Positions 1-32,376 of a DNA stretch of 32,376 bases are shown in pieces. The DNA comes from Candidatus Troglogloeales bacterium (GTDB lineage: Bacteria > Nitrospirota > Nitrospiria > SBBL01), in NCBI GenBank assembly GCA_005239745.1, contig SBBL01000140.1, forward strand, positions 1-32,376. The letters are read 5' to 3'. The position numbers were made by a program, and so were the translations under genes. The notes below the pieces were generated by a model. The model searched no databases, was not told the DNA's origin, and saw nothing but the letters and a program-made list of their open reading frames with translations. Position 1 is the first letter of the stretch; the number at the start of each line of letters is the position of its first letter.

Positions 1-360
1 AGCAGTATTTCTCCTGCCAGTGCGGCCATTCTTGACGATGTGGTGGCTGTTATGACGAAACATCCGGATATTGTCATTGGGCTTGAGGGACATGCTGATC
101 CGCGCAATAACAGGGCTTACAACGAGGCCTTGTCCGAACGTCGTTCCGACGCAGTTAGGCGTTATCTTGTGGCAGCCGGTATCAGTCCTGACCGCGTGAA
201 GACTGATTCCTTTGGAGAGACGAAGACGTTGGGTGATCCTGCGAGGGATCGGCGGGTTGAGTTTAGAATTATCAAGTCTGACTCTGATCTCTCGGTAGAT
301 TCATCCGAGACGGATCTGCAGCCTTCGCCGAAGGATTCGGTCGTGCACCCAGACCGGTAA
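1..360 (+). CDS. OmpA/Pal-family C-terminal domain protein (5' end outside window)
   Basis: The reading frame is open from the first base and ends at TAA 358-360, so only the last 119 residues are visible. They form an OmpA-like peptidoglycan-binding domain: a strand with GLEGHAD, the conserved NxxLSxxRAxxV-type helix (here NEALSERRSDAVRRYL), a short G-I-S-P-D-R-V turn, a SFGE segment, and the RRVEFRI closing strand. Members of this family bind diaminopimelate of peptidoglycan and anchor the outer membrane (Pal, OmpA, or MotB/YiaD-like proteins). About 30 polar Ser/Asp-rich residues follow the domain and are probably unstructured. The N-terminal part that would tell a lipoprotein (Pal) from a beta-barrel or motor protein lies outside the window. 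A strong terminator follows 32 bases downstream, so this is the last gene of its transcript. Confidence 0.85.
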   Translation, partial: SSISPASAAILDDVVAVMTKHPDIVIGLEGHADPRNNRAYNEALSERRSDAVRRYLVAAGISPDRVKTDSFGETKTLGDPARDRRVEFRIIKSDSDLSVDSSETDLQPSPKDSVVHPDR

Positions 361-392
361 AGGGATCGGGTCTTAGTTTGTAAGTGCAATGT

Positions 393-433
393 CGGGCTAG
401 GCAGGGGGTACCTTGCCTAGCCCGTTTTTTTTT
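393..433 (+). terminator. Strong intrinsic terminator between the OmpA-domain gene and metG
   Basis: Arms 393-403 and 414-424 are perfectly complementary (11 bp). Positions 404-406 can pair with 411-413 (one G-U pair), giving a 14-bp stem with a four-base loop. A run of nine T follows at 425-433. The last T is only nine bases before the metG GTG at 443. Confidence 0.9.
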
Positions 434-442
434 GGTGCCGAT

Positions 443-2371
443 GTGTTTTATGTAACGACACCTATTTATTACGTTAATGACGAACCGCATATCGGTCATG
501 CGTACACGACTGTTGCGGCGGATGTGCTGGCCCGTTATGGACGGCTTCTGGGAAAAGACGTTTTTTTATTGACGGGAACGGATGAACATGGCCAGAAGGT
601 CGCCCAAGCGGCCTCCAATCTGAATCTTTCCCCGCAGCAACAGGCCGATACACTGGTTGTTAGGTTTCAGCAGCTTTGGGCACAACTGAATATTTCGCAC
701 AATGACTTTATCCGAACAACCGAAGCGCGCCACAAACAGGTCGTGCAGACGGTTCTTACCAGATTATATGAAAGGGGCGAGATTTATGAGGCGATGTACG
801 AAGGGTGGTATTGTCTCTCTGATGAGCGTTTCTGGACGGAAAAAGAACTGACGCAAGGTAACTGCCCGGACTGTGGTAAGCGCGTGGAACCCCTTTCGGA
901 GAAAAACTACTTCTTCAGAATGGGGAAATATCGGGAAGCACTGCTTGACTACATCACGCAGCATACCGATTTTATCCAGCCGGAACATCGAAGGAATGAA
1001 GTCCTGGGGTTTCTGCAGAGGCCACTGGGTGATTTGTGTATCTCTCGCCCCCAAAGCCGTCTCTCATGGGGAGTCCCACTACCGTTTGATAACGATTACG
1101 TCACCTATGTGTGGCTCGATGCCCTCGTGAACTATATCTCTGTCCCCGGTTATACGGTAGACGATGTACGGTTTGAACGACATTGGCCGGCCATCCATCT
1201 TGTGGGGAAAGATATCCTTACCACCCATGCGGTCTATTGGCCAACGATCTTAATGGCGCTTAAGTTGCCATTACCGAAAACCATTTTCGCCCATGGTTGG
1301 TGGACCCTTGATGGCGCGAAAATGTCTAAAAGTCGGGGGAATGTCGTGCATCCCAACAAGATTATTAATGCCGTTGGGGTGGACGCCTTTCGTTACTTTC
1401 TGTTAAGAGAAGTCCCGTTTGGTCAGGATGGTAATTTTTCCCACGATGCCCTAACGATGCGCTATAATGGTGATTTGGCAAACGACCTAGGGAATCTCGT
1501 CAGTCGAACGATCAGCCTCATCGGGCAACTGCGAGGTGGTGTTATCCCAAAGCCGTATGGCGTTATAGACGTGTCTGAGCGAGAGATTGTCGCCATCGCC
1601 AACACACTTTGTGATAACATTCGGGATGACCTTTCAACTTTTAGATTTGACCGTGCCCTGGCCCATATTTTTAAGTTGGTGGGTCGGACCAATGGATATA
1701 TTGAACACACGGCTCCGTGGGCGTTGGCCAAAAATTCCAGTCAGTCGGAAAGACTGGATACGGTGCTTTTCCATATGGCGGAAGCCATTCGGTGTATTGC
1801 TTTTTATCTTAGACCCTTTATGCCTGGTACGGCGGAGGAGATCGAGAGACAATTAGGCTTGCCCCCTTCCTACTCCAAAGCGGTTGTGAACGATCGCCCG
1901 TTTTGGGGGGGGAGGCTTGTTGGCGCTCGTGTCGTAAAGAGTGGGCCGCTCTTCCCTCGTCTTGAAAAACCGGCCCCCCCGGCCACTATGGAATCGTCAT
2001 GTCCCGTTCCTCAAGGGCCCATGATGGCTTCTTCTCCGGTAGATAAGCCGATAGTAACCATTGATGACTTTAAGAAACTGGACTTGAGGGTGGGGTTAAT
2101 CGTTGCGGCTGAAAAGATCACCGGTTCCAAAAAGCTATTGAAGCTCTCTGTTGATATTGGATGTGAGCGGCGCCAGATCGTTGCGGGTATTGGTGCGCGA
2201 TACGCCCCCGAAACATTAGTTGGAAAGCAGATTATCTTGGTGGCGAATCTCGAACCCGTGACGATCATGGGGGTCTTGTCTCAAGGGATGCTCTTGGCTG
2301 CCGGTGGGACAGAGGTATTGGGGGTTGCCACCTTTCAAGAGGACATGCCTGCCGGTACAACGATACAGTAG
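443..2371 (+). CDS. metG: Methionyl-tRNA synthetase with C-terminal tRNA-binding domain
   Basis: Charges tRNA-Met with methionine in the cytoplasm (class I synthetase). From the GTG at 443 the protein has 642 residues. HIGH is at 16-19 right after the family-typical start FYVTTPIYYVN, and KMSKS is at 293-297. The metal knuckle reads CLSD at 124-127 and CPDC at 141-144, so the second of the usual four Cys ligands is Asp. An anticodon-binding helical domain follows. A Pro-rich linker (about 500-535) leads to a C-terminal EMAP/Trbp111-like domain (about 537-642), which in related enzymes drives dimerisation and tRNA binding. The frame runs back to a TTG at 413, but that lies inside the terminator stem, so GTG 443 is preferred. 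No clear Shine-Dalgarno site is visible. mog begins 11 bases downstream. Confidence 0.93.
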   Translation: MFYVTTPIYYVNDEPHIGHAYTTVAADVLARYGRLLGKDVFLLTGTDEHGQKVAQAASNLNLSPQQQADTLVVRFQQLWAQLNISHNDFIRTTEARHKQVVQTVLTRLYERGEIYEAMYEGWYCLSDERFWTEKELTQGNCPDCGKRVEPLSEKNYFFRMGKYREALLDYITQHTDFIQPEHRRNEVLGFLQRPLGDLCISRPQSRLSWGVPLPFDNDYVTYVWLDALVNYISVPGYTVDDVRFERHWPAIHLVGKDILTTHAVYWPTILMALKLPLPKTIFAHGWWTLDGAKMSKSRGNVVHPNKIINAVGVDAFRYFLLREVPFGQDGNFSHDALTMRYNGDLANDLGNLVSRTISLIGQLRGGVIPKPYGVIDVSEREIVAIANTLCDNIRDDLSTFRFDRALAHIFKLVGRTNGYIEHTAPWALAKNSSQSERLDTVLFHMAEAIRCIAFYLRPFMPGTAEEIERQLGLPPSYSKAVVNDRPFWGGRLVGARVVKSGPLFPRLEKPAPPATMESSCPVPQGPMMASSPVDKPIVTIDDFKKLDLRVGLIVAAEKITGSKKLLKLSVDIGCERRQIVAGIGARYAPETLVGKQIILVANLEPVTIMGVLSQGMLLAAGGTEVLGVATFQEDMPAGTTIQ

Positions 2372-2382
2372 AGATCGTTGCC

Positions 2383-2892
2383 ATGTATTCTGTGTTTGTT
2401 TTGACTGTCAGCGATAAAGGATCGGTGGGGCAGCGCGAGGATGAGAGCGGTGCGCTGCTTCGGGAACTCGTGCGGAAGATTCCGGCGGAGGTGGTGGCTT
2501 CCGAGATCGTACCGGACGACCGAGAAGCTATCCGAAACCGCCTTCTATTTTTCTCCGATCAACGAACGGTACACCTGATATTAACGACGGGGGGAACGGG
2601 ACTGTCTCCGCGCGATGTGACACCGGAAGCGACCATGGATGTCCTTGACCGTACCCTTCCCGGTTTTGGGGAGGCCATGCGGCTTGAGGGGTATCGTAAA
2701 CATCCCCGCGCGATCCTCTCTCGCGCGGTTGCCGGGAGCCGGGGAAAGACGTTGATCGTCAACCTGCCTGGCAGCCCTCGTGCGGTTTCAGAGTGTTTTG
2801 AGACTATTCTTCCGATACTTTCCCATGCCATAGAGATACTCTCCGGACAAGGGTGTAACTGTGCTGCAACGGTCTCGGAATCCCCTCCTTAG
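2383..2892 (+). CDS. mog: MogA/MoaB-family molybdopterin adenylyltransferase-type protein
   Basis: A 169-residue protein of the MoCF-binding fold. Family members adenylylate molybdopterin before molybdenum insertion. Visible signatures are the N-terminal TVSDKGSVGQREDESG, the nucleotide/pterin loop TTGGTGLSPRDVTPEAT at about 68-84 with Asp78, and the NLPGSPRAV segment near the C-terminus. The start ATG 2383 lies 11 bases after the metG stop, so the two are probably co-transcribed. The last residues (SESPP) are encoded by the left arm of a perfect palindrome (2881-2904), which suggests the 3' end was altered by a small repeat. Whether it acts as MogA or MoaB cannot be settled here because no other molybdenum-cofactor gene is in the window. 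Confidence 0.85.
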   Translation: MYSVFVLTVSDKGSVGQREDESGALLRELVRKIPAEVVASEIVPDDREAIRNRLLFFSDQRTVHLILTTGGTGLSPRDVTPEATMDVLDRTLPGFGEAMRLEGYRKHPRAILSRAVAGSRGKTLIVNLPGSPRAVSECFETILPILSHAIEILSGQGCNCAATVSESPP

Positions 2893-2904
2893 ATAAGGAG
2901 GGGA
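2881..2904. repeat. Perfect 10-bp palindrome over the mog stop codon and uppP leader
   Basis: Arms tcccctcctt (2881-2890) and aaggagggga (2895-2904) are exact reverse complements around the loop agat. The mog stop TAG (2890-2892) lies at the left arm/loop boundary. The right arm holds an AAGGAGG Shine-Dalgarno-like sequence about 15 bases before the uppP TTG start. There is no T-run, so it is not a normal terminator. It may be a dispersed short palindrome or a hairpin acting on uppP translation. Confidence 0.75.
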
Positions 2905-2918
2905 AGGGGTGGTTTGAA

Positions 2919-3713
2919 TTGGATAGCCTTTTTTCTGTCGTTCTTTTAGGTGCTGTAGAAGGACTGACCGAGTTTATTCCGGTCTCTTCCACGGGGCACC
3001 TGATCTTAGCAGGTTCTCTGTTGGGCGGTGGAGGAAAATCCAGCACGTTCCAGATTTTTATCCAGCTTGGGGCCGTGATAGCCGTTGTCGTTCTCTACAG
3101 AAAACGGTTCTTTGGCCTGCTGATACCCGGAGAGGCCAATACGCCGTTCTCTGGGAGGCGAGGGCTCTATCTCCTGATTCTGACAACCCTGCCGGCACTG
3201 CTTTTTGGTGCAGCGGCCTACACGTACATTAAAACGCACTTGTTTAGCATTAGCACGGTCGCATGGGGGCTTATCATGGGGGCGTTAGGGATGCTGGCCG
3301 TTGAGCGGTGGCGTCCGCGGGCACGAACAACCGGGATAGAGACGATAGGGGCACGGGAAGCGTTGCTGGTCGGTTGTTTCCAAATTTTAAGCCTGTGGCC
3401 AGGGGTTTCCCGTTCCGCATCAACCATTGCCGGCGGTATGATAGTCGGTGTTGAGCGCAGCGTGGCGGCCGAATACTCGTTTTTGGCTGCGGTTCCGGTT
3501 TTAATTGCCGCAATAACCCTTGATCTCTATAAAAACCTTTCCCTGTTGACCTCATCAGACATTCTGACTTTTGCGGTTGGGCTGATCACCGCCTTTTTCT
3601 GCGCGGTCTTAGCCATTCAGTTCTTTATACGTCTCCTTGGGAGACATACCCTGATACCCTTTGCGTGGTATCGCATCGCACTGGCCCTTTTCTTGTTTGC
3701 TTACGCCGTTTGA
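2919..3713 (+). CDS. uppP: Undecaprenyl-diphosphate phosphatase
   Basis: An integral membrane enzyme (264 residues, family norm about 265-275) that dephosphorylates undecaprenyl diphosphate. It regenerates the lipid carrier for peptidoglycan and gives bacitracin tolerance. The N-terminal signature EGLTEFIPVSSTGHL (14-28) holds the conserved Glu14, Glu18 and His27. The second signature PGVSRSAST (161-169) holds the catalytic Arg165. Several hydrophobic helices are evident between and after these motifs. The start is a TTG at 2919, chosen because the family begins only a few residues before the EGxTEF motif. Possible Shine-Dalgarno sequences are the AAGGAGG in the palindrome (spacing long) or AAGGGG just after it. 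It is likely co-transcribed with metG and mog. Confidence 0.92.
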   Translation: MDSLFSVVLLGAVEGLTEFIPVSSTGHLILAGSLLGGGGKSSTFQIFIQLGAVIAVVVLYRKRFFGLLIPGEANTPFSGRRGLYLLILTTLPALLFGAAAYTYIKTHLFSISTVAWGLIMGALGMLAVERWRPRARTTGIETIGAREALLVGCFQILSLWPGVSRSASTIAGGMIVGVERSVAAEYSFLAAVPVLIAAITLDLYKNLSLLTSSDILTFAVGLITAFFCAVLAIQFFIRLLGRHTLIPFAWYRIALALFLFAYAV

Positions 3714-3747
3714 GGGCTATTCCGCATTCGGCCGGAACGGCCCTAAG

Positions 3748-3775
3748 TTGACAGAGAACGCGGCCGTGTTAGTAT
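3748..3775 (+). promoter_or_regulatory. Sigma-70-type promoter with extended -10 for the desulfurase-tusA pair
   Basis: The -35 TTGACA at 3748-3753 is a perfect consensus match. A 16-base spacer leads to -10 TAGTAT at 3770-3775, preceded by TG at 3767-3768 (extended -10). The expected transcription start, near 3782, is about three bases before the ATG at 3785, so the mRNA would be leaderless or nearly so. Confidence 0.7.
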
Positions 3776-3784
3776 CTCTACGCG

Positions 3785-4963
3785 ATGAAGTTTACTTATC
3801 TTGATCATATTGCCGCAACGCCGCTGCTTCCCGAGGCACTGGAAGCGATGCTGCCGTATCTGACCGAGCATTTTGGTAATCCGAAAAGCAGGCATGGCCT
3901 GGGCACTCGTCCGCGCTTAAGGGTTGCAGAAGCAAGACAAGCGGTCGCCGAATTAATAGGCGCTACCTCTCCGGAGATTTTTTTTACCGCTTCCGGAAGC
4001 GAGGCCAATAATATGGCCATTAAAGGGGTCGTCCACGCACACAAAAAAAAAGGTAACCATATCATTGCTTCCGGCGTGGAGCACTTTTCTGTCGCCCATC
4101 CGTTAAAACGACTTGAGCGGGAAGGCTATCGCGTGACGTGGCTTCCCGTTGATCGCTGTGGGCGCGTTTCGCCACTTGACGTCGAACGGACCATCTGCCC
4201 GGAAACCACTCTTGTTTCGATAATGCACGCCAATAACGAGATTGGCACGATTCAACCTGTTTCAGAAATTGCGGCCATTACACAAAAGGCAGGCGTGTAC
4301 TTTCATAGCGACATGGTCGCGACTGCCGGTATTATCCCTATTGATATCGGCGTTCTTGGTGTAGACCTTGCTGCCATTTCGGCGCAGTCGTTTGGCGGGC
4401 CAAAAGGGGTGGGAGTACTTTACATTAGACGGGGGGTCCGCCTCGCCCCCATTATTGAAGGTGGGGTACAAGAAGACGGACGGCGGGCAGGGACGGAAAA
4501 TGTCGCCGGTATCTCCGGTATGGGGGCGGCGGCACTTTACGCCAAGGCACACCTCGGTGCGGAGGGGGAGCGACTGGCGGGCTTATGTCATCTATTGACG
4601 CAGGGATTGCTCAAACAGGTCCCCCTTTTACACGCAACGGGAGACCCGCACCGTAGGCTTCCCCATGTAGCCAGTTTTGCGGTTGAGTTCACCGACGGGG
4701 AGGCCTTAATCCGTACCCTTGAGCAACACGGCATCTTTGCTGCCAGCGGATCATCGTGTAGCGCAGACGCCCTAAAAATATCCCCCGTCTTAACCGCGAT
4801 GGGGATACCGGCAAACATCGCACAGGGCGCCGTCGTTTTTAGCCTTGGGGCCGGGACGACAGAGGCAGATATTAGTACCCTCCTTTCTGTATTCCCGGAG
4901 TGTGTCGAGCGCTTGCGTCAGGTATCCCCCCTCTATCGTGCGCATATGCGGAGAGTCGCATGA
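3785..4963 (+). CDS. NifS/IscS-like cysteine desulfurase-family protein lacking the PLP lysine
   Basis: A 392-residue fold-type I (class V aminotransferase) protein alignable with IscS/NifS along its full length. Visible features are the N-terminal [25 protein letters not shown] (71-81), His100 in the VEHFSV position of the stacking His, HSDMVAT with Asp176, GRRAGTENV (232-240), and an active-site Cys325 in SGSSCSAD. Where desulfurases have His-Lys before xxGPKG, with the Lys forming the Schiff base with PLP, this protein has Gln201-Ser202. The Gln expected three residues after Asp176 is Ala179. Normal PLP chemistry is therefore doubtful. The ATG at 3785 starts almost at the promoter's +1. 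The stop overlaps the tusA ATG (ATGA), so the two are translationally coupled. This suggests a sulfur-transfer role, but desulfurase activity should not be assumed. Confidence 0.8.
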
Positions 4964-5199
4964 TGGCCGCCGCTATCGTTCCGGACGTGGTACTCGATAC
5001 ACTGGGGTTGTTCTGTCCAATCCCTATTATCCTAACCGCCCGAAGAATCAAGCAGATGGCGCCCGGCCAGACACTAGAAGTACGCTCTGATGACGAGGGG
5101 ATGAAGAAAGACGTTACGGAGTGGTGCAGGATGACGGGCCACGACCTACTTGACGTTATGCAGCACGACCGGGTGATAACAGCCTACATCCGAAAGTAG
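4960..5199 (+). CDS. tusA: TusA-family sulfur-carrier protein
   Basis: A 79-residue protein with the family core [19 protein letters not shown]. The CPxP motif carries the persulfide-bearing Cys19, followed by a [21 protein letters not shown] segment typical of SirA/TusA proteins. TusA relays sulfur from a cysteine desulfurase to tRNA 2-thiolation or other acceptors. The start ATG 4960 overlaps the stop of the desulfurase-like gene; a second in-frame ATG at 4963 is equally possible. A longer frame running back to 4900 lies inside the upstream gene and is not favoured. The gene is convergent with rplS, with 21 bases between the two stops. Confidence 0.9.
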
Positions 5200-5220
5200 G
5201 GGTGCCCAGAAGGAAAACGG

Positions 5221-5691
5221 TCAAGCGGAAGCGTTTTCGGCCGCCACATCATTGACAGCGACATCACTAGCCACACCACTCGCAACGGCATCCGGTTCAC
5301 CCGATGGGACTTCCTCCCGTGGAGTAGAAGACGATTTCAACGGAGGCACCCGTTTCTTTTCCGCCACACGGGCAGAGCGTCCAATCCGTCCACGCAGATA
5401 ATAGAGTTTTGCCCGATGAACGTCTCCTTCTTGAAGTATCTCTATTTTTTGAATAAAGGGAGAATGGAGTGGGAAAATGCGCTCGACGCCGACCCCATGT
5501 GAGATTTTGCGGACAGTGATCATGGTTCGATGACGTACCCCACGCTTGCCGATCACAATTCCTTCGTAGACCTGAATACGCTCTTTTTCCCCTTCAACCA
5601 CACGCAAGTGGACACGGATAAGCCCCCCAATGACGATATGGGGAACATCAGGCTTGACCATGGTTCGTTCCATACGTTCAACCTTATTCAT
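5221..5691 (-). CDS. rplS: 50S ribosomal protein L19 with C-terminal extension
   Basis: A large-subunit protein located at the 30S/50S interface. The core (about residues 15-115) carries the family signatures VRVHLRVVEGEKERIQVYEGIVI and ISHGVGVERIFPLHSPFI, ending in AKLYYLRGRIGRSARV. Bacterial L19 is usually about 115-120 residues; this one has 156. The extra 40 residues are Ala/Val/Glu/Pro-rich and low in complexity. The ATG 5691 lies within the last codons of trmD (8-base overlap), consistent with translational coupling. Order rpsP-rimM-trmD-rplS is the classical operon, and this is its last gene. Confidence 0.95.
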   Translation of the reverse strand: MNKVERMERTMVKPDVPHIVIGGLIRVHLRVVEGEKERIQVYEGIVIGKRGVRHRTMITVRKISHGVGVERIFPLHSPFIQKIEILQEGDVHRAKLYYLRGRIGRSARVAEKKRVPPLKSSSTPREEVPSGEPDAVASGVASDVAVNDVAAENASA

Positions 5692-6415
5692 TGACCCCTC
5701 CCATTACCCTTTCCTGTTCACGTGCCGTTAATGTTGCCCGTCTAAGCATATCCGGTCGGTTCCGTAACGTACATAAAATAGACTGCTCCCGTCGCCACTT
5801 TGCAATGGCACGGTGATTGCCGGATACCAACACTTCCGGAACCTCCATCTTCTGAAACACGCGAGGCCGTGTGTATTGTGGATATTCAAGCAAAGACGCT
5901 TCGAAAGATTCTTCATTAAGGGAGGCGTCTTTGCCCAACACGCCGGGAATCAGCCTGGCAGACGCATCAATCATTATCAGTGCAGCCAATTCGCCGCCGG
6001 TTAAAATATAATCTCCAACCGATACCTCTTCAGCCTCTAGCCCCCTCTGCACACGGGCATCAATTCCTTCATAGTGTCCACAGATAAAGAGTAGGCTGCG
6101 ATCTTCTTCTGCAAACGACTTGGCCATGGCCCGATTGAAGGGTATCCCGCGCGGGGAAGGAAGAATAATCCGAACCCGCCCACAACTTTTGGTAATGGCA
6201 ACAACGGCAGCAAAAATAGGCTCCGGTTTCATGACTTGTCCAGGCCCGCCGCCATACGGTACATCGTCCGTCACATGGTGTTTGCCTTCTGCAAAAAGAC
6301 GCAGCGAATGAACACGCACATCAAGCAATCCTCGCTTCTGTGCCCGCTTCAATATGCTCTCCTGAAGTACCGGGGAGACCATGCCTGGAAAAAGCGTTAA
6401 CACATCACAGCGCAT
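5684..6415 (-). CDS. trmD: tRNA (guanine-37-N1)-methyltransferase
   Basis: Methylates G37 next to the anticodon using S-adenosylmethionine, which prevents +1 frameshifting. The 243-residue protein has the SPOUT trefoil-knot signatures: GGPGQVMKPEP, CGHYEGIDARV and SVGDYILTGGELAALIMIDA. These are followed by LLEYPQYTRP and the C-terminal PEVLVSGNHRAIAKWRREQ. The frame opens at a GTG (6436), but MRCDVLTLFPGMV matches the usual N-terminus. The extra upstream codons fall in a dispersed repeat (6423-6448), so ATG 6415 is chosen; GGAAAAG lies just upstream. Its stop overlaps the rplS start. The 73-base gap to rimM is unusually long for this operon because of that repeat. Confidence 0.94.
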   Translation of the reverse strand: MRCDVLTLFPGMVSPVLQESILKRAQKRGLLDVRVHSLRLFAEGKHHVTDDVPYGGGPGQVMKPEPIFAAVVAITKSCGRVRIILPSPRGIPFNRAMAKSFAEEDRSLLFICGHYEGIDARVQRGLEAEEVSVGDYILTGGELAALIMIDASARLIPGVLGKDASLNEESFEASLLEYPQYTRPRVFQKMEVPEVLVSGNHRAIAKWRREQSILCTLRNRPDMLRRATLTAREQERVMGGVNE

Positions 6416-6422
6416 ATCTTTT

Positions 6423-6448
6423 CCAACTAAAGACACGCCGGAATGACG
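6423..6448 (-). repeat. Copy A of the CGTCATTCCGGC dispersed repeat
   Basis: On the minus strand this reads cgtcattccggc followed by gtgtctttag. It matches copies near 25794-25809 and 29790-29805 (first 12 bases identical). Against the 29.8-kb copy about four-fifths of 30 aligned bases agree. Only one half of the palindromic element is recognisable here. It fills the rimM-trmD gap and supplies the false GTG start of trmD. Confidence 0.65.
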
Positions 6449-6488
6449 AATCTGGAATGCCGGGCGTTATAAATGCAGCTATCAATAG

Positions 6489-7001
6489 TTATCCAAAGTT
6501 ATCCAATAGGCCGTCAATCGGGGCAATAGTCATCCGGTTTTTTGCAAGAGAGATATCCGTAACGACCTTTTGCACAGCCGGAATGAGCCATTCCTGTTGA
6601 CCGTTTCTTACCACGTAAACATCGTTGCCATTGCCCTGTAGTACCTCGTAAACGGTGCCAAGTAGCGATCCCTGGGGGAGATAAACCTCCATCCCTTCAA
6701 TATCGTCAATATAGTAACGCCCCTCCGGGAGCGCCCATCGCTGTTCATCAGCTACCTCAAGGGTCTTCCCCCTTAATCTATCCGCCTCTGTCAGGGAAGA
6801 AATACCCTGCAGCATCAGATAAACAAGCGTGCCCCGAAATCGTACACGCTCAACTTTATAACGCGAAGTACCTTGCGTATTCACTTGAACCATGACATCA
6901 GAAAGCGCAGAGAACCGCTCCAAAAAGTCGGTTAACGGGGCGACTTTGACCTCGCCTCGCAACCCTACCGGTTTTAGGACTGTACCAATGGCGACTGACA
7001 T
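6489..7001 (-). CDS. rimM: 16S rRNA processing / 30S maturation protein RimM
   Basis: A 170-residue assembly factor that binds S19 and helps 30S head maturation. The N-terminal barrel begins with IGTVLKPVGLRGEVKVAPLTDF (about 5-27), including the conserved GxxGExKV pattern. The C-terminal PRC-barrel contains YYIDDIEGMEVYL, LGTVYEVLQGNGNDVYVV and EWLIPAVQKVVTDISL. It starts 20 bases after rpsP with no KH-domain (khpA) gene between them, as often occurs in that position in other phyla. The last codons and stop lie within a tandem duplication of the 10-mer ttggataact on the coding strand. Confidence 0.93.
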   Translation of the reverse strand: MSVAIGTVLKPVGLRGEVKVAPLTDFLERFSALSDVMVQVNTQGTSRYKVERVRFRGTLVYLMLQGISSLTEADRLRGKTLEVADEQRWALPEGRYYIDDIEGMEVYLPQGSLLGTVYEVLQGNGNDVYVVRNGQQEWLIPAVQKVVTDISLAKNRMTIAPIDGLLDNFG

Positions 7002-7021
7002 CGGTTTTTAGTTAGGCATCG

Positions 7022-7330
7022 CTATATCTGTTCTGCCGCAGGTTCAGGGACAGGTGCCAATGCGGGGTTGGACACATTGTTGGGTGGAGGAGGGAGCTTT
7101 ATCCCCCTCAACAAGGTACGGACGGTATCGCTGACTGTGGCCCCCTTACCTGTCCAATATGATAGACGCGCTTGCTTGACCTGCACCGCAGAGGGTGAAA
7201 CAAACGGATCATAGGTGCCTAGAATTTCTAAAAATCGGCCATCCCGTGGTGATGCTTGGTCGGCTGCAACAATACGATAAAACGGCCGCTTGCGCCGACC
7301 CACGCGTGTTAATCGAATCCTGACTGCCAT
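7022..7330 (-). CDS. rpsP: 30S ribosomal protein S16
   Basis: A small-subunit assembly protein, 102 residues. The N-terminal signature MAVRIRLTRVGRRKRPFYRIV is diagnostic, followed by SPRDGRFLEILGTYDP and the KGATVSDTVRTLL segment. The last 25 residues are a Pro/Ala-rich tail beyond the usual core of about 80-90. A good Shine-Dalgarno GGAGG lies nine bases before the ATG on the minus strand (about 7340-7344). It is the first gene of the rpsP-rimM-trmD-rplS operon. The 145-base gap to the divergent gene at 7476 must hold both promoters, but I see no convincing -35/-10 pair in it. Confidence 0.95.
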   Translation of the reverse strand: MAVRIRLTRVGRRKRPFYRIVAADQASPRDGRFLEILGTYDPFVSPSAVQVKQARLSYWTGKGATVSDTVRTLLRGIKLPPPPNNVSNPALAPVPEPAAEQI

Positions 7331-7475
7331 TGAACCGGTTCCTCCATTTGCGCTAAAATAAAAAGCCCCCTGTCATTAACCCGAAACGACCCCCGGAAGG
7401 GCCGACCCCACTACACACGACCGACGATGGTAACAAACTCGTTGCCCGTAGTGCAATCAACGGGATTGAACGCTT

Positions 7476-8561
7476 ATGAATACTGAAATCGTTATTATTG
7501 GGGCCGGTTTTTCCGGTGTTGCAACGGCCTATCACCTCATCCAACAAGGCTACACGGATATTTTAATCCTAGAACAGGAAAAGTCGGCGGGAACCCATGC
7601 CTCTGGACGGAACGCAGGTATGATCCGTCAGGTGGTGTCGGATGAAGCAATCGGAGAACTGGTCAAAGAAAATGCCCGATTTATTCAGGATGTGCCAGGG
7701 TTTCGGCAGACAGGCTCCCTTCTTTTAGGATCAGGGGAAACATGGAAGCAACTGGTTCAGGACGCCGAGCGGGCGAGCGCAAGGGGGGTTGCGGTTGAAC
7801 GTTATTCTCCCGGTAAAGCCGCCCAAAAAGTCTCCCTCTTAAATAACGTTTGTTTTGATGGGGCTATTTTCTCTCCTACCGACGGCGTGGTGGATATCCG
7901 TAAACTACTTGCCTTGTTCCTCGCGCCTGCTGCCGCCGCGGGCGTGATGGTTATGTCCTCACGGGTCATTGATATACAATGCGCGCAAGGCTGCGTAGAA
8001 GGTGTGGTTACAGGAACAAAACGGGTTAAGACAAAAATCGTGGTCAATGCAGCAGGGGCGTGGGCCGGAGAAGTGGGAGAGATGGCCGGTGCTATGCCAG
8101 TTCCGCTATGTTCCTATCGGAGGCATCTTTTTGTAACCGCTCCCCTTCCGCGGGTCAACCCCGGGTGGCCTTTTGTGTGGGATGTGGCGAGTCCGGTCTA
8201 TTTTCGTCCGGAAGGGGATGGATTGTTGCTTAGCCCATGTGACACCGTCCTGTCTCCTCCCTGTACACCTTCTACAGATCCAAAAGCGGCACGGCTCCTT
8301 GAAAGACGGTTAGCACCATACCCGGCATTGCAGAATCTTCCCATCAAAACCTCATGGGCAGGTCTTCGTACAAAGACCCCCGATGGACGGTTTGTCATCG
8401 GATGGGACCCCTGTCTCAAGGGCTTCTTCTGGGTTGCCGGCCTGGGTGGTCATGGGGTTTCGGGAAGCTGGGCCATTGGAAGATACGCGGCCGATCTCAT
8501 TCTTCATCCTGAAAAAAAGGAAGATGCCAGACTTTCCCCGAAGCGATTCCTCCCCTCATAA
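7476..8561 (+). CDS. FAD-dependent oxidoreductase of the D-amino-acid/glycine oxidase (DAO) family
   Basis: A 361-residue flavoprotein. The Rossmann motif GAGFSG at residues 9-14 is followed by the acidic end of strand 2 (ILEQE). SGRNAGMIRQ is the pattern seen in DAO, sarcosine oxidase and glycine oxidase enzymes. VVNAAGAWAGEVGEMAG is the mid-protein FAD contact. The C-terminal TPDGRFVIGWDP...FWVAGLGGHGVSGSWAIGR closes the FAD site. These enzymes oxidise amines or 2-hydroxy acids; the substrate cannot be read from sequence. ATG 7476 is the natural start, with only a weak GGGATTG upstream. A second FAD enzyme starts 16 bases downstream, so they probably form a two-gene operon. Confidence 0.82.
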   Translation: MNTEIVIIGAGFSGVATAYHLIQQGYTDILILEQEKSAGTHASGRNAGMIRQVVSDEAIGELVKENARFIQDVPGFRQTGSLLLGSGETWKQLVQDAERASARGVAVERYSPGKAAQKVSLLNNVCFDGAIFSPTDGVVDIRKLLALFLAPAAAAGVMVMSSRVIDIQCAQGCVEGVVTGTKRVKTKIVVNAAGAWAGEVGEMAGAMPVPLCSYRRHLFVTAPLPRVNPGWPFVWDVASPVYFRPEGDGLLLSPCDTVLSPPCTPSTDPKAARLLERRLAPYPALQNLPIKTSWAGLRTKTPDGRFVIGWDPCLKGFFWVAGLGGHGVSGSWAIGRYAADLILHPEKKEDARLSPKRFLPS

Positions 8562-8577
8562 GCGCGTCTAGGTCGTC

Positions 8578-9789
8578 ATGCAAGAAAAATATGATGTCAT
8601 TGTTGTGGGGGCCAGTATCGCGGGGCTTACGCTCTCTCTGCTGCTAACCCGGCAGGGGCACCGTGTGGCGCTCCTAGACCGGGATAAAGGTGTCAGGCCG
8701 ATGGTGCGTCCGGAGATACTTCAGCCACGGTTTCTTGATATTTTTAACGAATTGGGTCTTCTCTCGGACGTTCTCCAAAGGCCGCACCAGCGGTGTGAAA
8801 TATTTAATTTCCGCAAAATCACGGGTCCAAGACTGTGCCGGGTAGATTATGGTATTTTGAACCATCCCTTCCCTTACACGATTATTACCCTTCCCCATGT
8901 GCCCCAGGAGGTTTTACGCAAGCGCTTGGAAGGGTGTATTCATCCGATGACGAGGGTGGTTGATACCGTACGTACCGATCATCGGGTAAGCGGTGTGGTC
9001 GTTGAGAGAGAGGGCAAAAAGAACGAATATACGGCAGCAGTGGTTGTGGGTGCCGACGGGAGGGACTCACGGATTCGCGCGTTGCTCGAGATGCCCTACC
9101 AACTCTACTGGTATAAGGATGGGTATCTCTCTTTTACCCTCCGTCGGATCAAGACCGCTTCGTCGGAGGTGAATTACTACATGGGGAGGCATCAGATTTT
9201 GGGCCTATTCCCCATCTCAGGAGAAACCCTCTGTGGTCTCTATTTGGTGTCCGGTGGGTTTATGAAGAACCTTAGAGATCAGGACGTGGGCGCGTTTAAG
9301 TCAGCCCTTGCGGCCATTGACCCGGGGTTGCCTATCGCGGAGATTACCTCGTGGGATCAGGTATCCACCGCCCCCTGTGCGCGTGTGAGGGTAGACCACT
9401 GGGTGACGGACGGCGCTTGTCTGGTAGGTGACGCGGCGCATGCGATACACCCCCATGTCGCACAGGGCAGTACGCAGGCGCTGGAAGACGCCCGCGTACT
9501 GGCCAATGTGATCCAAGATGCTTTCAAAAAGGGAGACTTTAGTAAAAAGAGCCTGCTCCCCTACGAAGCAGCGCGAAAGGGACCGGTCACACGTCTTCAA
9601 AGGCTCGCCGATGAGTACGTCTGGCTGTGGGATACGGGAAATCCGATCCTTGCCTATCTTCGCGACCGTGCCTTTACCCATGTAGGACAAGACAAGCACC
9701 TCTTATACAAAACGATTGCCAATGAGGCGGGTCTTCAGGCTGAGCCGTTGACTCTTTGGGAGCGGGTTCAAGCCGTCGTGGGGATATAG
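8578..9789 (+). CDS. FAD-dependent monooxygenase (UbiH/PHBH-like, FAD_binding_3 type)
   Basis: A 403-residue class A flavoprotein hydroxylase or related reductase. The three family motifs are present: GASIAG near the N-terminus (GxGxxG variant), VVGADGRDSRIR (DG motif), and CLVGDAAHAIHPHVAQGSTQALEDARVLA (GD motif with the family's PxxGQG-like turn as PHVAQG). Relatives hydroxylate aromatics or quinone precursors, or reduce prenyl chains. I cannot tell which from the sequence. It lies 16 bases after a DAO-type FAD enzyme, an arrangement that may point to a shared pathway. The gene ends five bases before a MITE-like element, so the element sits at the operon's 3' edge. Confidence 0.83.
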   Translation: MQEKYDVIVVGASIAGLTLSLLLTRQGHRVALLDRDKGVRPMVRPEILQPRFLDIFNELGLLSDVLQRPHQRCEIFNFRKITGPRLCRVDYGILNHPFPYTIITLPHVPQEVLRKRLEGCIHPMTRVVDTVRTDHRVSGVVVEREGKKNEYTAAVVVGADGRDSRIRALLEMPYQLYWYKDGYLSFTLRRIKTASSEVNYYMGRHQILGLFPISGETLCGLYLVSGGFMKNLRDQDVGAFKSALAAIDPGLPIAEITSWDQVSTAPCARVRVDHWVTDGACLVGDAAHAIHPHVAQGSTQALEDARVLANVIQDAFKKGDFSKKSLLPYEAARKGPVTRLQRLADEYVWLWDTGNPILAYLRDRAFTHVGQDKHLLYKTIANEAGLQAEPLTLWERVQAVVGI

Positions 9790-9793
9790 GTAA

Positions 9794-10013
9794 GGACACC
9801 TCTAAAAACCGTCACGAGCGGCCCAAGTGCAAGGCGCTACTGCGCACAGGAACCGCAATGTACGCTGTGTACATGAGGATTCCGAGCACCACGCAGCACC
9901 CCAAGAGCTTGCTCTTGGGGACCCCGCGCAACGCACCGGGGCCCCCAAAACAATGTTTTAATGTTTTGGGGTGGGCAGCAATTGGGACGCGCAGTAGGTT
10001 TTTAGAGGTGCCC
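9794..10013. mobile_element. 220-bp MITE-like element with 17-bp terminal inverted repeats and GTAA target duplication
   Basis: The left end ggacacctctaaaaacc (9794-9810) is the inverted complement of the right end ggtttttagaggtgccc (9997-10013) at 16 of 17 positions. The direct repeat gtaa flanks it exactly (9790-9793 and 10014-10017), as expected for a 4-bp target-site duplication. The interior has no credible coding sequence but contains two strong hairpins (9899-9920 and 9943-9971). About 60 bases of the left end recur near 22604-22665. The size, lack of a transposase and duplication fit a miniature element moved in trans by a transposase of an insertion sequence. The IS family (IS5-like is one possibility from the 4-bp duplication) is not established. 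Together with 10018-10112 this accounts for the 323-bp gap between genes. Confidence 0.85.
9899..9971. repeat. Two tandem hairpins inside the MITE, including the TTGGGGACCCCGC motif
   Basis: Hairpin 1 has arms ccccaagagc (9899-9908) and gctcttgggg (9911-9920), perfect over 10 bp, and continues into accccgc (9921-9927). Hairpin 2 has arms ccccaaaaca (9943-9952) and tgttttgggg (9962-9971), also perfect. The 29-base unit 9899-9927 matches a unit inside glyS (24135-24163) at 24 of 29 positions. Confidence 0.75.
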
Positions 10014-10112
10014 GTAAAGATGTAAGGTTGGCTGGAAGTAACCTCCCCTTAACAAAGTGTGTTAGGCTTGCGCCTTAAACGAGATAGATATTCGTCGGTA
10101 GGAGGAGTCCTT

Positions 10113-11462
10113 ATGGAGTTTGATCTGGATTGGGCCCGTGCGCTTTTGGAACAGGCCAAGTCACTTGGCGCGACAGAGGGCGATGTTATGGTTCTTACCA
10201 AAGAGGCCTTTTCCGTGCAGGTGCGTCTGGGTGAGATTGAAAAAATTAGCGGTACGAAGGAGAAAAGCCTAGGGTTGCGCCTCTTTGTCGGGACACGATC
10301 TGCCATTACCTCCACGTCCGATTTTGCCCCCGCGTCACTCCGTCAGTTGGTCACCGATACCTACAAGCTGGCAACGCTTGCGGAAGAAGATACCGCCGCG
10401 GGCCTTCCGGCCTACGAATCCTGTGCGAAAACCTACCCAGATCTTGCTCTCACCGACGCGGAGATAGAAAAGCTTTCCGTTGATCAAAAAATTGACATGG
10501 CCAAACGGGCGGAAGAAGTGGCACTTTCGCAAGATGCGAGGCTCACCCAATCCGACGGTGCCGACTTCAGCCATTCCGACACGCAGATACTCTATGCCGC
10601 CAGCAACGGCTTTAACGGCCAATTTCGCGCGTCCGGTGTATCACTTTCCGTATCACCCATTGCCCTTTCCAAGGAAGGTCGGATGCAGCGTGACTATTGG
10701 TATTGCGCCAGGAGACGCCTCAACCAGATGGAGACGGCGGAAGCAGTAGGGCGAGTGGCGGCGGCAAGAACGGTTAGGCGCATTGGCGCTAGAAAAATTG
10801 CCACACAGCAAGTACCGGTAATCTTTGACCCTGAAACGGCCGCGTCGTTGATGGGTCATTTAGCGTCTGCCGTATCGGGTGACGCCATCTACAAGGGCGC
10901 ATCATTTTTGATCGGACAGATGGGGCAGCAAATCGCGTCACCGCTTGTCACGGTCTATGACGACCCCACGCTACCGGGGGCTCTGGGTTCTCAGCCGTTT
11001 GACGATGAAGGGCTCCCTTCTTATCGCAAGGAAGTCATTAAGAATGGAATCCTCAAAAGCTATTTACTTGATACCTATTCGGGGAGAAAGCTAGGGCTTC
11101 CATCAACGGGCAATGCCTCTCGTTCCACCGGCGTTGCTCCATCCGTCGGAACCACTAATTTTCATTTGGCCGTCGGCGACACGTCGCCTTCGGCCATTAT
11201 TGGCTCCGTAAAGTCCGGCCTCTACGTCACGGAGCTGATTGGTTTTGGTGTCAATGGGGTGACGGGCGACTACTCCCGCGGTGCGGTGGGCCTCTGGATT
11301 GAAAATGGTGAGCTTACTTACCCGGTTCATGAGATTACCATCGCCGGAAACTTAAAGGATATGTACCGGCAGATTGAGAAGGTGGGGAACGATTTAGACC
11401 CGCTGCGACGCACCGCTGCCCCTACCCTGAAAATTGCGCAGATGACCATCGCAGGAAATTAG
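10113..11462 (+). CDS. pmbA: TldE/PmbA-type metalloprotease-family protein
   Basis: A 449-residue protein of the U62/TldD-PmbA family, which forms TldD/TldE complexes that process peptides such as microcins or modified antitoxins. Visible family blocks are VRLGEIEKISGTKEKSLGLRLFVG near the N-terminus, the TPR-free middle domain, and a C-terminal region with PFDDEGLPSYRKEVIKNGILKSYLLDTYSGRKLG and GDYSRGAVGLWIENGELTYPVHEITIAGNLKDM. No HExxxH zinc motif of the catalytic TldD partner is present, which fits the PmbA/TldE side. The frame opens at 10059, but the strong Shine-Dalgarno GGAGGAG (10101-10107) sets the ATG at 10113. No tldD gene is in the window. It is convergent with the next gene, with a 20-base gap. 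Confidence 0.9.
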   Translation: MEFDLDWARALLEQAKSLGATEGDVMVLTKEAFSVQVRLGEIEKISGTKEKSLGLRLFVGTRSAITSTSDFAPASLRQLVTDTYKLATLAEEDTAAGLPAYESCAKTYPDLALTDAEIEKLSVDQKIDMAKRAEEVALSQDARLTQSDGADFSHSDTQILYAASNGFNGQFRASGVSLSVSPIALSKEGRMQRDYWYCARRRLNQMETAEAVGRVAAARTVRRIGARKIATQQVPVIFDPETAASLMGHLASAVSGDAIYKGASFLIGQMGQQIASPLVTVYDDPTLPGALGSQPFDDEGLPSYRKEVIKNGILKSYLLDTYSGRKLGLPSTGNASRSTGVAPSVGTTNFHLAVGDTSPSAIIGSVKSGLYVTELIGFGVNGVTGDYSRGAVGLWIENGELTYPVHEITIAGNLKDMYRQIEKVGNDLDPLRRTAAPTLKIAQMTIAGN

Positions 11463-11482
11463 CATTCGCATCGCAATGCGGA

Positions 11483-13345
11483 TTACCGGTTTGTATGGAT
11501 AAATGACGTTTGTATATGCTTTCCATTGACGATCTCAACAAAAATAGGGCTCCGAATCGCTTCCCCATGCCGTACCCCCGATAGGTCCCCGGTTATCCCC
11601 GGCACATCGCGCATCCGCCCGATGGCGTCCCTAACGGCCTGAGGGGTTATGTCCTTACCCGTATCCATTGCCGTTAGGATGAGCGTAGTCGCGTCGTATG
11701 CCTGTGCCGCAAACAGGTCGGGTTCCATATGAAACTGGGTTTTGTATGCCTCCACAAAATCTTGTACGTAGGGTTTGTGACTTTGTGGAAAAAATCCACT
11801 CACGTAGACTGCCCCATCCACATCGTCGGCAACGGATGCCAACACCTCTGGATTGCCCCAATGATGCGATCCAAGGAGGGGAATCTTTTGGATACCATAA
11901 AACTTAAGTTGTGGTGCAATAAGCCTAATATCTTTAGCCTCCCCGGGCAGGAGGAGGACGTCAAATCCTAGCTGAAGGGCCCCGGAACCATCCCCTGCCG
12001 GTTTCAGACGGCTAATGGCCTGACGAAAGTCGGTCGTTCCCTTTACGTAAGACTCGGCATGGACAAGGACCCCACCCGATTGCTCTATCGTCTCACTAAA
12101 GCATGTAAGCCAACCCATTGGGTCATCAGGATAGAGAACGGCGTACCGAATAGCACGCATTTTTTTGGCGGCATAGGCAACCATTGCGAGACACTGTGAC
12201 CGTGGCGTCATCGCGTGACGAATCACAGACTCCCCCAGTGATACTAAAGAGGCGGACGTTGCGGCCGGCGTAATGAGAAATAACTTTAAGCGTTTGGCAA
12301 TCGCTCCTATCCGATTGACCTGCTTACTCAATAGGGGGCCAACAATGCCCACTGGACGATACTCTTTCAACCACCGCTCCATCTGAATATTCCCTTTGTT
12401 CTCATCGCTGACAATGAGTCCAATGGAAGCCTCCGGCCGTGACCCTCTCCATTGTCCTATGGCCAGTCGAACCCCATTGAGGGCAGCGACTCCGAAGGTG
12501 GAGGCCTTTCCCGACTGGGGAAAGATCGCAGCAATCAAAAACTTCTGCGCTTTGATCTTGTCTTGTAAGTCAGCCAGTGCCTCCGGGATTGTCTTCGCGT
12601 AAGGATGATGAGGGAAAAGAGGTACAAATGTTTCCAATACCTGCATTTCACGGTCGTATTCTTCCTTGGAATCTAAAAGGGCAATCAAGGCAATCGCGGC
12701 CTCGTCGGCTGGGAACATGGGACGATAGGCTTCGATGACCTCCCGGATGTCCGCCTCTTCAAGCCGTTCCGTTAAGATCAATCGAACACGCTCTTTAAGC
12801 GCTTCCCGTTTGTCTATATCGAGAAGCAAATCATGCATCAATTTTAGGGCGTGGATGGCACGCTTTGGATGGGTGGTTTCCTCAAGCTGCGCAGCCTGAT
12901 CATAAACGGAAATTTTTTCGGCGGTCTCCCCTTCTACGTTTTGCCAGAGTGTGATAGCTTTATCCGGTGCGTGGATTGCCAGATAAGCCTTACCCAACTC
13001 CACGCGGGCCGGCGTGGCAAGGGGGTCGCTGGGAAACTGTTTAAGTAAGGTCTCTAAAGCAAGGATTGCCTTCTTACGGTCTAATGCTTGTCCCGCACGA
13101 CCGAGTAGCAAGTAAACGGCAGGCAGGTGTGCACTCTTGGGGTAACGCAGAAGAAACTCCTCTGCCGCCGTGCGTGCGCCTAAATAGTCTTTCAAATAAA
13201 ACAAGTCTGTCGCCCTGGCAAGTAGGGACCGTTCTTTATCGGGCGAGAGCGCTTGTACGGATGAAGTGGCGGTTTCTTGAGAGAACCCCCAATCAAAGCA
13301 AGGAAAGCCGATGACCAGGAATAAAAGAGACAGGGCAATACGCAT
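11483..13345 (-). CDS. Periplasmic TPR plus type 1 ligand-binding (LpoA/LivJ-like) protein
   Basis: A 620-residue exported protein. An N-terminal signal peptide (MRIALSLLFLVIG...) ends near GFS-QE; the Cys in GFPC is not in a good lipobox. Residues about 35-260 form TPR-like repeats (LYLKDYLGARTAAEEFLLRYPKS and similar blocks). From about 270 a periplasmic-binding fold begins with IAAIFPQSGKASTFGVAALNGV, contains PVGIVGPLLSKQ, FLITPAATSASL and GFFPQSHKPYVQDFVEAY, and ends near the C-terminus. This is the architecture of LpoA-like penicillin-binding-protein activators and of Leu/Ile/Val-type solute receptors fused to TPRs. Which function applies is not decidable here. A GTG nine bases upstream (13354) is an alternative start; neither has a clear Shine-Dalgarno site. 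It is divergent from xerD. Confidence 0.82.
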   Translation of the reverse strand: MRIALSLLFLVIGFPCFDWGFSQETATSSVQALSPDKERSLLARATDLFYLKDYLGARTAAEEFLLRYPKSAHLPAVYLLLGRAGQALDRKKAILALETLLKQFPSDPLATPARVELGKAYLAIHAPDKAITLWQNVEGETAEKISVYDQAAQLEETTHPKRAIHALKLMHDLLLDIDKREALKERVRLILTERLEEADIREVIEAYRPMFPADEAAIALIALLDSKEEYDREMQVLETFVPLFPHHPYAKTIPEALADLQDKIKAQKFLIAAIFPQSGKASTFGVAALNGVRLAIGQWRGSRPEASIGLIVSDENKGNIQMERWLKEYRPVGIVGPLLSKQVNRIGAIAKRLKLFLITPAATSASLVSLGESVIRHAMTPRSQCLAMVAYAAKKMRAIRYAVLYPDDPMGWLTCFSETIEQSGGVLVHAESYVKGTTDFRQAISRLKPAGDGSGALQLGFDVLLLPGEAKDIRLIAPQLKFYGIQKIPLLGSHHWGNPEVLASVADDVDGAVYVSGFFPQSHKPYVQDFVEAYKTQFHMEPDLFAAQAYDATTLILTAMDTGKDITPQAVRDAIGRMRDVPGITGDLSGVRHGEAIRSPIFVEIVNGKHIQTSFIHTNR

Positions 13346-13376
13346 CACGCACACAGGGTAAGACGCAGGCGTTACC

Positions 13377-13406
13377 TTGTCAAGGAGATTGCGCTTTGGC
13401 TAGAAT
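13377..13406 (+). promoter_or_regulatory. Promoter for xerD, implying a leaderless transcript
   Basis: The -35 TTGTCA (13377-13382), an 18-base spacer and -10 TAGAAT (13401-13406) form a good sigma-70 site. Seven bases after the -10 comes the xerD GTG (13413), the expected +1. No Shine-Dalgarno sequence fits between them. Confidence 0.68.
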
Positions 13407-13412
13407 AACGCC

Positions 13413-14312
13413 GTGGACCCGGAGAGCAACAATCTGGTAGGTCGTTTCTTAAATGCCCTGCTTGTAGAGAAGGGACTTTCTCTAAGTACGGTTACGGCCT
13501 ATTCCCACGACCTTCAAAAATGGTTGCGGTATCTTGAAGGGCATTCCTCTATTGCCCTATGCCGGGTACAACGCCAACATATTGTGATGTTCTTATCGGA
13601 GTCTCGGAAAACTGCCCCGGCGGCGTTGTCAACGTTGCGCCTGCTCTCCGCATTACGCGCCTTTTATCAGTTTTTGGTCAATGAGGGACGGATCGGCAGT
13701 AACCCGACCAGTCTGATCCGTGGACCCAAAGCGCCTTTGCGTCTTCCAAAGACGCTCTCTTCCGATGAGATCATGCGGCTCTTAAATCTACCCAAGGGGA
13801 ACACACCGCGGGGAGTTCGAGACGATGCCATGATTGAGCTGCTTTATGCGACGGGATTGCGGGTTTCAGAGTTGGTGCGTTTGCCGGTAAATGCCATTGA
13901 CACGGAGATGGGCTGTTTAACCACCACCGGAAAAGGGAACAAGGAGAGGCGGGTGCCGATTGGCGAGTATGCCCTACGCAAGGTTGCCCTCTATCTCTCT
14001 TCGGCCCGCCCGTCACTGCTTAAAAAACAAGTCTCTGAGAGCCTTTTTATGGGTCCGTCCGGGAAGGCCATCAGCCGACAGGCGTTTTGGAAACAACTAA
14101 AACACTATGCCCAAAAGGCCGGCATTGCCTTCCGGGTAACGCCACACGCGTTACGGCACTCCTTTGCCAGTCACCTCTTAGCACGGGGGGCCGACATCCG
14201 TGCCATCCAGATGATGCTTGGGCATGTGGATATCTCAACGACACAAATCTATACCCACGTAGACCGCAGCCAGTTGAAGCGAATCCACACAGAAAGCCAT
14301 CCGCGTGGATAA
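13413..14312 (+). CDS. xerD: Tyrosine recombinase XerD/XerC
   Basis: A 299-residue site-specific recombinase that, with its partner, resolves chromosome dimers at dif in the FtsK-dependent step of division. The N-terminal SAM-like domain spans about 1-90. The catalytic domain has all six residues: Arg150 (ATGLRVSELVRL), Lys174 (TGKGNKERRVPIG), His245 and Arg248 (HALRHSFASHLL), His271 (MLGHVDISTTQ) and the nucleophile Tyr280 (IYTHV). The length is that of housekeeping Xer proteins, not of phage or integron integrases. The GTG start coincides with the expected transcription start. The gene overlaps the next by 8 bases. XerC versus XerD cannot be separated with certainty; LP-KTLS and the length favour XerD. 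Confidence 0.92.
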   Translation: MDPESNNLVGRFLNALLVEKGLSLSTVTAYSHDLQKWLRYLEGHSSIALCRVQRQHIVMFLSESRKTAPAALSTLRLLSALRAFYQFLVNEGRIGSNPTSLIRGPKAPLRLPKTLSSDEIMRLLNLPKGNTPRGVRDDAMIELLYATGLRVSELVRLPVNAIDTEMGCLTTTGKGNKERRVPIGEYALRKVALYLSSARPSLLKKQVSESLFMGPSGKAISRQAFWKQLKHYAQKAGIAFRVTPHALRHSFASHLLARGADIRAIQMMLGHVDISTTQIYTHVDRSQLKRIHTESHPRG

Positions 14313-14883
14313 GGCCATCTATCGCTATTGTCTAACCCTCTTTATGCTATTTTGTGGGGGGGGGACGTCCGTGCTCCATGCCGCCGACGCACGCATTAGC
14401 GATCTAAAGACGGAGGTGGTTCAAGGCCAAATTGTAGTCTCAGCCGTAATGAGCGGTGAGTTTCGGGAAGAAACATGGACTGACCTGCACAATGGCATTC
14501 CGAAGGACACCTACTATTACATCGTTCTTATGCAGAAGCGACGCAATTGGTTTGACGAAGAATTACACGCGGTCACAGTCCACTATGCCGTTCGGTTTGA
14601 TCTCTTGAAAAAAATCTATCAGGTGGTTACCACCTTTGATGGGCATCAGTCGGAAGCCATTTACCATCGTTTTGAGGAGATGAAGACGGCCGTCTCTAGT
14701 ATCACGCGAATCCCGCTTGCGCCTGATGACGTGCTGGCAGCCTCTCGTCGCCGCTATGTTCGCGTTAAAATGCAGATGCAGACGACCCGGCTGCCGCTTT
14801 ATTTAGACCATCTGCTCTTTTTTATTCCGTTTCTTGAGCTGGATACGGAGTGGTCGCGCTCCGAGGATCTTCCTCACAAATGA
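14305..14883 (+). CDS. DUF4390 domain protein (exported)
   Basis: A 192-residue protein of the DUF4390 family, commonly found just upstream of NtrY-type kinases in several phyla. The hydrophobic N-terminus (YRYCLTLFMLFCGGG) followed by LHAA-DA looks like a signal peptide. The mature part has a beta-rich pattern with TYYYIVLMQKRRNWFDEEL and HYAVRFDLLKKIYQV. Starts at GTG 14305 inside the xerD 3' end (8-base overlap), and its TGA overlaps the kinase ATG (ATGA), so all three genes look translationally coupled. The signal peptide codons include a run of nine G (14356-14364), a possible slippage site. Function unknown; coupling suggests a periplasmic role with the kinase. Confidence 0.82.
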   Translation: MDKAIYRYCLTLFMLFCGGGTSVLHAADARISDLKTEVVQGQIVVSAVMSGEFREETWTDLHNGIPKDTYYYIVLMQKRRNWFDEELHAVTVHYAVRFDLLKKIYQVVTTFDGHQSEAIYHRFEEMKTAVSSITRIPLAPDDVLAASRRRYVRVKMQMQTTRLPLYLDHLLFFIPFLELDTEWSRSEDLPHK

Positions 14884-16418
14884 CAACCCCTTCCCCATTG
14901 TCTCCCTCCCACGAAGATAAGCTCCATCAGGCGAAAAGGCTCCGTCATGTTTTTATCACGCTCTTCTTTTTGACGGTTTCTATCGGTTTAACGGTTTATT
15001 TTTGGGTAGGACAGGCAGGGGCATCCCCCACGAATATTATGGTGGTAACGTTGATGAACATCAATGCCACGCTTGTCCTATGGCTTTTACTGCTGCTGTC
15101 GCGCAATGCGATCAAATTCTACTTTGAACGCAAACAAAAACAAGCGCGCATCAAGACGAAGCTGGTGGCGGCCCTACTGAGTATCGCCCTCATTCCAACA
15201 CTGCTTTTGTCTATTGTAGCGAGTGGGCTCTTAACCCGTAGCGTTGAGAACTGGTTTTCCACTCCGGTGGAACAGGCATTGGACGATGCCCTGTATATCG
15301 CTCAAGAATACTATGAAGAAAAAAGAGGGCATGTTCCCAGAGAATTGATTGAAAAAATGGAACGCGTGGAACAGGCCGCCGCAGGATACAAACAGCGCAA
15401 GGTCTTTAAGACGCCCATTAAAATTAGCTACATGCTATCCTTCTTCGTGATTGTCTTACTGGTCATTTTTGCCGCGGTTTGGTTTGGCTTTTACTTGGCA
15501 AGAAGTATTAGCATTCCCATTCAAAAGTTGGCGGAAGGAACACAGGCGGTTGCATCCGGCGATCTTGATTTTAAGATTGACGTGCGAGTGACCGACGAGC
15601 TGGGGACCCTGGTAGATTCCTTTAACAGAATGACGACTGAGCTTAAACAGAGCCGGGCAGAATTGACGCGGGCACAGCGGTTGGCCGCATGGAAAGAAGT
15701 TGCGCAGCAAATCGCACATGACGTTAAAAATCCCTTAACCCCCATCCAATTGGCCACCGAACGACTGCGAAAAAAGTACGCGCAATGGCGTGGCACCGAT
15801 CTGCCCTCATCTGTCCAGGAAGGGTCACCTTCCCCGCAGGGATCGCAGACACAGGACTTTCACGCTATTTTTGATGAGTGTACCCAAACGATTATTCATG
15901 AGGTCGAGGGGATGAAAACGCTTGTCAATGAATTCTCTAAATTTGCCCGCATGCCGGCCCCACATCTTGTTCGACAACGGATTGAGCCGATTGTACGGGA
16001 GGTGGTCCGTCTCTATGAGGCAGGACATGAAAATATTGTGATCCAATCGCAATTTGACCCGGCCTTGCCGGAAGTAAACCTCGATCGTGAACAAATGAAG
16101 CGTGTGTTTATCAACCTCTTTGATAACGCGATTGAAGCCATGGACCATAAGGGACGGATCGTCATAACCGTTGCCCATCGCGCAGGCGACAAGCAAGTTT
16201 GGATAGATGTTGCGGATGAAGGCCGAGGCATTGCGCAGGAAGACCTGGAAGACGTCTTTCTACCTTATTTTTCAAAAAAGAAGAAAGGAACAGGGTTAGG
16301 ACTTGCGATGGTTTACCGAATGGTTTCGGATCACAATGGCCACATTTACGCAAGCCAAAGGCCCCGGAAGGGGACATGCGTTACCATTAAGTTGCCGGAA
16401 GCTAGCGCCTCGGCGTGA
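14880..16418 (+). CDS. ntrY: NtrY-type membrane histidine kinase
   Basis: A 512-residue sensor kinase. Four membrane segments (about 24-44, 53-74, 95-117, 184-206) bracket a short external region of about 65 residues. A HAMP domain follows (about 207-258). The dimerisation box LAAWKEVAQQIAHDVKNPLTPIQ carries the phospho-acceptor His280, the pattern of NtrY kinases. Catalytic boxes are N (FINLFDNAIEAM, Asn416), G1 (DEGRG, 446-450) and G2 (KGTGLGL, 469-475). No PAS domain lies between HAMP and His box, unlike many NtrY proteins. A Ser/Gln-rich insert (about 308-325) separates the two HisKA helices. The start ATG 14880 overlaps the DUF4390 stop. No NtrX-type regulator follows; the strand switches to gltBD. 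The C-terminal residues are encoded by the arm of a long hairpin. Confidence 0.85.
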   Translation: MTTPSPLSPSHEDKLHQAKRLRHVFITLFFLTVSIGLTVYFWVGQAGASPTNIMVVTLMNINATLVLWLLLLLSRNAIKFYFERKQKQARIKTKLVAALLSIALIPTLLLSIVASGLLTRSVENWFSTPVEQALDDALYIAQEYYEEKRGHVPRELIEKMERVEQAAAGYKQRKVFKTPIKISYMLSFFVIVLLVIFAAVWFGFYLARSISIPIQKLAEGTQAVASGDLDFKIDVRVTDELGTLVDSFNRMTTELKQSRAELTRAQRLAAWKEVAQQIAHDVKNPLTPIQLATERLRKKYAQWRGTDLPSSVQEGSPSPQGSQTQDFHAIFDECTQTIIHEVEGMKTLVNEFSKFARMPAPHLVRQRIEPIVREVVRLYEAGHENIVIQSQFDPALPEVNLDREQMKRVFINLFDNAIEAMDHKGRIVITVAHRAGDKQVWIDVADEGRGIAQEDLEDVFLPYFSKKKKGTGLGLAMVYRMVSDHNGHIYASQRPRKGTCVTIKLPEASASA

Positions 16419-16453
16419 AAGAGCAAAAACGCTCTCTCACGCCGAGGCGCTAG
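16402..16453. terminator. Very long hairpin over the ntrY-like stop codon
   Basis: Arms 16402-16418 and 16437-16453 are perfectly complementary over 17 bp. After one mismatch another 5 bp pair, leaving a six-base A-rich loop. The left arm includes the last codons and the TGA of the kinase gene. No T-run follows on either strand, so it may act as a processing or 3'-protection hairpin, or as a bidirectional barrier between this operon and gltD. Confidence 0.75.
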
Positions 16454-16524
16454 TATCTGATTGCATTATTATTGACAAGCCCTAAGCGTCTGTTCTCTAG
16501 ATTTGAGACGATGGTGTCCCGGCG

Positions 16525-17976
16525 CTACGCCTCTAGCCGGGAAGACGCAGTCGGTTTTTGGGCCAGATACCGTTCGATACCGGCGGCCGCGTCACGGCCT
16601 TCGCGTATAGCCCAAACAATCAGGGAGGCTCCGCGCTTGGCGTCGCCTGCTGCAAACACCCCGTCGAGGTTAGTCATATAATTGGCGTCAACGGCCACAT
16701 TCCCACGGCTGTCCGTGGCTACGCCATGAAGCAGGCTGTTTTGCTCGGGGCCGGTAAATCCCAATGCCAATAAAACCATGTCGGCGGCAACAGTCTCTTC
16801 ACTGCCGGGAATCTCTTCGAATCGTACGCTTCCATCCGGTTGCGCCACCCGCTCGACCCGAACCGTATCCAGACTCACAACCTTCTTCGACGCTCCAACG
16901 AATCGCTTAGTTAAAATGCCCCATTCACGCGCCCCACCTTCCTCATGGGCATGCGAGGTGCGCAATTGCATGGGCCAATGCGGCCACGGAGTCTCTTTGG
17001 CACGCTCATTAGGCGGCTTCCCTAGGAGTTCAAATTGAGAGACCTGTTTGGCGCCTTGCCGGTGACACGTGCCCAAACAATCCGATCCCGTGTCGCCGCC
17101 CCCGATAATAACAACCCGTTTTTGAGCAGCCGTGATGATCTCTGAAGAAGGAAAAACATCCCCCGCCAAAATCTTGTTTTGCTGCGTCAGGTAGTCCATC
17201 GCAAAATAAATACCGTTAAGATCACGCCCGGGGATTGGGAGGTCACGCCCCGCCATGGCCCCGATGGCTAAGCAGACGGCATCAAACGCAGATTGTAGGG
17301 TATCTAGTGTGTGTGTTTTTCCAATCTCTATGTTTGGCTTAAAAACAACCCCCTCCGCCTCCATCTGTTTCAGGCGACGATCCAGGACCGCCTTTTCCAT
17401 CTTAAATTCCGGTATGCCATACCGAAGAAGTCCGCCAACCCTGTCGGCCTTTTCAAAAACGGTGACCCGATGGCCGCTGCGGCGCAATTGCTGTGCGGCC
17501 GCAAGTCCCGCAGGGCCGGAGCCCACAATCGCCACATGACGCCCCGTTTCTCGTGCCGGCATGACCGGTGTGACCCATCCGTTATCGAAGCCCTTATCAA
17601 TAATAAATTGTTCAATATTTCGAATAGAAACCGGCTGATCTATAATCCCCAACACACAGGCCGACTCGCAGGGCGCAGGACACAGACGCCCGGTAAACTC
17701 CGGGAAATTATTGGTTGCGTGAAGCGATTTAAGCGCATCCTGAAAGCGACCCCGGTGAACCAGGTCATTCCAGTCCGGAATTATGTTGAGGACAGGACAG
17801 CCGGTATCGCCTTGGCAGAACGGCACACCGCAATCCATGCAGCGCGCACCCTGGGTGCACAGCGTCTCTTCCGGAAGCGGTCGGTAGAACTCCCGCCAGT
17901 CCTGCACCCTGTCGGCTACTGGCCGTCTGGTCGGGCCCATGCGCCCGAACTTCATGAATCCTTTGGGATCACCCAT
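16525..17976 (-). CDS. gltD: Glutamate synthase (NADPH) small subunit
   Basis: A 483-residue flavoprotein that passes electrons from NAD(P)H through FAD and two [4Fe-4S] clusters to the large subunit. The N-terminal [12 protein letters not shown] is typical. The cluster Cys are at 46, 49, 54 and 60 ([10 protein letters not shown]...GC), and 99, 103 and 107 (CPAPCESAC). The FAD Rossmann motif GSGPAG is at 152-157. A second dinucleotide motif [11 protein letters not shown] binds NAD(P)H, and the closing FAD motif is [19 protein letters not shown]. The frame extends further upstream, but ATG 17976 fits the family start and overlaps the end of gltB by 8 bases. The stop codon lies within an imperfect hairpin (about 16518-16541). 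Confidence 0.95.
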
Positions 17977-20900
17977 GTGCCATCGCCGTTCTCTGAAGGT
18001 TCCGTTGTAAGATCTTCTTGTATTCAACAGACATCACCCGTATAAACTTAGGGGACATTAAATCCCACCGATGTAGTAGGCTTTTAGCCCGCGCGCTACC
18101 CGTATAGCGGGCATGCCGTTCAATAATATTCTTCAAAAGTTTTATATCCTCCTCTGGAAGGGTACTTAGGGGATCAAGATCAATAAGACTGATGTTACAG
18201 CGTTGTTCAAACGTATCGTCTTCATCCAATACGTAAGCCACCCCTCCAGACATGCCGGCGGCAAAATTGCGCCCGGTCTTTCCAAGCACCACCACCACTC
18301 CACCCGTCATATACTCACAGCCATGATCCCCCACCCCTTCGACAACGGCCGTTGCCCCGCTGTTGCGGACGGCAAACCGTTCCCCTGCAGACCCGCAGAA
18401 GTAGGCTTCACCGCTGGTTGCCCCATAAAGCGTCGTATTGCCAACAAGAATGGTGCCTTCCTTAACGGGGACATTTTTTGTCGGATAAATAACAATGCGC
18501 CCACCGGAGAGGCTTTTTCCCACATAGTCATTGGCCTCACCTGTAAGTGTTAGCGAAAGGCCGGACACACAAAACGCCCCGAAGCTTTGTCCCGCCGTGC
18601 CTGTAAAATGAAACTGAATGGTATCCGGTGGAAGCCCTTTTTGTCCGTATCGGCGTGCGATTTCACCTGACAGCATACCTCCAATGGTCCGGTGAATATT
18701 CCGGACGGCAAGTGTTGCTGCGACCGGCTTCTTATACGCAAGTGCAGGTTCAGAGAGCCGAATTAACTCATGATCTAGTGCAGAGGCAAGACCATGATCT
18801 TGCGATTGCCCGCAATGGCGCGCCCCCCCATCACCCGATACCTCCGGACAGTATAGAATAGCGCTTAAATCGAGGTCTTTGGCTTTCCAGTGATGGGATG
18901 TTTGTGGATATAAACAATCGCTTCGACCCACCATTTCATTAAACCGTCGGAATCCAAGCTGTGCCATCAGTTCACGCACTTCATCTGCCACGAAGAAAAA
19001 ATAGTTGATCAAGTGCTCCGGCATGCCGGTAAACTTTGCACGCAACACGGGGTCTTGTGTGGCGATCCCCACGGGACAGGTATTTAGGTGACACTTGCGC
19101 ATCATGATACACCCTTCCACAATCAAGGGTGCCGTGGAGAATCCGAATTCCTCCGCGCCCAGCAACGCCGCAATCACGACATCGCGACCCGTTTTGAGTT
19201 GCCCATCGGTTTGAAGGCGTACCCTACTTCGTAGGTTATTCAGGACGAGTGTTTGCTGGGTCTCGGCAAGCCCCAACTCCCACGGAACCCCCGCATGTTT
19301 GATTGAAGACAGCGGTGAAGCCCCCGTCCCCCCGGAGTCCCCTGATATAACAATAAGATCGGCATGTGCTTTAGCCACTCCCGCCGCAATCGTGCCCACG
19401 CCCACCTCTGAGACTAACTTAACGGCAATGGCAGCCTTCGGATTGACATTCTTGAGGTCATAGATAAGCTGTGCCAAATCCTCGATGGAATAGATATCAT
19501 GGTGTGGCGGCGGTGAAATAAGGGTTACCCCGGGGGTGGCGTAGCGGGTCCGCGCGATGACCTCGTCAACTTTATGCCCAGGCAGTTGTCCTCCTTCCCC
19601 GGGTTTTGCCCCTTGCGCGATTTTAATCTGTAATTCCTTCGCGTGCACCAGATAATGTGTCGTGACCCCAAACCGTGCGGATGCAACTTGCTTAATGGCA
19701 CTGTTGCGCTCGCTGTCGTAACGCTCGGCCTCTTCTCCGCCTTCACCCGTGTTGCTTCTGCCGCCCATCCGGTTCATGGCAATGGCTAAGGTTTCATGGG
19801 CCTCCTTGCTGATCGAGCCAAACGACATGGCACCGGTACAAAAGCGTTTGACAATGTTGGACGCGGGTTCAACTTCATCCATAGGGACAGGCGTTCTCTC
19901 CTTAAACGCAAGCAGACCACGCAGCGTGCTGTGCCTTTTCGTCTCATCATTGGCAAGGCGGCTAAACGCGCGATACGTCTCCGGGTGATTATTCCATGTA
20001 GCCTGTTGTAGGGTACTGATGACTTCCGGATGCCAGTTGTGATGTTCTCCTTGCGCGCGGTAATGATATTCCCCGCCGAAATGAAGCTGGTGAACGGATA
20101 CGTCCGGAGAAAAAGCTTCCCGGTGCATCTGCAGCGTCTCTTCCGCAACCATGTGGATTCCGCCGCCTCCGATACGAGAGGCCGTGCCGGTAAAGTAGCG
20201 GGCGATAAAGTCGGGGTGGAGACCCACGGCTTCAAAAATCTGTGCCCCACAATAGCTCTGCACCGTTGAAATACCCATCTTGGAAAACGTTTTTAAGAGG
20301 CCCTTATTAATGGCCTTCAGATATTTTGCTTCCGCGGTTGCCTCATCCACCGTATCGGGTAGATACCCCTCGCGTGCCATATCCACGAGCGTCTCAAAGG
20401 CGAGGTACGGATTCACGGCCCCCGCGCCGAAACCAATTAGTAAACAAAAATGATGTACTTCTCGGGCGGCACCCGTTTCTACAATAATGCCCGCCTCCGT
20501 TCGTAGACATTTTTGAATAAGGTGCTGATGGAGGGCGGAGACGCCGAGCAGTGCCGGAATGGGTGCCCAATGAGCATCAACCCCACGGTCGCTTAGGATG
20601 ATAAAGCGAACCCCTCCCGCAATCGCCTCACAGGCTTGCCCCATGAGGGCATCAAGCGCGCGCGTCAGGCCGTCGGCCCCCTCGGCCGCCGGGAAAAGCA
20701 TCTTGAGCGTACGTGTTTTGAAATAGTCATCTTGTATCGTGCGGATCTTCATCAGATCACTATTCGTGAGGATGGGCTGGCTGACTTTAATGCGGTGGGC
20801 ATGCTCCGGGGTCTCCGCCAAAAGATTGTGCTTTGGCCCGAGATAGGTGACCAGTGACATCACCATCTGCTCTCGAATGGGGTCAATGGGAGGGTTCGTC

Positions 20901-22546
20901 ACCTGTGCGAAAAGCTGCCTGAAGTAATCGAAGAGCAGGCGTGGGCGCTCAGATAGGATAGCCAGCGGGGTATCCGTGCCCATGGAGCCGACTGCTTCTT
21001 CCCCAGCCGTGGCCATGGGGGTGAGCAGCATTTTTAGTTCTTCAATCGTATAGCCAAAGGCCTGCTGGCGTTGCCGGAGGGTTGTGTGGCTAGGTTGTGT
21101 CACACTCAAAGGTTCCGGGAGGTCGTCTAAACTGATCCGGCGACTTGAGACCCACTCCCTAAACGGTTTACGCGTGGCCACGTGGGTCTTAATCGTTTCA
21201 TCTTCAACGATTCGGCCTTTTTGTAGATCAATCAGAAACATCTTCCCGGGCTGTAGTCGTCCCTTGCGGACAATTTCGGATGCCTCAAAGGGGACGGTCC
21301 CCGCTTCCGAAGACAACACCACCCAACCGTCTTTCGTCACGCAGTAACGTGCCGAGCGAAGGCCATTACGGTCAAGCATGGCACCGATCCACCGGCCATC
21401 GGTAAAGGCGACGGCTGCCGGACCATCCCACGGTTCCATCATGGCGGCATGGTACTCGTAGAAACCGCGCAGGTCCAGGTTCATCTGCGAATGACCGCTC
21501 CAGGCCTCCGGGATAAGCATCATCATGGCGTGGGGGAGCGTCCGCCCGCCCATCACCAAGAACTCAACCATGTTGTCGAGCTGGGCCGAGTCGCTTTGGT
21601 TCTCATGGATAATGGGAAAGAGTCTATCAAGTTTTGCCCCAAACAACTTGGAGGAAAGACGTCCTTGTCGGGCCCGCATCCAATTGACATTGCCTTTGAG
21701 GGTATTGATCTCACCGTTGTGGCAGATGTAGCGATAGGGGTGTGCCAGATGCCACGCCGGAAACGTATTGGTGGAAAATCGGGAATGGATAATGGCAAAG
21801 GCGCTCGTGAAAGTCGGTTGCGCAATATCCGGGTAAAAAAGCGGGATTTGTCTTGGTAGAAGTAATCCCTTATAGGTAATCGTACGGCTGGAGAGACTTA
21901 CAATATAAAATGCGGTTGCCCCTTCCTGGGTCAGTCCGGCGGTTTCTAGCATGTTTCCAATTAGTTTTCTGATGATGTATAGCTTGCGCTCGAAGGCATC
22001 GTTGTCTGTCCTTTTCTTTTGTATTGTTGCCACGTTGTCGGCGACAAAAAACTGCCGAATGATCGGACATGTTTTGACGGCCATCGGACCAATCGCATCC
22101 ATGCCCACCGGTACATCGCGCCACCCGAGCAGGCGTGCGCCTTCTTCTGCAATGACCTTTTCAATAACAGACTCACAAATGTGGCGGTCGGCGGGAAGCG
22201 TTGGCAGAAAGACCATCCCCACGCCGTAGTGGCCTGGGGCAGGCAGTGAGATGCCGATGTCGGAACAGGTGTTGCTTAGAAAAACGTGTGGGATTTGAAA
22301 CAGGATGCCGGCCCCATCTCCGGTACACGGGTCACACCCGACCGCGCCACGATGAGAGAGATTGTTAAGGGCTTCCAGGCTAAGCCGCACCACGTCATGC
22401 GACGGCCGCCCTTTCACATGCGCAACAACCCCGATCCCGCAACCGTCCTTTTCGTATTGCGGGTCGTACAACCCTTGAGCCTTAGGTAGCCCCGACACAG
22501 TTCCAGCCCCATCCAAACCTGCCACCAACATATCAAGGGACAGCAA
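17969..22546 (-). CDS. gltB: Glutamate synthase large subunit
   Basis: A 1525-residue enzyme that makes two glutamates from glutamine and 2-oxoglutarate. The class II amidotransferase nucleophile is Cys36 ([10 protein letters not shown]), so about 35 residues would be removed by self-processing. Further blocks are [20 protein letters not shown], the central domain, the FMN-binding synthase domain ([40 protein letters not shown]), the [3Fe-4S] Cys pattern Cx5Cx4C (in [12 protein letters not shown]) and the C-terminal GXGXG beta-helix ([17 protein letters not shown]). The TTG at 22546 gives the longest frame; ATG 22531 is a possible alternative, and neither has a clear Shine-Dalgarno site. Full-length, no frameshift seen. 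It is the first gene of gltBD; its upstream region contains a MITE fragment. Confidence 0.95.
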
Positions 22547-22603
22547 TTTGAGTCAATTGATCCGGAAAGATTTCCCCTTCGGCGACATGACGAAAGGGAG
22601 GGG

Positions 22604-22665
22604 GCGGTTCCTGTGCACAGTAGCCCTTGCATTTTGGCCGCTCGTGACGGTTTTTAGAGGTGCCC
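22604..22665. mobile_element. Truncated end of the 9794-10013 MITE
   Basis: The end ggtttttagaggtgccc (22649-22665) is identical to the right terminal repeat at 9997-10013. The adjoining bases back to 22604, including gccgctcgtgacgg and gcggttcctgtgc, match the complement of 9794-9855. No second terminal repeat or target duplication is visible, so this is a solo end. It lies between gltB and the hydroxylase gene and ends four bases from the latter's stop. Confidence 0.8.
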
Positions 22666-22669
22666 GAAA

Positions 22670-23539
22670 TCAGTTCCGCATGTGGCCGGATGGCTCCGGT
22701 CCCGGCGGCGCAGGGCGGGCTTCCATTACCGTCCCATCTGGACGCTGCCAGTATGCACGCTGCCTTCGGAACGGCATACTCAGTAGTCTCCAGGGCCGGT
22801 TATCCTCCGGTAGCGAATAGCCTGGTACGCCCGCTTCGATCTCCCGCTGCCGCACATCCAGCCGTAACGAGCGGTGCAGCCGGTCCCACCATGAGAACAC
22901 CGTTGAATAGTTCGAATCGGTCTCCCGGTGGAAGTATGAGTGATGAATTCCGTGCATTCGCGGCGTGACGAATACCCAGTTCAATCCCCGCTCGACCCGC
23001 AACGGCAGCTTCACATTGCTGTGGTGGAACAGCGTGTTCCCTTGAAAGACGAGTTCGTAGATGAAGCACATCCAGGCGGCTGGGCCAATCAGTACGACCT
23101 GCCCTGCCCGGAACGCTGCGGAAAATCCAATTTCGAACGCGTGAAAACGGAACGCCGTCGTCACATCGAGATCGGGATCAACGTGGTGTACGCTGTGGAA
23201 CCTCCACAGTAGCGACACGCGATGATTCGCCAGATGCCACCAGTAAAAAGACCAATCGAACAGCAGCAGCGCTACGCAAAACTCGACTGCCACCGGCAGG
23301 TTAAACAGCGCCAGCAGGCCGATTTCCCGCTCATGTGAAATCCCCAGCGCTTGCGAGACTGCCGGTCTTACTGTGATCGCTGCCATTGTGAATGCCAGCG
23401 CGGTGATGACGATGTTCACCCATACACGCGGCCACAGCGAACGGACGGCGGCACGCAATGGGAAGAACCGCTCCACCAAGAACAACGTCAAGTACATCGC
23501 CGTCAAAATGAAAGACAACAACTTTGTCTCCTGTATCAT
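22670..23539 (-). CDS. Fatty-acid hydroxylase / sterol desaturase superfamily membrane protein
   Basis: A 289-residue di-iron membrane enzyme of the FAH superfamily (PF04116 type). Hydrophobic helices fill residues 5-100. The His clusters that bind the iron pair, numbered from ATG 23539, are HLANH (102-106), HSVHH (115-119), His133, HH at 172-173, and HGIHH (196-200). Superfamily members hydroxylate or desaturate lipids, sterols, carotenoids or alkylglycerols; the substrate is not readable. A GTG at 23554 would add five residues. Codon third positions look more G/C-rich than in the neighbours, and a MITE fragment abuts its 3' end. Between gltB and glyS it is the only gene not part of a housekeeping set, so recent acquisition is plausible. 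Confidence 0.85.
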   Translation of the reverse strand: MIQETKLLSFILTAMYLTLFLVERFFPLRAAVRSLWPRVWVNIVITALAFTMAAITVRPAVSQALGISHEREIGLLALFNLPVAVEFCVALLLFDWSFYWWHLANHRVSLLWRFHSVHHVDPDLDVTTAFRFHAFEIGFSAAFRAGQVVLIGPAAWMCFIYELVFQGNTLFHHSNVKLPLRVERGLNWVFVTPRMHGIHHSYFHRETDSNYSTVFSWWDRLHRSLRLDVRQREIEAGVPGYSLPEDNRPWRLLSMPFRRQRAYWQRPDGTVMEARPAPPGPEPSGHMRN

Positions 23540-23587
23540 AGTTGAACGTCCCACCGCATCTGAACCCTCTCTGTTTTTGCGCCAACA

Positions 23588-25747
23588 TTAAGCGACGATC
23601 TTCGAAAAGTCTGCGAAGCGGTCAAAGAGCGAGACGATATGCGCAAGAAGGGTCAGTCGGCGGTTGCGCACCCCTTCATCCGTGTCCATCACCATCACCG
23701 TATCAAAAAAATCGGAAAGCGGTGCGTGAAGGGTGGCAAGCTGTCTGATGAGGGCATCGTACCTTTGTGCATCCCATTGTTGTTTTGCTAGATCGCGAGA
23801 CAGCATCAATACGTTATATAATTTGTGTTCCACAGATACCTCTGGAGGATAATCGCCGGATACAAGATCTACGAGCTGGAATCCATTCGGCACAATTCGA
23901 GCGGCCCGCTTAAATCCCGTCATCAATACCTTAAATTCTTCCCCGTCTACCGACTGTGTGATGGCCTGCGCAAAACGGAGGCTTATGTACGGGGAGTCAG
24001 CCTGCCGAGAGAGAACGGCATCCACAATGTCCGCCCGGAAACCGGAAGAGGCCAAATGAAACGCCAGACGTTGCTTCAAGAAGTCCAAGACGATTTTTGC
24101 ACAAAAAAAGCCGGCCTTTGGGGACCCCGCTACACCCCAAAAGCCGGCCTTTGGGGACCCCGCTTGTGCATCACATAAAAACGGATAGGAGGATATGACA
24201 AAATCAATAGCCGGTTTTAGGGAGAAACGCGCAAAAAGTGGAAGCGTACATATTTGAACCAATCCCAATCCGGCCCGCCGCAGGGCATAGGGGTCCTCGG
24301 AACCGCTGGGGATCAACCCCGCACCTAGACAACCCACAATCGTGTCGAGCTTATCAGCCACTGCCAATAGCTGTCCGATGGGGGTTTCCGGTAGCGCACC
24401 TCCTGATACGCGCGGCAAGTAGTGCTCTTCGATACCTAAAGCAACCGCTTCCGATTCCCCCTGAATGCGACCATAAACACGTCCCATCGTCCCCTGGAGC
24501 GATGGAAACTCCTGTACCACGCCCGTCAGTAGATCACTCTTGCACAACTCCGCCACACGTACGACCTCTTTAGGAGATACGGCAAGCTGATTGGCGATAA
24601 AAGTGGCCAGTGGAATCAGCCTCTCCACCTTGTCATGGAGGGTCCCAAGTCGTTCGTGGTAGGTCACCTTTCCCAACGCATCGCGTCTCTGCTCAAGTGT
24701 GATAGAAAGATCTCGATCGTAATAAAACTTCGCGTCCGCAAGTCGTGCTCGTAACACCCGTTCGTTCCCACTACGGATCGTTTCATTTGCATGTGTGTTG
24801 ATAATGGCGACAAAGCACGGTAAAAGGGCGGGCCGTCCGGCACCGGGATCGCTTGCTAGAAGGGGGAAATAGCCCTGGTGCTCTTTCATGGCGGTTGTGA
24901 TGACCTCCGGGGGAAGCTTCAAAAAATCACGATCAAAACTCCCGCGCAATGCAACCGGATACTCCACGCTAAAAACGGCCTGCCATAAGAGTGCTTCATC
25001 CTTATCCACCCAACCCTGTGCCTCGGTTGAGACACCTTGTATGCTCTTTAAGATGGCATCGTACCGCTCCTTCGGATCAATCAAAACGAAGCGCCTCTGC
25101 AACGCTTTTTTGTAAGACGCAAAGCCGCCCACGCGAAAAGTACCAGGGGAGAGAGACCTGTGTCCTTGGGAGAGCGCACCTGCCCACACCCCTGCGTAGG
25201 TCATTGGGACAATTTTTTTATCATAGAGCGCCACCATCCAACGGATGGGGCGGATAAAGCTCACGCCACTTTCCTCCCAACGCATCGTTTTGGGGAATGT
25301 TAATGCCGATAGAATATCTGGCAGTATTTTCGGCAGTAATAACGACGTCGGTTGCGCCGCCGTCTGCTTTGAAACCGCAAGATACGGCCCTTTTGCTGTT
25401 GGCAAAAGGGTAAGCTGTGCAACCTCCACGCCCTGTGATTTTGCAAAGCCCATGGCCGCTTGTGTGGGTGACCCGCTTGCGTCAAACGCAATTTTTTGAG
25501 GCGGGCCAACAATCGTCTCCGTGCATGTCTCCGTCTGACGGGATAGATGAGAGACGTGGAGGATTAAGCGACGCGGGGTTCCATACGTTAAACACCGGTC
25601 GGCGGCAATCCCATACGATGCGAATTGCTTGGCGGCGATTTCAGACAGTTGCGTAATAGCCGGTGCAATAACGCGGGCGGGCATCTCTTCAACCCCAACT
25701 TCAAACAACAGCTCAGAGGTGGTAGACGGATTCGTGTAGTGTTTCAT
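23588..25747 (-). CDS. glyS: Glycyl-tRNA synthetase beta subunit with an in-frame repeat insertion
   Basis: The beta subunit of the alpha2beta2 glycyl-tRNA synthetase; it carries the tRNA-binding HD-like and anticodon domains. The 719 residues begin with SELLFEVGVEEMPARVI, followed by TYGTPRRLILHVSHL, KTMRWEESGVSFIRPIRWMVALYD, TTAMKEHQGYFPL and DPYALRRAGLGLVQI, all family blocks. At about residues 525-548 the protein has a duplicated AGSPKAGF unit (11-residue period) between the helix SSYPFL and IVLDFLKQRL. This stretch is encoded by a tandem palindromic repeat (24102-24163), and its absence would restore a more usual length. The reading frame is intact. It lies 35 bases downstream of glyQ, as in most genomes with this enzyme type. 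Confidence 0.93.
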   Translation of the reverse strand: MKHYTNPSTTSELLFEVGVEEMPARVIAPAITQLSEIAAKQFASYGIAADRCLTYGTPRRLILHVSHLSRQTETCTETIVGPPQKIAFDASGSPTQAAMGFAKSQGVEVAQLTLLPTAKGPYLAVSKQTAAQPTSLLLPKILPDILSALTFPKTMRWEESGVSFIRPIRWMVALYDKKIVPMTYAGVWAGALSQGHRSLSPGTFRVGGFASYKKALQRRFVLIDPKERYDAILKSIQGVSTEAQGWVDKDEALLWQAVFSVEYPVALRGSFDRDFLKLPPEVITTAMKEHQGYFPLLASDPGAGRPALLPCFVAIINTHANETIRSGNERVLRARLADAKFYYDRDLSITLEQRRDALGKVTYHERLGTLHDKVERLIPLATFIANQLAVSPKEVVRVAELCKSDLLTGVVQEFPSLQGTMGRVYGRIQGESEAVALGIEEHYLPRVSGGALPETPIGQLLAVADKLDTIVGCLGAGLIPSGSEDPYALRRAGLGLVQICTLPLFARFSLKPAIDFVISSYPFLCDAQAGSPKAGFWGVAGSPKAGFFCAKIVLDFLKQRLAFHLASSGFRADIVDAVLSRQADSPYISLRFAQAITQSVDGEEFKVLMTGFKRAARIVPNGFQLVDLVSGDYPPEVSVEHKLYNVLMLSRDLAKQQWDAQRYDALIRQLATLHAPLSDFFDTVMVMDTDEGVRNRRLTLLAHIVSLFDRFADFSKIVA
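24102..24163. repeat. Two tandem copies of a palindromic repeat inserted in frame in glyS
   Basis: The 26-base unit from aaaagccggc to ttggggaccccgct occurs at 24106-24131 and again at 24139-24164, offset by 33 bases (11 codons). The second full unit (24135-24163) matches the hairpin unit at 9899-9927 in the MITE at 24 of 29 bases. Both keep the ending ttggggaccccgc and a ccccaaa/tttgggg stem. The spacing keeps the glyS frame open. Confidence 0.85.
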
Positions 25748-25761
25748 AGGTGCCCTACTGT

Positions 25762-25809
25762 CGTCATATCTAAACGGGGATTCTAAACGGGGGACATGCC
25801 GGAATGACG
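25762..25809. repeat. Copy B of the CGTCATTCCGGC dispersed repeat, at the glyQ 3' end
   Basis: The ends cgtcat (25762-25767) and atgacg (25804-25809) are inverted repeats; acatgccggaatgacg (25794-25809) is identical to copy C. Inside is a direct repeat of tctaaacgggga (25769-25780 and 25782 on). The element encodes the last residues of GlyQ (RHSGMSPV) and its stop, and fills most of the glyQ-glyS gap. Confidence 0.75.
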
Positions 25810-26688
25810 CACTTCTTCTCCTTGATAGGCTGACGCTATTTTTTTCGCCACGTTGCGGACACGGGCGATATAGCCCGCCCGCTCTGTGACCGAAATGGCA
25901 CCGCGGGCATCGAGCAAGTTAAATACGTGGGAGCTTTTAAGACAGTAATCATAGGCCGGTAAGAATAGGCGTTTCTCCAACAAGGCGTGTGCCTCAGCCT
26001 CAGATTGACGGAAGGCCGCAACCAGAGCGGTTGTGTCCGCCTCCTGAAAATTAAACGTAGAAAATTGCACTTCCGTGTCGTGGTGGACATCGCCATAGGA
26101 AATGCCTTTCGCCCACGCCAAGTTAAAGACATTGTCTACGCCTTGGATATACATGGCCACGCGTTCGAGACCATAGGTAATTTCTACGGAAACGGGATTA
26201 AGCGCGATACCGCCGACCTCCTGAAAATAGGTAAATTGGGTAACCTCCATGCCGTTGAAGCGGACTTCCCATCCAAGTCCCCACGCCCCCAGTGTCGGGG
26301 ACTCCCAATCGTCTTCCATAAACCGGATGTCATGTTCGTGAGATTTAAGACCAAAGGTCTCAAGGCTTTTTAGATACAAGTCTTGAATGTCTGGGGGTGC
26401 GGGTTTCAAGATGACTTGGTACTGATAGTAATGTTGTAGACGGTTGGGGTTTTGGCCGTAGCGACCATCCGCGGGGCGGCGAGACGCCTGCACATAGGCC
26501 GCGCGCCAGGGCTTGGGGCCAATCACGCGTAAAAATGTTGCGGGATGAAAGGTGCCGGCCCCCACTTCGTTGTCGTAGGACTGCATAATGACACACCCGC
26601 GTTCCGCCCAAAATTGATGAAGAGACAGAAAGAGCCCCTGAAAAGTCATGGGTGAACGCGGGGTACGGGCACGGGGAGAGCGCCTCAT
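25783..26688 (-). CDS. glyQ: Glycyl-tRNA synthetase alpha subunit
   Basis: The catalytic alpha subunit of the bacterial tetrameric GlyRS (class II). Diagnostic blocks are [93 protein letters not shown] and [14 protein letters not shown]. With 301 residues it is near the family length. ATG 26688 overlaps the recO stop (ATGA) with GGAAG upstream, so it is kept as start. The basic 13-residue stretch before the usual MTFQ start is odd, and ATG 26649 is a real alternative. The C-terminal eight residues come from a dispersed palindromic repeat. Confidence 0.94.
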
Positions 26689-27443
26689 ATCACTTCCAAC
26701 GGGGTTGCGCCGGCAACCTTACCGCTGCCAAACCCCTGTTTTCCAATGATATATCCAAGGTGCGCCTTGTAGAGCATCAAGGTCTCCTGTTGTACCATGG
26801 GGGATGGGGTTAGGCGACAAGAGGCCGCGTGGTCCACCGTTTTGCAAAAAAGCAGAAAATCTCGTGTCTCTGGAGAAACTGAGATCAGAGAAGAAATCCC
26901 TTCCGCGCATCCGGTACAGACCATCCCTCCAACCGACGGAGAGAAATAAGCAACGGATGAGTGGTGCACGCATCGTACACAACAATCCAAACGTGGTGCA
27001 TAACCACTATGGCCGGCAAGATAGATCATAAAAAAGACGAAAGAGAGGCGCCGATCCATCCCACTTTCCATGCGCCCAAGGCTTGAAAGCAGCAAGCCGT
27101 AGATGGCGGGGTTAGGCTCTCCCTCCGGTGTCATTCGAGAAACCCACATGACCATCTGAAAGGCCATCCGTATGTCGTCCAGCGTCTCGCGTAATTTCCG
27201 GAAGGAGTGGACGATGTCGGACTGTCGAATGCGGGCGAGACGATTTCCTCCCTTCTCAAAAATACTGATCGTACAGTGGGTAAACGGCTCTAGCGACGCG
27301 CCAAAGCGGTTTTTCATGCGACACGCGCCGGACGCGATGCCCTTTACTTTCCCGCTTTCAGCGGTAAAAAAGGTAACCAGTTTATCCGCCTCACCGAGTT
27401 TCATGCTGGTAAGGACGATGGCCGATGTAGAGGATATAGACAT
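26685..27443 (-). CDS. recO: DNA repair protein RecO
   Basis: A 252-residue protein of the RecFOR pathway that anneals single strands and helps load RecA on SSB-coated DNA. The N-terminal OB-fold is visible as [36 protein letters not shown] helical domain follows, containing a zinc-finger pattern with Cys pairs in LDCCVRC and MVCTGC, and the end [15 protein letters not shown] is family-typical. ATG 27443 is the first start; no Shine-Dalgarno site is visible. A consensus extended -10 promoter lies 44 bases upstream. Its stop overlaps glyQ's start, so recO-glyQ-glyS probably form one transcript. Confidence 0.9.
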
Positions 27444-27486
27444 CGCGGCGTGGGTGTGGATTCTATTAGTTGTCAGGCCGGGCGGG

Positions 27487-27495
27487 ATTATACCA
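27487..27495 (-). promoter_or_regulatory. Extended -10 promoter for recO-glyQ-glyS
   Basis: On the minus strand positions 27495-27487 read TGGTATAAT, a perfect extended -10 (TGn plus TATAAT). No good -35 is found 16-18 bases upstream, which such promoters can do without. The expected start near 27480 leaves a leader of about 37 bases. The rest of 27444-27750 holds no gene that I can support. Confidence 0.65.
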
Positions 27496-27750
27496 CGTAT
27501 TCCCCTTATCTTAGTGAATCGCTGCCCCCTCCGAGGAGTTTGGGGTGTTTTTCGCCGGGTTAGGTATAGAGCGCTTCCGTCATTACGTCTTGGGATTGCT
27601 GATAATAGACATTGGCTGAATCGCCTGAAAATCCTGCCAATATCGCACTATCAGGGCAAAATGGCAAGTTAATCAATGGTTGGGTTTGCTGGCACCGCGA
27701 CAGTAGGTCCGATCTTTCAAACACTCGCGGCAAAAGAAGGAGGCGTAACC

Positions 27751-28041
27751 GTGAAAACTTTGAACGTTGTAGCCTTGAATATTGTGTTGATGTTAACTCT
27801 CTGTGCTGTAGCTCGAGCCCAATCCAGTGAGGTCAGGTGGAAGAATTTTGTGTTTGGGACATCGGGAACTTTTGCTAGGTTTACTAGCGGTGCTTGGACC
27901 CCGGTACCCCCACCCCCATTTTCTCTATCACGTAATCTGGGATTTCTGTGTAAAGAGGGCTTTTGCATCTTGGACCAGACTATAATAATACGCCAACTCC
28001 TCCCAGCCTCCCCTTTATCAATGCGGAGGCCCCCTTTATAA
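27751..28041 (+). CDS. Small secreted protein of unknown function, 3' end altered by repeat
   Basis: Not recognised. A strong Shine-Dalgarno AAGGAGG (27737-27743) lies seven bases before a GTG at 27751. The predicted 96-residue product starts MKTLNVVALNIVLMLTLCAV and has a consensus cleavage ARA-QSS, a textbook signal peptide. The mature part includes RWKNFVFGTSGTFARFTSGAW, then PVPPPPF. The final segment (LLPASPLSMRRPPL) is encoded by a short inverted repeat (28006-28030), so the original 3' end may have been lost. It is convergent with alr, with six bases between stops. It could be a truncated remnant of a longer exported protein; the signals at the 5' end argue that it is or was expressed. 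Confidence 0.55.
   Translation: MKTLNVVALNIVLMLTLCAVARAQSSEVRWKNFVFGTSGTFARFTSGAWTPVPPPPFSLSRNLGFLCKEGFCILDQTIIIRQLLPASPLSMRRPPL
28006..28030. repeat. Short inverted repeat at the convergent end of the small secreted gene and alr
   Basis: Arms gcctcc (28006-28011) and ggaggc (28025-28030) flank a 13-base interval. It lies 18 bases beyond the alr stop and could serve as a weak 3' hairpin for alr on the minus strand. It resembles the CCTCC/GGAGG palindrome at 2881-2904. Confidence 0.45.
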
Positions 28042-28047
28042 ACAACC

Positions 28048-29142
28048 TTAGTTCCCGTTTCCAAGACGACAGAGGATTTCGTAAGGGGTGGTTTCGGCGG
28101 CAGTTGCCAACTCATCTGCCCATACTGCCACATTGCCTTCTGACCCCATCACGGTGACCCAATCGCCAACTGCAAGAGAGGAGGCTTCGGTTATATCCAA
28201 CATCGTCATATCCATACAGACCCGCCCGACCACCGGAACGCGTTTTCCGGCGGCAATCATCACTCCGCGATTTGAAAGCGCGCGCGGATAGCCGCCCGCG
28301 TATCCAATGGCAACGATTGCAATACGGGTTTTCTCTTTCGTCACAAAGGTCCCGCCATAACTAATGGGCGTGCCTGCAGGGGTTGTCTTAATGGAAAGGA
28401 CTTTGGCTTTGACCTGCATCACCGGCTTCAGACCTCCTACGCTTTTTGAAAACGGGACATATCCGTAGAGCATCAAGCCGGGTCTTACCGCATCAAGATA
28501 GGCTGAAGGAAACCGTACAATGGCAGCGCTATTGGCCATATGACAATAGGGAATAATGGGAGAGAGTTTCTGAAGCGTTTTTCTCACCTGCATGAATGTT
28601 CGTAATTGTTTCCTTGTAAAGATAGTATCCTCTTGATCGGCACATGAAAAATGGCTCAATATCCCCGCAACATGAATGCCATCAGCAGCAATCGTCTTCT
28701 GGATGAACGACGCCGCTTCCTTGGAAGACAGGCCCAGTCGTCCCATCCCCGTATCTAGCTTAATATGAACAGTGATCGGACTGCGCTTCAGATGGCGTCT
28801 AAGCGCTTCAAGTTCCAATTCGGAGGAAATGACGGGGGTCAGACGATGCTTAACCATCTCACGAGCCGCTGAAGAAAATAGGCCGGTCATGACTAAAATA
28901 GGCGTCTTGATTCCACCTTGCCTGAGGGCGATGCCTTCCTCGATATGGGCAACCCCCAACATAGCAACCCCCTGCTTAGATAACACTTCAGAGACGGCCA
29001 ACGCGCCATGTCCATAGGCGTTGGCTTTCACCACGGCGATTATCTTTCTATCGCCCACATACGCACGTACTTGCGTAAGATTATGAGCCAAACGAAGAAG
29101 ATCAACCGTACGTGTTACGGGGCAGTGGGGAATGGAAGACAC
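28048..29142 (-). CDS. alr: Alanine racemase
   Basis: A PLP enzyme of fold type III that makes D-alanine for peptidoglycan. The 364 residues include the PLP-lysine motif AVVKANAYGHG (Lys39), the barrel segments HIKLDTGMGRLG and GILSHFSCADQED, MANSAAIVRFP, and DAVRPGLMLYGYVP. The second domain carries ISYGGTFVTKEKTRIAIVAIGYAGGYPRAL and GRVCMDMTMLDIT. In the usual GYADGYPR motif the Asp is Gly here. Start GTG at 29142, 17 bases after the frr stop, without a clear Shine-Dalgarno site. It is the last gene of the rpsB-tsf-pyrH-frr-alr series. Confidence 0.94.
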   Translation of the reverse strand: MSSIPHCPVTRTVDLLRLAHNLTQVRAYVGDRKIIAVVKANAYGHGALAVSEVLSKQGVAMLGVAHIEEGIALRQGGIKTPILVMTGLFSSAAREMVKHRLTPVISSELELEALRRHLKRSPITVHIKLDTGMGRLGLSSKEAASFIQKTIAADGIHVAGILSHFSCADQEDTIFTRKQLRTFMQVRKTLQKLSPIIPYCHMANSAAIVRFPSAYLDAVRPGLMLYGYVPFSKSVGGLKPVMQVKAKVLSIKTTPAGTPISYGGTFVTKEKTRIAIVAIGYAGGYPRALSNRGVMIAAGKRVPVVGRVCMDMTMLDITEASSLAVGDWVTVMGSEGNVAVWADELATAAETTPYEILCRLGNGN

Positions 29143-29159
29143 GGTTTGTGGGAGGTTGC

Positions 29160-29717
29160 CTAAACGGCCAGAACTTCGGTTTCCTTCTGGTGAAGAACCT
29201 TATCTACCTTAATGATGGCCTGGTCAATCATTTTTTGTACTTCGTCCAAGTGGGCGTGAACATCATCTTCCGAAAGTACCCCATCCTTTTGCATGGATTG
29301 TAACCCTTCTTTGGCTTCACGACGGATGCCCCGGATGGTCACCTTGACCTCCTCGCCAAAGCGCTTAACCACTTTGACCAATTCCTTCCGGCGTTCTTCG
29401 GTCAAAGCGGGGATGGGCACGCGAATGATCTTTCCATCATTGCTCGGCGTCAGACCCAACCCGGCAACACCGATTGCCTTTTCGATTTCACGTATCTGTG
29501 CGGGGTCCCAGGGGGCAATGGTCACCATACGGGCATCCGGAACGGACAGCGTGGCCAGTTGGTTGAGGGGGGTTGGGGTTCCGTAGTAAAGAACACGTAC
29601 CGAGTCAAAAATAGCAGTAGATGCACGACCCGTGCGAATGCTGGAAAGTTCCTTCTGTAAATGCGTTAACGCATCTACAGCCCTCTCCGAAACACGTTTT
29701 TTAATATCGTCAAACAT
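29160..29717 (-). CDS. frr: Ribosome recycling factor
   Basis: A 185-residue tRNA-shaped protein that, with EF-G, splits post-termination ribosomes. The N-terminal helix, the LSSIRTGRAS motif (about 25-34), YYGTPTPLNQLATLSVPDARMVTI of domain II, and the C-terminal EERRKELVKVVKRFGEEVKVTIRGIRREA helix are diagnostic. Length equals the family norm. ATG 29717 follows a 106-base gap from pyrH, which contains a 71-bp palindromic repeat; in most genomes pyrH and frr are closer. Confidence 0.96.
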   Translation of the reverse strand: MFDDIKKRVSERAVDALTHLQKELSSIRTGRASTAIFDSVRVLYYGTPTPLNQLATLSVPDARMVTIAPWDPAQIREIEKAIGVAGLGLTPSNDGKIIRVPIPALTEERRKELVKVVKRFGEEVKVTIRGIRREAKEGLQSMQKDGVLSEDDVHAHLDEVQKMIDQAIIKVDKVLHQKETEVLAV

Positions 29718-29734
29718 GGGCTATTACAATTTTT

Positions 29735-29805
29735 CGTCATACCGGTGAAAACCGGTATCCCGCGGCTTGCTCCTGGATTTCAGCTAAGAACATGCCGGAA
29801 TGACG
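29735..29805. repeat. Copy C of the CGTCATTCCGGC repeat: full 71-bp palindromic element
   Basis: Ends cgtcataccgg (29735-29745) and ccggaatgacg (29795-29805) are inverted repeats at 10 of 11 positions. Inside is a perfect hairpin with arms ataccggt (29739-29746) and accggtat (29751-29758) around a GAAA loop. The 3' part shares acatgccggaatgacg with copy B, and on the minus strand about 30 bases align with copy A. It lies wholly in the pyrH-frr gap. Confidence 0.82.
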
Positions 29806-29823
29806 GAATTTTCAGAACCCTAG

Positions 29824-30570
29824 CTACGACACCATCACAACCGGGGTAGACCTTCTGGACTGACTAATCGTTGTCCCGATGGGTTCCCCCAACAATATCC
29901 GGTAAAAATTGCCTTTTTGTGCAATATTGAAAATAGTCAAGGGAAGGCCATTATCCATACACAATGTCACCGCGGTTGAATCCATTGCCTTCAAGTCCTT
30001 CTCGATGACTTCCAGAAAGGTGATCTCCGAAAACCGCTTGGCATCGGGATAGCGTAACGGGTCTTTGTCATAAAGGCCGTCAACACGCGTTCCCTTTAAG
30101 ACCACCTGTGCGCCAATCTCCATGGCACGCAGGACCGCCGCGGTATCCGTCGAGAAGTAAGGATTGCCCGTGCCACCGGCGAAGATGACGACGCGTTTTT
30201 TTTCTAAATGTCTGACGGCCTTGCGCCGTATATACCCCTCAGCCAACTGCTTCATTTCAATGGACGACTGAACGCGGGTACTCACCCCATTTTGTTCTAA
30301 AACGTTCTGGAAGGCCAACGCGTTCAGAACAGTGGCCAGCATACCCATATAATCTGCTGAGGCTCGCTCCATACCGGCTGCCGCCGCAGCCAGCCCACGG
30401 AAAATGTTTCCTCCACCGATAACAATGGCCACCTCAACACCGGCCGAGACAACTTCCTTAACCTCTTTGGAAATGCCGTCAAGCACGGAGGAATCTATGC
30501 CATAACCGAGATTCCCTGCCAGTGCCTCACCACTGACCTTCAGCAATATCCTCTCGTATTTTGGCTTCAC
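29824..30570 (-). CDS. pyrH: UMP kinase
   Basis: A hexameric amino-acid-kinase-fold enzyme that phosphorylates UMP to UDP. The 248 residues include the family blocks [72 protein letters not shown] and the C-terminal [13 protein letters not shown]. The start is GTG at 30570, 12 bases after the tsf stop. About 15 residues beyond the usual end ([13 protein letters not shown]) form a polar tail. Confidence 0.95.
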
Positions 30571-30582
30571 GGTGTCCCAGCG

Positions 30583-31182
30583 TTACTCGCTTCCTAGACG
30601 ATACCGAGTAAACCGCTTAACCTGGATGTTCTCCCCCAGCTTCGCCACCCGTTCGGCAACCAACGCCTTGATAGTTATTTCCGGGTTCTTGATAAAGGCC
30701 TGTTCCAGCAGGCAAACCTCCTGAAAGAACTTTTCAAGCCGACCCTCGGCAATGCGCGTGACAACCGCCTCAGGCTTCCCCGTCGTCTGCGCCTGCGCTA
30801 CACAGATAGCCCGCTCCTTCTCAATGGCGTCGGCCGGTACATCTTCCCGTTGGATATAAAGTGGGGGCGGCGTGGCACCGGCAATCTGCATGGCTAAGTC
30901 TTTGGCAAGCGCTTGAAAGTCCGGCGTTCTGGCAACAAAATCCGTCTCACAGCAGACCTCAAGTAAAACTCCGATTTTTCCGCCGGCGTGGATATAAGAC
31001 GTGATCAGTCCTTCCCCTGTTACCCGTCCTCCCTTTTTTAGGGCGGTGGCAAGGCCCTTCTTTCGCAGATAATCAATAGCTTTTCCCAGGTCATTTGAAG
31101 ATTCGGCAAGTGCAGACTTACAATGCATCACCCCGGCACCCGTCTGCTCCCGTAATGCTCTAATCAGCTCCATCTCTACCAT
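30583..31182 (-). CDS. tsf: Elongation factor Ts (short form)
   Basis: The guanine nucleotide exchange factor for EF-Tu. The N-terminal UBA-like domain LIRALREQTGAGVMHCKSALAES, then GLITSYIHAGGKIGVLLEVCCETDFVAR with the TDFV motif that contacts EF-Tu, are clear. At 199 residues it is the short type with one core subdomain, like that of Thermus, rather than the longer E. coli type (about 280). The ATG at 31182 is preceded by AGGAGG about four bases upstream; a second ATG three codons in is possible. It lies nine bases downstream of rpsB. Confidence 0.95.
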   Translation of the reverse strand: MVEMELIRALREQTGAGVMHCKSALAESSNDLGKAIDYLRKKGLATALKKGGRVTGEGLITSYIHAGGKIGVLLEVCCETDFVARTPDFQALAKDLAMQIAGATPPPLYIQREDVPADAIEKERAICVAQAQTTGKPEAVVTRIAEGRLEKFFQEVCLLEQAFIKNPEITIKALVAERVAKLGENIQVKRFTRYRLGSE

Positions 31183-31191
31183 GAACCTCCT

Positions 31192-31962
31192 CTAAATTTG
31201 CGGTATCGCGGTATCCCGGACAGATTCAGTCACAGTCACAGGCCCAGGCTCTATGGTGGGTGTCGCTGCTTTCATACGTCTACTTTCCTTAAGTTGGCGG
31301 CCTTCCAAAACGGCATCCGCGATTCTGCTTGTTATGAGACGAATGGAACGTGTCGCATCATCGTTGCCGGGGATGACATAGGTAATTTCGTCCGGATTGG
31401 CATTGGTGTCGGTGATAGCAATGACGGGAATACCTAGGCGGTTAGCTTCTAGAACAGACGTTCGTTCCCGAACAACATCAATAATGAAGATGGCATCAGG
31501 AATCTGCCGCATCTCTTTGATGCCACCAAACACCTTCTCTAATCGTACCCGCTCTTTCTCCATCAGCACGACCTCTTTCTTGGGAAATCGAGTGTGCGTG
31601 CCATCCGTTAGAATTGTTTGAAGTTTCCTCAGACGATCCAGGCTCCGATGCACCGTCGCAAAATTGGTTAACATCCCCCCTAGCCAGCAATTATTGATGT
31701 AATACGACCCGCAGCGTGTCGCTTCTTGCGCAACCACCTCTTGGGCCTGGCGTTTGGTGCCCACGAAGAGGAGTGTCCGTTCATCGGACGCCATTTCACG
31801 GACAAAATCACGAGCTTGCTCCAACAGCTGTTCCGTTTTGCGAAGGTCAATAATATGGATATTATCGCGCTTCATAAAGATATAGGGTGCCATCTTTGGA
31901 TTCCAGAAACTACCCCGATGTCCTAAATGGACACTGGCATCTAACAGCGCTTGCATCATCAT
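31192..31962 (-). CDS. rpsB: 30S ribosomal protein S2
   Basis: The last protein to join the 30S platform; 256 residues from ATG 31962. Family signatures are MQALLDASVHLGHRGSFWNPKMAPYIF, NIHIIDLRKTEQLL, TLLFVGTKRQAQEVV, NNCWLGGMLTNF, and the C-terminal IPVIAITDTNANPDEITYVIPGNDDA. A longer frame back to 31998 is not favoured because known S2 proteins begin near MxxLLxAGVHxGH. Three ATG codons in a row (31962, 31959, 31956) follow the Shine-Dalgarno GGAGAGAGG, and any could serve. It heads the operon and is preceded by a short upstream ORF. Confidence 0.95.
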   Translation of the reverse strand: MMMQALLDASVHLGHRGSFWNPKMAPYIFMKRDNIHIIDLRKTEQLLEQARDFVREMASDERTLLFVGTKRQAQEVVAQEATRCGSYYINNCWLGGMLTNFATVHRSLDRLRKLQTILTDGTHTRFPKKEVVLMEKERVRLEKVFGGIKEMRQIPDAIFIIDVVRERTSVLEANRLGIPVIAITDTNANPDEITYVIPGNDDATRSIRLITSRIADAVLEGRQLKESRRMKAATPTIEPGPVTVTESVRDTAIPQI

Positions 31963-31973
31963 CCTCTCTCCAT
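31959..31973 (-). CDS. Five-codon upstream ORF (Met-Glu-Arg-Gly-stop) before rpsB
   Basis: The leader contains two copies of the 11-mer atcctctctcc (plus-strand 31961-31971 and 31974-31984, period 13). On the minus strand the distal copy gives a Shine-Dalgarno GGAGAGAGG just before an ATG at 31973. This ATG reads Met-Glu-Arg-Gly then TGA, which overlaps the first rpsB ATG. It may be a leader peptide, or only a by-product of a Shine-Dalgarno duplication. Confidence 0.35.
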   Translation of the reverse strand: MERG

Positions 31974-32019
31974 ATCCTCTCTCCACAGATACACCCAAAG
32001 CCCGAGTGAGCCGGCAGCC

Positions 32020-32049
32020 ACTCTAGCATAGCGGCAGCAGGTCTGACAA
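32020..32049 (-). promoter_or_regulatory. Promoter for rpsB-tsf-pyrH-frr-alr
   Basis: On the minus strand -35 TTGTCA (32049-32044), an 18-base spacer and -10 TAGAGT (32025-32020) preceded by TGC form an extended -10 promoter. The expected start near 32013 gives a leader of about 50 bases. The spacer and -35 are of the same type as the xerD promoter. Confidence 0.6.
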
Positions 32050-32094
32050 TCGGTCGAAAAACAGTGGGTCTGCGACAAATTTATGAGATGAGGG

Positions 32095-32304
32095 TCATGC
32101 TGCTTTCTGTGTCTGTTTAGCGCGACGCTCCCAGAAGTCCTCAAACCGGCCGCTGAGTTTGCAGCAACGTAGGGCGAGAATTGCGTTGGCCCCTTGTACC
32201 GTCCAGTGCATCCCAGCGCGCTTGAGTCGTTGTAATCCCAAAGTGATAATGTCCGGTTCTGCCAAAGTAGAGATGTTCTCTTTGCTGATAGGCTGTCTGC
32301 CCAC
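32095..32304 (-). pseudogene. Transposase C-terminal remnant (IS, possibly ISKra4-like)
   Basis: A 69-residue fragment with RLKRAGMHWTVQGANAILAL, then RCCKLSGRFEDFWERR, which is the C-terminal pattern of transposases seen in ISKra4-type and similar elements. The catalytic part is missing, and the reading frame before about 32240 does not look like transposase, so it is a decayed or truncated copy. It lies 46 bases upstream of the rpsB promoter. The family name is tentative. Confidence 0.6.
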
Positions 32305-32318
32305 TTATGGAGGGCGAG

Positions 32319-32376
32319 ATGGTCAGAGAGGACAAGGTTCTAATGAGCGTGAAAGAGTTGCGGCGGCTGCATGTGA
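32319..32376 (+). CDS. Start of a probable IS transposase (ISNCY-like), cut by window end
   Basis: An ATG at 32319 follows a good Shine-Dalgarno GGAGGG. The 19 visible residues (MVREDKVLMSVKELRRLHV) match the helix-turn-helix start common to ISNCY-type and related transposases (MSxKELxRLxVI). The rest is outside the window. It is divergent from the transposase remnant, with 14 bases between their 5' ends, so two different elements meet here. Confidence 0.5.
   Translation, partial: MVREDKVLMSVKELRRLHV

Follow-up and report, generated by a model that had tools for sequence, protein, structure and literature searches.

Tandem copies of a small palindromic repeat inside glyS of a Candidatus Troglogloeales bacterium

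In all likelihood, a segment of the glyS gene of a Candidatus Troglogloeales bacterium represents two tandem copies of a small, non-autonomous and lineage-specific mobile palindrome of the REP/RPE-like kind, which was inserted into the gene and then duplicated. The gene lies on contig SBBL01000140.1, whose analysed stretch of 32,376 nucleotides is referred to as the window. The unit is an authentic mobile palindrome in coding DNA and belongs to a new family of untagged repeats whose general type is known. An earlier note, made from the sequence of the window, had reported the repeat in glyS and likened it to the Rickettsia palindromic elements (RPE). Its observation was confirmed to be real, and its interpretation is supported as largely right.

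Results

Hairpin units in glyS

The host gene (23591..25747, minus strand) codes for the beta subunit of glycyl-tRNA synthetase, a protein of 719 residues that matches Pfam PF02092 (E=6.8e-180) and scores above the cut-off of TIGR00211. Two hairpin units are located at 24099..24130 (unit 1) and 24132..24163 (unit 2) of the plus strand, where they attain 38.8 and 47.3 bits, respectively, with the covariance model described below. On this strand, the unit comprises about 32 nt and reads GCACCCC-N14-GGGGNCCCCGC; the N14 core completes a stem of 10 bp around a centre of 2 nt. In the left copy, the outer arm is partly lost and reads GCACAAAAAAAG / GCACAAA. A stretch of 26 nt (24106-24131) recurs unchanged 33 nt further on (24139-24164) in head-to-tail orientation, which confirms the earlier claim of two tandem palindromic units in frame inside glyS. 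The units are present where they had been placed, except that the start given then, 24102, omits three bases of the full units, which begin at 24099. As had also been claimed, AGSPKAGF is encoded twice in the minus-strand frame: unit 2 is translated into AGSPKAGFWGV and unit 1 into AGSPKAGFF, and the pair AGSPKAGFWGV-AGSPKAGFF constitutes residues 529-550 (coding-strand reading: AGSPKAGFWGVAGSPKAGFF).

The closest matches of this GlyS are from Ca. Manganitrophus and other Ca. Troglogloeales (Nitrospirota), with 46-53% identity. In the GlyS alignment the segment is missing from 17 genomes of the same order, corresponding to a net gain of about 17 residues here; the objection that relatives might all possess a homologous segment is thereby removed. 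An AlphaFold2 model based on 35 aligned sequences has a mean pLDDT of 91, and values below 50 occur only at residues 530-533 and 535-540. These residues are located between predicted helices 510-525 and 545-567, which backs the placement between two helices proposed in the earlier note. The insert is thus predicted to be a floppy, disordered loop.

Genome-wide family and conservation of the stem

The host assembly (1.63 Mb, 145 contigs, 94% complete) represents the sole member of its family among the genomes compared. The census of units rests on pattern and covariance searches combined with a reading of the stretches around the matches. Searching the host genome for a 24-mer with up to 3 mismatches yielded 8 matches compared to none for the reversed-pattern control, at an expectation of about 0.0007 in random sequence; the likeness of the glyS and MITE copies is therefore not a coincidence. 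A spaced consensus, again with up to 3 mismatches, gave 71 matches and its reversed control 7. The covariance model, which was built from 42 distinct units, produced 84 matches at E<=0.01; as perfect palindromes were scored on both strands, some of these are duplicates, and the number of distinct units is about 70. The motif is therefore abundant elsewhere in the genome, and the objection that it might be absent there does not hold. A scan of the window against Rfam gave no match, and the exact unit consensus was not found in viral contigs.

The two arms of the stem have evolved in concert. There are 37 double-change cells compared to 9.1 in shuffled alignments (reached in 0 of 500 shuffles), and the best control with a slid partner gave 11. 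Pairing amounts to 91% and does not exceed 61% once the partner is shifted. This strong covariation also holds for the units residing in genes. It is therefore the hairpin that is maintained. The units adjoin each other with 0-5 nt between them; the unique spacers of similar length that separate the repeats of a CRISPR array were not found. As short, highly similar, multi-copy hairpin palindromes, the units are REPs in the broad sense, though part of them are not extragenic.

At one locus (L086:1982-2163), units occur on both sides of a tRNA-Met gene, 4-6 nt from its ends, and on contig C135 (L118) units are found between tRNA-Thr and tRNA-Tyr. At L301, L302 and L105:4424-4490, units lie mid-way in larger inverted repeats (flanks GGGGCACG/CGTGCCCC, CCCCGAC/GTCGGGG and CCAAGCGGTT/AACCGCTTGG), and the glyS array is flanked by TGCACAA/TTGTGCA. 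Possibly, the unit inserts into hairpin loops.

Among 296 genomes of Nitrospirota, the family was detected in one, that of the host. Phylum-wide matches outside of it were single, had unpaired cores and were rejected as chance. In Ca. Manganitrophus, a small number of related hairpins occur whose stem is longer (CACCCCAAAAAGC...GCTTTTTGGGGACCCCG); most of them lie outside recognisable genes. The gene-invading form appears to be restricted to the host lineage.

Insertions in other proteins

Corresponding insertions were identified by comparison with orthologues. DnaN has gained exactly 36 residues, equivalent to three units with a 36-nt period, in its N-terminal domain relative to 14 of 15 aligned orthologues; the fifteenth contains an unrelated insert of 7 residues at the same place. 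RecQ is longer by 21 or 22 residues (2 x 33 nt) inside its zinc-binding cysteine cluster, and this insertion is absent even from the nearest relative, which is 78% identical; it was read from the protein since MAFFT misplaced the gap in the DNA. RecG carries 23 additional residues in the region of the wedge domain when compared to orthologues from the same order. HMMER alignments with solved DnaN, RecQ and RecG are interrupted at the places of insertion. Together with GlyS, these three proteins display the in-frame insertion into unrelated protein genes that is typical of RPE.

Furthermore, single units were found in three genes on the basis of weaker alignments; their products are a UvrD-type helicase/nuclease, a family-9 glycosyltransferase and a PAS histidine kinase. 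RpoN and IspG have units as C-terminal tails and UppS has an N-terminal extension; these three were counted as terminal extensions only. The array at C65:19254 had been a candidate for an in-frame insertion in CoaX. It was rejected and counted as intergenic because the enzyme model starts at ORF residue 50, downstream of the array. A protein search of plasmids with DnaN retrieved ordinary DnaN only and is uninformative on the unit. Replication and repair genes (dnaN, recQ, recG and the UvrD-type helicase) make up 4 of the 11 hosts, with P about 0.0007 under the assumption that such genes account for 4% of the genome and for a host list that was not drawn blindly.

The recQ gene is represented by two haplotypes (contigs C19 and C31; L067:18-82 and L070:200-264), each with two units. 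They differ by a paired change from A-T to G-C, which keeps the stem and alters two amino acids (K/E and L/S), resulting in KNEFLG versus ENEFSG.

Reading frames and periods

The units are translated into dissimilar peptides: AGSPKAGFWGV in GlyS, RGPHEQVHGVQE in DnaN, GVPKNEFLGCK in RecQ, HPKSQLLGAPLT in RecG and APQKLVFGDPTL in RpoN. Coding units occur on both strands and make use of five or more of the six frames. It is therefore the DNA that is kept, and no single peptide is selected. The unit consensus lacks a stop codon in all six frames; this openness is unremarkable, as it is also seen in 17% of unit shuffles and in 55% of palindromes with shuffled arms. In each of the six clear coding arrays of two or more units, the period is 33 or 36 nt, which is divisible by three, whereas a period of 35 nt occurs in the intergenic arrays at C74, C60 and C135 and in the MITE array at C91. 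The contrast (hypergeometric P about 0.05) is weak and only suggestive because the intergenic array at C65 has a period of 33 nt and the contig-end arrays at C139 and C125 have periods of 33/36 nt.

The MITE as a host of the unit

The same unit has entered a local transposon. The MITE at 9794..10013 (plus strand, inverted repeat pair I1) is 220 nt long and one of many copies in the genome with the terminal inverted repeats GGRCACCTCTAAAAACC; its flanks show a 4-bp duplication, GTAA. Empty copies of this MITE comprise 143-145 nt and are free of any unit. In other copies, site A (GTACATG|AGGATTC) or site B is occupied by a unit of about 35 nt, or site C by a longer hairpin. In the copy of the window, sites B and C are filled. 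The unit at site B (9896..9927, plus strand) lies in non-coding DNA, scores 53.8 bits and is predicted to form a DNA hairpin of -9.4 kcal/mol (z=-4.1). Its portion at 9899-9927 agrees with the glyS unit in 24 of 29 bases, as the earlier note had stated, and that a repeat family resides both in intergenic DNA and in proteins is borne out. The hairpin at site C (9936..9977, minus strand) has the ends of the unit (CACCCCAAAACATT...TTTTGGGGGCCCCGG) and is found in only part of the MITE copies. Since MITE copies without the unit exist, the unit must have invaded the MITE and was not born from it. Its repeated entry into the MITE independently shows movement as a module.

A fragment of this MITE family is located at 22604..22665 (minus strand; pairs I1 and I16). 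The 4-bp target duplications of the family are GTAA, TAAA, TTAT and TAAC (9794-10013; L064:1928, L078:458, L104:1967, L106:2484 and L112:1943). With respect to other repeats in the window, CGTC-type REP sequences (CGTCATTCCGGC..., CGTCATACCGGTGAAAACCGGTATCC) occur at 29733-29805, 25782-25809 and 6421-6448, between genes or at a gene start. A classical tagged REP thus seems to coexist with the untagged unit. The 23-bp inverted repeat at 16402-16453 (96%, 6-nt loop) overlaps the 3' end of a histidine kinase gene, whose stop is at 16418, and lies ahead of a convergent gltD-like gene; it is probably a bidirectional terminator.

Marks of insertion and proposed mechanism

The outer flanks of the arrays are enriched in short direct repeats (sum of 89 versus 71.0 +/- 5.5 in permuted flanks, P=0.0004; P=0.005 in a stricter version). 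Examples are TGAT(A) at C139, CCCTT at recQ and GCGCA at MITE site B. The left flank is often repeated as a spacer between tandem units, such as TAAC in recG and TCTT in dnaN. The lengths of these repeats vary: only 2 nt are repeated at glyS and dnaN and none at MITE site A. A target duplication of fixed length is therefore not established.

The following course of events can be proposed. A hairpin unit of about 30 nt would have been copied into glyS, within the DNA for a surface loop, and then duplicated head-to-tail. A hairpin intermediate, single-stranded or cruciform, may be what is mobilised, and each insertion would create a short target duplication of about 3-6 nt, between which slippage could enlarge the arrays in tandem. 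The insertions would be tolerable as extra loop residues because the unit is usually stop-free and surviving coding arrays have a period of 33 or 36 nt. The added peptide is presumably neutral or nearly so.

Discussion

The properties of the unit have to be weighed against three other explanations. A REP of the GTAG or CGTC class would have the same size (20-40 nt) and would likewise be palindromic, multi-copy and clustered. Intragenic copies of such REPs are known from UvrD-type helicases and tRNA synthetases (PMC3733652), and CGTC-type repeats occur in the window. According to this explanation, the unit owes its movement to a RAYT tyrosine transposase that was lost or is not covered by the assembly. 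However, of 66 units, 5 have the GTAG tag close to their 5' end and 4 close to their 3' end, and CGTC, which also marks the end of RPE-4/RPE-6, lies close to a stem end in only 1. The search for a RAYT suggested by the earlier note found none, and no transposase could be linked to the unit: the Y1 transposase domain PF01797 (Y1_Tnp) had no match in the 94%-complete host assembly, while 5 of 14 control genomes were positive. Moreover, head-to-tail arrays are absent or under-represented in REPs (PMC3733652). We therefore regard the assignment to either tagged class as unlikely.

Selection at the protein level for a tandemly repeated peptide, such as an interaction motif, whose DNA is palindromic by coincidence, would agree with the perfectly in-frame position of the units in essential proteins and with the 26 identical nucleotides of the two glyS copies. 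As a general account, it is refuted by the reading of the unit in at least five frames on both strands, which gives unrelated peptides; stem pairing is kept while amino acids change, and many copies are non-coding. This explanation deserves hardly any credence. It is just as implausible that a common repeat was wrongly joined into genes during assembly or binning. The assembly is indeed fragmented (145 contigs), and many contigs end in or near units (C18, C19, C37, C135, C138 and C139). In nearly a dozen genes, however, the units reside inside contigs, in frame and with both gene flanks intact; the inserts of DnaN, RecQ and RecG correspond to a whole number of codons compared to orthologues, and both recQ haplotypes contain two units. 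An inserted mobile palindrome is thus our preferred explanation. More tentatively, it may be the representative of a third, untagged class of palindromic mobile repeats with a putative enzyme of its own, short target duplications, frame-keeping tandem arrays and an excess in replication and repair genes (dnaN, recQ, recG, UvrD-type helicase); this is conceivable, but we consider it somewhat doubtful.

These units show clearly how, within one lineage of an uncultured and probably free-living phylum, selfish palindromes have rewritten core proteins. Empty sites exist in proteins as well as in a local transposon, and make two questions testable: by what means such small hairpins move when no transposase is obvious, and whether junk that stays in frame is neutral when it sits in a sliding clamp, in the zinc site of RecQ or in a tRNA synthetase. 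For annotators, they are a warning that tandem repeats of 11 and 12 residues in core enzymes can be DNA parasites and not protein features.

The classic case of such palindromes is that of the RPE (Ogata et al. 2000, 2002, as summarised in PMC10969869 and PMC3733652). The likeness noticed earlier holds for the behaviour: in both systems palindromes occur between genes and in frame in unrelated, often essential genes, where they add apparently tolerated surface residues. It does not extend to the sequence, as none of the RPE sequence features tested here was found, and the name RPE is not warranted. RPE-1-type elements have about 100-150 nt (as summarised in PMC10969869 and PMC3733652), whereas the unit has about 30 nt, uses many frames and forms head-to-tail arrays, which sets it apart from the RPE descriptions. 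The occurrence outside Rickettsia, which the earlier note considered notable, is real; it is less notable in itself because intragenic palindromic repeats outside Rickettsia have already been described (PMC3733652). That survey from 2013 recorded intragenic REPs with a GTAG or CGTC tag in numerous bacteria, among them Opitutus terrae, Thauera, Thioalkalivibrio and Xanthomonas; prominent targets were replication/repair genes and tRNA synthetases. The unit shares these targets with the intragenic REPs, as well as the palindromic structure of 20-40 nt, the covariation of the stem, the clusters and the in-gene copies of 20-30 amino acids. It differs from them in that it has no tag, no RAYT was found, its arrays are head-to-tail instead of the head-to-head dimers of REPs, and it occurs in a phylum for which the survey reported none (PMC3733652). 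Like a MITE, the unit is non-autonomous, dispersed and palindromic; unlike a MITE, it seems to have neither separate terminal inverted repeats nor a constant target duplication, and it is itself a passenger inside a MITE.
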